This document shows positions 1 through 64,000 of a stretch of 64,000 bases of DNA, piece by piece (the first letter of the stretch is position 1; each line of letters opens with the position of its first letter). The notes under the pieces were generated by a model, which did not search any database, had not been told where the DNA came from, and worked only from the letters and a program-made list of their open reading frames with translations. A program made the position numbers and the translations under genes. The stretch covers positions 1 through 64,000 of the forward strand of contig CACVAX010000041.1 in the NCBI GenBank assembly GCA_902727935.1, in the 5' to 3' direction. The stretch comes from an uncultured Sulfurovum sp. Lineage in GTDB: Bacteria > Campylobacterota > Campylobacteria > Campylobacterales > Sulfurovaceae.

Positions 1-52
1 ACCAAATATTGTTACTTTATTTTATTTAGTCATTTGAATACTCTTTTCAAAT

Positions 53-119
53 ACTCAAATAATTAAACAAAATAGCTCTGTCTTTAAAAAATAGCTTAGA
101 CTTCAGCTATTCTTTATAG
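53..119 (-). repeat. Left copy of a 67-base inverted repeat
   Basis: Read on the minus strand this segment begins CTATAAAGAATAGCTGAA, contains AGCTATTTTTT and ends in TTGTTTAATTATTTGAGT. The same elements occur in the same order on the plus strand at 2436-2503. The two copies face each other and enclose the three minus-strand genes from aroK to the pseudouridine synthase gene. The inner part is a hairpin. It could be a duplicated terminator or the ends of a small element; no target duplication or transposase was seen. Confidence 0.6.
85..112 (-). terminator. Rho-independent terminator after aroK
   Basis: On the minus strand AATAGCT and AGCTATT form a 7-base stem with an 8-base loop, followed directly by a run of six T. 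It lies about 45 bases past the aroK stop and should end the rluE-type / nuclease / aroK transcript. Confidence 0.7.
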
Positions 120-156
120 GATGGTTTGTTTTCTTTTCTGAAGATAGCATTTTAAG

Positions 157-663
157 CTACAAAACTCTTTGGTCTAAAATAAAATCACGTATTAGATGAA
201 TGAAAACTGGTATTCTTTGGTTTGCATCGACAGAAAAAGTTGCCAATTCTTCGTAGGTATCTTTGCGTTCGTCAAACAAGATTTTGGCTCTGGCTTCATC
301 TTGAAGTAAAGGACGTTTTTCACGCTCTCTTTTTGTTAAACGCTTGAGTATTACCTCAAAATCAGCATTGATATACACTATGAGCGACTTGTCAGAGATG
401 GAACTGTAAATAGGTAGTCCACCACCTGTAGCGATGATTTGACCTTTTTGTTGGGTTAAGCTATTAATACACTCTTGTTCAAGACCACGAAAATGCTCTT
501 CACCTTTTGTTTTAAAAATCTCGCTAACAGAAGCACCTTGTTCTTTTTCTATCATACTGTCAACGTCTACAAAGTTTTTAAACAGTTCTCTCGCAAGAAT
601 TCTTCCGACACTTGTTTTTCCTGATCCCATAAAGCCTATGAGAACGATGTTGTCATATACCAA
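157..663 (-). CDS. aroK: Shikimate kinase
   Basis: Phosphorylates shikimate with ATP in the chorismate pathway, in the cytoplasm. The 168-residue product has the P-loop GFMGSGKTS near residue 10, a DVDSMIE shikimate-binding stretch near residue 33, RGLE near residue 58, the ATGGGLP loop near residue 78 and an RPLL lid segment near residue 116, all in family order. Length is normal for AroK. It is the last gene of a minus-strand run, 19 bases after the nuclease-like gene, and is followed by a good hairpin terminator. I see nothing abnormal in it. Confidence 0.95.
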   Translation of the reverse strand: MVYDNIVLIGFMGSGKTSVGRILARELFKNFVDVDSMIEKEQGASVSEIFKTKGEEHFRGLEQECINSLTQQKGQIIATGGGLPIYSSISDKSLIVYINADFEVILKRLTKREREKRPLLQDEARAKILFDERKDTYEELATFSVDANQRIPVFIHLIRDFILDQRVL

Positions 664-682
664 GAGTATTCCTTTTTTTGTT

Positions 683-1684
683 TTAGTTATCTAACATAAA
701 TGTTAATTCACAAATCACTTGTGCATGGTCACTTTTAAACAATAAATCATTATTATTTTCATGTAAGTGTTCATCAAATACCTTGTAATTTGTTACTTCA
801 GCCATTCTATCACTATTAGCTTTATCAAAATGATTTGAGATAAAAACATAGTCTAAAACATGACCTTTTCCTAAAAAGTAACTTGTTGGTTTTCTTTTTA
901 GCTCTTTTTGTTCAGGGTGAGGGTTGTGTATTGTTTCTTTATACTGGTAACTGGCATCATGTAAAACAAAACCTTCTTCACTGTTTTCTTGATGGTACTT
1001 ATGATTACTTAATGCATCAATGGTAAGAGAAAACTCTTTATCATTTAAATCACAGAGTAGTACGACTGGCTTGTCTTTAACTTTTTTGATGTTGTAAAAA
1101 AGTGAAGAGGCTTCACAAAGTCTTTGGTGCAATGAGGTTGCCGTAGTACCTTTAAGTGCTTTGGCTACAGATTTTTTTTTATGTTCTAAAGTATGCTCTT
1201 CAGTAAAACGATATTCAAATTCATTGAGTCTATTTGACTTTAAATGAGCGACATAAACCACAAGTTCTTGTTCGTTGGGTAGGGTGATGGTTGCTTTTAT
1301 GGGTACTCTGGCTAAGCCATAATGCCCTTTAAATTCATGCTTTTCAAAAAAAGGTATATGTACACGTACTCTTTGTATTTTACCTATAGGGTACTTTGAA
1401 GCAATGGCTACAGTAGTACTTGTATATGTTTTTTTTGTAAGTTTCGCTGTATCAACTGTTTCAAAATACTCAAAGCCTAACTCTTTGACAAGTGCTTCTA
1501 AGGCATCTCTCGAAAAGACCTCTTGAAAGCCAATAATATCACAATCCATTTTAAGGACTTGTTCTTTTATCCATGCTGTTTTATTAGCCCATTGTTCTTT
1601 GCTGAAGCGTTCTTTTTTAGTATACCAAGAGTAGGGTGGTTCGACAAATTGGAAGAGGTTGAAGGTGCCTAATTTTATTTTCAT
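683..1684 (-). CDS. Endonuclease/exonuclease/phosphatase family protein
   Basis: A 333-residue member of the EEP (DNase I-like) metal-dependent phosphodiesterase fold. The family signature is visible in order: an early asparagine in GTFNLFQF, the metal-binding glutamate in GFQEVFS near residue 55, the LLCDLND stretch near residue 208 and the C-terminal catalytic SDHAQV near residue 318. There is no obvious signal peptide, so it is probably cytoplasmic. Substrate cannot be deduced; nucleic acid or a phosphorylated lipid or sugar are both possible for this fold. It lies 13 bases after the pseudouridine synthase gene and is probably cotranscribed with it and aroK. Confidence 0.85.
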   Translation of the reverse strand: MKIKLGTFNLFQFVEPPYSWYTKKERFSKEQWANKTAWIKEQVLKMDCDIIGFQEVFSRDALEALVKELGFEYFETVDTAKLTKKTYTSTTVAIASKYPIGKIQRVRVHIPFFEKHEFKGHYGLARVPIKATITLPNEQELVVYVAHLKSNRLNEFEYRFTEEHTLEHKKKSVAKALKGTTATSLHQRLCEASSLFYNIKKVKDKPVVLLCDLNDKEFSLTIDALSNHKYHQENSEEGFVLHDASYQYKETIHNPHPEQKELKRKPTSYFLGKGHVLDYVFISNHFDKANSDRMAEVTNYKVFDEHLHENNNDLLFKSDHAQVICELTFMLDN

Positions 1685-1697
1685 GCTGGGATTATAG

Positions 1698-2273
1698 CTA
1701 AGTATTAAGACCTGACATTAAGATTTGTTCTTCTTCCATAGTAAGAAAACGCCATGTAGAACTTTCAATGTCAAGGTTAAAGTTTCCAATACTTATGCGT
1801 TTTAACTCCAAGACTTTTAAAGGTGTTCCAAACTTCGGGTCTTTTAATGCTCCAAAAAGCCGACGAATATGACGATTCTTTCCCTCACTAAGTTTCACTC
1901 TAAGTTTTGTTTTTGCAGCAGCCACGCTAATCTTTTCCACATCAAGAGCTTTGAGTATACCGTGTTTACTCTCTACCCCTTTTAGTGCTTGGTTAATGTG
2001 TTCATCTGTCACATGACCTCGAACCCAAATCTCATACACTTTAACACAGTTTCCAGGTTTAGTTAGGGAATTTCCCACTTGTCCATTGGTAGTGAAAAAG
2101 AGAAGCCCTTTAGATTCTAAGTCCAGTCGTCCAACTGGCATCCACCCATCAGTAAAAGCCCAATCGGGTAAAAGGTCGTATACGGTTTTTCGCCCACGTT
2201 CATCGGAACGTGTGACTATGTAGCCTTTTGGTTTGTTTAGGGCTAGGAGTTGTTTTGAGTTTGGCTTATTCAT
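1698..2273 (-). CDS. RluE/RsuA-type rRNA pseudouridine synthase
   Basis: Isomerises a uridine in rRNA to pseudouridine. The protein starts almost directly with LNKPKGYIVTRSDERGR and has no N-terminal S4 domain, as in the RluE type rather than RsuA or RluB. The catalytic-aspartate motif GRLDLESKGLLFFT is near residue 58 and the C-terminal EGKNRHIRRLFGAL motif near residue 138. The track starts at 2297, but the ATG at 2273 fits better: it begins MNKPNSKQ, close to the family N-terminus, and follows a GAAG-type ribosome site, while the upstream ATG has none. The exact target base cannot be read from sequence. Confidence 0.85.
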   Translation of the reverse strand: MNKPNSKQLLALNKPKGYIVTRSDERGRKTVYDLLPDWAFTDGWMPVGRLDLESKGLLFFTTNGQVGNSLTKPGNCVKVYEIWVRGHVTDEHINQALKGVESKHGILKALDVEKISVAAAKTKLRVKLSEGKNRHIRRLFGALKDPKFGTPLKVLELKRISIGNFNLDIESSTWRFLTMEEEQILMSGLNT

Positions 2274-2435
2274 CTTCAAACTCTTGCATAAAGTCATCTA
2301 TTTCACAGAATATTTTTGTTAACATTTTTTAGTCATCCTTTTAAATTTCACTGACTTTAAAATTATAGGATGACTACTCTTTTAAGCTTCTTTATCTCGT
2401 TTTGTTGTCGAACTTAGGTTATTAATATTATTAGT

Positions 2436-2503
2436 CTATAAAGAATAGCTGAAAGCAAAGCTATTTTTTGAGGACATAAGAAGATTGTTTAATTATTTGG
2501 GTC
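2436..2503 (+). repeat. Right copy of the inverted repeat
   Basis: Shares CTATAAAGAATAGCTGAA, AGCTATTTTTT and TTGTTTAATTATTTGGGT with the minus strand of 53-119, in the same order and almost the same spacing. The AATAGCT...AGCTATT hairpin plus T-run would work as a plus-strand terminator, yet no plus-strand gene precedes it. The rest of the 2298-2722 interval holds the small ORF at 2507 and nothing else I recognise. Confidence 0.6.
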
Positions 2504-2506
2504 ATT

Positions 2507-2668
2507 ATGACCATCGTTATAATTTGGACTGATGGTTTAGACACTATTTTGTATATAAAATTTTCTATTACTATGGCTATTGTAGTTGTGGCTGGCATAT
2601 TGATATCTTTAGCATTACGAGAGTATGGTAGTGAAAAAAAGCTAAAAGACCATAATTACTTAGATTAG
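2507..2668 (+). CDS. Possible 53-residue single-pass membrane protein
   Basis: An ORF too short for the track. It encodes MTIVIIWTDGLDTI, then a hydrophobic helix of about 20 residues (ITMAIVVVAGILISLAL), then a charged tail REYGSEKKLKDHN. This layout resembles the small CcoQ-type subunit of cbb3 cytochrome oxidases, and a cytochrome c gene lies just downstream in the opposite direction, but identity is too weak to name it. The ATG lacks a convincing ribosome site, and the ORF begins right at the edge of the inverted repeat. It may be a genuine small protein or chance. Confidence 0.35.
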   Translation: MTIVIIWTDGLDTILYIKFSITMAIVVVAGILISLALREYGSEKKLKDHNYLD

Positions 2669-2722
2669 AATATCTCAATAAAAAAAGTTATATGCCAAAG
2701 AACTTTGACATATAGAGTTCAA

Positions 2723-3106
2723 TTATTTTAACTTACTAATGTGAGTAGCAATAGCACTAATTTGTCCATCAGAAATTGAGTAAGTTGCTTCTTGCATTAC
2801 GATACTGTCTTCATAAATAGCATATGCCCCATGTCTTTCATCTTGGTCTCTATAGGCTTTTATTTTTCGAGCTAAAGCACTAGCATCCATAGAAGCAATT
2901 GGTATCATTCCCTTTAAAGGTGTTTTTTCACCGTTTTCTCCATGACAAATTGAACAACGTTTTTTATAGAAAAGTGCACCATTTATTTTTGTGGTTGAAA
3001 CGGAAACTGATGTATTTGCATCCACACTTTTATTCTCATCCACAGTTTCTGTAGCCATTAAACTAGTACTTGCCAATAATGCAGTCATAATAATAATTTT
3101 TTTCAT
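2723..3106 (-). CDS. Small periplasmic c-type cytochrome
   Basis: A mono-haem class I cytochrome c for periplasmic electron transfer. The start at 3106 gives MKKIIIMTALLASTSLMA, a clean signal peptide, and is preceded by AGGAG at good spacing; the track start at 3175 adds residues with no signal-peptide character. After a threonine/serine-rich linker comes the haem site CSICH near residue 55, and a methionine in SIVMQEATYS near residue 102 is the likely sixth ligand. The gene stands alone and faces the small membrane ORF. Partner oxidase or reductase cannot be told from context. Confidence 0.85.
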   Translation of the reverse strand: MKKIIIMTALLASTSLMATETVDENKSVDANTSVSVSTTKINGALFYKKRCSICHGENGEKTPLKGMIPIASMDASALARKIKAYRDQDERHGAYAIYEDSIVMQEATYSISDGQISAIATHISKLK

Positions 3107-3391
3107 TTGTAAATCTCCTAAATAGTTAAAGTTTGTTACCTTCATAAGTATACTCCTCATAAACTTAAGACACAAGAAGAAACTAAGAGTAACATAGCTT
3201 TTTTAGATTAGCCATTTCTTACCATTAAAACGTTGTAGATGTTGAGACTCTTTTTATTAGGATTGTTTTGTTTAGTTTACAAAAATTATGCTTCGGAATG
3301 TGATCACCTAAATATTTTAAAAACTATTAAGGCTTATACTACTTTATTATTAATATAATTATTTAATAAAAATTTAATAATTGGAATTGGC

Positions 3392-3970
3392 ATGAATAAT
3401 TTACCTGACTCAAAAAGAAGCCGAAGATTAATATATGTAGATGCTTCAGGAATAGAAAATAATACAATTTTTAAAATAAGTTTGTATGATAAAGATAATA
3501 ATGCAACCTTTATTTTACAATTAGATGGTGTAGATAATAGTAGTGAAGCTGAAGAATATGCTATCTTTTATGCCATATTTTATATTAAAAAACATAATTG
3601 TTTTGGCTGTCATATTTTGTGTGACAATCAAAGTGCTGTAAATTCTAAAATGGTTCAGTTTTTAGCTAAAGAATATTCTATAGGGATTAGTTGGATACCA
3701 CGAGAAGCCAATATTATAGCTGATAAAATAGCTAAATTAGAGCCAACACTAAAAGAGACAGATTGGAATATATTGAAATTCTTTGTTGAACTTGTTAAGG
3801 CTCAATGTTATAATGTTCAAGACATACAACATGGGCAAAGTAAAGAGATAAGCGCATTAAAAGAGCAAATAGAAAAACAAAAAACTACTATTGATGTACG
3901 AAATACTAAAATATCAAATCAAGCTAAACAAATAACTGCTTTGAAAGTTAAAAAGGAAAAAATAAAATGA
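3392..3970 (+). CDS. RNase H-like protein with C-terminal coiled coil
   Basis: The first 125 or so residues show an RNase H-like fold with the acidic residues expected for two-metal catalysis: YVDAS (Asp), NSSEAEEYAI (Glu), LCDNQSAV (Asp) and ANIIADKIA (Asp). This resembles the RVT_3/RnhA-like group that cleaves RNA of RNA-DNA hybrids. The last 45 residues are a lysine- and glutamate-rich coiled coil not typical of RNase HI, suggesting oligomerisation or partner binding. It overlaps the aspartoacylase start by four bases (ATGA), so the two are translationally coupled although no shared function is obvious. Confidence 0.7.
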   Translation: MNNLPDSKRSRRLIYVDASGIENNTIFKISLYDKDNNATFILQLDGVDNSSEAEEYAIFYAIFYIKKHNCFGCHILCDNQSAVNSKMVQFLAKEYSIGISWIPREANIIADKIAKLEPTLKETDWNILKFFVELVKAQCYNVQDIQHGQSKEISALKEQIEKQKTTIDVRNTKISNQAKQITALKVKKEKIK

Positions 3971-4842
3971 TAAAAAATATAGCAATAACAGGTGGAACAC
4001 ATGGTAATGAACTAACAGGTGTTTATCTTGTAAAAAAGTGGCAAAATAATCCAGAGCTTATAAAACGTAGTAACTTTACTACCATAACACAGCTTATGAA
4101 CAAAAAAGCCATTAAAGAAGTTCGGCGTTATGTTGATCAAGATTTAAATAGGTCTTTTAGTTTAACCGATTTGGCGAATGATGGTTTAGATGCTCATGAA
4201 GCGAAGTTAGCTAAAGAGTTAAATGAGCTACTTGGTAAAAAAGGCTCTGAGAATCCTAAAGTAGATTTCATTGTGGACTTACACACGACTACAGCAAACA
4301 TGGGGCTTTCTATAGTGGTGAGTAATCAAAGTAAAATTACATGGAGAGCGATTGCTTATCTTTGTAAAATGGAACCTGCTTTAAAAGTGTATAGATGGTT
4401 GGGTGACATAGAAAATGCTTTTGTAGACTCAATGGCTCCTCATGGTTTTGCCATAGAAGTGGGTGCTGTGCCTCAAGGTGTTTTAAGAGCTGATTTGTTT
4501 TTAAAAACAGAAGCTTTGGTTTATCATCTTTTAAATTATGTGGAAAAAGAGAACAGTGGGGTAGATTTGGATTTAGATGATGAGGTGGAAATTTATGACC
4601 ATGAAGTATTAGTAGACTATCCACGTAATGACGCAGGTGACATTGTAGCCATGGTACATCAAGATAGACAAGACAAAGACTTTACATTAATAGAAAAAGG
4701 TAAGCCTTTATTTTTGACACTTGATAATAAAACCATAGTTTATGAGGGTGAATCAAAATATACTTTATTTGTGAATGAATCAGCTTATTATGAAAAGGGG
4801 TTTGCTATGACTTTGGCCAAGAAGAAGAGGATAAAGGTATAG
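3967..4842 (+). CDS. Aspartoacylase / AstE-AspA family zinc amidohydrolase
   Basis: A 291-residue zinc carboxypeptidase-like hydrolase of the aspartoacylase/succinylglutamate desuccinylase group, which removes acyl groups from N-acyl amino acids. Zinc ligands are visible in GGTHGNELTG near residue 10 (His and Glu) and VDLHTTT near residue 102 (His). The DLNRSF arginine near residue 61 and the late AIEVGAVPQG glutamate near residue 166 also match the family. Length is close to eukaryotic ASPA (about 313). The ATGA overlap couples it to the RNase H-like gene. The true substrate is uncertain. Confidence 0.85.
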   Translation: MIKNIAITGGTHGNELTGVYLVKKWQNNPELIKRSNFTTITQLMNKKAIKEVRRYVDQDLNRSFSLTDLANDGLDAHEAKLAKELNELLGKKGSENPKVDFIVDLHTTTANMGLSIVVSNQSKITWRAIAYLCKMEPALKVYRWLGDIENAFVDSMAPHGFAIEVGAVPQGVLRADLFLKTEALVYHLLNYVEKENSGVDLDLDDEVEIYDHEVLVDYPRNDAGDIVAMVHQDRQDKDFTLIEKGKPLFLTLDNKTIVYEGESKYTLFVNESAYYEKGFAMTLAKKKRIKV

Positions 4843-4847
4843 GGTAG

Positions 4848-4876
4848 TTGATAGGATTATTGGTTTTAACCCTATC
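4848..4876 (+). terminator. Weak hairpin after the aspartoacylase gene
   Basis: TGATAGG and CCTATCA can pair as a 7-base stem around a loop of about 15 bases just after the stop codon. There is no T-run, so termination is only a possibility. Confidence 0.3.
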
Positions 4877-4954
4877 ATATTTGAGGTGATTATCTTGTTT
4901 AATCGTATCATTTATGTTAGTATGGTCAATATTAGACTTTAAAAAGGTTATACA

Positions 4955-6088
4955 TTGAGAGATAATCAACAATGGATTTGGCAAGATAAGAATTATCCTC
5001 ACTTTGAGTATGGCTCAAAAAAGATTAGCACTCTCATCGAATCAATCTCTATGAAACAAGGTGAACTTAGAGCTTTCAGTAAAATTCTGGGCAAAGAAAG
5101 TTTGGAACAAAGTCAACTGAATGCTCTTGAAAATGAAATCATATCCAGTTCAGCAATTGAAGGTGAGATACTAGACAGAGACAGTGTGAAGTCATCTATT
5201 AAAGAAAAATTGGGGATTGAAGTACCACAGTACTATAAAGAGAAAACTAAAGAGAGTAACTATGTGGATGTATTGATAGACGCTAATACAAACTATAAGC
5301 AGAATCTAACTGTTGAAAAGCTTTTTTCTTGGCATTATAAAATGTTTGAAAATTATAACAGTAAGATATGGAATATAGAAATTGGTACTTTTAGAAATAC
5401 AGGTACCATGCAAGTTGTATCAGGAGTGATAGGAAAACAAAAAGTTTTTTATGAAGCTCCAAATAGTACAGTAGTTAATGAAGAAATGAACAGCTATATA
5501 AAGTGGTTTAATGAGACTCCAGCCTCTTTGTCAAAAGTATGTATTGCTCATTTATGGTTTGTAATTATTCACCCTTTTGATGATGGAAATGGACGAATTA
5601 CACGAGCTATTACTGACATGGTACTTTCGGCAATAGAAAATACAAATACATCACGACTTTATTCTATGTCTAAGAGTATTAATAGTGACCGTAAAGGGTA
5701 TTATAAAGCTTTAGAAAAGACAACGGGTTACATTAAAAAAGACAACCTAATAGATATTACATTTTGGTGTGAATGGTTTTTGAAAATGCTAGAAAAATCT
5801 CTTATAGAAGCTATAGCATCGATAGTGTATGTGGTGGATAAAGCTAAGTTTTGGGACAAACATAGAAATAATCCAATAAATGAGAGACAAACAAAAGTTT
5901 TAAACAGTATCTTGGACAAAGGTATGGAAAATTTTGAGGGTGGACTTAGTACTAAGAAATACATAAAAATTACAGGTACTACTTCTGCAACGGCTTCACG
6001 AGATATTAAGAGTTTAGTAAAAATGGGTTGTATTAAACAAGTTGATGGAAGTTCTGGTCGTAGTGTTCGGTATGAGGTTTTGGTATAG
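4955..6088 (+). CDS. Fic family protein (probable AMP transferase)
   Basis: Fic proteins transfer AMP or a related group to hydroxyl side chains of target proteins. This 377-residue copy has the complete core motif HPFDDGNGRITR near residue 204 and, near residue 66, SSSAIEGE, the inhibitory-helix motif that blocks the ATP site when on the N-terminal side (class II). The N-terminus WIWQDKNYPHF is of the DUF4172 type, and the C-terminal 70 residues look like a winged helix (TSATASRDIKSLVKMG), suggesting DNA binding or self-regulation. The start is TTG with AAGG ten bases upstream. It stands alone, so the target is unknown. A stand-alone regulator or toxin-like role are both possible. Confidence 0.9.
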   Translation: MRDNQQWIWQDKNYPHFEYGSKKISTLIESISMKQGELRAFSKILGKESLEQSQLNALENEIISSSAIEGEILDRDSVKSSIKEKLGIEVPQYYKEKTKESNYVDVLIDANTNYKQNLTVEKLFSWHYKMFENYNSKIWNIEIGTFRNTGTMQVVSGVIGKQKVFYEAPNSTVVNEEMNSYIKWFNETPASLSKVCIAHLWFVIIHPFDDGNGRITRAITDMVLSAIENTNTSRLYSMSKSINSDRKGYYKALEKTTGYIKKDNLIDITFWCEWFLKMLEKSLIEAIASIVYVVDKAKFWDKHRNNPINERQTKVLNSILDKGMENFEGGLSTKKYIKITGTTSATASRDIKSLVKMGCIKQVDGSSGRSVRYEVLV

Positions 6089-6115
6089 CTTATTCATGTT
6101 TGGAGGTAGAAGGTA

Positions 6116-8065
6116 TTAGCTCAACTCCTCCTCCATCTCCAAAACCTCTAAATATCTCTCAGACATTTCCTCATACTCAGCCTTTACCTTCTTAAGCTCA
6201 TCCGTAACATTTATAAGCCCTTTGGCTTCATAACATTCTGCATCATAGAGACAAGCATTGAGTTCATCTATTTTGGCTTCTAACGCGTCGATGAGGTCTG
6301 GTAAACGTTCTAAGTCTCTTTGATCTTTGTAACTTAGTTTTGTTTTCTTTTTTTCTTCTTTTACTTGTGCTACTGGGGTGGCTTTAGCTGTTTTAACTTC
6401 TTTTTCTATTTCGTAGAGTTCATTGATATTTTTTTCAATAAGTAGGTATTCGCTATACTCTTGGAATGACTCTTCAACTACACCATCTCCTTTAAATATG
6501 AGCAGTTTATTGGCTATTTTGTCAATGAAGTAACGGTCATGACTTACGAAAATGAGCGCTCCAGGGAAGTTGAGAAGTTTTTCTTCTAAGATGTTAATGG
6601 TTTGGATGTCCAAGTCATTGGTTGGTTCATCGAGAATAAGGCAGTCTACCTTTCGTGTAAAGAGTAGGGCAAGAGCCACACGGTTTTTTTCTCCACCAGA
6701 TAACATTCCTAATTTTTTAAGCATGTATTCTTCTGGGAATAAAAAGGATTTCATGTAGGCAAACACGTGCATGTTGTTACCCATGACATCGACAATGTCG
6801 CCACCGTCGGGACAGAAGGTATCTAAAATGGTTTTGTTTTCGTCGAGCATTTCACGGTGCTGGTCGAAATAGCCCACTTTAAAGTCACCCTTGTCTATGC
6901 TTCCTTTGTTTGCTTCTATTCTTCCTAACAGTAATTTAAGTAGGGTAGATTTTCCTGAACCGTTGTGACCTACAATGGCAATTCTGTCTTTTTGTAAGAT
7001 TCTTGTGGTAAATCCTTCGATGAGGTTTTTATCTGCAATTTTGTAATGTAAGTTTTCAATGTCAAAAAGCATTTTCTTTTTGGACATTCCTTTTTCACCA
7101 TCACGGTTAAAACTTTTTTTCTCACGTTCTAAATCAACTTGCATTTTACGAATAAGGGTTGGATCTTTTTTAGCTTGGTCTCTAAGTTCAAAAACCCTTG
7201 CTTTTCGTCCTTGGTTTCTGGTGAGTCTTGCTTTTACTCCACGGCTTAACCACTCTTCTTCTTTTTTGAGGAATTTTAACAAAGTGTTATGCGTTTTAGC
7301 CATGCTTCTCATGCGTGCTTCTTTTAGCACAAGGTACTGGTCATAACCACCTTCATAAGAATAGATGTTCATGTTTTCAACTTCCACCGTACGTGTAACA
7401 ATACTATTAATAAAGTGTCTGTCGTGAGAAATGATGAGTAGGGTAAATTTTTCTTTTAGGAGAATCTCTTCTAGGAATTCAACCATATAAACATCAAGGT
7501 GGTTAGTTGGCTCATCTAGTAACAGTACGTCAGGTTTTTTCAAAATGAGAGAAGCCAAAGCAACACGGCGTTGTTCTCCCCCTGAAAGTGTGTTTACATC
7601 TCGGTATTCGTACTCTTTGAGTTTAAACTCTTGGAGGACACGTTCTATTTTGTCGTCTAAGTTCCATGCGTTGTGATGGTCTAAGTAGTTTGATATTTGT
7701 GAATGCTCATCTAAAAGCTTTGTGTTTTCAAAATCTTCAGCAATGAGTTGTGAGAGTTCTTCATAACGTTGTTTTGCCGAGCTTAAATCTGCAAGTTCAT
7801 TTTCAATGGCATCACGTACGTTTAATCCATCATCAAAAGTAGGGTTTTGGTCTAAGGAATCGATGATAATACTTTTGTCTAAAACTCGCGTTCCTTCATC
7901 AGCTGTTACTTCACCTGAGATGATTTTTATAAGCGTAGATTTACCACAACCGTTCTGCCCTACAATAGCGACTCTTTCGCCCTCATTTAGTTGAAAGTCG
8001 ACCCCTTTAAGAAGTTGCTTTACGTCATAATTTTTAGCGATGTTAAAGAGACCGACAAGTGCCAT
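6116..8065 (-). CDS. ABC-F family ATPase, Uup-like
   Basis: A soluble tandem ABC ATPase with no membrane domain; this family acts on ribosomes, relieving stalling. Two complete cassettes are present: Walker A GQNGCGKST near residue 36 with LSGGEQRR near residue 161, and Walker A GHNGSGKST near residue 366 with LSGGEKNR near residue 458; each is followed by LLLDEPTNHLD or LILDEPTNDLD. A linker of about 80 residues rich in Lys and Arg lies between them, and the last 70 residues form a coiled coil, as in Uup. Length (649) suits Uup (about 635). Monocistronic and divergent from the next gene. Confidence 0.9.
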   Translation of the reverse strand: MALVGLFNIAKNYDVKQLLKGVDFQLNEGERVAIVGQNGCGKSTLIKIISGEVTADEGTRVLDKSIIIDSLDQNPTFDDGLNVRDAIENELADLSSAKQRYEELSQLIAEDFENTKLLDEHSQISNYLDHHNAWNLDDKIERVLQEFKLKEYEYRDVNTLSGGEQRRVALASLILKKPDVLLLDEPTNHLDVYMVEFLEEILLKEKFTLLIISHDRHFINSIVTRTVEVENMNIYSYEGGYDQYLVLKEARMRSMAKTHNTLLKFLKKEEEWLSRGVKARLTRNQGRKARVFELRDQAKKDPTLIRKMQVDLEREKKSFNRDGEKGMSKKKMLFDIENLHYKIADKNLIEGFTTRILQKDRIAIVGHNGSGKSTLLKLLLGRIEANKGSIDKGDFKVGYFDQHREMLDENKTILDTFCPDGGDIVDVMGNNMHVFAYMKSFLFPEEYMLKKLGMLSGGEKNRVALALLFTRKVDCLILDEPTNDLDIQTINILEEKLLNFPGALIFVSHDRYFIDKIANKLLIFKGDGVVEESFQEYSEYLLIEKNINELYEIEKEVKTAKATPVAQVKEEKKKTKLSYKDQRDLERLPDLIDALEAKIDELNACLYDAECYEAKGLINVTDELKKVKAEYEEMSERYLEVLEMEEELS

Positions 8066-8108
8066 GGAGAATCCTTGAAAATAATTGTGGGATTATAGCT
8101 AAATTTGG

Positions 8109-8114
8109 TATAAT
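8109..8114 (+). promoter_or_regulatory. Predicted -10 box for the 8156 gene pair
   Basis: TATAAT lies about 42 bases before the GTG start at 8156, in the AT-rich divergent spacer. AAGGACGAGAA precedes the GTG as its ribosome site. Confidence 0.5.
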
Positions 8115-8155
8115 CATTTTAGTGTCAAACTTAATAAGTAATTAAAGGACGAGAA

Positions 8156-8353
8156 GTGATTAAAGATATATTAGATGGTACGAAAGAAGTGCTAGTAGAG
8201 TTAACTACAGGTATGGTAGAAACATGTAAAGAACTTTCTTTACAATCCACTACACTATGTGATGATATTGAAGTTAAATTAATGGGAACTTATCAGGAAA
8301 TCGAGGCTTATGAAAAGGCTAAATTAGAACAGAGTGTAAAAGAGGCAGCATAA
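8156..8353 (+). CDS. Small conserved-looking hypothetical protein
   Basis: A 65-residue acidic helical protein (MIKDILDGTKEVLVELTTG...) with no membrane segment and no motif I recognise. It starts with GTG behind a good AAGGA ribosome site. Its TAA stop overlaps the ATA codon that begins the open frame of the next gene, forming ATAA, so its main importance may be translational coupling to the TIGR02757-like gene. Confidence 0.6.
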   Translation: MIKDILDGTKEVLVELTTGMVETCKELSLQSTTLCDDIEVKLMGTYQEIEAYEKAKLEQSVKEAA

Positions 8354-9099
8354 TAGATAATATTCGTTTACGCCTTGAAGAAGAGGTCAAGAGTAGAAAT
8401 TCTGGGCTTGAAATTTCCAGTGAAAGACCAGACCCTCTTTTAATAGCCAAAAAATATAATAACGAAAACATTGCACTTATTTGTGCTTTGTTTGCTTACG
8501 GTAATGTAAAAGCCATTATTAAGTTTTTAGAGAGTTTAGATTTTACGCTTTTAAAAGCTTCTGATGATGTTATTACAAAAGAACTTTCCTCACATTATTA
8601 TCGTTTTCAAAACTCCCAAGACGTTGCATCACTGTTTATTGCTTTAAAGCGTTTAGAAGAAGTAGATAGCATTGAAAATATTTTTTATGAAGCTTATAAA
8701 AAAGAAGAGAATGTTTTGGATGGTTTATGGAGTTTTATTACTGTTATGCAAGAACTTTATCCACGAGAAAGTAGGGGGTATAAGTTTTTAGTAGGTTCAG
8801 TACCTAAAAAAATTAATTCGGCAGGAACGTATAAGCGTTATTTGATGTTTTTACGTTGGATGGTGCGTTCAGATGAGTTGGATTTGGGTTTATGGTCAAA
8901 GATAGATAAAAAAGATTTGTTGATGCCGTTGGATACTCATACCTTTAAAGTCTCTCAAAAATTAGGACTACTTAAACGAAAAACTTATGACATGAAAGCT
9001 GTATTGGAGTTGACTGAGACGCTTAAGGGGTTTGATGCTTCTGACCCCATAAAATATGACTTTGCACTCTATCGTTTGGGGCAAGAAAAAATTATTTGA
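8350..9099 (+). CDS. TIGR02757 family protein lacking a canonical start codon
   Basis: The ORF track begins at a TTG at 8488, inside the conserved part. The frame is open upstream and reads DNIRLRLEEEVKSRN, then PDPLLIAKKYNNENIALICA before the LFAYGNVKAI block, which matches what I recall of the TIGR02757/DUF2400 N-terminus. No ATG, GTG or TTG exists between the frame's opening and 8488. The best start is ATA at 8350 or 8353, behind AGAGG; at 8350 it overlaps the previous stop as ATAA. Length from there is about 249 residues, normal for the family. The C-terminal half contains MPLDTHTFKV, reminiscent of helix-hairpin-helix DNA glycosylase-like folds. Biochemical function is unknown. Confidence 0.75.
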   Translation: MIDNIRLRLEEEVKSRNSGLEISSERPDPLLIAKKYNNENIALICALFAYGNVKAIIKFLESLDFTLLKASDDVITKELSSHYYRFQNSQDVASLFIALKRLEEVDSIENIFYEAYKKEENVLDGLWSFITVMQELYPRESRGYKFLVGSVPKKINSAGTYKRYLMFLRWMVRSDELDLGLWSKIDKKDLLMPLDTHTFKVSQKLGLLKRKTYDMKAVLELTETLKGFDASDPIKYDFALYRLGQEKII

Positions 9100-9107
9100 A
9101 CCATTTG

Positions 9108-9854
9108 CTAAAGTGCATTATACCACTGTGCTAATACCATACGGTAGCCTGAAGTTACAGGTTTAACTTCATGACTAAAAAATGGATTACTTAAAAAGAC
9201 AAGCATGTCTCCAGCTTTTGGATAGATAACAATGGGTTGTTGATGTTCGTCATGGAGATAGTTAAAGACTAATGCTCCTCCTTCAAAAGTATACTCTTCA
9301 AGTTCATTATTATTATTATTATTATTATAAGTTGCTTGTGTTGTATGAGAAGTACCAAAGAGTAAAATGGTGATTTTCCGTTCGGGAGCCACACAGGTAA
9401 AACCAACCGTATTTCCTTCTTTATCTATAAGTTCACTAGAATCATCAGCGTGTTTAATATAAAAGTCACCCTTTTTGTAGACCAGCACTTGTAGTGGGGT
9501 TGCATGGGTTAGTCCCATGGCAAAAAAATCTTCAATTTTTTTTTGGTGCAATAAAAATCTTTCGGCATAAAGGGTTTCAAATAAATCGGGTAGAGTATGT
9601 AGGGTAGTTTTACGAATCTCTTCTACAACACTTGGCAGAACAATACTGTCTAAAACTTTTGTTTTAACTTTTGCTTTGCGTACATTGGATTGTTTTTTGA
9701 TGGTATTTGCCATGGCATGACACTCTTCAAGTGTTAAAAAATTTTCAATCATTAAAAAGGGATAGTCATTGTAGGGATTGGGAAGAATTTTATTATTGAT
9801 GACGGTGTCGTTTAAAAAGTCATCACAAAATATTTTGTTGCTAATTTGTATCAA
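9108..9854 (-). CDS. 2-oxoglutarate/Fe(II) oxygenase-like protein
   Basis: A 248-residue protein whose second half matches the prolyl-4-hydroxylase type of Fe(II)/2-oxoglutarate dioxygenase. Iron ligands are likely His and Asp in YIKHADDSSE near residue 127 and His in FFSHEVKPV near residue 226, with the 2-oxoglutarate-binding Arg in SGYRMVLAQWY. The N-terminal part is not recognised. An ATT-type trinucleotide repeat encodes seven Asn in a row between the ligands, probably in a surface loop. Substrate unknown. It ends nine bases from the convergent TIGR02757 gene. Confidence 0.75.
   Translation of the reverse strand: MIQISNKIFCDDFLNDTVINNKILPNPYNDYPFLMIENFLTLEECHAMANTIKKQSNVRKAKVKTKVLDSIVLPSVVEEIRKTTLHTLPDLFETLYAERFLLHQKKIEDFFAMGLTHATPLQVLVYKKGDFYIKHADDSSELIDKEGNTVGFTCVAPERKITILLFGTSHTTQATYNNNNNNNELEEYTFEGGALVFNYLHDEHQQPIVIYPKAGDMLVFLSNPFFSHEVKPVTSGYRMVLAQWYNAL
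9306..9328 (-). repeat. ATT trinucleotide microsatellite inside a gene
   Basis: Nearly eight uninterrupted ATT units on the plus strand, read as AAT codons on the minus strand, give seven consecutive Asn. Because the unit is three bases, slippage changes loop length without breaking the frame. Confidence 0.9.
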
Positions 9855-9933
9855 TTAGACTCCAGTAGATAGAATCTGCTATTTTATAGTAACTATCCAA
9901 AATCTAACGCTATAAATAAATCTTATTTTTAGA

Positions 9934-9939
9934 TAAAAT
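9934..9939 (+). promoter_or_regulatory. Predicted -10 box six bases before an ATG
   Basis: TAAAAT is separated by exactly six bases from the ATG at 9946, and no ribosome site is visible. A normal start point would fall on the A of the ATG, giving a leaderless message. Confidence 0.4.
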
Positions 9940-9945
9940 AACTTC

Positions 9946-10173
9946 ATGAATAATATAAATAAAAACAAATTGGTTCTTTGGACAAAACGGTTACTTGGTT
10001 TTATGGCGATTGGGCTTTGGTTATCTGTGATTTATGAGATTTCTCAAATGTCAGCACCTTTTATGGAACAAGCTCCATATTGTATGGGAACTACCATGTT
10101 GGTTTTTGGTCTCTTAACAGCAATGTATAAGGGTTTGGATTATTGGTTGATAAAAGAAGAGTCTAAAAAATAA
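9946..10173 (+). CDS. Small two-helix membrane protein of unknown function
   Basis: A 75-residue basic protein with two predicted membrane helices, about residues 13-32 (LLGFMAIGLWLSVIYEIS) and 47-66 (MLVFGLLTAMYKGLDYWL), joined by a short loop containing a Cys. Lysines at both ends suggest both termini in the cytoplasm. No family is recognised. No ribosome site precedes the ATG and a -10-like TAAAAT lies six bases upstream, so the message may be leaderless. It is followed by the structured element at 10177. Confidence 0.6.
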   Translation: MNNINKNKLVLWTKRLLGFMAIGLWLSVIYEISQMSAPFMEQAPYCMGTTMLVFGLLTAMYKGLDYWLIKEESKK

Positions 10174-10176
10174 AAA

Positions 10177-10257
10177 GTGGGAACAAATTGGAAGCTACCG
10201 TAATGTTGAAACATAAATAGGGGGAAGTGACAACCAGCAACCCCAAAGTGTTCCCAT
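10177..10257 (+). ncRNA. Predicted structured RNA element of unknown class
   Basis: GTGGGAACA at 10177 pairs with TGTTCCCAT at 10249 to close an 81-base domain. Inside, ATGT-TGAA-ACAT forms a tetraloop hairpin and GGGG (10221) pairs with CCCC (10241). A multibranched fold like this is richer in G and C than its surroundings. It is not a simple terminator, as no T-run follows directly. I compared it with riboswitch and small RNA consensus sequences I know and found no match. It lies before the likely promoter of the next gene, so it belongs to the 9946 transcript or is its own small RNA. Confidence 0.4.
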
Positions 10258-10286
10258 GTATAAATTATAACAGTTTTATGTTTTTT

Positions 10287-10310
10287 CTTATGTAACTTTT
10301 GTTACATAAG
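10287..10310 (+). promoter_or_regulatory. Perfect palindrome, probable CRP/FNR-family operator
   Basis: CTTATGTAAC-TTTT-GTTACATAAG is a perfect 10+10 palindrome with a 4-base centre. It contains TAAC-N4-GTTA, close to the TTAAC-N4-GTTAA box known for NssR-type CRP/FNR regulators in Campylobacter. T and A tracts flank it the wrong way round for a terminator. Its centre is 61 to 62 bases upstream of the start point inferred from the -10 box at 10348, the classical class I activator position. Confidence 0.5.
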
Positions 10311-10347
10311 GAAAAAACAGCTTAAGATAACTCTTAGCAAACTAGAC

Positions 10348-10353
10348 TACAAT
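10348..10353 (+). promoter_or_regulatory. Predicted -10 box for the PDC sensor gene
   Basis: TACAAT with the likely start point near 10360. AGGA follows 8 bases before the ATG at 10382. No good -35 box is visible, as expected for an activator-dependent promoter. Confidence 0.45.
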
Positions 10354-10381
10354 AATAAAAACTTAAAATTTAGGATAAAAA

Positions 10382-11290
10382 ATGGTAATAAAAGAGATAC
10401 AGGAATATGCTGATATACGTACAAAGGCTCGGGCTTATTTATGTTATATTATGAGTCGACATGCTTCAAATATTGGTTTAACTGAAGAGAATAAAGAAAA
10501 ATATGTTAAGCGACAATTAGAAACTTTAAAAGAAGTGATTTCTACAGCTGAAGTATTTTATGCTGTAGATGAACGAGGTACTCAGGTTTATCATAATGTT
10601 TCTGATAATAAAAAACTTAATGGACAACGTGAAGGGTTAGACCGAAGTGAACGAGCTTACTTTTATAAAACTGTGACTGAAAAGCGTTGTGTTTTAACAG
10701 ATCCTTATCCTTCATTAGCAACTAATAATTTGGTCATTACAGCTTCTTTTCCTGTTTACGATGAGGCCGAAAATTTACTTTATATTCTCTGTGTTGATAT
10801 TGCCCTTGAAAATATTTTGAAGATGGTACACCCTTCTTCAATAGACTCTACTTTTGGTAAGTATTCTAAATTTGTTTATGCATGTTTTTCTTTAGCCTTA
10901 TTGTTGGTTTCTTTACTTCTATTTGTTAAAGGGGTGAGTAGTTTTTTACATTTGGGCTGGCATGTTGATACCATTGATATTAATGCCATGTTTGAAGCCA
11001 CCATTCTCTTGACACTGGCTTTAGCCATCTACGACTTGGTTAAAGCAATATTTGAAGAAGAGGTACTTGGAAAAGAAAAAAAAGAAGGATCAGGAGATGG
11101 ACATCAAACCATGATTCGGTTCTTGGGTTCTATTATTATTGCTCTTTCTATTGAGGCATTAATGCTGGTATTTAAATTTGCTATTACCGAACCAGAAAAG
11201 CTTATTTCAGCTGTTTATTTGATTTTAGGGGTAACGGCACTGATGGTTGGTTTATCTATTTATATTAAAGTAAATAAGGCAGATAAGTAG
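10382..11290 (+). CDS. PDC/Cache sensor protein with four membrane helices
   Basis: Residues 20-150 look like a PDC/Cache ligand-binding domain (STAEVFYAVDERGTQVYHNV, SERAYFYKTV, LVITASFPVYDE), similar to those in chemoreceptors. It is followed by four hydrophobic segments near 163-187, 203-222, 243-264 and 275-296. No methyl-accepting, kinase, GGDEF or other output domain follows, so signalling would need a partner. A clear N-terminal membrane anchor is absent, which leaves topology of the sensor domain uncertain. The promoter region carries the palindrome at 10287, so expression may follow an oxygen, nitrosative or redox signal. Confidence 0.7.
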   Translation: MVIKEIQEYADIRTKARAYLCYIMSRHASNIGLTEENKEKYVKRQLETLKEVISTAEVFYAVDERGTQVYHNVSDNKKLNGQREGLDRSERAYFYKTVTEKRCVLTDPYPSLATNNLVITASFPVYDEAENLLYILCVDIALENILKMVHPSSIDSTFGKYSKFVYACFSLALLLVSLLLFVKGVSSFLHLGWHVDTIDINAMFEATILLTLALAIYDLVKAIFEEEVLGKEKKEGSGDGHQTMIRFLGSIIIALSIEALMLVFKFAITEPEKLISAVYLILGVTALMVGLSIYIKVNKADK

Positions 11291-11356
11291 CCTATTAAAC
11301 GTATTTTTTAAGGCTTTTTAGATATATTTTCTCAATACTATCTAAAAGGTTTAACA

Positions 11357-12622
11357 ATGCTAGAAATCATTATGGTACTTTTTACCATCTATACTTTCCT
11401 AAAACTTTATATCTCTGTGATGCAAATTGGTTACATCTCTCAAGAAAAAAATAGAGAAGCTGTTTTGATGTCTCAAGATAAGTACTTTGTGGCCGGAACC
11501 TATGCCATCAAAAAAGAGCGTTTGGGCATGATTTCAACTTTAGTAGATTATGCCATGTTTGTTTGGTGGATAACAGTTGGATTTGCTTGGTTAGCAGGTG
11601 CTTTACAAACAGACAACTCTGTTGTTGAAGCCGTGGCTTTTCTTTTTGGATTTATTGCTGTTGGTTTTGTTGTTGGTTTACCATTTGAGTTGTATCAAAC
11701 TTTTAAACTTGATAAAGAGTATGGTTTTAGCAAAACAACGCCTAAACTTTATATGATAGACCAAGTGAAGTCAACCATTATGTTCTTAATTTTTGGTGGA
11801 GCTGTTTTTTATGCTTTATCATGGATTGTTATTAATATAAGTTCATGGTGGCTTTGGGGGTTTGCTCTTTTATTTGGAATAGCACTTTTAATTAATGTGA
11901 TTTATCCAACCATTATCGCTCCTATTTTTAATAAATTTACACCACTTGAAGAGGGTGAACTTAAAACGGATATTGAAAGCATGATGCAAGGAGTTGGTCT
12001 AAAAAGTGATGGGGTATTTGTATTGGATGCTTCTAAAAGAGATAGCCGTTTAAATGCGTATTTTGGAGGATTGGGTAAATCTAAAAGGGTGGTACTTTTT
12101 GACACACTCATGGAAAAATTAACCAATAAAGAACTTCTTGCTGTGTTGGGTCATGAACTTGGACATTTTTCACATGGTGATATTTGGAAAAACATTGGCA
12201 TGATGGGGGTTTTATTGTTCTCTTCATTTTTTATTTTGGGTAATTTATCAGACACCTTGTTTACTGAAATGCATGTCGCTAAAACAGCAGGAGTAGAGAT
12301 AGCCATGATGATGCTTCTTTTGCCTTTATTATCTTTTATATTCACGCCAATACTTTCAGCTGTAAGCCGTCACAATGAATATGCTGCTGATGAATTTGGT
12401 TCAGCCTTAGGGGGTAAAGCCAACTTAGTTTCTGCATTAATGAAACTGGTAGAAGAGAATAAAGCTTTTCCTAAGTCTCATCCTCTTTTTGCATTCTTTT
12501 ACTATACACACCCTCCTGTTTTAGAAAGACTAAAAGAGTTAGGGTATGATGCACATGCTGTAAATGAAGGTTTAAAAAAAGAGGGAATATTTACTTTTTT
12601 TGAGAATGATAAACCCAACTAA
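11357..12622 (+). CDS. M48 family membrane zinc protease, Ste24/CAAX protease-like
   Basis: A 421-residue integral membrane metallopeptidase. The zinc site HELGHFSHGD lies near residue 265 and the third ligand in the EYAADEFG motif near residue 341. Six or seven membrane helices surround it (for example near 3-20, 60-80, 97-117, 145-190, 280-300, 315-335). The order and length match the Ste24 type rather than the shorter HtpX (about 290). In bacteria these enzymes probably act in membrane protein quality control, since prenylated CAAX proteins are absent. A hairpin terminator starts at its stop codon. Confidence 0.9.
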   Translation: MLEIIMVLFTIYTFLKLYISVMQIGYISQEKNREAVLMSQDKYFVAGTYAIKKERLGMISTLVDYAMFVWWITVGFAWLAGALQTDNSVVEAVAFLFGFIAVGFVVGLPFELYQTFKLDKEYGFSKTTPKLYMIDQVKSTIMFLIFGGAVFYALSWIVINISSWWLWGFALLFGIALLINVIYPTIIAPIFNKFTPLEEGELKTDIESMMQGVGLKSDGVFVLDASKRDSRLNAYFGGLGKSKRVVLFDTLMEKLTNKELLAVLGHELGHFSHGDIWKNIGMMGVLLFSSFFILGNLSDTLFTEMHVAKTAGVEIAMMMLLLPLLSFIFTPILSAVSRHNEYAADEFGSALGGKANLVSALMKLVEENKAFPKSHPLFAFFYYTHPPVLERLKELGYDAHAVNEGLKKEGIFTFFENDKPN

Positions 12623-12649
12623 GAGAGATTAAATTCTCTCTTTTATTTT
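12621..12649 (+). terminator. Terminator of the M48 protease gene
   Basis: AAGAGAGA and TCTCTCTT form an 8-base stem with a 6-base loop, followed by TTATTTT. It overlaps the last codons of the convergent TPR gene. Read from the other strand it lacks a T-run, so it works mainly on the plus strand. Confidence 0.75.
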
Positions 12650-13798
12650 AGACTTTCGTAATTTAGAAATTCTTCCTAATAACATGACTGCTTCTTCATG
12701 CAACTTATATTTTCGTAAAATATTTTCTGCATTATAAAGACCAAGAGTGTGTTGATTATAATATTCAACACCGTCAATAATACAAGAAGCTAACTCAATG
12801 TTATATTTTTTTTCATTGTATTCGGTAAATTCTTTAAAAATTTCAATGGACTTAAAATGAAAAAATTCTGTTTTTTTAACATTTTTCTGATGATAATAGA
12901 TAGAAGCTAGATTTTTAAAGAGTACAGCCACATTATAACCATATTTGGCAGGGTTATTTTGAGCCAATAAACTTAATTGAGGTAAAGCTCTTTTATAAAA
13001 AATGAGCGCTTTATCATATTTTTTTTCAGTGGCATAGATGGAAGCTAAATTGTTTTGTACAATGGCAAGGCTTTCGGTATAGCTTTCTGAATCTTCCTGA
13101 ACAAAGTCAAAAAGAAGGTCTAAAGAAGCATGATAATGCTTCTTTGCTTTTCTAAAATTTGCTTGAAAAAAGTAGAGTGAAGCCAAGTCACAATGTAATT
13201 TACCTAACTCATTATTGTATTGAGTTAGTCCATGGTCAATTAAAAAATCACAAGTGGCAATGGCGAGTTTATAATATTTTTCAGCATGAGTTAAAAGGCG
13301 TTCTTCTTCATAGAGTACAATCAGTGATAAATAAATTTTAAATAGGGAAACTTGGTGATAAGTATATGCCTCTTCTTCTCCTAAAAGTGCATAACTTTCC
13401 AAGGCTTCAGCATAAAAATATTGTGCGAGTTGTCGGTTTTGATGTTTTTCATGTAATTGAGCTACCTTCACAGATGTTTGTGCTAGAATCATTACATAAC
13501 TTACCAATCTAGTTTCTCTTACAAAAATACGTGCAAAGGTAATAATTTCTCTATATTTATCTATGGCAAGAGCATACATGCCTTGTGCTTCATAAAATTC
13601 TGCTAAAGTCATATAAGATTCAACAAGCAGTGGTTTATGCTTTCTTGGATTGATATTAGCAAGTTTAACGCGAAGTGCTAAAGCTTTTTGATATGACTTT
13701 TCAGCAAAGACATATTCTTTGTTCTCATTGTATTGATGACCTATACGCATAAAAGTGTTAAGCATAATCTCATCTACGGTTGTTTCTGTTGGGTACAT
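12629..13798 (-). CDS. Tetratricopeptide repeat protein
   Basis: A 389-residue, all-helical protein with about seven TPR or Sel1-like units roughly 40 residues apart. Typical positions are seen in NENKEYVFAEKSYQKALALR, YEAQGMYALAIDKYREIITF, EEERLLTHAEKYYKLAIATC and ATEKKYDKALIFYKRALPQL. The spacing resembles kinesin-light-chain or NLR-associated TPR arrays. There is no signal peptide, so it is probably a cytoplasmic scaffold. No catalytic domain is visible. It stands between a protease and the restriction-modification region with its own promoter region; a link to either is not shown. Confidence 0.8.
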   Translation of the reverse strand: MYPTETTVDEIMLNTFMRIGHQYNENKEYVFAEKSYQKALALRVKLANINPRKHKPLLVESYMTLAEFYEAQGMYALAIDKYREIITFARIFVRETRLVSYVMILAQTSVKVAQLHEKHQNRQLAQYFYAEALESYALLGEEEAYTYHQVSLFKIYLSLIVLYEEERLLTHAEKYYKLAIATCDFLIDHGLTQYNNELGKLHCDLASLYFFQANFRKAKKHYHASLDLLFDFVQEDSESYTESLAIVQNNLASIYATEKKYDKALIFYKRALPQLSLLAQNNPAKYGYNVAVLFKNLASIYYHQKNVKKTEFFHFKSIEIFKEFTEYNEKKYNIELASCIIDGVEYYNQHTLGLYNAENILRKYKLHEEAVMLLGRISKLRKSKIKERI

Positions 13799-14038
13799 AT
13801 CAAACTCCTTTATTATTTTTCTTATGATATTTGTGTATCTATACTACATCTATAATGTGTAGAAAATGCAATAAAATATAAATTTTTTTGATTGAATTTA
13901 ACTTTTTAGAGCTTTATTAATATTTTAAAACATTATCTATTGTAACTAAAACAATTTTAAATAATAATTATTGTAAGTAAAATAGTTAAATTTACGCTAA
14001 AATAAAAAATATAATAAATTTAAATAATAAGCCTAAAA

Positions 14039-17000
14039 ATGATTAAAAAAGAGAACTTTTCAAAACTATTAAAAGCGTTACATTTTAGACAAAATCAAAA
14101 CATCTACATTAAAAAGTTTCCCAATTTAAAGACTGAACTTAAAGTTGATATTGAAAAGCAGATATTAATTTATCCTGAAAAAGATGGACTTCGGGTTAAT
14201 GGACAGCAAACTTGTAATTTTAAACAAGCAGAAAATTTTGTGGTTTTTGAGTGTGTACATCGGCTTCTAAGTCAAGAGTATGCTCCCAAACATATTGAAC
14301 TTGAACCAACCTGGCAAGTGGGTCATGGGGCAAGTGGTGGACGAGCTGATATTTTAGTAAAAGACAATGATGACAATGCTCTTTTAATTATAGAATGTAA
14401 AACAGCAGGGTCTGAGTTTAAAAAAGCTTGGGATAGCACACAAGTGAAACCCACACAGCTTTTTTCTTATGTGCAACAGGTTCGGAGTACTCAGTTTATT
14501 GCTTTATATGCAAGTGATTTGGTAGATGAAAAAATCAATGCTGATTATTATTTAATGAGTATGGTGGATAATTCTAAATTACTTGAAAACAATAAGAAAC
14601 TAAAGGGTTATAAAGATGCCAATAGTACAGAAGAGATTTATGAAGTTTGGGTTGAGACCTATAAAAAAGACTATGCGACATTGGGACTTTTTGAAGCAAC
14701 ACAAGCGTATCATATTGGTAAAGACAAATACAGTTTAAATGATTTAAAAACCGTTACGAGTAGAGATATTCAAGGTAAGTATCATGAGTTTGCAACGATT
14801 ATGCGACAGCACAACGTGAGTGGTCGTGAAAATGCTTTTGATAAATTGGTAAATCTATTTTTATGTAAAGTAGTGGATGAAACGGATAATAGCAATGAAT
14901 TAAAATTTTACTGGAAAGGGGTCGCTTACGATGATCCTTTTTCATTACAAGACAGGTTAAATCATCTCTATAAAGTAGGTATGAAGAAGTTTTTAGGCGA
15001 AGACATTACCTATATTGAAAATCAGCAGATAGAGGATGCTTTTTCGGTTTTTAGAGACAAGCCAAACATGACCAAAGAGATTATCCAAGGGTTTTTTAAA
15101 GAGTTAAAATTTTTTACGAACAATGATTTTGCTTTTGTTGATGTGCATAATGAAGCATTGTTTTATCAAAACTTTGAAGTACTTTTAAAAATTGTTAAAA
15201 TGCTCCAAGACATTAAACTGACAGGTGGAGAAGACAATCAATTTTTAGGTGACATGTTTGAAGGTTTTTTAGACCAAGGGGTGAAACAAAGTGAGGGACA
15301 ATTTTTTACGCCTATGCCCATAGTGAAGTTCATTGTAAATGCTTTACCTCTTGATATGATACTAAAAGAAGACAATCCAAAAGCCATAGATTATGCTTGT
15401 GGAGCAGGACATTTTTTAACAGAAGTAGCAAACAACTTTCCAAAAGAGCAACATAAAAATATTGTAGGCATTGAAAAAGAGTATCGTCTTTCAAAAGTGG
15501 CTAAAGTGAGTGCTTTTATGTACGGTCAAGATGAGGTGAATGTGGTGTATCATGATGCGTTAGCTTCTTGTGAACCTATTAAAAATAATGACTATTCACT
15601 ACTAGTAGCAAATCCTCCTTATAGTGTGAAAGGTTTTTTAGAAACACTCAATGAAGAAGAGAGAGCCAAATATGTGTTAATGCAGAGTCTTGATAAAAAA
15701 AGTTTGGTTGCCAACAATGCCATTGAGTGTTTTTTTATAGAACGTGCTAAGCAGTTGCTGAAAAAAGACGCTGTAGCTGGAATTATTTTACCCAGTTCCA
15801 TTCTTTCAAAAGGTTCTCAAAACATTGCTTCTTCTAAGGGAAATGTTTATGTTCAGACACGAGAGATTTTATTAAAATACTTTGATATTGTTGCCATTGC
15901 CGAGTTTGGTGCTGGTACATTTGGTAAAACAGGTACAAACACGGTAACGCTTTTTATAAAACGTCGTGCTGACAACCCTAACATGGCACAACATTTAGCA
16001 TACATGGTAAAAGCATGGTTTGAAGGAGACTTTACAATTAATGAAGTTTTTAAACAGAAAGACTTACTTTCGGTTTATGCCACACATATAGAAGTAGATT
16101 TAGAAGTTTATAAAACACTACTTCAAACTACTTACAATGAAGAGCTTTTTAAATTTGAAATATTTGTTGAATATAAACAAGAATTTGAAAAACTAAGTGA
16201 AACAAAAAATCGTAAAAAGCAAAAATCTTATAAGGCGTTAAATACCGTAGAAAAAAAGAAACTCGAAGAGCAAAAGCTATTAGATTACATAAGGCTCATA
16301 GAAGAAGACAAGCTCTATTATTTTGCTTTGGCATGTTTAAATAAGAAAGAGGTTATTATCGTAAAAGCCCCATCTAATGGAGCAGAAAATAAAAAGTTTT
16401 TAGGGTATGAATGGAGTGGAAGAAAAGGTGATGAGGGGATTAAATATTTAACTTCGGGTTCGCTGCTGAAGTTAGAAGATGCAGAGGTATTAGAAAATAT
16501 TTTAAATCTAAATAACATCCAAACGCCTTTGTATAATCCACAAGATAAATTTGATGAGAGCAAAATAAACACGCTTATTTCTAAGAATTTTTACGATGAT
16601 GTCGTAGAGATACCTAGTAAACTAGAGGATTTTGTGAGTAAAGCTAATCTTGTGGATATGTTGGATTTTTCTGGAAAAGAGTTTTCTAAAGCCATTAGAC
16701 TTAGTCCTAAGAAAAAAGTTCAAATTGATAGTAAATGGGAATTAAAAAAATTAGCTAAAGTCGCATCATATGTTACAACTAAAGTTAATGTTTCAGATAT
16801 TAAGGTTGAAAATTATATTACTACAGATAATATTTTACAAAATAGGCAAGGTATTTCTACATATAGAGGTACATTAAATATAGAGCGAGTAACAAGCTAT
16901 GAAAAAAATGATATTTTAATATCTAATATTAGACCTTATTTGAAAAAAATATGGATAGCTACTCACAAAGGTGGTTGTTCTAATGATGTTTTAGTTGTTC

Positions 17001-17839
17001 GTAGTCTTAACCCAGCAGTAATTATTCCAAAATACTTATTTTATCTTTTAAGTTCAGATGTATTTTTTGATTATGTAATGTCTTCAAAGAAAGGTATTAA
17101 AATGCCTAGAGGAGATAAAGAACAGATTCTTAAATATTCTATACCTCTTGTTAAAATAGAAATTCAAGAAAAAATTATTCAAAAATGTGAGCTTGTGGAT
17201 AATGAGGTTAGGAAAGCTAAAGAAGAGATTCAAAGCATACAGAACGAAATAGATGTTGAGGTTAGAGCTATTAATGGAGATATGGTAAAGATTGGAGAGA
17301 TACATAAAACATCTTCAGGTGGAACACCTTTGTCCTCTAAAAATGAATTTTATGATAAAGGAAATATTCCTTGGGTAAATAGTGGTGAAGTAAAACAAGG
17401 TTTAATCTTAAATACAAAAAATAAAATTACTCAACTTGGACTAGATAACTCTTCTGCTAAGATATTTCCTAAGTATACAGTACTAATTGCAATGTATGGG
17501 GCGACAGTTGGACAGGTTGGAATTTTAGGTATTGAAGCTTCGACAAATCAAGCTGTTTGTGGATTATTTCCAAATAGAGAAAAAGTATTACCATTATATT
17601 CTTATTTTTATTTAAATAGTAAAACTGAAGAATTTATTAAATTAAGTGTTGGTGTGGCAAGAACAAATATTTCACAGGAAATCATTAAAAACTTTAAAAT
17701 TCCTCTTCCTTCATTATCTTTACAAAAAGAAATAGTCCAAAAAATTCAAAAACTAGAAACTAAAATAACGAAAGCCAAAGAAGTACTAAAGAATACGAAC
17801 TCTAGAAAAGAAAGCATTTTGAAGGAGTATCTATCATGA
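14039..17839 (+). CDS. Single-chain restriction-modification enzyme (Type IIG, Type I-like)
   Basis: One 1266-residue chain combines nuclease, methylase and specificity parts. Residues 1-130 carry a PD-(D/E)xK-type nuclease like the HsdR N-terminus: GGRADILV (Asp 104) and IIECKTAG (Glu 119, Lys 121). An HsdM-like N6-adenine methylase follows, with motif I DYACGAGHFL near residue 449 and motif IV ANPPY near residue 523. Two HsdS-like target recognition modules with spacer helices occupy about 895-1075 (WELKKLAKVASYV) and 1080-1266 (VKIGEIHKTSSGGTP). All parts look intact, so it should cut and methylate by itself. The recognition half is more AT-rich than the rest, as expected for exchangeable specificity. 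It overlaps prmC by four bases. Confidence 0.9.
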   Translation: MIKKENFSKLLKALHFRQNQNIYIKKFPNLKTELKVDIEKQILIYPEKDGLRVNGQQTCNFKQAENFVVFECVHRLLSQEYAPKHIELEPTWQVGHGASGGRADILVKDNDDNALLIIECKTAGSEFKKAWDSTQVKPTQLFSYVQQVRSTQFIALYASDLVDEKINADYYLMSMVDNSKLLENNKKLKGYKDANSTEEIYEVWVETYKKDYATLGLFEATQAYHIGKDKYSLNDLKTVTSRDIQGKYHEFATIMRQHNVSGRENAFDKLVNLFLCKVVDETDNSNELKFYWKGVAYDDPFSLQDRLNHLYKVGMKKFLGEDITYIENQQIEDAFSVFRDKPNMTKEIIQGFFKELKFFTNNDFAFVDVHNEALFYQNFEVLLKIVKMLQDIKLTGGEDNQFLGDMFEGFLDQGVKQSEGQFFTPMPIVKFIVNALPLDMILKEDNPKAIDYACGAGHFLTEVANNFPKEQHKNIVGIEKEYRLSKVAKVSAFMYGQDEVNVVYHDALASCEPIKNNDYSLLVANPPYSVKGFLETLNEEERAKYVLMQSLDKKSLVANNAIECFFIERAKQLLKKDAVAGIILPSSILSKGSQNIASSKGNVYVQTREILLKYFDIVAIAEFGAGTFGKTGTNTVTLFIKRRADNPNMAQHLAYMVKAWFEGDFTINEVFKQKDLLSVYATHIEVDLEVYKTLLQTTYNEELFKFEIFVEYKQEFEKLSETKNRKKQKSYKALNTVEKKKLEEQKLLDYIRLIEEDKLYYFALACLNKKEVIIVKAPSNGAENKKFLGYEWSGRKGDEGIKYLTSGSLLKLEDAEVLENILNLNNIQTPLYNPQDKFDESKINTLISKNFYDDVVEIPSKLEDFVSKANLVDMLDFSGKEFSKAIRLSPKKKVQIDSKWELKKLAKVASYVTTKVNVSDIKVENYITTDNILQNRQGISTYRGTLNIERVTSYEKNDILISNIRPYLKKIWIATHKGGCSNDVLVVRSLNPAVIIPKYLFYLLSSDVFFDYVMSSKKGIKMPRGDKEQILKYSIPLVKIEIQEKIIQKCELVDNEVRKAKEEIQSIQNEIDVEVRAINGDMVKIGEIHKTSSGGTPLSSKNEFYDKGNIPWVNSGEVKQGLILNTKNKITQLGLDNSSAKIFPKYTVLIAMYGATVGQVGILGIEASTNQAVCGLFPNREKVLPLYSYFYLNSKTEEFIKLSVGVARTNISQEIIKNFKIPLPSLSLQKEIVQKIQKLETKITKAKEVLKNTNSRKESILKEYLS

Positions 17840-18654
17840 CCATACAACAACTACTAAAAGAAGCAGAAGAAAAACTAAAAGAGAGTTGCGAACGTCCAAG
17901 GTTTGAAGCTGAACTCCTGTTATCTCACCATTTGGAGGAGGATAGAACCTACTTACATGCCTTTGATAATCATGAAGTAAAAGAAGCAGAAGCGTTTCGT
18001 GTTTTGGTGGAACGAAGAGCGAAGCATGAACCTTATGAGTACATCGTAGGAGAAGCCAGTTTTTATGACATTGAATTAAAGGTAGAAGCTGGTGTGCTTA
18101 TTCCTCGTCCTGAAACAGAGATATTAATTGATTTGGTAGCTGAAATTATTGACAAAAAAAATCTTAGAAACATTGCTGAAATTGGCGTGGGTTCTGGGGC
18201 GATTTCAGTAGTTTTGGCTCGAAAATTTCCAAAGCTAACCATTATAGCCACCGATATTTGTGATGCACCCATTAAAGTAGCACAGTTAAATTTAGAAAAA
18301 TATAAAGTAGATAATAGAGTGCATATTAGAAAGTCAAGTATTTTGGATGAGGTAAATGAAGCTGTTGAACTGGTGGTGAGTAACCCACCCTACATTGCAA
18401 ATGACTTTAAACTGGAAAAAAATGTGGGAGAGTATGAACCCAAAGAAGCATTGTTTGGTGGTAGAGTGGGGGATGAATTGTTGAAACAGATTGTCTTGGA
18501 TGTAAAAGCAAAAGACATCAAATATCTAGCCTGTGAAATGGGCTATGACCAAAAAGAACCCATGACCCAATTTTTTAATGATATTGGGGTAAAATATTAT
18601 AAATTTTACAAAGACTTAGCAGGATTTGACCGTGGGTTTGTTGTGGAGTTTTAG
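17836..18654 (+). CDS. prmC: Release factor glutamine methyltransferase
   Basis: Methylates the GGQ glutamine of peptide-chain release factors, improving termination. The 272-residue protein has the short N-terminal helical domain with the FEAELLLSHHL segment, RPETEILID near residue 94, the AdoMet site EIGVGSGAISVVLA near residue 115 and the diagnostic NPPYIAND near residue 181. Length is normal. The ATG overlaps the stop of the restriction-modification gene (ATGA), so this core gene is translationally coupled to a defence gene. It is followed 12 bases later by the AAA ATPase gene. Confidence 0.93.
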   Translation: MTIQQLLKEAEEKLKESCERPRFEAELLLSHHLEEDRTYLHAFDNHEVKEAEAFRVLVERRAKHEPYEYIVGEASFYDIELKVEAGVLIPRPETEILIDLVAEIIDKKNLRNIAEIGVGSGAISVVLARKFPKLTIIATDICDAPIKVAQLNLEKYKVDNRVHIRKSSILDEVNEAVELVVSNPPYIANDFKLEKNVGEYEPKEALFGGRVGDELLKQIVLDVKAKDIKYLACEMGYDQKEPMTQFFNDIGVKYYKFYKDLAGFDRGFVVEF

Positions 18655-18666
18655 GAGAAGTACATA

Positions 18667-19785
18667 ATGAGTAATTTTATTACAGAGATTAAAATAGGAA
18701 AAGTTCGACATTTAGAAAATATTGATATTAAACTTGGTAATGAGAAGAAGCATTTGATTCTGACTGGGAAGAATGGGTGTGGGAAGACGGCTGTATTAGA
18801 GAAGTTAGATTCTGTGTTAAGTGTTAATTATACACAAGGTTACCCTATTATTGAAGCGAATGGTTTAGGAGTAAAATTTTATATTAATGATTTAAGTTTT
18901 TCTTATGCTAAAGATTATATTTATACTTTTTTTTCAACAGAAAGAGGAATTAAGTTTCATAAACCTAAAACTATAAAGAAAATAAATTTTACGAAAATTG
19001 AGGAATATAAAGTAAAAAAATTAAATCAAGATTTTTTACAATATATAGTAAATTTAAAAATAGAATATTTATTTGCACAGTTAGATAATGATGAAGAAGA
19101 AAGTTTAAAATTAGATGCATGGTTCAATAAGTTTGAAATTATGTTAAAAAATATATTTAATGATAATTCTTTTAAACTTATTTTTGATAGAAAAAATTAT
19201 AATTTTTGGATAGAAAGAGATAATAGAGAGCGTTTTGATTTAAATAGTTTATCTGCTGGTTACTCTGCAATTATAGATATAATAACTGAGTTAATTTTAA
19301 AAATAGAAACAACTGAATCTAAAAGTTTTGATTGTGAAGGTATTGTTTTAATTGATGAGGTAGAGAATCATCTTCATGTAGAGTTGCAAAAAAATATATT
19401 ACCATTGTTAACAAATTTTTTTCCAAATATTCAGTTTATTGTTACTACCCATAGCCCTTTTGTATTACAGTCAATTGAAAATAGTGTCGTTTATGATTTG
19501 GAAAGAAAAGAATCATTGAGTGGAGAGAAGTTAAATAAAGCTACTTATTCAGATATTGTAAAAAATTACTTTGAAGTAGATAGTGAATTTTCTGAAGTCT
19601 TAGAATCTGATATAAAAAAATATCAGAATTTAGTCAAAAAATTTGAAAATAAAAATTTAACAATTGAAGGTGAAAAAGAGTTGTTAGATTTGGATATAAA
19701 GCTTGATAAAATAGCTCCCATGTTATCTGATGACATTTATTTAAGATTTAAAGAGTCGCAAGATAGGATACAGGAAAATGGTTAA
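18667..19785 (+). CDS. AAA family ATPase, PtuA-like, of an ATPase-HNH pair
   Basis: A 372-residue SMC/OLD-type ATPase. Walker A is GKNGCGKT at 34-41, the signature-like LSAGYSAI is near residue 197, Walker B GIVLIDEVENHLH near residue 229 and the H-loop FIVTTHSPF near residue 258. Between the two halves there is an extended AT-rich, variable region. The next gene encodes an HNH nuclease and overlaps it by eight bases; ATPase plus HNH gene pairs are the layout of Septu (PtuA-PtuB) and retron-associated immunity. It is shorter than the PtuA proteins I know (about 500), so the subtype is uncertain. Confidence 0.8.
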   Translation: MSNFITEIKIGKVRHLENIDIKLGNEKKHLILTGKNGCGKTAVLEKLDSVLSVNYTQGYPIIEANGLGVKFYINDLSFSYAKDYIYTFFSTERGIKFHKPKTIKKINFTKIEEYKVKKLNQDFLQYIVNLKIEYLFAQLDNDEEESLKLDAWFNKFEIMLKNIFNDNSFKLIFDRKNYNFWIERDNRERFDLNSLSAGYSAIIDIITELILKIETTESKSFDCEGIVLIDEVENHLHVELQKNILPLLTNFFPNIQFIVTTHSPFVLQSIENSVVYDLERKESLSGEKLNKATYSDIVKNYFEVDSEFSEVLESDIKKYQNLVKKFENKNLTIEGEKELLDLDIKLDKIAPMLSDDIYLRFKESQDRIQENG

Positions 19786-20419
19786 AGTCAATAGAAGGTT
19801 AAATCCTGCTTTTGATAAATATAATGAAATTAGTGTAAGCGATAGTTTGAGAATAGACTTTAATAAAAAATGCTATCTTTGTGAAGAGGTAACGAGACAT
19901 TTTGAAGTTGACCATTTTTATCCACAGCTTGCATATAGTCATTTGGTTAATGAGTATGAAAATTTATTTTATTGTTGTCAAAAATGTAATAAGATAAAGC
20001 CTAAAAAGACTAATATCTCTTCTGACAATGAAATTTTGAATTGTTGTGATATTGATGTGGAATCATATATTAAGTTAAAGCTTAATATTCAAGAATGTAA
20101 AATTGAAGTTGAACAAGTAAAAAGTAATCTAGTTTTAGATATAAAAATTAGAAATACAATAAAGGTGTTAAATCGAATTTATAATGGAGAAAATTCTAAA
20201 AGTACTTCATGTGAAGATTTAAGAGATGAGATAAAAAGTGTGATAGCTTCTTTTAGAAAGAAGTTAGATAAATATGAAAAAAGCAAATTAAAACGAGCGA
20301 TTGTTGAAGAGATAAAAGAAGATTTAGATAATACTTCATCTTATTCAACTTTTAAACGTTGGATAATTAGAGATAATCCAAATTTAAACCAACAATTTAA
20401 ACAATACATAGGAGATTAA
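19778..20419 (+). CDS. HNH endonuclease, PtuB-like
   Basis: A 213-residue nuclease. The HNH core is complete: zinc-binding CYLC (Cys 32, 35), FEVDHFYPQ with the catalytic Asp-His near residue 45, the Asn in NEYENLFYCC near residue 62 and the second zinc pair CQKC (67, 70). The C-terminal 130 residues are Lys- and Glu-rich helices of unknown role. The eight-base overlap with the ATPase gene implies a fixed ratio of the two products, fitting an ATPase-gated nuclease. The pair sits between prmC and a DUF4149 gene, which suggests insertion into a core operon. Confidence 0.8.
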   Translation: MVKVNRRLNPAFDKYNEISVSDSLRIDFNKKCYLCEEVTRHFEVDHFYPQLAYSHLVNEYENLFYCCQKCNKIKPKKTNISSDNEILNCCDIDVESYIKLKLNIQECKIEVEQVKSNLVLDIKIRNTIKVLNRIYNGENSKSTSCEDLRDEIKSVIASFRKKLDKYEKSKLKRAIVEEIKEDLDNTSSYSTFKRWIIRDNPNLNQQFKQYIGD

Positions 20420-20422
20420 AAA

Positions 20423-20905
20423 ATGCTAAAAAAATACTTTAGATTATTAACCATGATATTTATTATCATACTTGGAATGACACTTGGAGCAGGGTTACTA
20501 GCTGGTGTGGTGGTTGCTCCTACTATTTTTAATTCAGAAGCTGTTCTTGGTTCGGCACTTTTAACCCGTTTTCAAGAGGGTTTACTGATGACCCAAGTGT
20601 TTGAACGTTTGGCGTATTTGGTGAATTTTTTAGTGATTATTGCGATACTTTATGAAGTGATTAAATTTAAAGCATTTGAAAATACGCGTTGGACAATGAT
20701 GTTTACTTTTTTGGTGGCTGCAACAGGATTGTTGTTTACTTCGTATTATATCCCTCAAATTTTAGAGATGCAAACTTTAGGTGAAGCAGCCACCATGGGA
20801 GAAACATTTACAAATGTTCATAAAGGTTCAGAACTCAACTTTAAACTCTTTGCCTTTTCGACTTTGGGATTATTGATTTTAACGTTGAGAAAAGTACTAA
20901 GATAA
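20423..20905 (+). CDS. DUF4149-like integral membrane protein
   Basis: A 160-residue protein with four membrane helices (about 8-32, 58-78, 88-108, 136-156). The pattern GAGLLAGVVVAPTIFN in the first helix and GSELNFKLFAFSTLGLL near the end is what I associate with DUF4149 proteins common in Campylobacterota. Function is unknown. It starts three bases after the HNH gene stop, so it is cotranscribed with it, but it is probably part of the original prmC neighbourhood rather than of the defence pair. Confidence 0.7.
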   Translation: MLKKYFRLLTMIFIIILGMTLGAGLLAGVVVAPTIFNSEAVLGSALLTRFQEGLLMTQVFERLAYLVNFLVIIAILYEVIKFKAFENTRWTMMFTFLVAATGLLFTSYYIPQILEMQTLGEAATMGETFTNVHKGSELNFKLFAFSTLGLLILTLRKVLR

Positions 20906-20908
20906 ACA

Positions 20909-21589
20909 TTAATGTTTATCTTCGGTAGGATGTAAAATATCTTCTTTATCTCGGTCAATGTATTGGTTCTCAATATCTTGTACTGAATAAACATAACCTA
21001 TACCATTAATCGTTTCAATTTCAAATGCACCTTCTGGCGTACTAATACTGGCGTAACTTGTATTTTTACCTTCAGTTAAGATGATGGCATGTTGTGTATT
21101 TTGGTCGCCTATTAAATTACCTGTTACAGAAGTACTTCCATTTTTATGGGTAACTTTTTTAGATATTTTTGCCTCATATTCCACTTGACCAAGTGTTGGA
21201 AGTTTAATGATATCACCGAGTACCAGTTTGGCAATACTATTTTGGCTTACTTCAATGCCTAAAATAGGAGAAACGAGCTTTTTAGCTGGTATTTTTTTTA
21301 GAAGTTCTTCTTTGTCAATTTCGTGGTAAATGTTTTGTACAGTTTGAACTTCTATTTTTTTAGGTTCTACATTAACCATTTTCATTGACGCATCTTGCTT
21401 ATCATTTTCATTAAAATCAACAAGTTTATCCAAGTTTTCTTCTTCTGTTGGAACGGCAAAAAATGCATCAACATTTTTAATCTCTTCAGGCATTGAGCTA
21501 TCTTTTGTTTGACCATTGGAAAGAATAATAGTTATCCCAATGGCAAGTGTAGCAATGATACTCAAAGTTATAAGAACTTTTTTTGTCAT
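20909..21589 (-). CDS. Membrane-anchored propeptide-like partner of the zinc protease
   Basis: A 226-residue protein with one N-terminal hydrophobic segment (KVLITLSIIATLAIGITII) and an exported remainder. Residues about 115-215 (GDIIKLPTLGQVEYEAKI, SVTGNLIGDQ, ASISTPEGAFEIETINGIGY) resemble the N-terminal propeptide domain that normally precedes reprolysin-like bacterial metallopeptidases. The protease gene 11 bases upstream lacks such a domain, so a split precursor is likely: this protein could act in trans as folding helper or inhibitor, held at the membrane. Residues 30-110 are acidic and probably disordered. Family assignment is from memory of the motif pattern. Confidence 0.6.
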   Translation of the reverse strand: MTKKVLITLSIIATLAIGITIILSNGQTKDSSMPEEIKNVDAFFAVPTEEENLDKLVDFNENDKQDASMKMVNVEPKKIEVQTVQNIYHEIDKEELLKKIPAKKLVSPILGIEVSQNSIAKLVLGDIIKLPTLGQVEYEAKISKKVTHKNGSTSVTGNLIGDQNTQHAIILTEGKNTSYASISTPEGAFEIETINGIGYVYSVQDIENQYIDRDKEDILHPTEDKH

Positions 21590-21600
21590 TTGATACCCTT

Positions 21601-22950
21601 TTATTTAGAGGCATTTAAAAGGTCAGTATAAGCCTTTTTTAATGCTTTTAGTTCTTGAACTGCTACAAGATAAACATCTGTTTTAAAGTTTGTACGTTTA
21701 GTCTTGGCTTCTTCAATGCTTGTTTTTCTTTCTTCTTTAAGGGTTTGAATTTTAGCTTTTAGAGTCTCTCTTTTACTTGCAATGTTCTCTTTATAGACTG
21801 TTCTATGGTTAACACGTTCAGTACGGATTTGAGCAACTAAGGCTTGGAACTCTTCTTTTGTGCTTACTTTGGCTTTACGGTCTGCACGAGCAGTTAAATA
21901 TCTTTCACGTAGTTTATCAAGTTCTACCGTGAGTGCTTCTTTAGCTGTTGCTTTACTTGTATTAAAGGCAGTGAGTAAGGCTTGAGATTTAGTTTGGTAG
22001 TTTGTTTTAGCTGTTTCACGTACCGTTTTTACATTTTCACGTAATTGTTGTAGTTCAGCTCTTGCTTCATTGACAACCAATATTTGTGCTTCATAAGCTT
22101 TTTTAGCTGTTTCTAAATTTGTTCCATCGTTAATATCATTACTATTATTATCATCAGTTTGATTGTTATCTGGCTTATTGGTATTATCATCGGTATCATT
22201 TTTATCATTAATAATTACAGACGCTCTAAAATTTGCAATTATTGGTGCTTGAATTTCAATTTTTTTGACAGCATCAGCTTCATTATCAAGTCCTACTTCA
22301 ATACCACAAGGTTCACCATTACAATCTAAATGGGGGTCAGAGAATTTATAGATTTTTGTTCCATTGTAACTAGCATCGTAAGCCATAACAGTTGTGAATT
22401 GGTCTTGTATCCCATGACCTCTTCCATAACCTGCATCTGGGTCTTGCTTGGCTGAATGTGCCAAATGCATGTTGTGTCCTACTTCATGAGCTGTAACATA
22501 TCCAGCACAATCAATGCTAACATGAGCATAAGCATAGGCTTGATAACCTGGATTATAATAAGCCAATCCACACAATCCATCATTGGCATAAGGACGATAA
22601 ATAACGACCTCATCAGCACCAACTGTGTCCCTTAATACTTGAACTTCAGCATCTCCTTGAACCTTTGTTAAAGTCTCATTACTATTAACAGTATCATCAA
22701 GGTCAAGTTGTTCTAGTTTAACAGCTTTTAAACTGATATTTAGTCCACTATCTTCATAAATCTTATTGGTCGTTGTGAAAAGGTGGTTTACTTTGGTTTC
22801 AATGTCTCCATTAGATATATCTTTTGCACCTTGAGAATAAACGACAAGGGTATCAATCTTGGTTACATTATTTTCAGCTATTGCTAGGGAAGTGTTAAGT
22901 AGTAAAAGTGAGCTAAGGGATAAGGTGCTTTTGAGTAGAGTCGATTTCAT
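21601..22950 (-). CDS. Secreted reprolysin-like zinc metalloprotease with coiled-coil tail
   Basis: A 449-residue exported protease. A signal peptide (about 1-25, ending AIAEN) leads straight into the catalytic domain (IDTLVVYSQGAKD). The zinc site is HEVGHNMHLAH at 155-165, with HExxHxxxxxH ligands, followed by a Met-turn in TVMAYDASY near residue 187. After about residue 250 comes a linker of Asp and Asn, then 165 residues of Lys/Glu/Ala-rich helix, probably a long coiled coil. The usual propeptide is missing and appears to be the next gene. AAGGA precedes the ATG. The tail could bind a surface or another protein; its role is unknown. Confidence 0.85.
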   Translation of the reverse strand: MKSTLLKSTLSLSSLLLLNTSLAIAENNVTKIDTLVVYSQGAKDISNGDIETKVNHLFTTTNKIYEDSGLNISLKAVKLEQLDLDDTVNSNETLTKVQGDAEVQVLRDTVGADEVVIYRPYANDGLCGLAYYNPGYQAYAYAHVSIDCAGYVTAHEVGHNMHLAHSAKQDPDAGYGRGHGIQDQFTTVMAYDASYNGTKIYKFSDPHLDCNGEPCGIEVGLDNEADAVKKIEIQAPIIANFRASVIINDKNDTDDNTNKPDNNQTDDNNSNDINDGTNLETAKKAYEAQILVVNEARAELQQLRENVKTVRETAKTNYQTKSQALLTAFNTSKATAKEALTVELDKLRERYLTARADRKAKVSTKEEFQALVAQIRTERVNHRTVYKENIASKRETLKAKIQTLKEERKTSIEEAKTKRTNFKTDVYLVAVQELKALKKAYTDLLNASK

Positions 22951-23181
22951 TGTATTTCCTTTATTAGTAAATCTATGACTATTTTAGCAAGTTATTTATT
23001 ATTTTAATAGGTTAAATATTAGATATTAATACTAATTTTAATATTTAATTGATAATTTATATTAAATTACTTAATTGTATTAAATAATATTTTTTTTAAT
23101 TTTATATTACTTTTTAAAATAATATTTTATACTTGACTAACTTTTAGCTAAAATAGCATAATTATTTATGAAGGTATAACA

Positions 23182-24297
23182 GTGGAATGTGAATATTTTG
23201 GAACATGTGGTTCATGTACGGTTTATGAGATAAGTTATGAAGCAGAATTGCTTCAAAAAAAAGAGCATGTATTAGGACTATTATCTCCTTTTGGAGTCAA
23301 AGATTTAGAAGTTTTTTCAGCAAACGCTTCACATTACAGAGCAAGGTCCGAGTTTAAAATTTGGCATGATGGAGAGGTTTGTTCTTATGCCATGGGTCGT
23401 TTGGATAAAAAGGGTGCCGTTAATATTGTTGAATGTCCCAAAGTAATTGTTCCTATAGAAAAAAGAATGCGACCCCTTTTAGAAAAAATTAATGCTTCAA
23501 AAGTTTTGAAAAATCGTCTTTTTTCTGTGGAGTTTTTAGCGACGACTAGAGATGAATGTTTAATAACAATGATTTACCATCGAAAGCTAGAAGAAGATTG
23601 GACAAGAGAAGCTAAAGAACTAGAACAACTTCTAAATGCTAAAGTTATGGGGCGAAGTCGTAAACAAAAAGTCATTTTGAGCGATGAGTTTGTCACCGAG
23701 AAACTTTTGATAGATGGGCAAGATTATTTATATCAACATTATGAAAGTGGTTTTACTCAACCAAATCCAGCTGTGAATATACACATGATAGAATGGGCAA
23801 TTAAACAAGCAAAAAAAGTAAAAGCTAAGGGGGATTTTTTAGAGAGTTATTGTGGCTTAGGAAATTTCACGCTTCCTCTTTCTAAATATTTTGATCGAGT
23901 GTTAGCCACCGAGATTTCTAAGCGTTCTATTTACGCTGCTAAAGAGAACTGTGTGTTAAATAATATTACTAATATTGAATTTATTCGTTTGGCTTCAGAA
24001 GAGATGACCCAAGCCCTTAATAAAGAGCGAGAGTTTACACGTCTTCAAGGGCTAGACTTAGATACTTATAATTTTTCAACGGTTTTGGTTGACCCACCAC
24101 GTGCAGGATTAGATAAGGATACCATTAAACTTATTCAAGGGATTGAAAATATTATCTATATCTCTTGTAATCCTGAAACCTTGGCTAGAGATTTGTTAGA
24201 ATTGACAAAAACGCATGACATAGACGATGCTGCAATTTATGACCAATTTCCTCATACGTATCATGTTGAATCAGGAGTGTTTTTAAGGAAGAAATAG
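23182..24297 (+). CDS. trmA: tRNA (uracil-5-)-methyltransferase
   Basis: Makes 5-methyluridine at position 54 of tRNA. The 371-residue product opens CEYFGTCGSCTVY, has the AdoMet site ESYCGLGNFTLPLS near residue 218, DPPRAGLD near residue 302 and the catalytic cysteine in YISCNPETL near residue 327. Length and N-terminus fit TrmA (366 in E. coli) rather than the larger RlmD with a TRAM domain. The start is GTG. It is transcribed alone after an AT-rich spacer of about 230 bases, in which I see only -10-like TAAAAT. Confidence 0.9.
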   Translation: MECEYFGTCGSCTVYEISYEAELLQKKEHVLGLLSPFGVKDLEVFSANASHYRARSEFKIWHDGEVCSYAMGRLDKKGAVNIVECPKVIVPIEKRMRPLLEKINASKVLKNRLFSVEFLATTRDECLITMIYHRKLEEDWTREAKELEQLLNAKVMGRSRKQKVILSDEFVTEKLLIDGQDYLYQHYESGFTQPNPAVNIHMIEWAIKQAKKVKAKGDFLESYCGLGNFTLPLSKYFDRVLATEISKRSIYAAKENCVLNNITNIEFIRLASEEMTQALNKEREFTRLQGLDLDTYNFSTVLVDPPRAGLDKDTIKLIQGIENIIYISCNPETLARDLLELTKTHDIDDAAIYDQFPHTYHVESGVFLRKK

Positions 24298-24333
24298 TAG
24301 AGTTCCTTCTACTAGCTTTAATCATAAATTTCC

Positions 24334-24339
24334 TATAAT
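24334..24339 (+). promoter_or_regulatory. Predicted -10 box six bases before an ATG
   Basis: Perfect TATAAT separated by CATAAA from the ATG at 24346. There is no ribosome site. The transcript probably starts at or next to the start codon. Confidence 0.5.
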
Positions 24340-24345
24340 CATAAA

Positions 24346-25275
24346 ATGTATCTGAAAAAGCCAATCCTGCTTCTGTTTTTATCTTTTCCTTTTTTCTCTT
24401 TTTTACAGGCTGATACAAATACGTCCATATTTGATACTTACCATGATAATTTATGTAAGATGTTGATTGATACAAGTAATAGCATTGATGACTATTTTAT
24501 AGATGGAAATATTAGTACATCGAGTAATACCTATGGGGAGTTCAGTACGTCCATAGCACAAGAGAGTTATTTGAGTTTTGAAAATGATGTACGTTTTCGA
24601 CTACGTTTGAATTTACCAAAAATTCAAAAAAATTTACGTTTAGTTTTTGAAGATGACAGTAGTGATAACCTCTTGTATGATGGAACGCAATTAAATGACC
24701 AACATTTAGATACTAAAGAGTATTTTTTACGTTTGGAATATTTAAATTATGTAAAAAACACTTTTAATATCAGAATGGGAGGAGGACTTAAGGTACGTAA
24801 ACGTAATCTTGTACCTTATTTGAATGTTCGTGCACGCTATGAATTTTATAATGAGCAAAAAAATAAATCAGAACTTTTTAACCGTTTTCGTTATTATAGC
24901 GATGGTGAGATTGAAAATAATCTTGAACTCAATTCTTTATATACCATAAGTGATGATTTGTATACGCTTTGGACTAATACCTTTTATCACACCAATCGCT
25001 TTCCTCATGAAACATTGGCCAGTAGTATCACGGCTGTTTCTATTTTTACGGACAAACAACACATTCGTTATGGTCTAGGCATCTCTTCTCATGTGAATAA
25101 GTTTCAAGACTTAACGGTAGATTATTATTATTTACACAGTGCTTTTCATCATCTTTTTTATAAAGATTGGGCTTATTATGAGATTTCTCCCTCAATACTT
25201 CAAAGAAAAAATAATGATTTTAAAACTTCTTATCGTTTATTAGTAAAATTTGGTATCTATTTTCACAAAAAGTAG
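24346..25275 (+). CDS. Exported beta-strand-rich protein, possible outer membrane protein
   Basis: A 309-residue protein with a clear signal peptide (YLKKPILLLFLSFPFFSFLQA). The rest alternates polar and aromatic or aliphatic residues in short strands (RFRLRLNL, NLRLVFEDD, LRLEYLNY, FNIRMGGGLKVR, YLNVRARYEFY), as in an outer membrane beta-barrel. It ends LLVKFGIYFHKK rather than in a terminal Phe. I recognise no named family. The ATG is fixed by the signal peptide; a consensus -10 box lies just six bases upstream, so the message may be leaderless. Confidence 0.65.
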   Translation: MYLKKPILLLFLSFPFFSFLQADTNTSIFDTYHDNLCKMLIDTSNSIDDYFIDGNISTSSNTYGEFSTSIAQESYLSFENDVRFRLRLNLPKIQKNLRLVFEDDSSDNLLYDGTQLNDQHLDTKEYFLRLEYLNYVKNTFNIRMGGGLKVRKRNLVPYLNVRARYEFYNEQKNKSELFNRFRYYSDGEIENNLELNSLYTISDDLYTLWTNTFYHTNRFPHETLASSITAVSIFTDKQHIRYGLGISSHVNKFQDLTVDYYYLHSAFHHLFYKDWAYYEISPSILQRKNNDFKTSYRLLVKFGIYFHKK

Positions 25276-25316
25276 TATTTTGTTATAATGTTATAAAAAA
25301 TTAAAAAAAGAGTAAA

Positions 25317-26288
25317 ATGAATTTAAAATCATTTGACGTTGAACAGCGTGGAAGATTAGACAAAATTTTAACGGATATTTTAGATGAAAGTCGAAATCAA
25401 GTTGAGCAACTTATCAAAGAGGGCTTGGTTTTTGTTAATGGAAAACAAGTTTTAAAAACGGGTAAAAAGCTTATCGTCGGGGATAAAATAGAATATAAAT
25501 TTAAAGAGATAATTCCTAAAGAAGCAGCCATTATAGATTTTGATGTTGAGATTATTTATGAAGATGATGTCATGATGGTTGTCAACAAGCCCTCTGGCTT
25601 GGTTGTGCATCCAGCCCCTTCAGTCAAAGAAGCCACGTTGGTTGATTGGCTAGTACATAAAGGCATTTCCCTCTCGACCATTTCAGGTGAAGAGAGACAT
25701 GGGATTGTTCACCGAATTGATAAAGAGACAACAGGGGCTTTGGTAATTGCAAAGACCAATGAAGCACATCAAAAGCTTAGTGCGCAACTGCAAGATAAGA
25801 GTATGGGACGTTACTATTTAGCACTGATTGACTACCCTTTAAAAGCGTCTGGAATTGTTGAGAAACCTATTGGAAGAAACCCAAATAATAGACTGAAAAT
25901 GGATGTCGTTCAAAATGGGAAAGAGGCTAAATCGGCTTTTTGTAAATTGACTGAAAGTAGCAAGAAAGTTGAGTTAATTGTTGTTAAGCTTTTTACAGGT
26001 AGAACGCACCAAATTAGAGTACATTTAGAAAGTTTGGGACGGCATATCTTGGGAGATGATTTATATGGATTTAAGAGCAAAAAAGATACAATCAAGCGAG
26101 TTTACTTACATGCTTATAAGTTGTATCTATGTCATCCCACAACAGGAAAAGAGATGGAGTTTTTAGCACCTCTTTTCTTAGATATGCAAAGCTATATCGA
26201 TAAAGAATTTAAAAAAGGAGAAGTTGATGAAAAGGTTAACCCAAGTCTCATTAACAGCTATTTTACTACTATTACTAACAGGTTGTAA
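25317..26288 (+). CDS. RluD/RluA family rRNA pseudouridine synthase
   Basis: Converts uridine to pseudouridine in large-subunit rRNA. An S4 RNA-binding domain occupies about residues 10-75 (NQVEQLIKEGLVFVNGKQV). The catalytic domain has NKPSGLVVHPA near residue 90, the active-site motif HRIDKETTGALV near residue 130 with its Asp, and GRTHQIRVHLES near residue 227. Length (323) matches RluD (326). The last 62 bases overlap the lipoprotein gene in another frame, so the C-terminal 20 residues may be extended compared with relatives. Part of a run that continues through envC. Confidence 0.9.
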   Translation: MNLKSFDVEQRGRLDKILTDILDESRNQVEQLIKEGLVFVNGKQVLKTGKKLIVGDKIEYKFKEIIPKEAAIIDFDVEIIYEDDVMMVVNKPSGLVVHPAPSVKEATLVDWLVHKGISLSTISGEERHGIVHRIDKETTGALVIAKTNEAHQKLSAQLQDKSMGRYYLALIDYPLKASGIVEKPIGRNPNNRLKMDVVQNGKEAKSAFCKLTESSKKVELIVVKLFTGRTHQIRVHLESLGRHILGDDLYGFKSKKDTIKRVYLHAYKLYLCHPTTGKEMEFLAPLFLDMQSYIDKEFKKGEVDEKVNPSLINSYFTTITNRL

Positions 26289-26910
26289 TCCAACAGCGAT
26301 GTTGGAAAATGAAGTATTGGACCCAAATCTACCAAAACTAAATGATGTTAAGGCTGTTCCGAGCAGTACTTCCGTTGCTTTTGAATGGCAATCATTGGCA
26401 AATAATGGTATTACTGGTTTAAATATTTATAGAACAGATAGTAATGGTTATGTCAATAGTTCGATGAAACAATTAAAAAAAGTTGGGTCGATTAAAGACC
26501 GTTTTGCCACACATTATGTTGATACTGATTTAAAACAAGGCAGTGCTTATACTTATACTTTTACTACGGTTAAAAATGGTTTTGAATCTGCACATGGAAA
26601 AGTAATTAATATAAAAACATTAGACCCTTTTGATGCTGTAACTTTCTTCCAAGGTTTTCAAAAAACTCAAAATACAATTAAATTGATTTGGCGACCACAT
26701 GCCAATCAAAAAGTTTCATGGTATAAAGTTGAAAGAAGTATCAATGGTACAGAATGGAAATGGGTTGGTACGGTCAAAGAACGGATGATGTCTGAATATA
26801 TTGACAACAGAGTAGTTGCTGGAAACGGCTATACTTATCGAGTAACAGCCATAGGCTTTGAAGGTAGCTTTTCAAAACCTAGTATTAATGTTTCGATACA
26901 AGCAAGGTAA
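26227..26910 (+). CDS. Fibronectin type III lipoprotein, FlpA-like
   Basis: A 227-residue outer-surface or periplasmic lipoprotein: signal peptide with lipobox LLTGC, so the mature N-terminus is a lipidated Cys near residue 20. Two FN3 domains follow, about 38-125 (VPSSTSVAFEWQ...GSAYTYTFTTV) and 130-226 (IKLIWRP...GNGYTYRVTAI). Position between an rluD-like gene and trmB matches C. jejuni FlpA, a fibronectin-binding adhesin, as I remember. In a non-host bacterium the role may be different. The ATG at 26227 follows GGAG; the track start is an adjacent TTG. Confidence 0.85.
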   Translation: MKRLTQVSLTAILLLLLTGCNPTAMLENEVLDPNLPKLNDVKAVPSSTSVAFEWQSLANNGITGLNIYRTDSNGYVNSSMKQLKKVGSIKDRFATHYVDTDLKQGSAYTYTFTTVKNGFESAHGKVINIKTLDPFDAVTFFQGFQKTQNTIKLIWRPHANQKVSWYKVERSINGTEWKWVGTVKERMMSEYIDNRVVAGNGYTYRVTAIGFEGSFSKPSINVSIQAR

Positions 26911-26918
26911 GGGACTGA

Positions 26919-28124
26919 ATGCCACATATTACGGTTAAGCCTTTTGATACAGCGTGTCTTAAAAAAGGAAAATATGGAAAACTTCAAGGCACAGAAGTTC
27001 TTTTTAAAGCAAAAGATAGTTTTTCAAGTGATGAGTTAATTGCCATAAAACATGAGAATGAATCTTTTTTATTGCATTTAAAAAAACCTTTAGAAGAAAA
27101 ACCAAGTTCAAATACTTGGTTGTTAAAGTATGACAAAGTAACCAGACCTCTTAAAGTTAATCTTCTAAAACAAGCCATTGCAGATGTATCGACTGGATTA
27201 AATTTAGACGTTCTACAATCCAATATTACCATACATGATACTAAAGTAGCACTTTCAAATAAATATGAAAAAAGTATTGAAGATTTTGTAGATATTGAGT
27301 TTCCTTTTGAATCAGTAGCCATTGAAGTTGGCTTTGGTTCAGGAAAACATTTACTTTATCAAGCTCAAAAAAACCCAGAGCGACTTTTTATTGGTATTGA
27401 AATTCATACGCCTTCAGCTGCACAAGTGTTAAAACAGATTCAGATTTTAGATTTAAAAAACATTTGGGTGGTTAATTATGATGCACGTCTTCTTTTGGAG
27501 ATGATTCCCTCGAACCTTTGCCATCAGATTTTTGTTCATTTTCCTGTACCTTGGGATAAAAAGCCACAAAGAAGGGTTATTTCAGCTTCATTTTTAGAAG
27601 AATCTATGAGGGTTTTAGCAAAAGGTGGACGTTTAGAATTAAGAACTGATTCTTATAAATATTTTTGGTATTCTATGGAAACTTTCTTAGGTGAAACCGT
27701 GACCAAAACAGCTGTGGAAGTTCGTAAAAATGAAGCTTTAGAGGTTACTTCAAAATATGAAGCCAGATGGTTGCGACAGGAAAAAGATATCTATGATGTT
27801 TATGTTACTTCCATTAAAAAATCTGAATCAAGACGCTTAGACTTCAATTTCTCTTTTGGAGACATTGTGTATACAAAAGAAATTTTAGATAAGATATCCT
27901 ATCAAGCGAAAATTTTTGATGGATTTTTTATACATTTTGAACGTCTATTTCAGATAGACAATGATGCAATTTTAATCAAACTTGCATTTGGTAGTTTTGA
28001 TAGACCAGAACATAAATATATTTACTTAGATAAGTCTACAGCCTACTATTTTAATACAAGTCCTGTAAAAACAATGACCAATTATAAAACACACTTAAAA
28101 ATTATGGAGTATCTAAATGTCTAA
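26919..28124 (+). CDS. trmB: tRNA (guanine-N7-)-methyltransferase, long form
   Basis: Forms 7-methylguanosine at position 46 of tRNA. The catalytic domain lies at about residues 125-290: AdoMet motif EVGFGSGKHLLYQA near residue 137, EIHTPSA near residue 159 and the diagnostic FVHFPVPWDKKPQRR near residue 205. At 401 residues it is much longer than the usual 210-240, with extra N-terminal (about 120 residues) and C-terminal regions, a form I associate with Campylobacterota. It ends eight bases inside ftsE. Confidence 0.9.
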   Translation: MPHITVKPFDTACLKKGKYGKLQGTEVLFKAKDSFSSDELIAIKHENESFLLHLKKPLEEKPSSNTWLLKYDKVTRPLKVNLLKQAIADVSTGLNLDVLQSNITIHDTKVALSNKYEKSIEDFVDIEFPFESVAIEVGFGSGKHLLYQAQKNPERLFIGIEIHTPSAAQVLKQIQILDLKNIWVVNYDARLLLEMIPSNLCHQIFVHFPVPWDKKPQRRVISASFLEESMRVLAKGGRLELRTDSYKYFWYSMETFLGETVTKTAVEVRKNEALEVTSKYEARWLRQEKDIYDVYVTSIKKSESRRLDFNFSFGDIVYTKEILDKISYQAKIFDGFFIHFERLFQIDNDAILIKLAFGSFDRPEHKYIYLDKSTAYYFNTSPVKTMTNYKTHLKIMEYLNV

Positions 28125-28794
28125 TGTTATTGCAGCAAACGATTTAACACTCTCTTATGGGAGTGATGAAGAGATTATTAAAAATGCAAGTTTTTCGATT
28201 AAAAAAGGTGACTTTGTTTTTATTACAGGGCCTAGTGGTTCTGGAAAATCAACACTTTTAAAATCTTTTTATGGAAATCTTACCCCAGGTACTGGCTCTT
28301 TAGTTGTGGGTGGTTTAGATATGGTGAACATTAAAAAAGATAAACTACAAGAGCTTAGAAGTCATTTGGGTATTGTTTTCCAAGATTATCGTTTGATTAA
28401 TGAATGGACAGTTGAAAAAAATGTTGTTTTACCTTTATGGATTTCTGGCTATTCTGATGAGGTACAATCGACACAAGCAAAACGTCTTTTGCATCATGTT
28501 AAACTTTCAGGTAAAGAACAAAAATACCCCATGGAACTTTCTGGTGGAGAACAACAAAGAGTAGGGGTAGCACGTGCTTTGGCAAAAAACCCTTTTCTTA
28601 TCTTAGCTGATGAGCCTACGGGTAACCTTGATGAGTACTCTTCGAATGTTATTTGGGATTTGATGGAAAATGCGTGTCATCAGTTAGATACAACGGTGGT
28701 GGTAGTAACACATAGAATTCCAACAGTATTTAATATTCGTTATAGACGGTTTACCATTGATGAAGGTGGCAAAGTTCATGAAATTATTCCTTAA
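28117..28794 (+). CDS. ftsE: Cell division ABC ATPase FtsE
   Basis: ATPase of the FtsEX complex, which couples ATP hydrolysis to activation of murein hydrolases at the division site. The 225-residue protein shows Walker [10 protein letters not shown] near residue 39, the Q-loop VFQDYRLI near residue 89, the signature [15 protein letters not shown] near residue 140 and Walker [13 protein letters not shown] near residue 163. It overlaps trmB (8 bases) and ftsX (17 bases). Neighbouring ftsX and envC-like genes make FtsE much more likely than a LolD-type exporter. Confidence 0.9.
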
Positions 28795-29590
28795 AACACA
28801 TATCTCACTTATCTTTCCCTTAGTGGCTATTTTACTTGGTTTGGAGTTTTTTATTGTTTTTGATAGAACAACAGACACGTTTGAAAAAAGTTTAAAAAAT
28901 GGCTACAGTATGATGGTTGTCTCCAAAGTTGAAATGAGTATAGATGACTTTAAGTCATGGGATGAACATATTGAGCAAGTTATTGAACTTGAAAAATCAA
29001 AAATTTTAGAGCGTTTAAAAATGGACAAAGATACAGCAAGTAAAAAGAAATTTGAAGCCTCTTTGCCTAATTTTTATTCCTTAAAGTTGGATGGTTATTT
29101 AACGGTTGATGATTTAGATAAAGTGAAGTTAAATTTAGAGAAATCAGAAGATATATTGAGCATCGAGTCTTTTCAATCAGCTTATCAGTCCAAGTATGAG
29201 TTATTTTCTTTTATTAAGTTAGCATTTCAAACTTTTATTGTTTTTATGTCCATTATTGGATTTTTCTTGATTATAAAGCAGATGGAAGTATGGAACTTTT
29301 TACATGCTCAACGTATGAAAATTATGGAAATATTTGGAGCGTCTTTATTTTTACGCTCTAAAGTACTTATTAACATGGCTTTGATTGATGCGATTATTTC
29401 TGCCTTTATAACTTCAGCTATTTTTTATGCCATTCAAAATATTTGGATAAGAGGAAGTCAAATGGAAATCTTGAAAGAGAATGTTGATTTTATTTTTTCT
29501 TTTTCAGATGTTTTCATTTTATTAGTCGCCTCTATTGTGGTGGTGATGATTGCTGTTTATTTGGTTGTTATCAATGTTAAGGAAGAGTAG
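28778..29590 (+). CDS. ftsX: Cell division protein FtsX
   Basis: Membrane partner of FtsE. From the ATG at 28778 the protein is 270 residues: a short N-terminus with the first membrane helix (LIFPLVAILLGLEFFIVF), a periplasmic loop of about 110 residues that should contact the EnvC-like activator, then three helices near 145-170, 200-220 and 240-265. AAGGTGG precedes this ATG; the track start at 28757 is a TTG further inside ftsE. Length is a little below E. coli FtsX (352), as it lacks the long cytoplasmic N-terminus. Confidence 0.85.
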   Translation: MKLFLKTHISLIFPLVAILLGLEFFIVFDRTTDTFEKSLKNGYSMMVVSKVEMSIDDFKSWDEHIEQVIELEKSKILERLKMDKDTASKKKFEASLPNFYSLKLDGYLTVDDLDKVKLNLEKSEDILSIESFQSAYQSKYELFSFIKLAFQTFIVFMSIIGFFLIIKQMEVWNFLHAQRMKIMEIFGASLFLRSKVLINMALIDAIISAFITSAIFYAIQNIWIRGSQMEILKENVDFIFSFSDVFILLVASIVVVMIAVYLVVINVKEE

Positions 29591-30805
29591 ATGAAAATTA
29601 TTTTTTATCTACTTCTTTTTTCTTTTTTTCTTTTTTCTTCCTCTCTTTTTGCTGCTTCTGTTGAGAGTAAAATTAAACAAAGTAAAAAACAGTTGAGTTC
29701 TAAAAGAGTAGAATACAATAAAATGGATAAAGAACTTTCAGATGTTGCCAAGAAAATTAATGTTGCTAAAAAAGAACAAAATGAACTGACTAAGAAGCTT
29801 GAAGTATTGGCTAAAAATATTCAAAATAATGAAATAGTATTTCAGCGTTTACAAAAAGAAGATAAAAAATACTCACTTGCGTTAAATAGTTTAAATACTG
29901 ATATCGATAAAAATCAGAAAAAATTTTTAGATTTGGTTGCGAAAAATTTTTCATTGGCATTGGCATTGGAAGAACTGAAACAGCCAACAAAAGACTCGGT
30001 TATGATGAAAGAAGCCTACAAACTTTATGCAAAAACGAACAGTAAAGAGATTGAAAAGCTTCAAATAGATATTGATAAACTTAAAACTAAAAAAGAGCGT
30101 TTAAAACTTAAAAAATCAAATATTAAAAAGGCCATTGCTGGTTATCAAAAAGAACGTAATGAGTATAAAAGTAAAAAGAAAAAACAAGATGTGTTAGTAA
30201 AAAATTTGGCAAGAGACAAGGCCATTTATAAAAAAAGATTTAATAAAATTAAAATAAGTAGAAAAAGTTTAGAACGTAAATTAGCGAAACTAAAAATTAT
30301 TAAACGCTCAAATGACAAAGAGAGAAGAGCGAGACAAGAGGCTAAAAGAAATGCTGTTAGTAATAATAGAAGAAAAATACCCAAAACAGTTGCTTCAGCT
30401 CCCCCTATAGCTAAATATAAAGGGGGAAAAACAATTTCACCTTTAAAAGGTTCTAGGCTCATTAAAAAGTTTGGTACTTATGTCGATCCCATCTATAAAT
30501 TTAAAATTTTTAATAAGTCCATTACCCTTAAAGCCCCACATATTGGTTCAAAAGTACGTTCAGTTTTAGCAGGAAAAGTTGTTTTTGCTGAAAATTCTGG
30601 AGGTATGTTAGGCAAAGTAGTTATTGTAGAGCATGCCAATAATATTCATACCATCTATGCCAAACTTTCACGTTTAGCTCCTGGTATACATGTGGGTAAA
30701 AGGCTTTCACTTGGAACGATTATTGGTAAAGTAGATAAGAGCCTTATGTTTGAAGTAACTAAAAATAATAAACACATGAATCCTTTAAAGTTGATAAAAT
30801 TATGA
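29591..30805 (+). CDS. EnvC-like murein hydrolase activator
   Basis: A 404-residue periplasmic protein: signal peptide (about 1-22), then about 220 residues of Lys/Glu-rich coiled coil, a basic linker and a C-terminal LytM/M23 domain (about 300-404). The LytM domain lacks catalytic zinc ligands: no HxxxD is seen in SITLKAPHIGSKV and the usual HxH position reads TIYAKLSRL. This degeneracy is the mark of EnvC, which does not cut murein itself but opens amidases when FtsEX acts. It starts one base after the ftsX stop. Confidence 0.88.
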   Translation: MKIIFYLLLFSFFLFSSSLFAASVESKIKQSKKQLSSKRVEYNKMDKELSDVAKKINVAKKEQNELTKKLEVLAKNIQNNEIVFQRLQKEDKKYSLALNSLNTDIDKNQKKFLDLVAKNFSLALALEELKQPTKDSVMMKEAYKLYAKTNSKEIEKLQIDIDKLKTKKERLKLKKSNIKKAIAGYQKERNEYKSKKKKQDVLVKNLARDKAIYKKRFNKIKISRKSLERKLAKLKIIKRSNDKERRARQEAKRNAVSNNRRKIPKTVASAPPIAKYKGGKTISPLKGSRLIKKFGTYVDPIYKFKIFNKSITLKAPHIGSKVRSVLAGKVVFAENSGGMLGKVVIVEHANNIHTIYAKLSRLAPGIHVGKRLSLGTIIGKVDKSLMFEVTKNNKHMNPLKLIKL

Positions 30806-30828
30806 TACATAGATACATAGATACATTG
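30805..30828 (+). repeat. 8-base tandem repeat at a gene start
   Basis: ATACATAG occurs twice, followed by ATACATTG, immediately after an ATG at 30802. With a single copy the ATG would be in frame with the aldo/keto reductase; with two it is not. Confidence 0.85.
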
Positions 30829-30869
30829 GGAAAACAGGATTAAGAGTTAGCCCTATTTGTTTAGGAACA

Positions 30870-32006
30870 ATGACTTTTGGTACACAAGCTGATAAAGCAA
30901 CGTCTTTTAAAATAATGGATAAAGCCTATGATGAAGGCATAAACTTTTTTGATACAGCCGAGATTTATCCTGTGCCTCCTTCTGGAAAATTAGCAGGTAT
31001 TACCGAAGCTTGGGTAGGTGAGTGGATGGCTGATAAGCCAAGAGATTCTCTTATTATCGCTACAAAAGTAACAGGAGCTGCCAATGGTTGGTTTGTTCCA
31101 CCTATTCGTCATGGTTTAACAGCCATGGATAGATTTCACATTGAGAGAGCTGTTGAAGGAAGTTTAAAACGTTTGAAAACAGACTATATTGATCTTTATC
31201 AAATGCATTGGCCCGATACACTCATCCCTAAAGAAGAGACGATGGAAGCTTTTGACCGATTGGTTCAGAGTGGAAAAGTACGTTATGTAGGCACATCGAA
31301 TGATACAGCTTATGGAACAACCAAAGCACTTATGACATCTGCTCATCATGGCTTTGCACGTTTTGAGTCCATTCAAAACAATTTCTCTTTACTTAACCGT
31401 AGATTTTTAGATGAGTTGGCTGAAGTATGTGAAAAAGAACAGATTTCTTTATTGCCTTACTCTCCTTTAGCAGGAGGTGTCTTAAGTGGAAAATATAATC
31501 AAGATCCACAAAATACAAAAGGACGTTTTGCTACTTATTTAAAGTCGGTTAATCAACGACAAAGGGCAATGGCAAATCGTTTTATGAATGAAAAAACGTT
31601 AGCCTCTACCCAAAAATATTTAGGAATCGCCTTACGTGCTGGAATAGACCCTGTAACGTTAGCCACAGCATGGTCAAAACAGTTTGATTTTGTGGCTTCG
31701 ACTATTATTGGGGTTACTTCTGACAAACAGCTTGACCCTATACTTGAAGCAATGGACTTAACTTTGAGTTCTGAAATTTTAGGAGAGTGTAATAAAGTAC
31801 ATAATGAAATTCTTTACCCCATGGGGGTAAAGAAAACATTAAGGTGCAGGAGGTACGTCTGTACTACCACAGTGTCCACATTTCTTAGCAGAGATTGGAA
31901 TTTCCATAGCACAATCATTACAAATTTTAGTCGTAGGAGCTACTGCTTCTTCTGGGGTTTTAATCTTGTTATAGGCTTTGATAAGCATAAACATGACAAA
32001 ACCTAA
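30870..32006 (+). CDS. Aldo/keto reductase with displaced start and lost stop
   Basis: A Tas-type NADPH-dependent aldo/keto reductase; Asp and Tyr of the active site are in NFFDTAEIYP, followed by IIATKV, DLYQMHWPD and YVGTSND, with LPYSPLAGGVLSGKY near residue 197. The family N-terminus (RYIGKTGLRVSPICLG) is present upstream in this frame from 30813, but its ATG at 30802 is thrown out of frame by an extra ATACATAG unit. At the other end the family stops at about ILYPMG; here ATGGGGGTAA has five G, so the stop is missed and the frame runs 170 bases antisense into mscL. Losing one G would restore ATG-GGG-TAA. It is either phase-variable and OFF, or a decaying gene, or carries sequence errors. 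Confidence 0.75.
   Translation: MTFGTQADKATSFKIMDKAYDEGINFFDTAEIYPVPPSGKLAGITEAWVGEWMADKPRDSLIIATKVTGAANGWFVPPIRHGLTAMDRFHIERAVEGSLKRLKTDYIDLYQMHWPDTLIPKEETMEAFDRLVQSGKVRYVGTSNDTAYGTTKALMTSAHHGFARFESIQNNFSLLNRRFLDELAEVCEKEQISLLPYSPLAGGVLSGKYNQDPQNTKGRFATYLKSVNQRQRAMANRFMNEKTLASTQKYLGIALRAGIDPVTLATAWSKQFDFVASTIIGVTSDKQLDPILEAMDLTLSSEILGECNKVHNEILYPMGVKKTLRCRRYVCTTTVSTFLSRDWNFHSTIITNFSRRSYCFFWGFNLVIGFDKHKHDKT
31810..31834. terminator. Perfect 11-base stem between convergent genes
   Basis: TTCTTTACCCC-ATG-GGGGTAAAGAA is a perfect palindrome at the end of the aldo/keto reductase and just past the mscL stop. It is a possible shared terminator, though the T-run is weak on both strands. The G5 tract in its right arm decides whether the reductase meets a TAA stop. 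Confidence 0.5.
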
Positions 32007-32282
32007 AATTACAAAAGAGATAGCATCATTAATAAACATTCCATACTTGATAGCAGGTGCACCTGCTTTATCTAATGCAGCCATCGTAGCGTATGTTTCT
32101 CCATTTAAAGCAACAAAAAGTTGTGAAAAATCAACATTACCCATAAGTAATCCTATTGGAGGCATCATGACATAAGTAACAAATGACTTGATTACCGTGG
32201 CAAATGCACCACCAAATACAAAACCAACAGCCATATCTACCATGTTTCCATTAATCAAAAACTTTTTAAATTCATCTAACAT
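31839..32282 (-). CDS. mscL: Large-conductance mechanosensitive channel with zinc-ribbon tail
   Basis: Opens under membrane tension to release solutes during osmotic downshock. The N-terminal FKKFLINGNMVDMAVGFVFGGAFATVIKS is the amphipathic helix and first membrane helix; the second helix is ISFVILGFVMFMLIKAYN near residue 90. The protein should end soon after, but a further 30 residues contain CNDC and CGHC, a four-cysteine zinc ribbon, which E. coli MscL (136 residues) lacks. The tail sits on the cytoplasmic side and might sense metal or redox state or cap the bundle. Monocistronic. Confidence 0.9.
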   Translation of the reverse strand: MLDEFKKFLINGNMVDMAVGFVFGGAFATVIKSFVTYVMMPPIGLLMGNVDFSQLFVALNGETYATMAALDKAGAPAIKYGMFINDAISFVILGFVMFMLIKAYNKIKTPEEAVAPTTKICNDCAMEIPISAKKCGHCGSTDVPPAP

Positions 32283-32399
32283 TTTAATCCTTTTTATATT
32301 TTAAAGTAATTAATTATACTATAATAAAATATTTTTTAACTATATTTTTATTTATTAAAGATAAAAAAGATAAAAACTTTAGCAGAGTAGATTATTGGG

Positions 32400-33140
32400 C
32401 TAACCATAAACCTCAATATGTTTTTTCTTACGAAAGGTATCTTCATAATTTATGATGGAGAGTCCTTGCTGTTCTAAGGTAGCTCTTACTAAATTTTTTT
32501 GAAAATTAGACATTTCATCATGAGCAAAAAAATCTTCTAAGGGCATCCACAAAGCAAACTCTATTTCTTCCGTATCTATCACATTAATCTCAAAGTTTTT
32601 GGCTTCTAATTCAAATACAAGGTACATGTTTGATCTATTAAAAGTAAAAGGGTGGGAATTTAAAATGGAAACCATTTTTACTAGTTTGGCTTTAATACCT
32701 GTCTCTTCCCATACTTCTCGTATAACACCTTCTTCTAAACTTTGTCCCTCTTCTAACATACCACCTGGAAGTTTATAAAGAGAGCGTGAAGTGTGAATTC
32801 TATCACGCACCATAAGCAGTTCATTTTTGTCATTAATTACGACTGCACCTACTCCAATGGTATGGGTCGGAGGTACAGGAATATAAGCATCTTTCGTTAC
32901 TTGATAGGTAAGGGTAGTTCTTTTGGCTTCACAATTATGAAACGCAAAATCCATCTCTAGTGCTACAGCAATATGTTGTGCTTGTGTAGCCTTTAAGTCT
33001 ATCCACAAAAGTGCTTTTTTTTGAAGAGAAGCTGTTTTTAATAAGGCTTCAAGCGATGCCTTAAAATCAGAAACAGAAGTCTCTATGCTCTCTGTTTCTA
33101 TGATTAAACCATTGTATCTGTCTTCTTTAACCCTTAACAT
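32400..33140 (-). CDS. Nudix hydrolase with N-terminal extension
   Basis: Hydrolyses nucleoside diphosphate-linked compounds. The complete Nudix box is GGMLEEGQSLEEGVIREVWEETGI split here as GGMLEEG, near residue 127, and REVWEETGI, near residue 143, with correct spacing. The first 95 residues form a separate alpha/beta domain (SDFKASLEALLKTASLQKKA, LWIDLKATQAQHI) of the type found in NUDT6-like or NUDIX-hydro proteins. Substrate is not deducible. It starts directly after the ccsBA stop (one base), so both are cotranscribed from the left-going ccsBA promoter. Confidence 0.88.
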   Translation of the reverse strand: MLRVKEDRYNGLIIETESIETSVSDFKASLEALLKTASLQKKALLWIDLKATQAQHIAVALEMDFAFHNCEAKRTTLTYQVTKDAYIPVPPTHTIGVGAVVINDKNELLMVRDRIHTSRSLYKLPGGMLEEGQSLEEGVIREVWEETGIKAKLVKMVSILNSHPFTFNRSNMYLVFELEAKNFEINVIDTEEIEFALWMPLEDFFAHDEMSNFQKNLVRATLEQQGLSIINYEDTFRKKKHIEVYG

Positions 33141-36100
33141 TTAATACTTGTTTAACATTAATAAAAGTCCAGCTACCCAAAGAATAAGTGGGAAGAGTAA
33201 AATGAAGACTATTTTAATATTCTTCCAAGATTTTGCTGCTAATAGGGTTAGTATAAATAATCCAATTACAGCAGGAATGACCCAGTCAGGCAGTGGCATT
33301 GGGGCACCAGCTGCGTAAGAGTGAAGTCCTGAAAGATAATAATTTACCCCAAAATAGGTCATAATAACCGTTGAGTAACCCCAAAGAGAAGCCACGTTGA
33401 AGGCAAATGGATTACTTAATTTTGGAATGAAACGCAAGTGTAAAATGGTGGCATAAATTAAAATGGTAACAGCAGCCCATGTTTCTTTAGAATCCCAACC
33501 CCAGTAACGACCCCAAGATTCATTTGCCCATACTCCTCCAAGGAAGTTACCAATGGTCATCAAGAATAAGCCCACAATAATACTCATTTCAGCAATGTTC
33601 GTAAGCTCTTTAATGGAACGGTCAATGTTTTCATTTTCACCACGTTTCATGATGTATAAAATGAGTACTACTAAAGAGACAATTGAACCTAGTCCTAAGA
33701 ATCCATCACCAGAAATAATGGTTGCCACATGAATCATTAACCAGTAAGATTTCAGTACAGGAACTAAGGTTGTAATCTCTGGATTAATAAAGTTCATGTG
33801 TGCTACACCCATGGTCACACCAGCAAGTAAAGCTGTTGCACCCAAGGCAAATGGAGATTTACGGGCAAAAATAAGTCCTGCTGCTACCGTTGATGCTGCA
33901 ATAAAGACAATGGACTCATAGGCATTTGACCAGGGTGCATGTCCTCCAACGTACCAACGCATCCCCATAGAGGCAACATGAATGGCAAAGCCTAAAACCA
34001 TAAGCCCCCATGATATCATCGCAATCCATTTTAAAGTTGGATTAGGCTTGATGATGTTAATAAATGCTGCCAAAAGTAAGATAATTCCTACCAAAAGATA
34101 GAGTGGAACTAATTTAGCAAAGAATCCTAATTTATTATATTGAATTTCAACACTGATTTCATTTTGAGAAAGCATAACAGCCACACCAAGTTTTTCTTGA
34201 TACATATTAATTAATTTCATGGCTTCATTAAATTTACTTACATCACCATTCTCTTCAATAAGTCCTGCTCCTTGAAATAGATAAACCGTCATCATTCGAA
34301 TCATTTCAGAATCTTTTTTAGGGAGTTTTGAAATGGCATCTTGAGGATTCATCCATTTGTTATTAATCTCATTAGGTACAGGATAAATTTGAAGTAATGT
34401 CCCTGTATATATCATATATGCAACATTTAAACGCTCATCTACTTTAACCAGCTCTTTGTCATAAAGGTTTTTGTCTAAAGGCTTTTTCCGTACAGAATCA
34501 TTCATTTGTTTGGTTAACTTATACTCTCCCTCTGTTGTAAAGAAGTCATAGAACTTTGCATAAGTAGCTCCCTCTGGAAGACCGAGTTCTTTGGCTATTC
34601 GTATATGTTCTACTTTAATCATTGGAATATTTTGATACTTTTTAGGGTTAACGGTCATTCCTAGCATCATTGCACTTGGTTCAACACCATAAATACTACT
34701 TTTTCCAGCCAACTTAGCAATAACTTCATGTGCCAAGGTATCTATGGGTTTCATTCGTCCACGGGTATCTTGGACAACAAGCCTTCCAAACTGACTTACT
34801 ACTTCATCGGGATAGACATTAATCATCTTCGTCAAATTGGCATCAAGTGTTGGTAATTTAGCAGCTTGAACAGGCGTTGAATATGACATAAAGAACATTA
34901 AGGCAATGGCTATTGAAGCACCTTTTATTTTTCCATTTTGAAGTTTTCTTGCACCTTTAAGTAATTTCTGAAAACGTCCATTTTTATCAAATAAGTTCCA
35001 AATCATTCCAAGTGTCAACAAAATATAGCCAATATAAGTAGGCCAAGTCCCTGGGTCATGGTTAACAGAAAGAATTGTTCCTTTTTCATCTTGGTCATAA
35101 GATGATTGGAAGAAACGGTAAGACCTATGGTCGAGTACATGGTTCATAAATATTTTGTATGGCATTCCATCAATTCCTTGTGAACGGTCTATTAGTTCAA
35201 CATCTGAAGAGTAAGCTGATGGACTCATCGAACCAGGATAACGCTCTAAATCAAAGTTAATTAGTTTAATAGAAAATGGAATAGCAATTCTTTGAACACC
35301 TAAGTACATTGAAATTTTTACACCTCCAACAGTAAGTGTATGAATTTTAGAAATATTGCCAGCATAGGAAAAAAGGTCAACAGTTTTTTCTTCGCCATCA
35401 ACATTGATGACAAAGGTAGCCATTTCTGGTTTACCACCCTGCGTTTTTAGGCTATTACTCACATATTTCACAATAGACTTTTCATGTATCTCTTTAAGTA
35501 CTATTGAGTTTCCTTCAAACTGATAGAGCATCTTAGTGCTAAAGTCATTCAGCCCTTTTGAAAGTTCTCCTTCTTTTTGTGTTAACATAGAAAGTGTTTT
35601 TATATCAAAAGCACTTTCTACTTGCAATGTTCCATCCCCTTTAGAGGTAAGACTTAAGAGAGGTTTTGTAGGATTACTAACTTGCTTGTTAAAGGCTAAA
35701 ATAAATTTCCCTGTATCATAAACATCACCATCGGTGATAAAAAGGGGTTTTCCTTGTCCTCCAGCTGCTACCATGAGTTCCAATACTTGTTTACCGTTAA
35801 TGCTATCAGGCATGGCTACTTTTGTTGCTGTTGGTAAGTAATTGACTAGCTTTATAGAGACTTCTTTGCCATTAACATCCCAGTTTTCAGACCAAGAGTT
35901 ACTGCTCATGGAAGAGAAGAGAATGGGTTCTTGATAGTCAATACTATTTTCGCCATTTTCTACATGGACTTTTAAAACTTTTTCAGCAGAAATCATACTC
36001 GAAGAGATAGCACCTTCACGAATATGCATGACTCCTTCATATCCTATATAACGGGTTATCATTGCCCCAATAGCAATGACTAAAAAGGCTGTATGAAAAA

Positions 36101-36326
36101 TAAAGACAGAAGGTTTAGATTTATAACTTTTATACTTCATCATATTATAGAGTAAGAGTAATATAAAATAGAGTAAGAAAAATTCAAACCATTGTGCATT
36201 GTAGATGAGTGCTCTGGCTGTTTGCGTACCATAATCGTTTTCGATAAACGTGGCACCTCCAACAATAGCCCCAAAAAGAAAGAGTATCAAAACGGCTATT
36301 TTTACTGAAAAGATGTGCTTTAACAT
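33141..36326 (-). CDS. ccsBA: Fused CcsBA cytochrome c synthase
   Basis: System II cytochrome c maturation: exports haem and attaches it to CxxCH motifs in the periplasm. The single 1061-residue chain has a CcsB/ResB-like N-terminal half with helices near 12-35, 45-65 and 75-95, a large periplasmic region, and a CcsA/ResC-like C-terminal half with at least eight helices and the haem-handling tryptophan motif WGRYWGWDSKETWA near residue 957. Fusion of both parts is typical of Helicobacter, Campylobacter and relatives. The ATG at 36326 follows AGGA and begins the first helix; the track start at 36362 adds 12 residues without a site. It serves the cytochrome at 2723. Confidence 0.93.
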   Translation of the reverse strand: MLKHIFSVKIAVLILFLFGAIVGGATFIENDYGTQTARALIYNAQWFEFFLLYFILLLLYNMMKYKSYKSKPSVFIFHTAFLVIAIGAMITRYIGYEGVMHIREGAISSSMISAEKVLKVHVENGENSIDYQEPILFSSMSSNSWSENWDVNGKEVSIKLVNYLPTATKVAMPDSINGKQVLELMVAAGGQGKPLFITDGDVYDTGKFILAFNKQVSNPTKPLLSLTSKGDGTLQVESAFDIKTLSMLTQKEGELSKGLNDFSTKMLYQFEGNSIVLKEIHEKSIVKYVSNSLKTQGGKPEMATFVINVDGEEKTVDLFSYAGNISKIHTLTVGGVKISMYLGVQRIAIPFSIKLINFDLERYPGSMSPSAYSSDVELIDRSQGIDGMPYKIFMNHVLDHRSYRFFQSSYDQDEKGTILSVNHDPGTWPTYIGYILLTLGMIWNLFDKNGRFQKLLKGARKLQNGKIKGASIAIALMFFMSYSTPVQAAKLPTLDANLTKMINVYPDEVVSQFGRLVVQDTRGRMKPIDTLAHEVIAKLAGKSSIYGVEPSAMMLGMTVNPKKYQNIPMIKVEHIRIAKELGLPEGATYAKFYDFFTTEGEYKLTKQMNDSVRKKPLDKNLYDKELVKVDERLNVAYMIYTGTLLQIYPVPNEINNKWMNPQDAISKLPKKDSEMIRMMTVYLFQGAGLIEENGDVSKFNEAMKLINMYQEKLGVAVMLSQNEISVEIQYNKLGFFAKLVPLYLLVGIILLLAAFINIIKPNPTLKWIAMISWGLMVLGFAIHVASMGMRWYVGGHAPWSNAYESIVFIAASTVAAGLIFARKSPFALGATALLAGVTMGVAHMNFINPEITTLVPVLKSYWLMIHVATIISGDGFLGLGSIVSLVVLILYIMKRGENENIDRSIKELTNIAEMSIIVGLFLMTIGNFLGGVWANESWGRYWGWDSKETWAAVTILIYATILHLRFIPKLSNPFAFNVASLWGYSTVIMTYFGVNYYLSGLHSYAAGAPMPLPDWVIPAVIGLFILTLLAAKSWKNIKIVFILLFPLILWVAGLLLMLNKY

Positions 36327-36555
36327 AGTTATCCTAATTAATATAATTGCTGATTGTAGCAAAAGTTCGTTAAGTGAACGTTATGATTGAACATAAATGT
36401 GATTTTTTTATTAGAAAAGAGCTGAGGCTAGGAGACAGATATTAATATATTTTATAGCTTTTATTCTTTTTATGCGTATATTTTAAAATATACAAGTTTA
36501 TATCAAGTATATTAAATATAAAATATTATAAAAAAACATAAAGTGTGAATATACT

Positions 36556-37182
36556 ATGGATAAATTACAAAAAGACGGCTACTCAAAATTTATGAAACAA
36601 TACTTTAAAGAGAATAAAGAACTTTTTTCTAATCTTTCAAAAAGTCAAAAACCAGAAACAATGATACTTACTTGCAGTGACAGTCGCATTGATCCAGCTC
36701 TGTTATTAGATGCCCATCCAGGAGAGCTGTTTATCATCAGAAACATTGGAAATATTGCACCTCCTTACTTTCCTGCTAAAGGGTCGACACAAGCTTCCAT
36801 AGAGTACGCTGTTAATGTACTTCATATTAAAAGAATTGTTATATTAGGTCATAGTAACTGTGGGGCATGTGCCTACATGTACCATAAAGCCAAAGAGGGT
36901 GAAACAAAACTAGACCATGTAGACCAATGGTTAAATTACATCACTCCTGCAAAAGGTGCATCTATGTTAGAAGTACATGCCAATAAAAATAAAAATATTT
37001 TTGAATTAACAGAAAAACATAATATCATTGTCTCTCTTCAACGACTGATGGAATACCCTTACATCCAAGATAATTTAATTCATGATAACATTGAACTAGA
37101 AGGTTGGTGGTACGACATAGGTTCAGGTGCTGTAGAAATCTATAATTTCAATACACGACACTTTGATGCTGTCATACAATAG
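36556..37182 (+). CDS. Beta-class carbonic anhydrase
   Basis: Interconverts carbon dioxide and bicarbonate in the cytoplasm. Zinc ligands are Cys in LTCSDSRIDP near residue 40 and His-Cys in GHSNCGACAYM near residues 97-100; the Asp-Arg pair of CSDSR gates the site. Length (208) is normal for the family. No signal peptide. In an autotrophic relative it would supply inorganic carbon. It stands alone; the 190-base spacer to ccsBA is AT-rich, with a short GTTC/GAAC hairpin after which I see no more. Confidence 0.93.
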   Translation: MDKLQKDGYSKFMKQYFKENKELFSNLSKSQKPETMILTCSDSRIDPALLLDAHPGELFIIRNIGNIAPPYFPAKGSTQASIEYAVNVLHIKRIVILGHSNCGACAYMYHKAKEGETKLDHVDQWLNYITPAKGASMLEVHANKNKNIFELTEKHNIIVSLQRLMEYPYIQDNLIHDNIELEGWWYDIGSGAVEIYNFNTRHFDAVIQ

Positions 37183-37280
37183 TAATAATTTTTAACTTCA
37201 TAAAACTATAAATATTTTTTACTTCCTAATTAATCGCTATAACCATCAACTACTTTGAGATGCATGACCAAAATTTTTAT

Positions 37281-37289
37281 GGGGGGGGG
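37281..37289 (+). repeat. Nine-G homopolymer tract
   Basis: A run of nine G in a spacer that is otherwise strongly AT-rich, about 65 bases past the NACHT gene stop and 98 bases after the carbonic anhydrase gene. Tracts like this are the usual slippage sites of phase-variable loci in Campylobacter and Helicobacter. Only a five-codon reading frame runs over it here. Confidence 0.9.
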
Positions 37290-37353
37290 TTAATTATTTC
37301 TTAATTATAGTAACTACTCTTTTAGGAGTATTATATACTTTTCAAGATTTATT

Positions 37354-40300
37354 TTAATCTAGGGGTAATCCCAATTTTTCTTTTATTCTTTTTATATCTT
37401 TTAATTTAGCATTTCTTTTAAGTCTTATTTCTTTAGTTTTATTTTTATAAATGGTATAAAATTTATTATTCTTTATGTAAAGAGGTGATTTATTATTAAA
37501 GGTATTTTTAATAATATTTTCTATTTCATCTTCATTATTTTTACGAAAAAAAATCTTTTTAAATAAACTAGTATTATTATTTATTTGTTTAAGTTTTAGA
37601 GAATCTAATACTACGTTTAAAGCATCTATGTGTATATCTACATCATTAAAAGTATTTATTTTTATATTATTTTTATTCTTTCGTTGGTATTTTATATACT
37701 TAAGAAGTATTAGGATTTTAGTATCTTTTTTTTTACCTTTGTAGTAAATTATATTTTTAAAATTTTCAATAACTTGCTCATTAAAAGCATCCAAGATTTT
37801 TATTATATTTATTTTATCTTTATGACTTTCATCATTATTATTTTTAATAATATGAGCTAAAATCACAATTACATCTTTTTTTAAATTTTTATTAGAAATA
37901 TCACTTTTAATTATATCAATCATGATTTCTGTAAACTTTTTACTATTAACATAATAAAGTGCCTCACTTACTTCTACTTTATTTGAATAATCAACTTTTG
38001 TATTTTGTAATAAATTAATGAGAGTAGTAAGTACGATATCATGATTAATATTAATTAAGCAAATTATTTTTATTAGTTCTAATATATATTCATTTTTTTT
38101 CTTTTCTTCTGCACCTTGTATAACCTCTAACCAATTTATAATAATGATTAAAAAATCATTATTATCTTTATCTATGGAGACTAATAATTTTGCAACCTCT
38201 AATTTATTCTCAAAATTGAGTCTCTCATCTTTTAAAAAAATTAAAAGAATTTTAATAAATTTTTTATGCTTTTTTCCAATAAAACTTGAGTCTATTACTA
38301 TTCTTAATCTTACAAGTATTTTTATACTTTCTTTTTCCATTAGTGATAATAAAAAATTAATAAATTCTTTATTGTTTTTTATTTTAGGTATTTTTTTTCC
38401 AATTTCAATTTTTGCCAATGTGTCAATAGTTTGATTTTTAATTAAATCTCTTACATCTAATTTCAAAATAATCCTATAAACTGGACTTAGCACTCTACTT
38501 ATTTGTATATCAGTAGAGCTTTCTTCCATTAAATTTTTAATAAATGTTATATATAAAGAGTTATATTTTTTGATTGAGACTAAAATTTTAGCCATATGAA
38601 CTCTCTCCTCAATGATGTAATCCTTATTTTGTATTAAATTTACTAAAATCTCTACAAATTTGTCATCATCTATATTTATAGACTTTAATACTTTAAATAT
38701 AACAGTCCTTACACTTATTGGCATAGTCTTCTTTTGTATTAATTTTATTAATAAAGTAGCTATTTCATTTTTATCTCTATTAATTTGAACCAATATTCCA
38801 ATTCCTCTTAATTTAGCATGATTAGTACTTAACTTATCATTTATTATTGACAATAAGGTATTCGTAATCTTTTTGTTATTTTTAAGAAAAAATAATTGCA
38901 TAATTTCTTTTTTTTCTAAGGGCTTAAATGTATTATTCATAATAAAACTTATGAGAAAATTAATGGTTGTATTATTTATAAGATGTTCTACCGTATGTAA
39001 TTTTTTTAATAAAAAGATATAATTTTTTTCATTCTCTAATACAAATGCTAACCAACAACTTAAATTATGATTAATAGCTAAGATCCTTTTTTCTATTAAG
39101 TTTTTATGTTGCATATTACTTATTAAATTTAAAATTAATAAAAACTCATAAAATCCACCTAAGTCTCTAGGTTCGCTCTTGATTTCTTCAAGTAACCATT
39201 CCTTATCCTGAATCAACCCACCCAAAAACATAAAAAAGAACTCCATATAAGGATAAAATTTATACTCTCGAATAACCTCACTTATCTCTTTTTTAGATAG
39301 CTTTGACACGTATAAAGCAGAAAAGTACTCTTGAAAGGTTAAGTGAGGAAACTCATAGTTATTCATTAGTGGATTTCGATGTTTTCTATCACTTTTTAAA
39401 AATCCTGTTTTTAGTACATAGTCAACAAAAAACTCTTTTTTCTCTTTGATAATACTTTTACCTAAAACGATATCTCGGTTTTTTAGTCCGTCAAATGCTA
39501 CTTTTCCTAAATAGTCAAATATTTCATCTTCTCTCTCTTGAAGATAAGTTGTATGGTTGGTTTCACTGTACTCTGAAAAGCTATACTTTATCACTTCATG
39601 ATAAAGCTCCGTCATAGTCATAGGAGAAATAATTAATTGATTATTTTTAGCTTTTTTTCTCCAAATTGAACAAATGATTTCCAATATTAAAGGAATATAG
39701 GCAATGTGCCTAATATTGATGTTTTGTTTCAAAAAAGTTTGTAGATTATTTTTATTGCTCTGCTCTTCAAAAAAATTATCTATATAGGCTGTTACATTCT
39801 CATCAGTAAATCCAATCGTTTCAAAAACTTCATTTACATCAAAATCACTTCTTCTACTCTGATAAGGTCGTGAAGTTATGATATAGTTTTGAAGATTATA
39901 CTTTTTTATCGTATTATGTAGTAGAAAGGTATCTGAAAGCTCATCATACCCATCAAACAAAAAAAGCGTCTTGAATGGGTTTATATCTATTCTTTTATGC
40001 TTGTATCTTTCTTGAAAATAGAGCTTTTTAAGAATGCTCTCTAACTCATCCTTTTTCCACTCTCTTAGTGCAATATAGAAAATATTTTGAAACTCACAAT
40101 AAAGCTCTCCTTTTGCCCATCTATAAGCGATATATTTACACAAAGTAGTCTTCCCAATACCTGCTTTTCCATAGATAAGGGCTTTGGAAGAGTTGAGTTT
40201 AGATGATTTTTGTATTAACTCCTCTATGGCTATTGGTTCTTTTGGTTTATATATCTCTTCATAAGAGTTTATGATTTTATCTCGGTCTAAAAATTTTGCT

Positions 40301-40482
40301 TTGTCTTTTATATCCTCTTCTTTTTCTTCTTTGATAATGGCAAGATTGACATAAATATCATCTATTTGCTTTTTGTCATCTTCGATTAATAGTGAGATAG
40401 TTTTAAAATGGTTTAGATAATACTTAGTACATAACTCTTTAAGTTCTTTTGCCCCTATTTTGAGGTTTATTGGTTTGGGTAG
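37354..40482 (-). CDS. NACHT NTPase with HEAT-like repeats, no canonical start
   Basis: A STAND-type ATPase of the bacterial NLR-like group, many of which act in phage defence. The track start (TTG, 40143) falls inside the P-loop; the frame continues upstream and gives ALIYGKAGIGKTTLCKY, the true Walker A, preceded by SYEEIYKPKEPIAIEELIQK. Walker B is FLFDGYDELSD and sensor 1 NYIITSRPYQS. The last 600 residues contain repeated pairs of helices about 40 apart (ILVNLIQNKDYIIEERVHMA, TTLINLLQNTKVDYSNKVEV), a HEAT-like sensor array. From 40482 to 40143 there is no ATG, GTG or TTG, so it needs a -1 frameshift from the preceding ORF, an ATA start, or is broken. Strongly AT-rich. Confidence 0.8.
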   Translation of the reverse strand, partial: LPKPINLKIGAKELKELCTKYYLNHFKTISLLIEDDKKQIDDIYVNLAIIKEEKEEDIKDKAKFLDRDKIINSYEEIYKPKEPIAIEELIQKSSKLNSSKALIYGKAGIGKTTLCKYIAYRWAKGELYCEFQNIFYIALREWKKDELESILKKLYFQERYKHKRIDINPFKTLFLFDGYDELSDTFLLHNTIKKYNLQNYIITSRPYQSRRSDFDVNEVFETIGFTDENVTAYIDNFFEEQSNKNNLQTFLKQNINIRHIAYIPLILEIICSIWRKKAKNNQLIISPMTMTELYHEVIKYSFSEYSETNHTTYLQEREDEIFDYLGKVAFDGLKNRDIVLGKSIIKEKKEFFVDYVLKTGFLKSDRKHRNPLMNNYEFPHLTFQEYFSALYVSKLSKKEISEVIREYKFYPYMEFFFMFLGGLIQDKEWLLEEIKSEPRDLGGFYEFLLILNLISNMQHKNLIEKRILAINHNLSCWLAFVLENEKNYIFLLKKLHTVEHLINNTTINFLISFIMNNTFKPLEKKEIMQLFFLKNNKKITNTLLSIINDKLSTNHAKLRGIGILVQINRDKNEIATLLIKLIQKKTMPISVRTVIFKVLKSINIDDDKFVEILVNLIQNKDYIIEERVHMAKILVSIKKYNSLYITFIKNLMEESSTDIQISRVLSPVYRIILKLDVRDLIKNQTIDTLAKIEIGKKIPKIKNNKEFINFLLSLMEKESIKILVRLRIVIDSSFIGKKHKKFIKILLIFLKDERLNFENKLEVAKLLVSIDKDNNDFLIIIINWLEVIQGAEEKKKNEYILELIKIICLININHDIVLTTLINLLQNTKVDYSNKVEVSEALYYVNSKKFTEIMIDIIKSDISNKNLKKDVIVILAHIIKNNNDESHKDKINIIKILDAFNEQVIENFKNIIYYKGKKKDTKILILLKYIKYQRKNKNNIKINTFNDVDIHIDALNVVLDSLKLKQINNNTSLFKKIFFRKNNEDEIENIIKNTFNNKSPLYIKNNKFYTIYKNKTKEIRLKRNAKLKDIKRIKEKLGLPLD

Positions 40483-40838
40483 TTATGCACATTTCCAAAA
40501 TTATTATTGATTACTCCACCTTCATTATGTTGATGTTGGATACCTTGAATTGTACCATTGTTAATATATTTAGTTTTTTTAATATATTCTTGAAAAACTT
40601 CTTTCTTCTCTTCTTCACTTTTCATTTGTTTTATGTCATCAGGGGTGTTAATAATTGTAGCTTCAATAATATCTGTTATTTCCTCTATTTCTTCATTAGA
40701 TACATCTTCTAATTGTTCCAAAGCATTTACTTGTTTAGCAATATAAACACGTAGTACAAAATCCTTGGCACTCTCCATATAGGAAGTAAAAGCTTCCCAA
40801 AGTATTTTATGTAAAATTGAATCTGGTATTTCTATCAT
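40467..40838 (-). CDS. Small ORF upstream of, and probably fused to, the NACHT protein
   Basis: A 123-residue acidic protein with AGGA before its ATG. Residues 1-85 are helical (SILHKILWEAFTSYMESAKD, SNEEIEEITDIIEATI); the end is Asn- and Gly-rich (GTIQGIQHQHNEGGVINNNF), like linkers that precede the NTPase domain in several NLR-like proteins. The stop TAA lies at 40469-40467. Just before it the codons TAC CCA AAC contain C-CCA-AAC, a canonical -1 slippery heptamer in the correct phase; a slip there continues as PINLKIGAKELK into the NACHT frame, for a product of about 1161 residues. As a separate protein its role is unknown. Confidence 0.7.
   Translation of the reverse strand: MIEIPDSILHKILWEAFTSYMESAKDFVLRVYIAKQVNALEQLEDVSNEEIEEITDIIEATIINTPDDIKQMKSEEEKKEVFQEYIKKTKYINNGTIQGIQHQHNEGGVINNNFGNVHNYPNQ
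40473..40479 (-). promoter_or_regulatory. Candidate -1 ribosomal frameshift heptamer CCCAAAC
   Basis: Fits X-XXY-YYZ in the zero frame of the 123-residue ORF. A slip by one base enters the open NACHT frame two codons before the zero-frame stop. Eight bases further on, CCTC and GGGG could form only a weak hairpin. Confidence 0.5.
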
Positions 40839-40916
40839 GTTGTTCCTATTAATATCATTTTGTATTTATTTTATCGAATAACTTTAAAATAAAGCTAATA
40901 AAAAGCATTAAAATCT

Positions 40917-42008
40917 CTAATTATTCTTCAACCATTTCTGTTTCAACTCTTCATGAAAACTATTTTCTAAGCCATTGGCTTCACGTAGTTTTAATAATGC
41001 TCTGTCTGCACGTTCCTTGAGTTCACTTCTTGTTGGAAAGACAATTCCATAGTTTTGAGGGTTAAAGGTAAACGGTGCAACGGTGAGTACTTTTTTCTTT
41101 TCTTTTTTATTGTATTGATTAGCAAGGTAGACAAGTCTAGGTCCATCATGAACTAAGGCATCGACACTTCCTTTTCTTAGAAGTGCCATACCTTCTTCTA
41201 AGGTTTTGACAGGAATAACATTCGCACCAATTTTTTCGACGTATTGACGAGGAGCATCGGTTGCTACAGCTGCTACATATTTACCTGCTAAATCTTTTTC
41301 TGAACGAATTGAACCACCAATGGCTTGTGCTGTCAGCGCAGAAGTTACAATGGCTGTTAAGATACTCACGGCTAAGATTCCCACAATGTGCCACATAAGA
41401 TCAATGGTTCTAGCCAAACCTTTACTTGGAGGAGTCTCCCACGTAATTAACATGGTGATTCCCCACCAAAAAGCATCAATAATACCTGTTGTATAGTTTT
41501 TAGAAAAGAGTTCAGAATTTTCATCTTTTTTATCCACAAACCAACGTAAGTGCATGGTAATAAAAAGAAAAAGTAAGAACATAAGAACCGATTGTGTTGT
41601 CATCATTTTAGAAATTTCTTTTCCCATGAGTTCTAAGACAGAGGCTGATGATTTTTCGGCATCGACCATAACTTGTAAGCCAAGTTCATACATGGAGTTT
41701 GAAAAGTCGATGTCAGCTTCTCTAGCAGAGGTAATAGTGACAGCTGAAATTGAAGCATCCACTTCTTTGTCTTTTGTGGCTTTAATGAGTTCATTAACCG
41801 AATCAAAGTAGACCCATTGGGTTTTTACATTGAGTTCTGAAGCAATTTTATTCCATAGGTCAATACTAAAACCGATGGGTTTACGATTTTCTACACTAAT
41901 GTTTTGGTCGTACATAACCCATGGTTCAGAGGGTTTAATTCCAATTTTTAAGGTTTCACTTTGTCCATAGAGTGAAAGAAGCATGATAAGCGACAATATT
42001 TTTTTCAT
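40917..42008 (-). CDS. GluR0-like ligand-gated ion channel (periplasmic-binding fold plus pore)
   Basis: A 363-residue exported protein with the layout of prokaryotic ionotropic glutamate receptors: signal peptide (1-17), first half of an amino-acid binding domain (20-130), membrane helix near 136-157, re-entrant pore segment DAFWWGITMLITWETPPSKG near 178-197, second helix near 202-228, then the second half of the binding domain (230-345). Instead of the potassium filter TVGYGD, the pore reads TWETPPS, so selectivity is unknown. An ordinary ABC binding protein would not have three membrane segments in the middle. Monocistronic; the ligand is possibly an amino acid. Confidence 0.8.
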   Translation of the reverse strand: MKKILSLIMLLSLYGQSETLKIGIKPSEPWVMYDQNISVENRKPIGFSIDLWNKIASELNVKTQWVYFDSVNELIKATKDKEVDASISAVTITSAREADIDFSNSMYELGLQVMVDAEKSSASVLELMGKEISKMMTTQSVLMFLLFLFITMHLRWFVDKKDENSELFSKNYTTGIIDAFWWGITMLITWETPPSKGLARTIDLMWHIVGILAVSILTAIVTSALTAQAIGGSIRSEKDLAGKYVAAVATDAPRQYVEKIGANVIPVKTLEEGMALLRKGSVDALVHDGPRLVYLANQYNKKEKKKVLTVAPFTFNPQNYGIVFPTRSELKERADRALLKLREANGLENSFHEELKQKWLKNN

Positions 42009-42158
42009 AGTTAATCCTGAGGTATTTTAGGGAAAGAATTATACTTTTGCATGTCAAGAAAAAGAAGTAAAAAAGAAAATCTCGCATAAATAGTGTTTTA
42101 TGTACCAAGTCTGTGTGATTAGGTAACATAGCATCTTTTCTTTTGGCTTTTTATACTT

Positions 42159-42164
42159 TATAAT
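42159..42164 (+). promoter_or_regulatory. Predicted -10 box for the 42246 operon
   Basis: TATAAT about 80 bases upstream of the first ATG of the three-gene unit (hypothetical, response regulator, kinase). The 237-base spacer otherwise shows only AT-rich sequence. Confidence 0.4.
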
Positions 42165-42245
42165 TTAGTAGTCGTTTACTGGGATGAAGTAGCTACTAAG
42201 GCACATTTAACTATCATTGACGCTAAAAAAATTTAAGGTAAGAAA

Positions 42246-42962
42246 ATGAGTCAATTATTAGATATAGATGTGAACAAACCACTTGTAGCATTGTTAGAAG
42301 CACATGATATGGAAGTGGGACAAACCGAAGAGTATTTTTTTGTAGAAGGGCTTTTTCCTGGCATTGTGGCACAAGCATTTGAAATGGAAAACTTTGGTGA
42401 ATCAGTAGTGGTGCAAGTTGACATAACCATGCTGTTTCCAAATGATTCTTTTATAGAATCTTTTGTAGCACAAGCTAAAACAGTAGAAGATGCCATAGAC
42501 AATATTTTTCAGCAGTTTGAGAGTAATGTATTACATACTTTTATTATGGCATTTTGGGGAAAAGCTAAGAAAGTTGAGAATGGTGTGGGAACAGATATTT
42601 GGACACTTAATGGTCAACGTTATGAAGCTGTGATTTCTAATTATGGGTATAGAGGTTATGAAGATTTTGATAGTATTATTCCTGATATTGATAGCATGTA
42701 TGATGCAATTAAGATCTCAATAGATGCTTATCCTGTTACGAAAGATATTTATGCCATTAGGACTGTTTATACCAATGGAAGTAATGGAGAACAAATAACA
42801 GAAGGATTGATTAACAATGAAGAGTTTCCAGAACTTCAAGAGGCTGTTTCTAAATTAGAATGGAGCAGAGCCGAGAAATTTTATTCTGTTCGTAATCTTG
42901 TATTACTGATGAAGCTTAGTGAAGGTGCTGAAGAACATATTGAAAAGCAAGAAGCAGTGTAA
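42246..42962 (+). CDS. Cytoplasmic protein of unknown function, DUF6348-like
   Basis: A 238-residue acidic, soluble protein without signal peptide or membrane helix. Segments such as VVVQVDITMLFPND, FESNVLHTFIMAFWG, and YRGYEDFDSIIPDID suggest an alpha/beta fold; it reminds me of DUF6348 proteins, but the match is from memory and weak. GGTAAGAAA is a poor ribosome site just before the ATG. It is six bases upstream of a response regulator gene, so it may be controlled with, or feed into, that two-component system. Confidence 0.6.
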   Translation: MSQLLDIDVNKPLVALLEAHDMEVGQTEEYFFVEGLFPGIVAQAFEMENFGESVVVQVDITMLFPNDSFIESFVAQAKTVEDAIDNIFQQFESNVLHTFIMAFWGKAKKVENGVGTDIWTLNGQRYEAVISNYGYRGYEDFDSIIPDIDSMYDAIKISIDAYPVTKDIYAIRTVYTNGSNGEQITEGLINNEEFPELQEAVSKLEWSRAEKFYSVRNLVLLMKLSEGAEEHIEKQEAV

Positions 42963-42968
42963 AAACAG

Positions 42969-43625
42969 GTGAAAATTTTGCTCTTAGAAGATGACCTTAT
43001 GCTCTCGGAGGTCATTGTTGAGCATCTTGAAGCCAGTGAGTATGTGGTGACAACAGTTTTTGATGGTATTGAAGCAGAAGATTTACTCTTTGAGACAAAG
43101 TTTGACCTTTTACTTTTAGATGTTAATGTACCCTTGCTCAATGGCTTTGAACTTTTAAAAAGTCTTCGAACATTAGGAAATACAACACCTGCTATTTTTA
43201 TTACGTCTATGAACAGACCAGAAGATGTGTTAGAAGGGTTTGAATTAGGAGCAAATGATTATTTGAAAAAGCCTTTTGAAATGATAGAGTTAAAAGCACG
43301 AATTGATAATATCAAACGTCAGTTTAAGTTGGATAATTCAGATATTATTCAAATTTCGAAGAGCATGAGCTATGATTTGTCACGTTATCTTTTACATATT
43401 GATAATAAAGAGATAAAGCTTTCTAAAAAAGAAGGCGAGTTTTTAAGCTATTTTTTACAACATAGGGGTGAAGTGCTTTCTGCTGATAATTTGATGGTGA
43501 ATGTTTGGTCTTATGATACAGCACCCACTTCGCCAACCCTTCGTACTTATATTAAAACTTTACGAAAATATTTGGGTGAAGAATCCATTACGACCCTTCG
43601 AGGGGTGGGATATGTATTTAACTAA
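42969..43625 (+). CDS. OmpR/PhoB family response regulator
   Basis: A 218-residue DNA-binding regulator. The receiver domain (1-115) has the acidic pair LLEDDLML, phosphoacceptor Asp in LLLLDVNVPLLNG near residue 51, Thr/Ser in FITSMN and Lys in YLKKPFE near residue 100. The C-terminal winged helix (about 130-217) ends LRTYIKTLRKYLGEESITTL and GVGYVFN, typical of the OmpR type. GTG start behind AGG. It overlaps the kinase gene by 14 bases. Confidence 0.92.
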   Translation: MKILLLEDDLMLSEVIVEHLEASEYVVTTVFDGIEAEDLLFETKFDLLLLDVNVPLLNGFELLKSLRTLGNTTPAIFITSMNRPEDVLEGFELGANDYLKKPFEMIELKARIDNIKRQFKLDNSDIIQISKSMSYDLSRYLLHIDNKEIKLSKKEGEFLSYFLQHRGEVLSADNLMVNVWSYDTAPTSPTLRTYIKTLRKYLGEESITTLRGVGYVFN

Positions 43626-44763
43626 AGAAGAACGACGTACCCTTTTACAGTTTTTATTACTTTATCTTTGTTCTTCTTTTATCCTTTTTGCCATTATTGC
43701 TTATCTTTTTTATGAAAGTGAATCCAAAGCTTTTTATGAAAAAACACGTAATATTATGCAAATGAATGCTTCGGTACTTTCTGCAAAAATTATTCATGCT
43801 CATATGAGTGGAGAAAAGTTTTCCTTAGAAGAAGTCGTTCTCAAATATCAAGGTAGAATTGGTTTTTATGATAAAAATAATAAGCCATTGGTTACCTCTA
43901 TTAATCTCAATATAGATTTTAATAAAAATCTTTATGAAGACAAAAAAAACATGATATTGGTTGACAGCAGTACCCTTGGACATTTGGGTGTTGAGCATAT
44001 TGTGATTGAAAAAGAGGGCATACAGAAAGATATGAGTAAGTTACAGTATCAAATATTGTTTTATCTTTTAGTTATTTATATTTTTTTAACCATTGTTGGT
44101 TATTTTTTAGCAAAACTTTTTATTCAACCCATACAGCAAAAACGCATTCAATTGGACAATTTTATTAAAGACAGCACCCATGAACTGAATACACCCATAA
44201 CAGCATTAATGTTATCGGTCAATGCTCCAAAACTTAATAGTCCTCAAAATTTAGAACGTATTAAACTCTCAGCTAAAAGGGTTTCTGAAATTCATAAAGA
44301 TTTGACTTATTTAATGTTAGAACGTTCAAAAGAGCTTGTAATTGAAAAGTTATGTTTAAACACAATTTTAAAAGAAGAACTTAGCTATCTTTCACTCTTA
44401 GCTGAAAAGAAAAAGATAAGCATCGTATTAGAAGATAAAAATCAAATTTATTTTAAAATAGACAAAGAGAGCTTTGTTCGATTGATTCATAACTTAATCA
44501 ATAATGCCATTAAATACAATAAAGTTAAAGGTGAAATCAAAATTACACTTGTGGATAATTTACTTTTTATTAAAGATACAGGTATAGGCATTAAAAACAA
44601 AGATAAAGAAGCCATTTATGAACGTTTTTATCGAGGGAATAATGAAGTAGGTGGTTTTGGCTTAGGATTAAATATTGTGCATAAAGTTTGTAAAGCTTAT
44701 TGTATTGGTATTCAACTAGAAACAAAAGTAGGTGAAGGAACTACTTTTGTCTTGAAATTTTAA
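43612..44763 (+). CDS. Sensor histidine kinase
   Basis: Partner of the preceding regulator. From the ATG at 43612 (behind GAGGGGTGGGAT) the protein is 383 residues: membrane helix near 11-33, a small periplasmic domain (about 35-140), second helix near 145-168, then DHp domain with the phosphorylated His in STHELNTPITAL and an HATPase domain with N-box LIHNLINNAIKYN, G1 IKDTGIGI and G2 GGFGLGLNIV. There is no separate HAMP of normal length. The track start (43501) lies deep inside the regulator gene and is wrong. The signal sensed is unknown. Confidence 0.92.
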   Translation: MYLTKEERRTLLQFLLLYLCSSFILFAIIAYLFYESESKAFYEKTRNIMQMNASVLSAKIIHAHMSGEKFSLEEVVLKYQGRIGFYDKNNKPLVTSINLNIDFNKNLYEDKKNMILVDSSTLGHLGVEHIVIEKEGIQKDMSKLQYQILFYLLVIYIFLTIVGYFLAKLFIQPIQQKRIQLDNFIKDSTHELNTPITALMLSVNAPKLNSPQNLERIKLSAKRVSEIHKDLTYLMLERSKELVIEKLCLNTILKEELSYLSLLAEKKKISIVLEDKNQIYFKIDKESFVRLIHNLINNAIKYNKVKGEIKITLVDNLLFIKDTGIGIKNKDKEAIYERFYRGNNEVGGFGLGLNIVHKVCKAYCIGIQLETKVGEGTTFVLKF

Positions 44764-44791
44764 AACATGTTCTTCTTATTCTTCTTAGAAT

Positions 44792-45745
44792 TTATTGTTT
44801 TGCTTTATTAATATTTTTTAAGTGTTCATTATAAGAGTTTGTAAAGTCATGTACGCCTGATTTATTTTTCATAAAATAGAGATAATTGCTTGTTGCAGGG
44901 TTAAGGGCTGCTTCTATGGCTTCTGTGGATACGGAACAGACAGGATAAGGGGGTAATCCTTTGTTGGCATAGGTATTAAAACCAGAAGTATCGGTTCTAA
45001 TCCGTTTAGGCGTTACTTTAACATGAGAATATTTCCCATAATTGAGTGTTCCATCCATTTGTAGAGGCATGTTTATTTTAAGACGATTATAGACCACAGA
45101 AGCCACGATTGGCATCTCTTTGTTATTCGCAGCTTCTTTTTGAATAACAGAGGCAATGGTTAAGATTTTGAGCCACTCTTTTTTATCATATTTTTTTAAA
45201 TGCTTCAAGGCTAAGATTTTGTATCTTTTTTCTGTTTGCAGGACAAGGGTTTGTATGAGTTTTTTTTCTGAAATATTTTTAGGAACATGATAGGTTTCAG
45301 GCATAATTCCAGCCTCTTCATAAGATGCATACTCTGTATAAGCATTTTCTAATTTACTTAACATTAAATTTTGTTGTTTAGCCAATTCTTCCAAGAATAT
45401 AGGACGTGTTTCTCCGGGTATAAGGGTAATAATATCAATGGCTTCTTTGGCTGAACTTAGTTTTTTCAAGAAATCAATACGGCTCATTTTATTTTTTCCA
45501 ATGAGCAATGTCCCACTTTTGGGAGCATCTAAAACATAGGCTAAAAGATACGTATCTAAAAGGGTTAAACTATAGCCTTGTTCTTTTAAATGGGCAATGA
45601 CTTTAGTGACCGAGCCTTGTGGTAAGATAACGGTTTGGGTTGTTTTAATGGGGGAAGTAAAGTAAAAAATAAGTGCAATAAGTAGTAAGATTATCAGCAT
45701 AAAAATCTTAGAGAGCAATGAGTAGATTAGGTTAAAAAATTTCAT
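44792..45745 (-). CDS. mltG: Endolytic murein transglycosylase
   Basis: Cuts nascent glycan strands and so sets their length. The 317-residue protein has one N-terminal membrane anchor (IFMLIILLLIALIFYF), a LysM-like region, and the YceG catalytic domain with IASVIQKEAAN near residue 207 (catalytic Glu) and MPLQMDGTLNYG near residue 235. Length is close to E. coli MltG (340). It is the last gene of the Pqi unit, 12 bases after the lipoprotein gene, which places lipid transport and wall trimming in one transcript. Confidence 0.92.
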   Translation of the reverse strand: MKFFNLIYSLLSKIFMLIILLLIALIFYFTSPIKTTQTVILPQGSVTKVIAHLKEQGYSLTLLDTYLLAYVLDAPKSGTLLIGKNKMSRIDFLKKLSSAKEAIDIITLIPGETRPIFLEELAKQQNLMLSKLENAYTEYASYEEAGIMPETYHVPKNISEKKLIQTLVLQTEKRYKILALKHLKKYDKKEWLKILTIASVIQKEAANNKEMPIVASVVYNRLKINMPLQMDGTLNYGKYSHVKVTPKRIRTDTSGFNTYANKGLPPYPVCSVSTEAIEAALNPATSNYLYFMKNKSGVHDFTNSYNEHLKNINKAKQ

Positions 45746-45757
45746 TAATTATTATAC

Positions 45758-46309
45758 TCATTTATTATTAAGTGTATTAGCAATATTTTCCAATAATTCT
45801 AAATAGGCTTTTTCCATGGCTTTTATCATCTCTTCTATTTTTTTACTACTCTTTACTTTTGTTTCAAAAGTTTTTGTTTGGGTACGATTATCATTGAGTT
45901 TAATGATGCTGTAATTTGCTTTAAGATGCACTTCTTCATTGGATGCAATAAATCTTTTAATGGTTAAGCTAATCCTTTTACTACTCTGCTCACTTCCCTC
46001 CCAAGGATAGAGATGAACATTAGGATTATTCATGCTTTGTTCTAAATACTCAATAAGCATTTGGGTTAACTTTTTCTCCATGGGAATTAACCAATGTGCT
46101 TCGTCAATTAGTTCAATCTGATAAGCTGTGATTTGTCGAACAATTTTATGCTCTTTGAGGTATTTAGGAACAGTTACTGTAAGAACATCTAAGTGTTCAC
46201 TTTGGGTTGTTTGTGGTCGAACATCAAGTTGCTCACCTAAAGTATAAAACTTCTTAGAAGCACAAGCTGTAAATAGAAGCAGTACAAGTATTAAGAATAG
46301 ATTTTTCAT
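45758..46309 (-). CDS. pqiC: PqiC-like (YmbA/ABC-auxiliary) lipoprotein
   Basis: Outer membrane lipoprotein partner of PqiB. Signal peptide with lipobox LFTACAS puts the lipidated Cys near residue 16. The 183-residue product has the start FYTLGEQ of ABC-type transport auxiliary lipoproteins and conserved-looking segments VTVPKYLKEHKIVRQI and LTQMLIEYLEQSM. It starts immediately at the pqiB stop. The C-terminus is a helix typical of the family. Name rests mainly on the operon. Confidence 0.8.
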   Translation of the reverse strand: MKNLFLILVLLLFTACASKKFYTLGEQLDVRPQTTQSEHLDVLTVTVPKYLKEHKIVRQITAYQIELIDEAHWLIPMEKKLTQMLIEYLEQSMNNPNVHLYPWEGSEQSSKRISLTIKRFIASNEEVHLKANYSIIKLNDNRTQTKTFETKVKSSKKIEEMIKAMEKAYLELLENIANTLNNK

Positions 46310-47995
46310 TTAGTCATCTCCTATAATGAGGGCATTGGATTTACGTTCAAGTGTTTTGGTAACTTTTCCCATGGATTCAGCTGTAAGGGTAAGCTCTTTC
46401 AAGGTTAAGGAAAGTTGTGCAGCAAACTTTGAATTGGCATTGTAATCTTGACTTAAAGTGTTTATTTGAGCTAAAGTTTCTGTTAATTCATACAGGGTTG
46501 CTTCTAAGCTACTTGGTAATGCTTTCAGGGACTCTTGTTGCGTAATATCATTAATGTTTTTGGCAGTTCTTGTATAGGTTTTAAGGGTTGTGTTAAGATT
46601 TTTAAGAGTTGTTTTTAACTCCAATAAAATATTATTAACAGGTTTTTTATTTTTTTCAAATATTTCAGTTGCTGAAGCTAAGAGTTTTTCTAATTGAAGG
46701 TTTTTAACTTTATTGACTACTTGTTCGACTTCTTTTAAAATATTTGTATTTTGTTCCATTTTGATGGTTGGGAAAAGGTTAAACCCTCCTTCCATGCTTA
46801 AGGTGGCATGTTCATTTTTGTCAAAGACCAAATCAATAAATTTACCTCCAATAATAGGGAGTAAACTATTGATCTGTGCCTTTAGCCCTTCATTGACTAA
46901 GGTTTCAATCATTTTTTCACCTTCTACAGCAGACCCTTTATGTGAAAAACCTTGGGTATGAATAATGGCATACACTTCTGATTCAACAGTTTTAGATTTT
47001 GTGCTAAAATGACTTGAAATATCGATGACCGAACCAACTTGAAATCCATTAAATTCTATGGGTGAACCAATTTCTAGTTGTGATATGCTTTCATTAAAAA
47101 CAAATTTATAGACTTTGTCATTTGCTCCTCTCATAAGGTGTTTGGCTTTCATTTGGTTGAGGTTTTTATACAAAGGAAATAAATGACTCTTTTCGAGTGT
47201 TAAATGTTTGTTGTCATCTAGGCTCTGTATGGGGGTATAAATAGAAATCCCACCTCTTGCAATTTGTGAAATAGAAGCAACATTGAGGTCTAATTTTCCT
47301 TTTGAAATATCTACAGAGACCGATGAGGTTGTATAGAATTGACTGTGTTGGTTGATGTATTGGGTATATTGTTCATGAATAAAAATTACAAAATTAATTC
47401 TTTTGCCATCAGGAGCAATACCAACATGTTGTACTTTTCCAACCTTTATCATTCGGTAATAGACATTAGAACCTTTTTTTAAGTGATAAGATTTGGGTGC
47501 TGAAAGTAAATAGGTTCTGCCTTCCATATCTTGGGGTGGTGCTTCTTCTAAGCCTATAAATTTTTGTTTTGTTTTCTCATTTTTTGTGGCTTTTAATTCA
47601 ATATACGAGCCAGAAAGAAGTGTGTCAAGTCCTGTAATACCACTGGAATCCACATCAGGGTGTACAATCCAAAATTTTGCTGATTTATTGAGATACTTGG
47701 AAACATTTTTATTCATACGTACTTGAACGGTAACACCTTCACCTATTTCCGAAAGGGCGACATTTTCAACTGTTCCGACAATAACATTACGAAGTTTAAC
47801 ATAACTTTGTTTGGCAACGAGTCCTGCATTTTCTTTAAAATCTATCTGAATAAGAGGACCTACTTTGGAGTAGTATTGAAAAGCTAACCATAAAGCAACG
47901 ACCAAGGCAATGAAAGGTACCATCCAAATGGTGGTGAGTAGTTGAATGCCTTTTGATTCTTTAATTCGGGGCGTATTATATCGGTTATGAGGCAT
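46310..47995 (-). CDS. pqiB: PqiB-like MCE domain protein
   Basis: Forms a periplasm-spanning tube for lipid movement between membranes. From the ATG at 47995 the protein is 561 residues: one N-terminal membrane helix (WMVPFIALVVALWLAFQYY), three MCE domains beginning near GPLIQIDFKENAGLVAKQS, YLLSAPKSYHLKKGSNVYYR and KFVFNESISQLEIGSPIEF, and a long C-terminal coiled coil, the needle-like part of PqiB. AAGGA is ten bases upstream of this ATG; the track start (48040) lies further inside pqiA. Length matches E. coli PqiB (546). Confidence 0.88.
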   Translation of the reverse strand: MPHNRYNTPRIKESKGIQLLTTIWMVPFIALVVALWLAFQYYSKVGPLIQIDFKENAGLVAKQSYVKLRNVIVGTVENVALSEIGEGVTVQVRMNKNVSKYLNKSAKFWIVHPDVDSSGITGLDTLLSGSYIELKATKNEKTKQKFIGLEEAPPQDMEGRTYLLSAPKSYHLKKGSNVYYRMIKVGKVQHVGIAPDGKRINFVIFIHEQYTQYINQHSQFYTTSSVSVDISKGKLDLNVASISQIARGGISIYTPIQSLDDNKHLTLEKSHLFPLYKNLNQMKAKHLMRGANDKVYKFVFNESISQLEIGSPIEFNGFQVGSVIDISSHFSTKSKTVESEVYAIIHTQGFSHKGSAVEGEKMIETLVNEGLKAQINSLLPIIGGKFIDLVFDKNEHATLSMEGGFNLFPTIKMEQNTNILKEVEQVVNKVKNLQLEKLLASATEIFEKNKKPVNNILLELKTTLKNLNTTLKTYTRTAKNINDITQQESLKALPSSLEATLYELTETLAQINTLSQDYNANSKFAAQLSLTLKELTLTAESMGKVTKTLERKSNALIIGDD

Positions 47996-48596
47996 GAAAG
48001 TGTTTTCCTTTTTCATGATTGATGATGAGGCGTGTATCAAAAGAGAGGGCTGAAAGCATGGTGAAAAATACCATTAGTGCAAAAGCAGTAGCACCAACCC
48101 CTGGAGATATTTGTACGCCTGAGAAATGTATGAGTACAGAAAGTATAATGACCACAAAAACATCCACCATTGACCAAGGTCCAATGGATTCGGTAATGTA
48201 AAAAATCTTATGTTGATCGAGTACGCTAGAGTGGGTTTTGTATTTTGAGGCGATAAGTAAATAACTAATCAGTAAAAACTTTAAAAGAGGCACAACAACA
48301 GAAGCCACAAGAATAATAATGGCAATGGGATAAGAACCAAGCTCCCAAAGATGTATTATCCCTCCCATAATCGTACTTTCAGAGTTTACACCAAATTGTT
48401 TCGTGATTAAAATAGGATAAAGATTGGCAGGAATGTAAAGAATAATGGCTGTAATTAATAAGGCTAAAGTTCGGCTATATGAACCCTGTAAAGAGCTACT
48501 AATCTTACTATGGCAACGCCGACACTTTAGGGTAATACTATTGTCATAATTCACTGTTTCACAGATATGACAACGTAAGTAATGTTCATCTCTCAT
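47985..48596 (-). CDS. pqiA: PqiA-like protein, second half
   Basis: A 203-residue membrane protein: an N-terminal four-cysteine zinc ribbon (CHICETVN, CRRCHSK) followed by four helices (near 50-68, 95-120, 140-160, 168-190). E. coli PqiA (417 residues) contains two such units in tandem; here each unit is its own gene, and this is the promoter-distal one. It overlaps the first unit by 11 bases and pqiB by 11, so stoichiometry is probably one to one. Likely the inner membrane partner of PqiB. Confidence 0.85.
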   Translation of the reverse strand: MRDEHYLRCHICETVNYDNSITLKCRRCHSKISSSLQGSYSRTLALLITAIILYIPANLYPILITKQFGVNSESTIMGGIIHLWELGSYPIAIIILVASVVVPLLKFLLISYLLIASKYKTHSSVLDQHKIFYITESIGPWSMVDVFVVIILSVLIHFSGVQISPGVGATAFALMVFFTMLSALSFDTRLIINHEKGKHFHAS

Positions 48597-49224
48597 TTAT
48601 TTGTCCATATATTTTAGAATGCATTTCCCAAAGTTCATGAAAATTTAGACCTTTTGTAAGAATCATGTCAAGGACTAAGGTAAAAATAAAAGCAATAAAA
48701 GCTATGCCTATTTCTATGTTGGCAATATCAAAAAGTTTGACCATTGCCACCAAAAGTGAAATAAAAAAAATGTCTACCATACTCCAAGGTTTTAAGTGTG
48801 CTAGTAAAATAAGCAGACGTTTTGTAAGGTAACCTGCTTTTTGTATTTTCATAAAAAAGAGCAGTAAAAAAGTAGAAAAAATAATGGCAATGGGGAAAAT
48901 AAAAATGAGAAATAAAAACATAATTCCCACAACATACTGCTGATGTTCAGCTAAGACCATAAATAATGCCATAAGGGTTAGACTTTTTTCCATGCCTTGT
49001 ATATTAATGCTCACAATGGTAAACTGAAAAGCAATAAACAGTGAAATAGAAGCCGTTATAACAAGTGCTAACATCTTATCTAGCATATGTTTGTCATCTA
49101 AGTAAAGTAGTACGTTACATTCTGAACAAAAGGCTTTTTCATGTGCTTCTATAAGAACTTTTTCATGTAAGGTATGACATTTTTTACAAATAATAAGCTT
49201 GTCTAATTCATGTTCTTTAATCAT
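48586..49224 (-). CDS. pqiA: PqiA-like protein, first half
   Basis: A 212-residue copy of the same fold: zinc ribbon at the start (CKKCHTLHE, CSECNVLL), then four helices (near 52-75, 100-128, 145-162, 170-190) including MLALVITASISLFIAF. Together with the following gene it reconstructs a two-unit PqiA. First gene of the left-going unit pqiA-pqiA-pqiB-pqiC-mltG; the promoter lies in the 38-base divergent spacer before the 49263 gene. Confidence 0.85.
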   Translation of the reverse strand: MIKEHELDKLIICKKCHTLHEKVLIEAHEKAFCSECNVLLYLDDKHMLDKMLALVITASISLFIAFQFTIVSINIQGMEKSLTLMALFMVLAEHQQYVVGIMFLFLIFIFPIAIIFSTFLLLFFMKIQKAGYLTKRLLILLAHLKPWSMVDIFFISLLVAMVKLFDIANIEIGIAFIAFIFTLVLDMILTKGLNFHELWEMHSKIYGQINER

Positions 49225-49251
49225 GTATAAATTATAGCATATTTTTATGTT

Positions 49252-49257
49252 ATGATT
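49252..49257 (+). promoter_or_regulatory. Predicted -10 box six bases before an ATG
   Basis: TATGAT lies six bases upstream of the ATG at 49263 with no ribosome site, the same geometry as at 9934 and 24334. A leaderless start is likely if the box is real. Confidence 0.35.
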
Positions 49258-49262
49258 TTGTT

Positions 49263-49907
49263 ATGAAAAAAGTAGCCATAAAGTTTTCCATAGATAAGCA
49301 TCATGAATTTGATGAATTAAAGAAAATAGCACAACAGTTACAATGTTTTATTGTAGAGGGTGATTATAAAATATCGATTATTATAAAGCAACTACAAGCA
49401 GATGAATTAATTAAACTTGATATTAGCACAGAAGAAAATATGCCAGATTTTATAGAGCTTGTAGAAGCATTTAATGAGCAAGGAATCCAATATGAACTTT
49501 ATAACAGTTTAGATGAAGGTTGGCAAAAGTGTGAACTTGATGATTTAGAGTTAGAGAGAACGCCTAAATGGTTAAGTACTTTAGTGGGTGTTAATATACT
49601 TTGGTACTTAGGAATGACTTTTTTACAGTTCTTTTTTATCTATGATTGGTACAGTGAGAAATATGAATGGGGTATGATTGCTTCAATATTTACAGGAATT
49701 TTGACAGCGTTAGTACCAATACTTGGCTCTTTAGTGGCATATTGGTCAGCCACAGAACTCTCTGACTGGAAAAACTACCAAGCATTAGGTGCATTTTTTA
49801 TTTATTATATCCCCTTAGCACTCTTCTTTCTCTATTTAGCTTGGTTACTACTAAAAGCTTTTTATGCTGACCGTTGGTATAGATTTCGGCATCCTGAATT
49901 TAATTAA
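49263..49907 (+). CDS. Membrane protein of unknown function
   Basis: A 214-residue protein with a soluble N-terminal half of about 100 residues (MKKVAIKFSIDKHHEFDELK, IIKQLQADELIKLDIS), seemingly alpha/beta, and a C-terminal half with three helices near 104-126, 138-160 and 173-197. The end is aromatic and basic (DRWYRFRHPEF). No family recognised. It is divergent from pqiA and may have a leaderless message. It could belong with the envelope genes, but nothing in the sequence shows this. Confidence 0.65.
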   Translation: MKKVAIKFSIDKHHEFDELKKIAQQLQCFIVEGDYKISIIIKQLQADELIKLDISTEENMPDFIELVEAFNEQGIQYELYNSLDEGWQKCELDDLELERTPKWLSTLVGVNILWYLGMTFLQFFFIYDWYSEKYEWGMIASIFTGILTALVPILGSLVAYWSATELSDWKNYQALGAFFIYYIPLALFFLYLAWLLLKAFYADRWYRFRHPEFN

Positions 49908-49949
49908 CAATTACTATGTTATAGTTCCCACAACATTTAAGGAGTACAA

Positions 49950-50912
49950 ATGCATCAAGAGTTAAAAGGTTGGTTAGAGTGGTTGGGAATGGAAGCACCA
50001 GTGCTAACAGCATTGCATGGCGATGCAAGTGGTAGACGCTATTATCGTCTTGAAAATCACGCTAAAAAATTAATGGTGATGGATGCTTCAGATGAGAAAG
50101 CCTCTGTGCCTATTTTTATTGGTGTAGGGTGGAGATTGATGGATGCAAAAGTACGCATACCGACCATTCGTGCTTATGAACTCAATAAAGGCTTTATTTT
50201 GTTAGAAGATGTAGGTTCTACGCATCTGTTTGACTTTGGTGCGTTGGATAATCCCAGTGTTTATTATGAAAAAGCAATCAAAACATTGGTTCAAATGCAA
50301 GAGACTCCTTCAAAAGGGTTAGAACCTTATGACCAAAGTTTTTTACTCAATGAGATGAATCTGATGTTAGAGTGGTATCTTAAAGCACATTTGGGTCAAA
50401 AAGTAGAGTGTGTAGAGGGTCGAACGCTCTTAAGTGCGTTTATGCTTATTAGCAAAGAGGTATTGGCTCAACCCCAAGAGACCTTTGTTCACCGTGATTA
50501 TCATGCTAAAAACCTTATGATAGACAGCGAAGATGAAATAGTTGTCATAGATTTTCAAGATGCACGTGAGGGGGGTATCACCTATGACTTGGTCTCTTTG
50601 CTTCAAGATGCTTATGTGCTTCTTGATGCACGAGAGCGAAACAGATTGATAAAATTTTACAAAGAGCTAAAAGGCATAGAGGTTGATGAGGAGACTTTTA
50701 TGCGTTGGTTTGACTTTACAGGATTGCAACGGCACATTAAAATATTGGGTATTTTTGCACGGCTCAGTATTCGTGATGGAAAAGATGCCTATTTAGACAA
50801 TATTCCGTTGGTATTGCAGTACATTTTAGAAGTCGCTCAAAAATATCCTGAACTTCAAGGATTGGTTGCTCTTTTGACACTTGAAGAGCAAGACTCTGTG
50901 GGGTTTTTTTAA
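49950..50912 (+). CDS. AmgK-like sugar kinase (phosphotransferase family)
   Basis: A 320-residue aminoglycoside-phosphotransferase-fold kinase. HRDYHAKNLMID near residue 184 is the catalytic loop and VVIDFQDAREGGITYDLVSLL near residue 201 the metal-binding segment, a pattern close to AmgK, which phosphorylates N-acetylmuramate and N-acetylglucosamine at carbon 1 in wall recycling. The N-terminal lobe has GDASGRRYYRL. AmgK is normally beside the nucleotidyltransferase gene murU; none is here, and selO follows after three bases instead. AAGGAGT precedes the ATG. Function as AmgK is probable, not certain. Confidence 0.8.
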   Translation: MHQELKGWLEWLGMEAPVLTALHGDASGRRYYRLENHAKKLMVMDASDEKASVPIFIGVGWRLMDAKVRIPTIRAYELNKGFILLEDVGSTHLFDFGALDNPSVYYEKAIKTLVQMQETPSKGLEPYDQSFLLNEMNLMLEWYLKAHLGQKVECVEGRTLLSAFMLISKEVLAQPQETFVHRDYHAKNLMIDSEDEIVVIDFQDAREGGITYDLVSLLQDAYVLLDARERNRLIKFYKELKGIEVDEETFMRWFDFTGLQRHIKILGIFARLSIRDGKDAYLDNIPLVLQYILEVAQKYPELQGLVALLTLEEQDSVGFF

Positions 50913-50915
50913 GTT

Positions 50916-52355
50916 ATGATATTGGAAAACCTTAACTTTAAAAGCAACTATTTATCATTGGACAATGAGTTTTATGAGTTCACCAAACCTACTCCACTGG
51001 ATGAACCTTATCTATTAAGTTTCAATCTAAAAGTAGCCAAACTGATTGAACTTGATGAAAAGAGTGTGGATGACCCACGTTTTATTCAATTTTTAAATGG
51101 GACATTTATTCCTAAAAATGTACAACCTTTTTCCATGTGTTACGCAGGGCATCAGTTTGGTCATTATGCTCAACGTCTAGGTGATGGACGAGCCATAAAC
51201 TATGGTAGCATCAATGGTTGGCACTTGCAAACCAAAGGCAGTGGAGAGACAGCTTTTTCAAGAACAGCCGATGGTCGTGCTGCGTTACCCTCTACCATTC
51301 GTGAATACCTTATGAGCGAAGCGATGCATCATTTGGGGATTCCTTCTACTCGTGCTTTAGGAATGATTGGTTCACAAACCAAACTGTTACGTAATGGCAT
51401 AGAAAAAGGTGCTGTGGTTATGCGAATGTCGAAGAGCTGGGTGCGTTTTGGTACGTTTCAATATTTTACGTACTTTAAAGAGTATGAAAAACTGAAAGCC
51501 TTAGCTGAGTATGTGATTGAAGAGAGTTATCCTCATTTAAAAAATGATGAAGATAGATATTTTAAGTTGTTTTCTGAAGTGGTGGAACGTACAGCCACAC
51601 TGGTAGCTTCTTGGCAAGGGGTGGGGTTTTGTCATGGAGTGATGAATACAGACAACATGTCCATAGCAGGGCTTACCCTAGACTATGGACCTTTTTCAAT
51701 GTTGGATGATTTTGATTTTGGTTTTGTTTGTAACAGTACGGACAAAGCAGGGCGTTATGCGTATGGAGAACAGCCTAATATCTCTTATTGGAACTTGACC
51801 AAACTGGCTCAAGCATTTGCTCCCATGGTGGACAAAAAACGTATGGATAAAAAACTAGAGGATTATGGAGCATTTATTTACCCCAATGCCTACATAGAGA
51901 TCATGCGTAAAAAATTGGGTTTAGAAGTCAAAGAGGAGTCAGATGCAGAACTCATTACCGAATTGGTTGGGGCATTGCAAGATGCTTATGTTGACCATAC
52001 CAATTTTTTTAGGATATTAAGTCGTTATGATGGTGAACGAATGCCTCTTTTTGAGATAGCGATGAACCCCATTTCTATTGAGAACTGGTTAAACCTTTAT
52101 GACAAACGCTTAATGAAAGAGTCTTTAACCTTAGAAGCACGTCAAACAAAAATGCTTAAAACAAATCCAAAATATGTGTTAAAAAACTATATGTTTCAAG
52201 ATGCCATTGCGTTGGCTAAAGGAGGAAATTTTTCTAGAATAGAGGAGTTATTATATCTTGCTCAACACCCTTTTGAGGAGTTAGAGGGGTTTGAACATTT
52301 TGCTGTTGAGACCCCCGAACACTATAAAAATGTGACGCTTTCTTGCTCTTCATAA
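50916..52355 (+). CDS. selO: Protein adenylyltransferase SelO (YdiU)
   Basis: A pseudokinase that AMPylates proteins by binding ATP in flipped orientation, linked to redox stress. The 479-residue chain contains the nucleotide loop GDGRAINYG near residue 88, GETAFSRTADGRA near residue 110, HGVMNTDNMSIAGLTLDYGPF near residue 240 with the active-site Asn and Asp, and the family ends. Length equals E. coli SelO (478). The usual C-terminal selenocysteine is not there; it ends TLSCSS, with a Cys near the end that may take the role. Three bases after the kinase gene. Confidence 0.92.
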   Translation: MILENLNFKSNYLSLDNEFYEFTKPTPLDEPYLLSFNLKVAKLIELDEKSVDDPRFIQFLNGTFIPKNVQPFSMCYAGHQFGHYAQRLGDGRAINYGSINGWHLQTKGSGETAFSRTADGRAALPSTIREYLMSEAMHHLGIPSTRALGMIGSQTKLLRNGIEKGAVVMRMSKSWVRFGTFQYFTYFKEYEKLKALAEYVIEESYPHLKNDEDRYFKLFSEVVERTATLVASWQGVGFCHGVMNTDNMSIAGLTLDYGPFSMLDDFDFGFVCNSTDKAGRYAYGEQPNISYWNLTKLAQAFAPMVDKKRMDKKLEDYGAFIYPNAYIEIMRKKLGLEVKEESDAELITELVGALQDAYVDHTNFFRILSRYDGERMPLFEIAMNPISIENWLNLYDKRLMKESLTLEARQTKMLKTNPKYVLKNYMFQDAIALAKGGNFSRIEELLYLAQHPFEELEGFEHFAVETPEHYKNVTLSCSS

Positions 52356-52365
52356 TGAAGCTTTA

Positions 52366-53049
52366 TTATATCTTCTCAATTAACTGCACGGCTTTTAGTG
52401 CATCTTTTTGAATAAAGTCAGCAACTTCATCCAAGTCATTGTTATTGCCATAACCACATAAAACACCAATACTGGCAATATCAGCTTCTTCAGCAGCCAA
52501 CATATCATCAGGCGTATCACCAATATAGTAGGTAATCGTACCAAAGGAATAACCCAGTGCGTCCAATGCTTTGTAGATAGGTTCAGGGTGTGGTTTTGGA
52601 TTTTTAACATCTTCTCTACCTATTAAAACATCAAAGTACTTCATCAGGTCAAAGTGTTCAAGAAGTTCACGTGAATATTGACCTGTTTTAGTGGTGACCA
52701 CAGCAAGACGTGCATAGGTATAAGCAGTTTCTATGGCTTCTTTTGCATGGGGTAAAAGTACCGTTTTTTTTGTATGAATGCTTCGGTAATGTTCTTTATA
52801 GGCTTTGACATATTTCATCGCCTCATCTTCAGCCACACCTAATTTTATAAACATTTTGTCAAGTGGTAAGCCTATGAGTGATTTAATGTTCTCTTCTTTG
52901 GGAATGTCTACTTTAAAAGCTTTATAGGCTGTTGCAAAACTTTCTAAGATAGCTTCTGTTGAATCAATAAGTGTGCCATCTAAGTCAAAAAGAATAATTT
53001 TTGAACGAAGTTTATCCTCTTTGAGTTGATAAATTGTATTTGAAGACAT
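52366..53049 (-). CDS. gph: HAD hydrolase, probable phosphoglycolate phosphatase
   Basis: A 227-residue HAD phosphatase. Motif I is LFDLDGTLIDST near residue 20, motif II VVTTKTGQYS near residue 117, motif III Lys in KNPKPHPEPI near residue 152 and motif IV YIGDTPDDMLAAEEA near residue 173. The C1 cap helical domain between motifs I and II fits the Gph/PGP subgroup. The ATG at 53049 follows AGAGGT; the track start at 53088 has no site. Substrate could be another small phosphate ester. Convergent with selO. Confidence 0.85.
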   Translation of the reverse strand: MSSNTIYQLKEDKLRSKIILFDLDGTLIDSTEAILESFATAYKAFKVDIPKEENIKSLIGLPLDKMFIKLGVAEDEAMKYVKAYKEHYRSIHTKKTVLLPHAKEAIETAYTYARLAVVTTKTGQYSRELLEHFDLMKYFDVLIGREDVKNPKPHPEPIYKALDALGYSFGTITYYIGDTPDDMLAAEEADIASIGVLCGYGNNNDLDEVADFIQKDALKAVQLIEKI

Positions 53050-53184
53050 TGTTTTACCTCTTGTTAATATATTGTGTATCATACCCATTCAAAGATAAAA
53101 TCAATCCTATTTTAGATAATTGTTAGCTATAATGATTTGATAAAAAGTTACATGAAAAATTCATAAAGAATCGAGGGAAACAAA

Positions 53185-53667
53185 GTGGAAAAAGAACCAA
53201 TGTTAAAAGTGACATTTGATAAGCTATCTAAAGAGTTAGAGCATCTAAAAACAGTTGAGCGTGGGGAAATTGCTCATATTATAGATGTGGCTAGAGAGCT
53301 TGGTGATTTAAAAGAAAATGCTGAATATCATGCTGCCAAAGACAAACAAGGACTGATGGAAGCACGTATTTTGGACTTAACTGATTTGGTTGGAAGAGCT
53401 CAGGTGATTGATCCTTCTTCTTTGGCTCATGCACGTATCTCTTTTGGTTCAACCGTTGAATTGGTTGACCAAGAGGACGATTCTGAAGTTATTTATACCA
53501 TTGTGGGTGCACAAGAGTCAGATTTGGATAAAGGTTGGATATCATCAGGTTCTCCAATGGCACGTGCATTACTTGGGAAAGAAGAGGGTGATGAGGTGAG
53601 TATTATTTTATCTGCTGGAGAAAAAAAGTTTGACATAGAATCAGTTACTGCGATGGAAATTGAATGA
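53185..53667 (+). CDS. greA: Transcription elongation factor GreA
   Basis: Binds in the secondary channel of RNA polymerase and triggers transcript cleavage to rescue arrested complexes. The 160-residue protein has the N-terminal coiled coil with the acidic tip ARELGDLKENAEYHAAKDKQ near residue 38 and the C-terminal FKBP-like domain (FGSTVELVDQED, SPMARALLGKEEGDEV). Length 158-160 is typical. GTG start following GAGGGAAACAAA. Its stop overlaps the argC start by four bases (ATGA). Confidence 0.95.
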   Translation: MEKEPMLKVTFDKLSKELEHLKTVERGEIAHIIDVARELGDLKENAEYHAAKDKQGLMEARILDLTDLVGRAQVIDPSSLAHARISFGSTVELVDQEDDSEVIYTIVGAQESDLDKGWISSGSPMARALLGKEEGDEVSIILSAGEKKFDIESVTAMEIE

Positions 53668-54671
53668 CAACGGTAGGCGTAGTTGGAGCGAGTGGTTACA
53701 CTGGGCTTGAATTGATTAAGATGTTACTGACACATCCAGAGTTTGTGTTAAAATATTTGGCAACCACGACAGGTGATACTGTAATTGAAGCATTACATCC
53801 TTCTCTAGTAGATGTCATAACTTATCCTGTAGAGAAAGCATCAATAGAGGCTGTGGCGAAATCCTGTGAATTGGTTTTTTTAGCACTTCCTCATAAAGCC
53901 TCGATGGGTTTTGCAAAAGACTTAATAGAAAAAGGGGTTAAAGTAGTCGACTTGTCTGCTGATTATAGATTGGACTTAGATACCTATGAAGAGCATTATT
54001 GTGAACATGAAGACAAAGCACATTTAGATGAATCAGTTTATGCACTTATTGAATATTATCGAGAAGATTTGAAAAAAGCGAGATTAGCAGCTGGTCCGGG
54101 CTGTTACCCTACGGCTACTTTATTAGGAATTTTACCCTTTATCCCTTATATCGATGAAAATGCTCCTCTGTTTGTGGATGCAAAATCTGGTGTGTCAGGG
54201 GCAGGAAAGAAACTTTCTGAAAGCACCCATTTTGTAACAGTGAATGATAATATTTTTGCTTATAATCCCTTGAAGCATCGACATGCACCCGAGATTACAG
54301 AGAAGATAGAAAAAGTACATGGAAAAAAAATAAATGTTAATTTTGTACCCCATCTTATTCCTGCTACACGGGGTGAATTGGTTTCGGTTTATGCTACTTT
54401 AAAAGAAGATATTAATCCACTAGAAGTACTTAAAAAGCATTATGAGAATGATATGTTTATTCGTATTCGTGAAAATCCTGTAGACATTAAGAGTACAGCA
54501 GGAACACATTTTTGTGATATTTTTGCTACTAAAAATGCTAATGCTCTGTTTGTTAATTCTGCTATTGATAACTTGTTACGAGGAGCATCATCACAGGCTA
54601 TGGTTGCTGCAAACTTAATGTGTGGTTATCCTGAAGGTATGGGTATTCCTACCATCGCTTATGTGCCATAG
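53664..54671 (+). CDS. argC: N-acetyl-gamma-glutamyl-phosphate reductase
   Basis: Third step of arginine biosynthesis, NADPH-dependent. The 335-residue protein opens TTVGVVGASGYTGLELIKM, a Rossmann motif, and has the catalytic cysteine in AAGPGCYPTATLLG near residue 148, with KSGVSGAGKK near residue 174 and RGELVSVYATL near residue 234. Length is normal. It overlaps greA by four bases and ends at a bidirectional terminator. No other arg gene is in the window. Confidence 0.95.
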   Translation: MTTVGVVGASGYTGLELIKMLLTHPEFVLKYLATTTGDTVIEALHPSLVDVITYPVEKASIEAVAKSCELVFLALPHKASMGFAKDLIEKGVKVVDLSADYRLDLDTYEEHYCEHEDKAHLDESVYALIEYYREDLKKARLAAGPGCYPTATLLGILPFIPYIDENAPLFVDAKSGVSGAGKKLSESTHFVTVNDNIFAYNPLKHRHAPEITEKIEKVHGKKINVNFVPHLIPATRGELVSVYATLKEDINPLEVLKKHYENDMFIRIRENPVDIKSTAGTHFCDIFATKNANALFVNSAIDNLLRGASSQAMVAANLMCGYPEGMGIPTIAYVP

Positions 54672-54679
54672 TAGAAAAA

Positions 54680-54712
54680 AATAGATAAAGAAGTTTTTTA
54701 GGCTTCTTTGTC
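54680..54712. terminator. Bidirectional terminator between argC and the FIST kinase gene
   Basis: AAAGAAG (54687-54693) pairs with CTTCTTT (54703-54709). On the minus strand the stem is followed by ATCTATTTTTTT; on the plus strand by GTCATTTT. It overlaps the last codons of the kinase gene. Confidence 0.65.
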
Positions 54713-56794
54713 ATTTTCCTCCAACTTTATTGGAAGCGTAGGAATTGCTCCCTTATCTGGAAGGGTAATAATAAAAGTTGTTTTTTTGTTGACAATACTA
54801 AATACTTCAATATTTCCTTCTACTCTTTCAATGAGGTCTTTGGACATATGTAGTCCAAGACCTGTTCCTTTTGATTTGTGTTTAGTGGTAAAGTAAGGCT
54901 CAAAAATATTTTTCAGAATTTTCTTTGGAATCCCTCCAGCATTATCCTGTACAGCGATAATTAATTCATCTTTTTTATGATAAACACGAATGGAAATATG
55001 ACCATTTTTAATTTTATTTTCTTCCATTGCATCACGTGCATTGTTAATAAGGTTCATAATAACTTGTTTAAAGTCATTTTCATAACCTTTATATTTTATA
55101 TTTTCTGGACAATCAAGATGAATACTTATTTCTGATTGAATTAAAGTTTCTTTGATAAGCATAATGGTAGATTCAATGGTTTTTTTAATATTAAAGGATT
55201 GGGCGATATCAGAATGGTCAACAAAGCGTCTAAAGTTTTCAACAGTTTCAGATAAAAACTGAACGGAGGTATTGACTCTTTTTGCAAGTTTTTCTAAGTC
55301 AATTTCATCACCTTTGCCCAGTTGTGCTTTTATCATTGTGTCATTCATTATCCATGAAACCGTATTGAGTGGTTGTCTCCATTGGTGTGCAATGTTTTCT
55401 AAAATTTCCCCCATGGAAGCCAGTCGGGATTGTTGGTTCATAATGGCATTTTGTCGTTTTTCTTTTCGAACAGCATTTTTAATTTTTACTTGTAGTTCTT
55501 CATTTAAAGTTGCCAATTCTTTTGTTCGTTGTTCAACGATGTTTTCTAGGTTTTCAGTTAGCTGATTTAATTCATTTGAAGTTCTATGCATGATAGAATA
55601 AAGGTTTTTATTGGCTAATTCAAAAGGCCCAATGTTGGTGCTTTTTGATTCTGAAAGTTCAATATATTCATTATCAGATTCAGTAATGGTTGCCATTAAA
55701 AAAGATTGATTATGGTAAGTGTGTGTTTGGTTTGGGGTATGATAATACTCTTGGGAAGTACAGTAACCAAATATTTGGTTTGTTTTTCTAATGTTTGAAA
55801 GGTAGTGAATAATAGGTACTCTAAAACCGTACTCATAAGAGATACATGTTCCAATCCATAAACCTTGTGCTGGAGTATTTTGAAGAAACTCACTAAGCTC
55901 TTGTATACGGTTCATCATGGAGTCATAATTTCCAATGGAGAGTTGTACAATATCACCTTCTTCAAATTTTTTTGCCATTCTTAAACTTTGGTTTGAAAAG
56001 TCAATCTCTAAGATATGTGCTGTGGCTGAAATATTATTTTTACTAATATATAAAGGTACTTGTAATGAAACAGAAGGGTCTTCTTCTATGTTAGGAAAGT
56101 ATTTTCTGTAAATGTCTAAGGCAAGACTATTATTCAAGGTCAAAATAGAGTTGCCTTGTACCTTGGTAATTACTTTCTTTTTAGAAATTGGTTTCCAGTC
56201 AAGTGCCTGAAAGAGTTCAACATTGAGTTTTTTACCATGAAGAAAAACAAAAATTAAGGCATTTTTATAAATAGTATTATTATGAAAGACAAAAGAGTTT
56301 CTTTCATTTTGTATTTTTGAGGTTGCTCCTCCACCAAAAATTTTCAAATGATTAAATTTGTTGCCAATTTGATTAATAAGAATGGAACTTTCTTCTTCAT
56401 TATAAGATGAGAGAATTTCTATGGCTTTGGTATCGGCATTGAGATGTTTTTCTAAGGCAGTAAAATTTATACGCTCTTTTAAAGTATTTTTTTTACTTAA
56501 ATCGAGTACTTCACTAGAAATTTTTGAATTTTGAAACTCCATAATGGAAATAATAGGTTGAGGATTGATATCTGTTACTCTGTGGTTGACAAAGGAAGTA
56601 AAACTTTGCATTCCAACAATGGTAGCATTTGGGAGTAGCTTAGATAATAAGGTCAGCAGTTTTGTCAGTTTATTTTTATCGGAGTCTGGAAAGTTTATCT
56701 CTATGAGTAGTTTAGAATTCGATACAATTTTATTTTCTTTAAGCCACGTTACTAATCTTTCCTGATGATAATAGTAATGTACGAGTTGTCTCAT
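54698..56794 (-). CDS. FIST-domain sensor histidine kinase
   Basis: A 698-residue soluble hybrid. The first 380 residues contain FIST N and FIST C domains (GGGATSKIQNERNSFVFHNN, GLWIGTCISYEYGFR, FGYCTSQEYYH), a cytosolic sensor thought to bind small ligands such as amino acids. A coiled coil (410-450) leads to a kinase with phosphorylated His in ENIAHQWRQPLN near residue 472, N-box NLINNARDAMEEN, G1 VQDNAGGIP and G2 KGTGLGLHMS. There is no membrane helix and no response regulator gene nearby, so it is an orphan. Confidence 0.9.
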   Translation of the reverse strand: MRQLVHYYYHQERLVTWLKENKIVSNSKLLIEINFPDSDKNKLTKLLTLLSKLLPNATIVGMQSFTSFVNHRVTDINPQPIISIMEFQNSKISSEVLDLSKKNTLKERINFTALEKHLNADTKAIEILSSYNEEESSILINQIGNKFNHLKIFGGGATSKIQNERNSFVFHNNTIYKNALIFVFLHGKKLNVELFQALDWKPISKKKVITKVQGNSILTLNNSLALDIYRKYFPNIEEDPSVSLQVPLYISKNNISATAHILEIDFSNQSLRMAKKFEEGDIVQLSIGNYDSMMNRIQELSEFLQNTPAQGLWIGTCISYEYGFRVPIIHYLSNIRKTNQIFGYCTSQEYYHTPNQTHTYHNQSFLMATITESDNEYIELSESKSTNIGPFELANKNLYSIMHRTSNELNQLTENLENIVEQRTKELATLNEELQVKIKNAVRKEKRQNAIMNQQSRLASMGEILENIAHQWRQPLNTVSWIMNDTMIKAQLGKGDEIDLEKLAKRVNTSVQFLSETVENFRRFVDHSDIAQSFNIKKTIESTIMLIKETLIQSEISIHLDCPENIKYKGYENDFKQVIMNLINNARDAMEENKIKNGHISIRVYHKKDELIIAVQDNAGGIPKKILKNIFEPYFTTKHKSKGTGLGLHMSKDLIERVEGNIEVFSIVNKKTTFIITLPDKGAIPTLPIKLEENDKEA

Positions 56795-56825
56795 TGTTTT
56801 TAAGCCTTTGTGTTATTTGTGTAGT

Positions 56826-57503
56826 TTAATTAAATACTTTAGAACCAATACGTACGAGGTTTGAACCACATTTTATGGCAAGTTCATAGTCATTGCTCAT
56901 GCCCATTGAACAGATTTTTGCACCATCTTTTTTCAGTGATTCATAAATTTTATGGGTTTGCTCAAAACTGTCTTGAATTATTTTTTCGTCTTCAACATGG
57001 GCACCAATACTCATGACCCCTTTTAGTGTAAGTTGAGGACAAGATTCTTGGATTTGTTGATAAATATCAAAAGCTTCTTCACTCTTGACTCCAGATTTAC
57101 TTTCTTCATTGGCAGCATTAATTTGTAATAGACAACGCATTTTTTGCTCTTTTTGTGCTAATTTTTCATTGAGAGTAGTAGCCAATTTAAGGGAGTCGAG
57201 TGATTGGAAAAGGCTTGGTCGAAGTTCAATGAGTTTGTTAATTTTATTACTTTGTAGATGACCCATCATGTGCCATTCTAAAGGAAGTTCTTCTAAATGA
57301 TGCATACGTGTTTCGAGTTGTTGCACTTGGTTTTCACCAAAAGCACGTTGTCCTAGTTCATAAAGGGTTTTGATATTTTCTTCATCTGAATATTTTCCCA
57401 CAGCGACAAGCTGTACAATATGATGCTCTGAAATGGTAATTCTAGCTTGTTCCATGTTCCAGATAATTTCATCTAAATTTTTTCTTAATGTTTCTTTAAT
57501 CAT
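56826..57503 (-). CDS. YggS/PLPBP family pyridoxal phosphate protein
   Basis: A 225-residue single-domain protein of the alanine racemase fold that keeps vitamin B6 and amino acid levels balanced; no enzyme activity is known. The PLP lysine is in LVAVGKYSDEENIK near residue 34, followed by GQRAFGENQVQQLE, EWHMMGHLQSNKI, SGVKSEEAF and CSMGMSNDYELAIKCGSNLVRIG. Length is normal. It begins three bases after rseP, so both are cotranscribed. Confidence 0.92.
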   Translation of the reverse strand: MIKETLRKNLDEIIWNMEQARITISEHHIVQLVAVGKYSDEENIKTLYELGQRAFGENQVQQLETRMHHLEELPLEWHMMGHLQSNKINKLIELRPSLFQSLDSLKLATTLNEKLAQKEQKMRCLLQINAANEESKSGVKSEEAFDIYQQIQESCPQLTLKGVMSIGAHVEDEKIIQDSFEQTHKIYESLKKDGAKICSMGMSNDYELAIKCGSNLVRIGSKVFN

Positions 57504-57506
57504 TTT

Positions 57507-58562
57507 TTATCCTAATAATCTATTAATGTCATTGTATAAACCCAAAAGCATTAGGCTTAAAAGTATTCCCCAGCCTAAAAGGGTTAACTTTAACATAATC
57601 TCTTCATTGGCTGGTTTTTTAGTTAGTAGTTCATAGAGATGGAAAAGTATGTGTCCTCCATCTAAAGCTGGTATGGGTAAAAGGTTGATAACGCCTAAGT
57701 TGACGGAAATAAGTGCTGTAAACATAAGCAGTGCTATCCATCCCATTTGACTCACTTTAGAAGTGGTATTTACAATGCCTACAGCCCCTCCTAAATTTTC
57801 AAGAGGAATCAGACCCGATAGGAGTTTTTGTAGACTTTTTACAATATAGAGTGAAGCATATTGTGTCTGCTCATAAGCAAATCTAAGACCATCTTCTAAG
57901 TTATAAGGGATATGTTCTATTTTATTGGGGTTGGGACTAATACCCAAAAGATAACGCTTGTCATCCTCTCCAAATACATTATGTGTTTCAAGTAATTTAG
58001 GGGTAATGCTTAAGTCAATATATTGCTTGTCACGTAAAATAGTAATTTGATGTTCTTGGTCATTTTGACCAAGACTTTCTCCTATTTCATTCCAATACTT
58101 AATGGGTCTCCCATCAATATTGGTAATGCTATCTTCTAATTGTATACCAGCATCAAGGGCAGGTGATTTGTCCATGAGTTTTCCCACATTGGCAAGAGGG
58201 GTAGGCACACCAATAATGGAAACCATTAAGTAAAGAATAAATGCCAGTAAAAAATTGGCAAATGGCCCAGCAAAAGAGATAACAATACGCTCAAAAGGAG
58301 TTTTAGAATTGTAAGAATCAGAATCATATGATTTGAGTTCAGGATTGGCATCATCTTGCCCTTTCATTCTAACATAACCCCCCAAGGGAATAAGGGATAA
58401 ACTCCATTGGGTTGCTCCAAACTTTTTGGTGAGTACTCTTTTACCAAAACCTATGCTAAAAACTTCAACATGTACCCCGAAATAACGAGCTGCTAAAAAG
58501 TGTCCGAGTTCATGAAAAAATATTAAAAATGAAAATACCAATAAGGCTATGAAAATCCCCAT
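57507..58562 (-). CDS. rseP: Site-2 intramembrane metalloprotease RseP
   Basis: Cleaves membrane-embedded substrates, including anti-sigma factors and signal-peptide remnants. The zinc site HELGHFLAARYFG lies near residue 17 within the first helix and the third ligand Asp in NLLPIPALDGGHILF near residue 297. One PDZ domain (about 125-205, GIQLEDSITNIDGRPIKYW) is present, versus two in E. coli RseP (450 residues), as common outside gamma-proteobacteria. Four membrane helices. Substrate here is unknown. Confidence 0.93.
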   Translation of the reverse strand: MGIFIALLVFSFLIFFHELGHFLAARYFGVHVEVFSIGFGKRVLTKKFGATQWSLSLIPLGGYVRMKGQDDANPELKSYDSDSYNSKTPFERIVISFAGPFANFLLAFILYLMVSIIGVPTPLANVGKLMDKSPALDAGIQLEDSITNIDGRPIKYWNEIGESLGQNDQEHQITILRDKQYIDLSITPKLLETHNVFGEDDKRYLLGISPNPNKIEHIPYNLEDGLRFAYEQTQYASLYIVKSLQKLLSGLIPLENLGGAVGIVNTTSKVSQMGWIALLMFTALISVNLGVINLLPIPALDGGHILFHLYELLTKKPANEEIMLKLTLLGWGILLSLMLLGLYNDINRLLG

Positions 58563-58695
58563 AAACGTCCTGTATGCTTAAAAAATTATTGATATGAATT
58601 ATACCAAGCTTAGGTTAAAAACTAGAGCTTAGAATTTAGATGGAAAATAATCAAATTATGCTAAAATAATCTTAAAAAATAAAGAAGAGGCAAAA

Positions 58696-59694
58696 ATGGA
58701 TGATAATCATGATGATGAAGAGATAAAAGTACAAGATGAAAGTATAACGCCAAATAAAAAAAATAAATTGGCTGAAGCAGAAGCTTTGATTGAAGCATCT
58801 AAAGAATTAGTAGCAAAAGTTGACTCTGATGTTGCAGAATGTAAAGTTGGTATTTCAAGTGCAGCTGAAGCATTTGATACTGCGAAAAAAACTTTTAATG
58901 AGGTCACGTTTAAAAACAGTGAAGCATTATTAGAAAAAGTAGGGTTTGACTATACTACGTTTGAAGAGAGGGATGCTTTTGAATTGGCTGTTGATTCAGA
59001 TGACGATGAAGCTTTTTCTGTTAAAAGTTTAAATTCAGGAAGATTTACGGGGCTTCTTTTGGCAATTTTTGTGGCATTGCTAACGGTTATGGCTTGGATT
59101 TACTTGGCTATGACCAAATTGGGTATTGATCCAAATTCTATAACAACACTTGATAATGCTACTGCACAAATAAATCCTATTTTAACATGGATTGGTGGAG
59201 ATATGATTTCAGCCAATGGTAATATGACAATAGGGGCATTAATATTAGGGTTTTCTGCACTTATTATGGCGTGGTTGGTTTATGCCATTCGTATTAATTT
59301 TAAAGCGAAGAAAAACTTACATATAGCCCAAGAGACTTTTGATAAAACCAATGAGTACTGTAGTACACAAGAAGCATGTCAACAAGAAATGATAAAAGTA
59401 GACAGTCATTTAAGAGAAGCAACTCAAGAGATTACGAACTTAGATATGATTTTAAATGAACAAGTTTCTATCTTAAAAAGAATTATTCATGTTGAAGGTA
59501 TTTATGACCATGAAAAAGATTATCATCCTAGTTCTAAAAAAGTGATGAGAGAAACAGAAAAAATCATGAGAACGGCTGAACATTTAGTCTCCACAGCCAT
59601 CACACAAGACAAAAAGTTAAACTTTCAATCTGTACAGGCTTTAAATACAGCTAAAGGAATATATTCAGAATATTTAGGGCGTATTTACGATTAA
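58696..59694 (+). CDS. Membrane protein with two coiled coils, unknown function
   Basis: A 332-residue protein: an acidic N-terminal stretch and coiled coil (1-85, AEAEALIEASKELVAKVDSD), membrane helix near 113-133, a periplasmic loop of about 40 residues, second helix near 177-198, and a C-terminal coiled coil (205-330) with HEKDYHPSSKKVMRETEKIM. Both ends are therefore cytoplasmic. No catalytic motif or family recognised. GAAGAGG precedes the ATG. It interrupts the otherwise left-going rseP/pgsA/dapA block and ends in the long hairpin at 59691. Confidence 0.6.
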   Translation: MDDNHDDEEIKVQDESITPNKKNKLAEAEALIEASKELVAKVDSDVAECKVGISSAAEAFDTAKKTFNEVTFKNSEALLEKVGFDYTTFEERDAFELAVDSDDDEAFSVKSLNSGRFTGLLLAIFVALLTVMAWIYLAMTKLGIDPNSITTLDNATAQINPILTWIGGDMISANGNMTIGALILGFSALIMAWLVYAIRINFKAKKNLHIAQETFDKTNEYCSTQEACQQEMIKVDSHLREATQEITNLDMILNEQVSILKRIIHVEGIYDHEKDYHPSSKKVMRETEKIMRTAEHLVSTAITQDKKLNFQSVQALNTAKGIYSEYLGRIYD

Positions 59695-59738
59695 GAATAT
59701 AAAGAACTAAGGTGAGGTCTTAGTTCTTTATATCTTAA
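59691..59738. terminator. Long hairpin between convergent genes
   Basis: ATATAAAGAACTAAG (59697) and CTTAGTTCTTTATAT (59719) form a perfect 15-base stem with a 7-base loop, extended by TTAAG/CTTAA after one bulged base. It overlaps the stop codons of both the 58696 gene and pgsA, so it may stop both transcripts, although a T-run outside the stem is missing. Confidence 0.6.
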
Positions 59739-60285
59739 CAGATTTGAAAAAGTCTCTTACATATTCATAACCTGAGTAAAGTGTAAGAGCAACTGCAATC
59801 CAAAGAAGCATATCTCCTCCATACCAACCCATGAGTAAGAAACCAATGGCAATCATTTGAACTACGGTTTTTATTTTTCCCATCCATGAAGCTGCAATGT
59901 CTATGCCTTCTGCAACAGCAGAAACTCTAAGACCTGTAATAAAAAGTTCTCTGGTTATAATTAAAAAGACTGCCCAAGGAGAAGCTGAGTCTAACATCAT
60001 AAGTCCTAGAAATCCTGCAAGGGTAAGCATCTTATCTGCTAAAGGATCAAGAATTTTCCCCATAGTGGTAATTTGATTAAAGGTTCTAGCAATGTAGCCA
60101 TCAAAAAAGTCTGTAGCTGAAGCGACAACAAATATAAAAGCAGCTACATAATTAAGCCATGAAGGGTGTATTCCTTCGAATATTGCTGCATCTTGGTTAA
60201 CCAAAAGCATGAACATTACAGGGGCTAAAAGCAGACGAATAAAAGCTAGAATATTTGGAATATTTACGATTTTGTTGTTTTGCAT
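59728..60285 (-). CDS. pgsA: Phosphatidylglycerophosphate synthase
   Basis: Joins CDP-diacylglycerol and glycerol-3-phosphate in the inner membrane, the first step to phosphatidylglycerol. The 185-residue protein contains the complete CDP-alcohol transferase motif: DFFDGYIARTF then MGKILDPLADKM near residue 62-88, with the required DG-AR-G-D-D spacing. Four or five helices surround it. Length is normal (182 in E. coli). AGAGAGG precedes the ATG. Separated from the FabL-like gene by a 13-base perfect palindrome. Confidence 0.93.
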   Translation of the reverse strand: MQNNKIVNIPNILAFIRLLLAPVMFMLLVNQDAAIFEGIHPSWLNYVAAFIFVVASATDFFDGYIARTFNQITTMGKILDPLADKMLTLAGFLGLMMLDSASPWAVFLIITRELFITGLRVSAVAEGIDIAASWMGKIKTVVQMIAIGFLLMGWYGGDMLLWIAVALTLYSGYEYVRDFFKSVKI

Positions 60286-60314
60286 AAGAGAGGTTCCTTA
60301 TAAAGATTTGGAAT

Positions 60315-60343
60315 CCGTAGGTTCGATGAAATCGAACCTACGG
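60315..60343. repeat. GC-rich perfect palindrome in the pgsA upstream region
   Basis: CCGTAGGTTCGAT-GAA-ATCGAACCTACGG, 13 bases per arm, in an AT-rich spacer between the reductase gene and pgsA. TAGGTTC recurs once at about 60354. No T-run follows on either strand, so it is not a plain terminator; it could be a processing hairpin, a binding site or a REP-like repeat. Confidence 0.7.
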
Positions 60344-60384
60344 GATTGTAAGTAGGTTCAGAAAAGGAAAGAGCTTTACTGGGT

Positions 60385-61164
60385 TTATCTAAAAGTTGTT
60401 CCACCATCAACAACAATTGTTTGACCTGTAATCCAAGAAGCTTCTTCTGTACAGAGGAAGTAGACAGAACCAGCTAAATCTTCAGGACTTCCCATTCTAT
60501 TTACAGCTGAACGCTTAATGGTTTCTGCTTTTACTTCTTCATAATTGGTAAAGGCTTTTAAAGCATCGGTGTCAATTGGTCCACCAGATACAGCATTGAC
60601 TCTAATACCCATTTCTCCAAGCTCAACAGCAGCGTAACGGCTCATGGCTTCAACAGCTGCTTTATTCGTTCCATGACCAGCATAGTTGTCAATGTAGATA
60701 AGGTTACCAGTTGAACTAAGCGTCACAATTGCACCACCACCAACTTTTTGCATACGTACAGCAGCTTCTTGTGAACCACGCACAAACGCACCAACAGTTG
60801 CCGTATAGATATTTTGTAGACCTTTAGCAGGACGCAGTTTCATAAATTTACCATACCCTCCCACAACAGGGCGACCATAAATCATTGCATTGGAGATAAA
60901 AAAGTCTATTCTATCGAAGTCCTCATCAATGGCTAAAAAAAGTGTTTTAAACTCATCTAATTCTAAAATATTTAGAGGATAAGCTTTTGCTTTAATCCCA
61001 TATTTAGCTTCCAAGTTAGCTGAAATTTCATTGGCTACAGCTTCATTTGAATTGTAAGTAAATGCAACATTTACTCCCTCAGATGCAAATTTTTCTGCAA
61101 TTGCTTTACCAATACCTTTGGTTGCACCTGTAATAACGACTGTTTTGCCTTTGTTCGATGACAT
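60385..61164 (-). CDS. FabL-like enoyl-ACP reductase (SDR family)
   Basis: A 259-residue short-chain dehydrogenase. The NAD(P) site is TGATKGIGKAIAE near residue 13. The catalytic pair is spaced Y-x6-K (YAGHGTNKAAVEA near residue 163), which is the enoyl-ACP reductase spacing rather than Y-x3-K of ordinary SDRs. RVNAVSGGPIDTDALKAF near residue 190 closely resembles FabL of Bacillus as I remember it. So it is probably the last enzyme of the fatty acid elongation cycle, although homologues in this position are often labelled hydroxysteroid dehydrogenases. One base after dapA. Confidence 0.8.
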   Translation of the reverse strand: MSSNKGKTVVITGATKGIGKAIAEKFASEGVNVAFTYNSNEAVANEISANLEAKYGIKAKAYPLNILELDEFKTLFLAIDEDFDRIDFFISNAMIYGRPVVGGYGKFMKLRPAKGLQNIYTATVGAFVRGSQEAAVRMQKVGGGAIVTLSSTGNLIYIDNYAGHGTNKAAVEAMSRYAAVELGEMGIRVNAVSGGPIDTDALKAFTNYEEVKAETIKRSAVNRMGSPEDLAGSVYFLCTEEASWITGQTIVVDGGTTFR

Positions 61165-62058
61165 TTATACTCCTACGATGTTGTAATTTTTCATAACGTC
61201 TTCGATTGCATTCATATTTTCTAATGAAGGAGAAACTAATGGTAGTCTGTATTCTAATGTGTCAATTAGACCAGCAATATACATGGCAGCCTTAATAGGA
61301 ATAGGATTACTTTCGCAAAACATTACTTTGTTTATGTTGTAGAGTTTATCGTTAATCGCTTTAGAACCTGCAAAATCACCCTTTAAAGCTAGATGTGCGA
61401 GTTCAGATTTCATGTCTGGTAACAGATTGGAAGTAACCGAAGTAATTCCTTTTCCACCATTAGCCAAAATTGGGTAGTCAATGGCATCATCACCAGAAAA
61501 AACATAAAGATCTGGCCTTTTTGCTAAAAGTTCAACCGTTCTTTCAATAGAACCTGTTGCTTCTTTAATTCCATAAATGTTCGAAACATCATCAAAAAGC
61601 CGACATACAGTATCAGCTGAGATGTCTACTCCTGTTCTTCCTGGTACATTGTAAAGCATAAAAGGCAATTCAACAGACTTAGCAATGGCTTTGTAGTGTT
61701 GATAAATACCTTCTTGAGAAGGTTTGTTGTAGTAAGGACTTACCGAAAAAATAGCATCTACTCCACATTTTTCTGCATGTTGTGCAATGGCAATGGCTTC
61801 ATGTGTGGCATTGCTTCCTGCACCAGCAAGAACGCGTGTGTTGGTATTTTTACAAACTTCTACAGCAATTTCAATACATCTTTTATGTTCATCATGGCTT
61901 AGTGTGGCACTTTCACCTGTTGTTCCTACAGGACAAACAGCATCAATACCATTATTAATTTGTCGTGTAATTAATTTTGCAAAAGTTGCTTCATCAAGAG
62001 TTCCATTTTTAAATGGGGTAATTAGTGCTGTTGTTGCACCTGTAATTAAGTTGTTCAT
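61165..62058 (-). CDS. dapA: 4-hydroxy-tetrahydrodipicolinate synthase
   Basis: Condenses pyruvate with aspartate semialdehyde on the way to lysine and diaminopimelate for peptidoglycan. The 297-residue TIM barrel has GTTGESATLSHDE near residue 44, the catalytic Tyr in FMLYNVPGRTGVD near residue 134 and the Schiff-base Lys in YGIKEATGS near residue 163. Length is normal (292 in E. coli). It lies 15 bases after the M16 protease gene in a unit with the FabL-like gene. Confidence 0.95.
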   Translation of the reverse strand: MNNLITGATTALITPFKNGTLDEATFAKLITRQINNGIDAVCPVGTTGESATLSHDEHKRCIEIAVEVCKNTNTRVLAGAGSNATHEAIAIAQHAEKCGVDAIFSVSPYYNKPSQEGIYQHYKAIAKSVELPFMLYNVPGRTGVDISADTVCRLFDDVSNIYGIKEATGSIERTVELLAKRPDLYVFSGDDAIDYPILANGGKGITSVTSNLLPDMKSELAHLALKGDFAGSKAINDKLYNINKVMFCESNPIPIKAAMYIAGLIDTLEYRLPLVSPSLENMNAIEDVMKNYNIVGV

Positions 62059-62073
62059 GTACTTATTTCCTAC

Positions 62074-63387
62074 TTACTTTTCATTCTTTTTCTTAAGTAT
62101 TAATGTGGTCGTTAGATTATTATTAAAATACTTATTGGCTACTTTGGTAACCATCTTAGGTGTAATCTTAGCTAAATTCTCTTCATATTCAAGTAAAGGT
62201 TTTAGGTTTCCTCGAACTAAATAAGAACCAAAAAGTGTGTTAAGACTCGCTGAATCTTCTAAAGAGTAAATAAAGTCTGCTTTGGCATTAATTTTTACTT
62301 TTTCAAGCTCTTCTTTACTTACATCACCAGCTTTTATTTTGGCAATTTCTTCTAAAATTTCTTTTTCAAGATCTTCAATTTTAACGCCAGGATTTGCCAT
62401 GCCCATAAAAATGAAAACACCTTCATCAGTTAGTTCCATATTGTATCCATAGATGCTATTTGCCATCTGTTTTTTATCAATAATTTCTTTGTATAGACGT
62501 GAAGACTTCCCCGAAGATAGGAGTTCAGTGATAGCTGAAAGTACTACTTGGTCTTCATGTTCATAGTTTGGAATAGGGTAAGCAATGGCAATGGTATCTA
62601 CAGTATTGTTCTCTTTATGAATGATTTGTCTAATACTTCCATCACGTTTTGGTTCAGCAACTTTGAGTTTAGGTACAGTTGTATGGTTTTTAATTTTCCC
62701 AAACTTTTCTTCTGCAACTTTAAACACTTCTTTCTCATCAATGTCACCTGTAACAATTAAAATGGCATTGTTGGGTTGGTAGTATTTTGAATGAAAGGCT
62801 TTGATATCTTCTATTGTCCACGTTTGAATATCATTCATAAATCCGATAGGCGTCCAATGATAAGGATGAGAAACATAGTGAGTATTAAAAAGTCTAAAAT
62901 ATAAATAACCAATAGGTGGATTATCAGTACGCACACGACGCTCTTCTGCCACAACATCTCGTTCTATTTGAAATTCATCATCTTTTAAATTTAGGTTTTC
63001 CATAAGTTCAGCAAAAAGCTCCACAGAAGTTTCTAAGTTTTTAGAAGAAGATTTAATGTAGTAATGTGTGTAGTCAAAGGAAGTGGCTGCATTGTTGGTA
63101 GCTCCTTTAGATTTAACAATTTTATCAAATTCACCTGCTTCGAGGTTCTTGGTTGATTTAAAGTTTAAATGCTCTAGCATATGAGCAATACCACTTTTTC
63201 CCATAACTTCGTTACGAGAACCCACTTTATAAAAAATATCAGTGGTAATAACATTCGAGTTGTTTTTCATCGGAATAACGACTATTTCTAAGCCATTGTC
63301 AAGTGTTTTAGTATGGTGTTGGGGCAAGGAGTTAGCCATTAAGAGTCCTAGTGTACTTATAAGTGTAATAACTGTTTTCTTTATCAT
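62074..63387 (-). CDS. M16 family zinc peptidase
   Basis: A 437-residue pitrilysin-type peptidase with a signal peptide (KKTVITLISTLGLLMANS), so it is periplasmic. The inverted zinc motif HMLEHLNF (HxxEH) is near residue 67, with the third ligand Glu in the ERDVVAEERR segment about 75 residues later. Two M16 halves are present, the second (about 180-430) without catalytic motif. It fits the PqqL-like single-chain type found next to dapA in H. pylori and C. jejuni. Starts 42 bases after tmk. Confidence 0.9.
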   Translation of the reverse strand: MIKKTVITLISTLGLLMANSLPQHHTKTLDNGLEIVVIPMKNNSNVITTDIFYKVGSRNEVMGKSGIAHMLEHLNFKSTKNLEAGEFDKIVKSKGATNNAATSFDYTHYYIKSSSKNLETSVELFAELMENLNLKDDEFQIERDVVAEERRVRTDNPPIGYLYFRLFNTHYVSHPYHWTPIGFMNDIQTWTIEDIKAFHSKYYQPNNAILIVTGDIDEKEVFKVAEEKFGKIKNHTTVPKLKVAEPKRDGSIRQIIHKENNTVDTIAIAYPIPNYEHEDQVVLSAITELLSSGKSSRLYKEIIDKKQMANSIYGYNMELTDEGVFIFMGMANPGVKIEDLEKEILEEIAKIKAGDVSKEELEKVKINAKADFIYSLEDSASLNTLFGSYLVRGNLKPLLEYEENLAKITPKMVTKVANKYFNNNLTTTLILKKKNEK

Positions 63388-63429
63388 AATAATTTTATAT
63401 CCTCTACAGTTTTAAAAAAGAGTGCTATT

Positions 63430-64000
63430 TTAACTAAAAAGTCTTTTACTGTGTATTGTATCGCTAATAATTTTATGAATATTATCAATGCTATCCGTAG
63501 CATCTATAAGTAAATGGGGTATGGCTAACTTTTCTAAGCTTTTTTGCATGTGATTCTGAACAGATATTAAATACTCCAATCCACGTAACTCTATGCCATC
63601 TAGTTTTTTTTCTCCCATTCGTTGGGTTAATGTTTCCATATTGGTCAGAAATAAAATAATTAAATCAGGAAAATCTTCTTCTAAGGCAAACTTATTGAGT
63701 TCTACTAGATGGTTAAATTCAAAATCACCATTGGCCAAGGCATAAGCAATGCCTGAAAGAAAACCTCGGTCAGAGACAATGAGTTTATCTCGGTTTTTTT
63801 TAATGATTTGATGATAATGTTCTGCTCTATCTGCTAAAAAAAGTAGAAGTTCTGCTCTTTTAGAATGAAGTGAATCTTCTAGTAAAATTTCTCTGGCTTT
63901 AAGCCCAAAGGTTGTGCCTCCAGGTTCTTTTGTTAAAATAACATCTTTAAATACTTTGGTTAAAAGTTCTATTTGGGTGCTTTTTCCAGAAGTATCAATG
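63430..64000 (-). CDS. tmk: Thymidylate kinase, 5' end cut by the window edge
   Basis: Phosphorylates dTMP to dTDP. The track shows only the last 102 residues from an internal start; the frame is open to the window edge and reads DTSGKSTQIELL (end of the P-loop), then TKEPGGTTFGLKAREILL, LLLFLADRAEHY and SDRGFLSGIAYALANGD, the normal tmk order. The C-terminal part has the LID region LTQRMGEKKLDGIE. The P-loop reads DTSGKST rather than the common DGSGKST. About 190 of some 195 residues are visible; the start is missing. Cotranscribed with the M16 gene. Confidence 0.93.
   Translation of the reverse strand, partial: IDTSGKSTQIELLTKVFKDVILTKEPGGTTFGLKAREILLEDSLHSKRAELLLFLADRAEHYHQIIKKNRDKLIVSDRGFLSGIAYALANGDFEFNHLVELNKFALEEDFPDLIILFLTNMETLTQRMGEKKLDGIELRGLEYLISVQNHMQKSLEKLAIPHLLIDATDSIDNIHKIISDTIHSKRLFS

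Follow-up and report, generated by a model that had tools for sequence, protein, structure and literature searches.

A candidate -1 frameshift joining a small helical protein to a NACHT NTPase in an uncultured Sulfurovum

BASS NLR/Bell pairs are encoded by adjacent genes and carry a short motif common to the effector C-terminus and the receptor N-terminus (PMC7889193). A similar design is found in GAPS6, where a small helical protein (GapS6a, NF047935) is encoded directly upstream of a partner of ~1100 amino acids (GapS6b, NF047936), GapS6a carrying the motif QTHFGTGDNVGGNKIV at its C-terminus and GapS6b a similar motif at its N-terminus. Model-identified GapS6a/GapS6b pairs from plasmids of Rahnella and Pantoea, retrieved via the relative C70 described below (one GapS6b above the model cut-off, two just below), have this two-gene layout, 3-4 nt apart, with the same shared motif. 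The bNACHT defence proteins combine a NACHT core with an all-helical C-terminus, and none in the literature found depends on frameshifting. Cellular -1 frameshifting in bacteria is represented by dnaX, copA and csoS2 (PMC5009743), where one mRNA gives a short and a long product with a common N-terminus by means of a slippery site and a hairpin. Proof of frameshifting exists for no more than a handful of cellular genes in bacteria.

Here, we describe a locus that shares features with each of these systems, found in a window of 64,000 nt (the whole stretch of DNA analysed; contig CACVAX010000041.1, uncultured Sulfurovum sp.). It comprises a small open reading frame (N-ORF, encoding the N-protein) followed by a NACHT frame and, judged by its arrangement, may work like a GAPS6- or BASS-type effector-receptor pair, although by model it is not a GAPS6 member. 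Unlike in GAPS6, the partner is a NACHT NTPase with no match to GapS6b, the NACHT part lacks a separate motif copy and the two parts appear to be joined by a -1 frameshift. The likeness to BASS pairs, a short helical effector next to an NLR, extends to motif placement and pairing only, the amyloid trait being putative here, and one motif would be shared through the frameshift instead of two copies. In contrast to dnaX, copA and csoS2, the shift would here give the long product, which is also the case for gag-pol and for few dnaX genes, and the gene encodes an immune-type NTPase. What is new in this locus is its mode of expression.

Organization of the split locus

The features of the locus, all on the minus strand, are as follows.

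40844..40847, minus: Shine-Dalgarno-like AGGA 5' of the N-ORF ATG, read from the sequence
40838-40467, minus: N-ORF, ATG start, 123 aa; zero-frame product with a helical domain (~residues 6-88) and a Gly/Asn/Gln tail
40473..40562, minus: N-protein tail, ~residues 93-122, NNGTIQGIQHQHNEGGVINNNFGNVHNYPN; proposed amyloid-like signalling motif, in a position matching the motif common to the two-gene relatives
40482-40467, minus: 16-nt obligate overlap of both open frames, in which the shift site must fall (frame analysis)
40479-40473, minus: slippery heptamer C-CCA-AAC, in phase; identical in the copies C22 and C46
40452..40465, minus: hairpin CCUC-AAAAUA-GGGG, 3' of the heptamer, -4.1 kcal/mol
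37354..40473, minus: -1 frame part of 1039 post-shift codons, encoding the NACHT NTPase and its C-terminal helical solenoid
39763..40179, minus: NACHT domain (PF05729, E 1.3e-18)
40170-40147, minus: Walker A, GKAGIGKT
40141..40143, minus: TTG, first possible start of the NACHT frame, directly behind Walker A
37357..39192, minus: C-terminal all-helical repeat array, HEAT-like (low-confidence model, mean pLDDT 51.6)

The N-ORF is preceded by a Shine-Dalgarno sequence, and its zero frame is open up to the heptamer. Its 3' end reads TAC CCA AAC CAA TAA, so that the first base of C-CCA-AAC is the third position of a zero-frame codon; frame analysis agrees on this point with a first-pass annotation of the window, which had proposed a -1 slip at the heptamer into the NACHT frame. 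That frame opens after a TAA (40485-40483) and runs for 1042 codons to 37354. Since the two frames overlap just there, ribosomes arriving from the N-ORF have 40482-40467 as their only place to cross into the NACHT frame, and a shift at the heptamer would give a fusion of 122 + 1039 = 1161 residues, the length that had been estimated. The NACHT frame contains no ATG, GTG or TTG 5' of Walker A. The first-pass annotation was right that no usable start precedes this motif, but the TTG at 40143 directly follows Walker A and does not lie inside it. Reinitiation downstream was rejected, since Walker A would be lost.

The NACHT frame is the sole complete frame of the window with at least 60 start-less codons followed by more than 100 codons after the first start, one frame cut by the window edge having been set aside. 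The chance of finding an in-phase X_XXY_YYZ in a random 16-nt stretch of the window's long ORFs is 4.3%, and that of CCCAAAC is 0.02%; these figures are weak taken alone, and the weight comes from the relatives.

The downstream product belongs to the NACHT STAND NTPases, as indicated by the PF05729 match together with Walker A and a Walker B motif (LFLFDGYDE). The HEAT repeats proposed earlier have no Pfam match; what stands of that assignment is that the C-terminal half is predicted, with low confidence, as tandem helices. NACHT residues 39-398 align with NLRP3 chains (E 1.7e-14), a resemblance of a bacterial NACHT to human NLRP3 over 360 residues (39290-40368, minus strand). The N-protein is modelled as five helices (residues 6-88, pLDDT ~70-88) with a tail (residues 101-123) below 50, and no PDB structure matches the fold of its modelled N-domain (best E 3.5).

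Conservation of the split and selection on the NACHT frame

The closest homologues were retrieved from whole genomes. The same split is present in three loci, namely the window, a paralogue on another contig of the same genome (G000:C22, 64% amino acid identity to the window) and a copy in another MAG of an uncultured Sulfurovum (G022:C46, CACVAP010000046.1). In each of them CCCAAAC lies in phase, with a stop 0-1 codons later and a hairpin after a spacer of 6-7 nt, and in 3/3 no start codon precedes Walker A. The N-ORFs of C22 and C46 read CAC CCA AAC followed by TAA or CAA TAA, with NACHT in the -1 frame. Both parts thus recur together with the same split, and the heptamer is kept in every split copy found. 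An assembly or sequencing indel, for which the first-pass annotation had advised a check, could be suspected from a single-base shift in a draft genome of 60 contigs; this is almost inconceivable, since the paralogue, which lies on a different contig, and a separately assembled genome (contig coverage tag 26x) are split identically, and no other complete frame of the window is broken likewise. Sequencing error was accordingly rejected.

The window hairpin, at a spacer of 7 nt, is weak, as had been noted on first reading, whereas its counterparts in C22 (GCCCC-AACAUC-GGGGC) and C46 (GCCCC-AAUAUA-GGGGC) each reach -10.9 kcal/mol at near-equal spacing (six bases). When codons were recoded synonymously, with the amino acids held fixed and the codon usage of this genome, an equally stable hairpin was obtained in 4/5000 recodings for C22, 5/5000 for C46 and 188/5000 for the window. 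The stem varies too little between copies to show covariation, and the surroundings of the heptamer have no clear excess of conservation over the general level of NACHT coding DNA. The three loci have no Shine-Dalgarno stimulator in common (GGAA in the window, GGAG in C46, none near in C22).

Over NACHT-frame codons 13-104, from the heptamer to Walker A, dN/dS is 0.07 for window-C22 and 0.10 for both window-C46 and C22-C46, at a pS of 0.38-0.62 among the three copies. Such strong purifying selection between the heptamer and Walker A indicates that the start-less NACHT frame is, or very recently was, translated. Constraint on the N-frame is weaker (dN/dS 0.28-0.78), and the nucleotide identity between window and C22 jumps from ~50% to ~85% at the heptamer. 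C46 is decaying, with an internal out-of-frame deletion in its N-domain and its NACHT cut at ~249 codons by unrelated sequence, and it therefore testifies to ancestry only. The intact split copies number two, both in one genome.

The decay of C46 and the poor constraint seen when the N-domains of window and C22 are compared (dN/dS 0.78, from a weak alignment) are what would be expected if an ancestral fused or two-gene system had been broken by a frameshift mutation, all copies now being pseudogenes. We consider this improbable, given 1042 and 629 open codons with no stop and the low dN/dS just behind the junction at a pS of up to 0.62; moreover, for lineages so diverged to be broken at the identical base, the break would have had to persist for long. 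The split frames with no usable or independent downstream start, the in-phase heptamer inside the overlap in all three loci, the conserved arrangement with a hairpin 6-7 nt downstream (~5-9 nt being expected; weak in the window) and the coding selection on both frames, weaker on the N-frame, are features of the sequences themselves. They point to a programmed -1 frameshift, which probably makes both a free GapS6a-like effector and an effector-NACHT-solenoid fusion.

Behind the NACHT gene, C22 (L033) and C46 (L034) carry the same gene for a P-loop ATPase of 435-440 aa (LTKNQLFEILLDWNYWNR...), with differing upstream neighbours. This gene, absent from the window locus, perhaps marks a shared defence island.

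Two-gene relatives and the shared motif

Two further relatives, C191 (G031) and C70 (G155), encode the same NACHT with its own ATG and an N-protein gene upstream, and contain neither the heptamer nor the GGGGC stem. Their N-proteins end in QTHYGSGDNVAGDK and QTHYGSGDNVGRDKIV, nearly the same motif as in GAPS6, and a second, near-identical copy is found at the N-terminus of their NACHT proteins (QNHSGSGDNIAGDK and QTHFGNGDNVGRDKIV; 14 and 16 residues aligned, gapless). They thus display the shared-motif trait of GAPS6. The frameshift loci have no second motif copy on the NACHT side, as predicted by a fusion in which the N-ORF supplies the receptor's motif, and the single copy of the window would reach both products only via the frameshift. 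The frameshift loci would in this way replace the two-gene layout by one motif used in both products. Homologues with their own NACHT ATG and no heptamer had been named in the first-pass annotation as evidence against a frameshift. C191 and C70 do not refute it, because each of the five loci has either the ATG or the heptamer, never both, and the relatives with an ATG carry the extra motif copy.

These observations also bear on termination-reinitiation at an AUA overlapping the stop of the N-ORF (AUAA), which would yield a NACHT protein with no fusion. The AUA is kept in the window, C22 and C46, close stop-start overlap is a usual geometry of coupling, and the two-gene relatives express N-protein and NACHT separately. 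However, AUA is a very poor bacterial start and has no Shine-Dalgarno sequence at a useful distance here, the resulting protein would lack the N-terminal motif carried by the two-gene relatives, and the in-phase heptamer and hairpin would be left unexplained, which makes reinitiation highly improbable.

In the NACHT tree, C191 groups with the frameshift copies in a single clade (100/100) and branches within it, nearest to the window, the inner forks being weaker. This position suggests that the split is probably of long standing in this clade and that the two layouts appear to interconvert by a swap of the 5' module.

In 4/5 two-gene pairs with a GDNV-type motif, the ATG of the large gene lies in the N-ORF frame a few codons past the N-ORF stop (the GapS6a/b-like pairs L059, L060 and L036; L035), as if motif and stop had undergone an in-frame duplication; stop read-through would also fuse the products in this layout.

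The N-protein as a partner and the proposed mechanism

The N-proteins of C70, C191 and C22 match the GapS6a model at E 1.2e-7, 8.7e-5 and 1.3e-4, respectively (22-32 bits, against a cut-off of 90), and the window N-protein has no match to it. The best reading from these comparisons is that the N-protein is an effector or adaptor distantly resembling GapS6a, its C-terminus bearing a Gly/Asn motif. A homologue encoded as a free-standing gene (L042, 51% identical to the window N-protein) lies beside an NB-ARC/TPR gene. Relatives of the N-protein are separate genes adjoining NACHT, NB-ARC and GapS6b partners; as they stand before genes of these three kinds, their genomic placement indicates that several receptor types have this small N-protein as a movable partner.

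The NACHT family is rare, with relatives in ~10 genomes in total when the family, draws from the phylum and order, and the nearest relatives were searched. Scans of IMG/VR gave no relative of the N-protein or of the NACHT family, the phage records gave no match to the NACHT query, and the plasmid collection gave one distant NACHT only (24% identity) and nothing for the C22 N-protein query. Motif-pattern matches in two GC-rich viral sequences were dismissed as chance, there being no matching frames, and weak N-protein matches in a class-wide search (E ~1e-4), inside long unrelated frames, were set aside as likely coiled-coil noise. Other NACHT-family members (L004, L006, L007, L008, L029) differ in the N-terminal domain that is fused to them within a single ORF; that of L004 is SMEK (E 3.4e-40) and the others are possibly nuclease-like.

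We propose that most ribosomes would terminate at the N-ORF stop and release the free small helical protein, while a minority may slip back one base on C-CCA-AAC, aided by the hairpin, and go on to make the 1161-residue protein of N-domain, motif, NACHT and helical solenoid. The cell would thus hold many free N-proteins and few fusions. The fusion is the presumed phage sensor; on activation it may oligomerise and recruit or template free N-protein via the shared motif, as proposed for BASS pairs (PMC7889193), and the recruited N-protein could then kill or arrest the cell. Receptor and effector would draw on a single encoded copy of the motif, compared with two copies in the two-gene relatives. 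In E. coli, 61/64 heptamers are shift-prone with a strong stimulator, those ending in AAC not being the best, and the best class is V_VV.A_AA.R (PMC4066793). C_CC.A_AA.C falls outside this class, so the slippage rate may be low. Because tRNA state and ribosome pausing both influence slippage, phage attack on translation could itself change the receptor dose.

It is also conceivable, if somewhat unlikely, that the frameshift is real but that only the fusion matters, the short N-product being a by-product of a site that keeps the receptor dose low. The fusion of N-terminal domains such as SMEK in one ORF among other NACHT-family members agrees with this, yet the N-protein relatives are separate genes beside NACHT, NB-ARC and GapS6b, and a free form is normal for that family. 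Returning to a frameshift in which both products act, we tentatively suggest an NLR-type receptor whose synthesis, and ratio to its own effector, might be set by -1 frameshifting, with a single encoded motif that ends the free effector and likewise the receptor's effector domain. If true, this would be a genetic means of fixing the ratio of receptor to effector and of letting the two share one signalling motif. In the output of gene finders such receptors will show up as start-less fragments or pseudogenes, and others may be hidden. The first-pass annotation knew of no NLR-like defence gene controlled in this way, and no earlier report of frameshift control of a bacterial immune receptor, nor any precedent linking frameshifting to NACHT or anti-phage defence, was found in the literature searched, which takes in few subscription journals.

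Between the NACHT stop and a carbonic anhydrase-like gene lies a run of nine C (37281-37289, minus strand); C tracts can be phase-variable in Campylobacterota.
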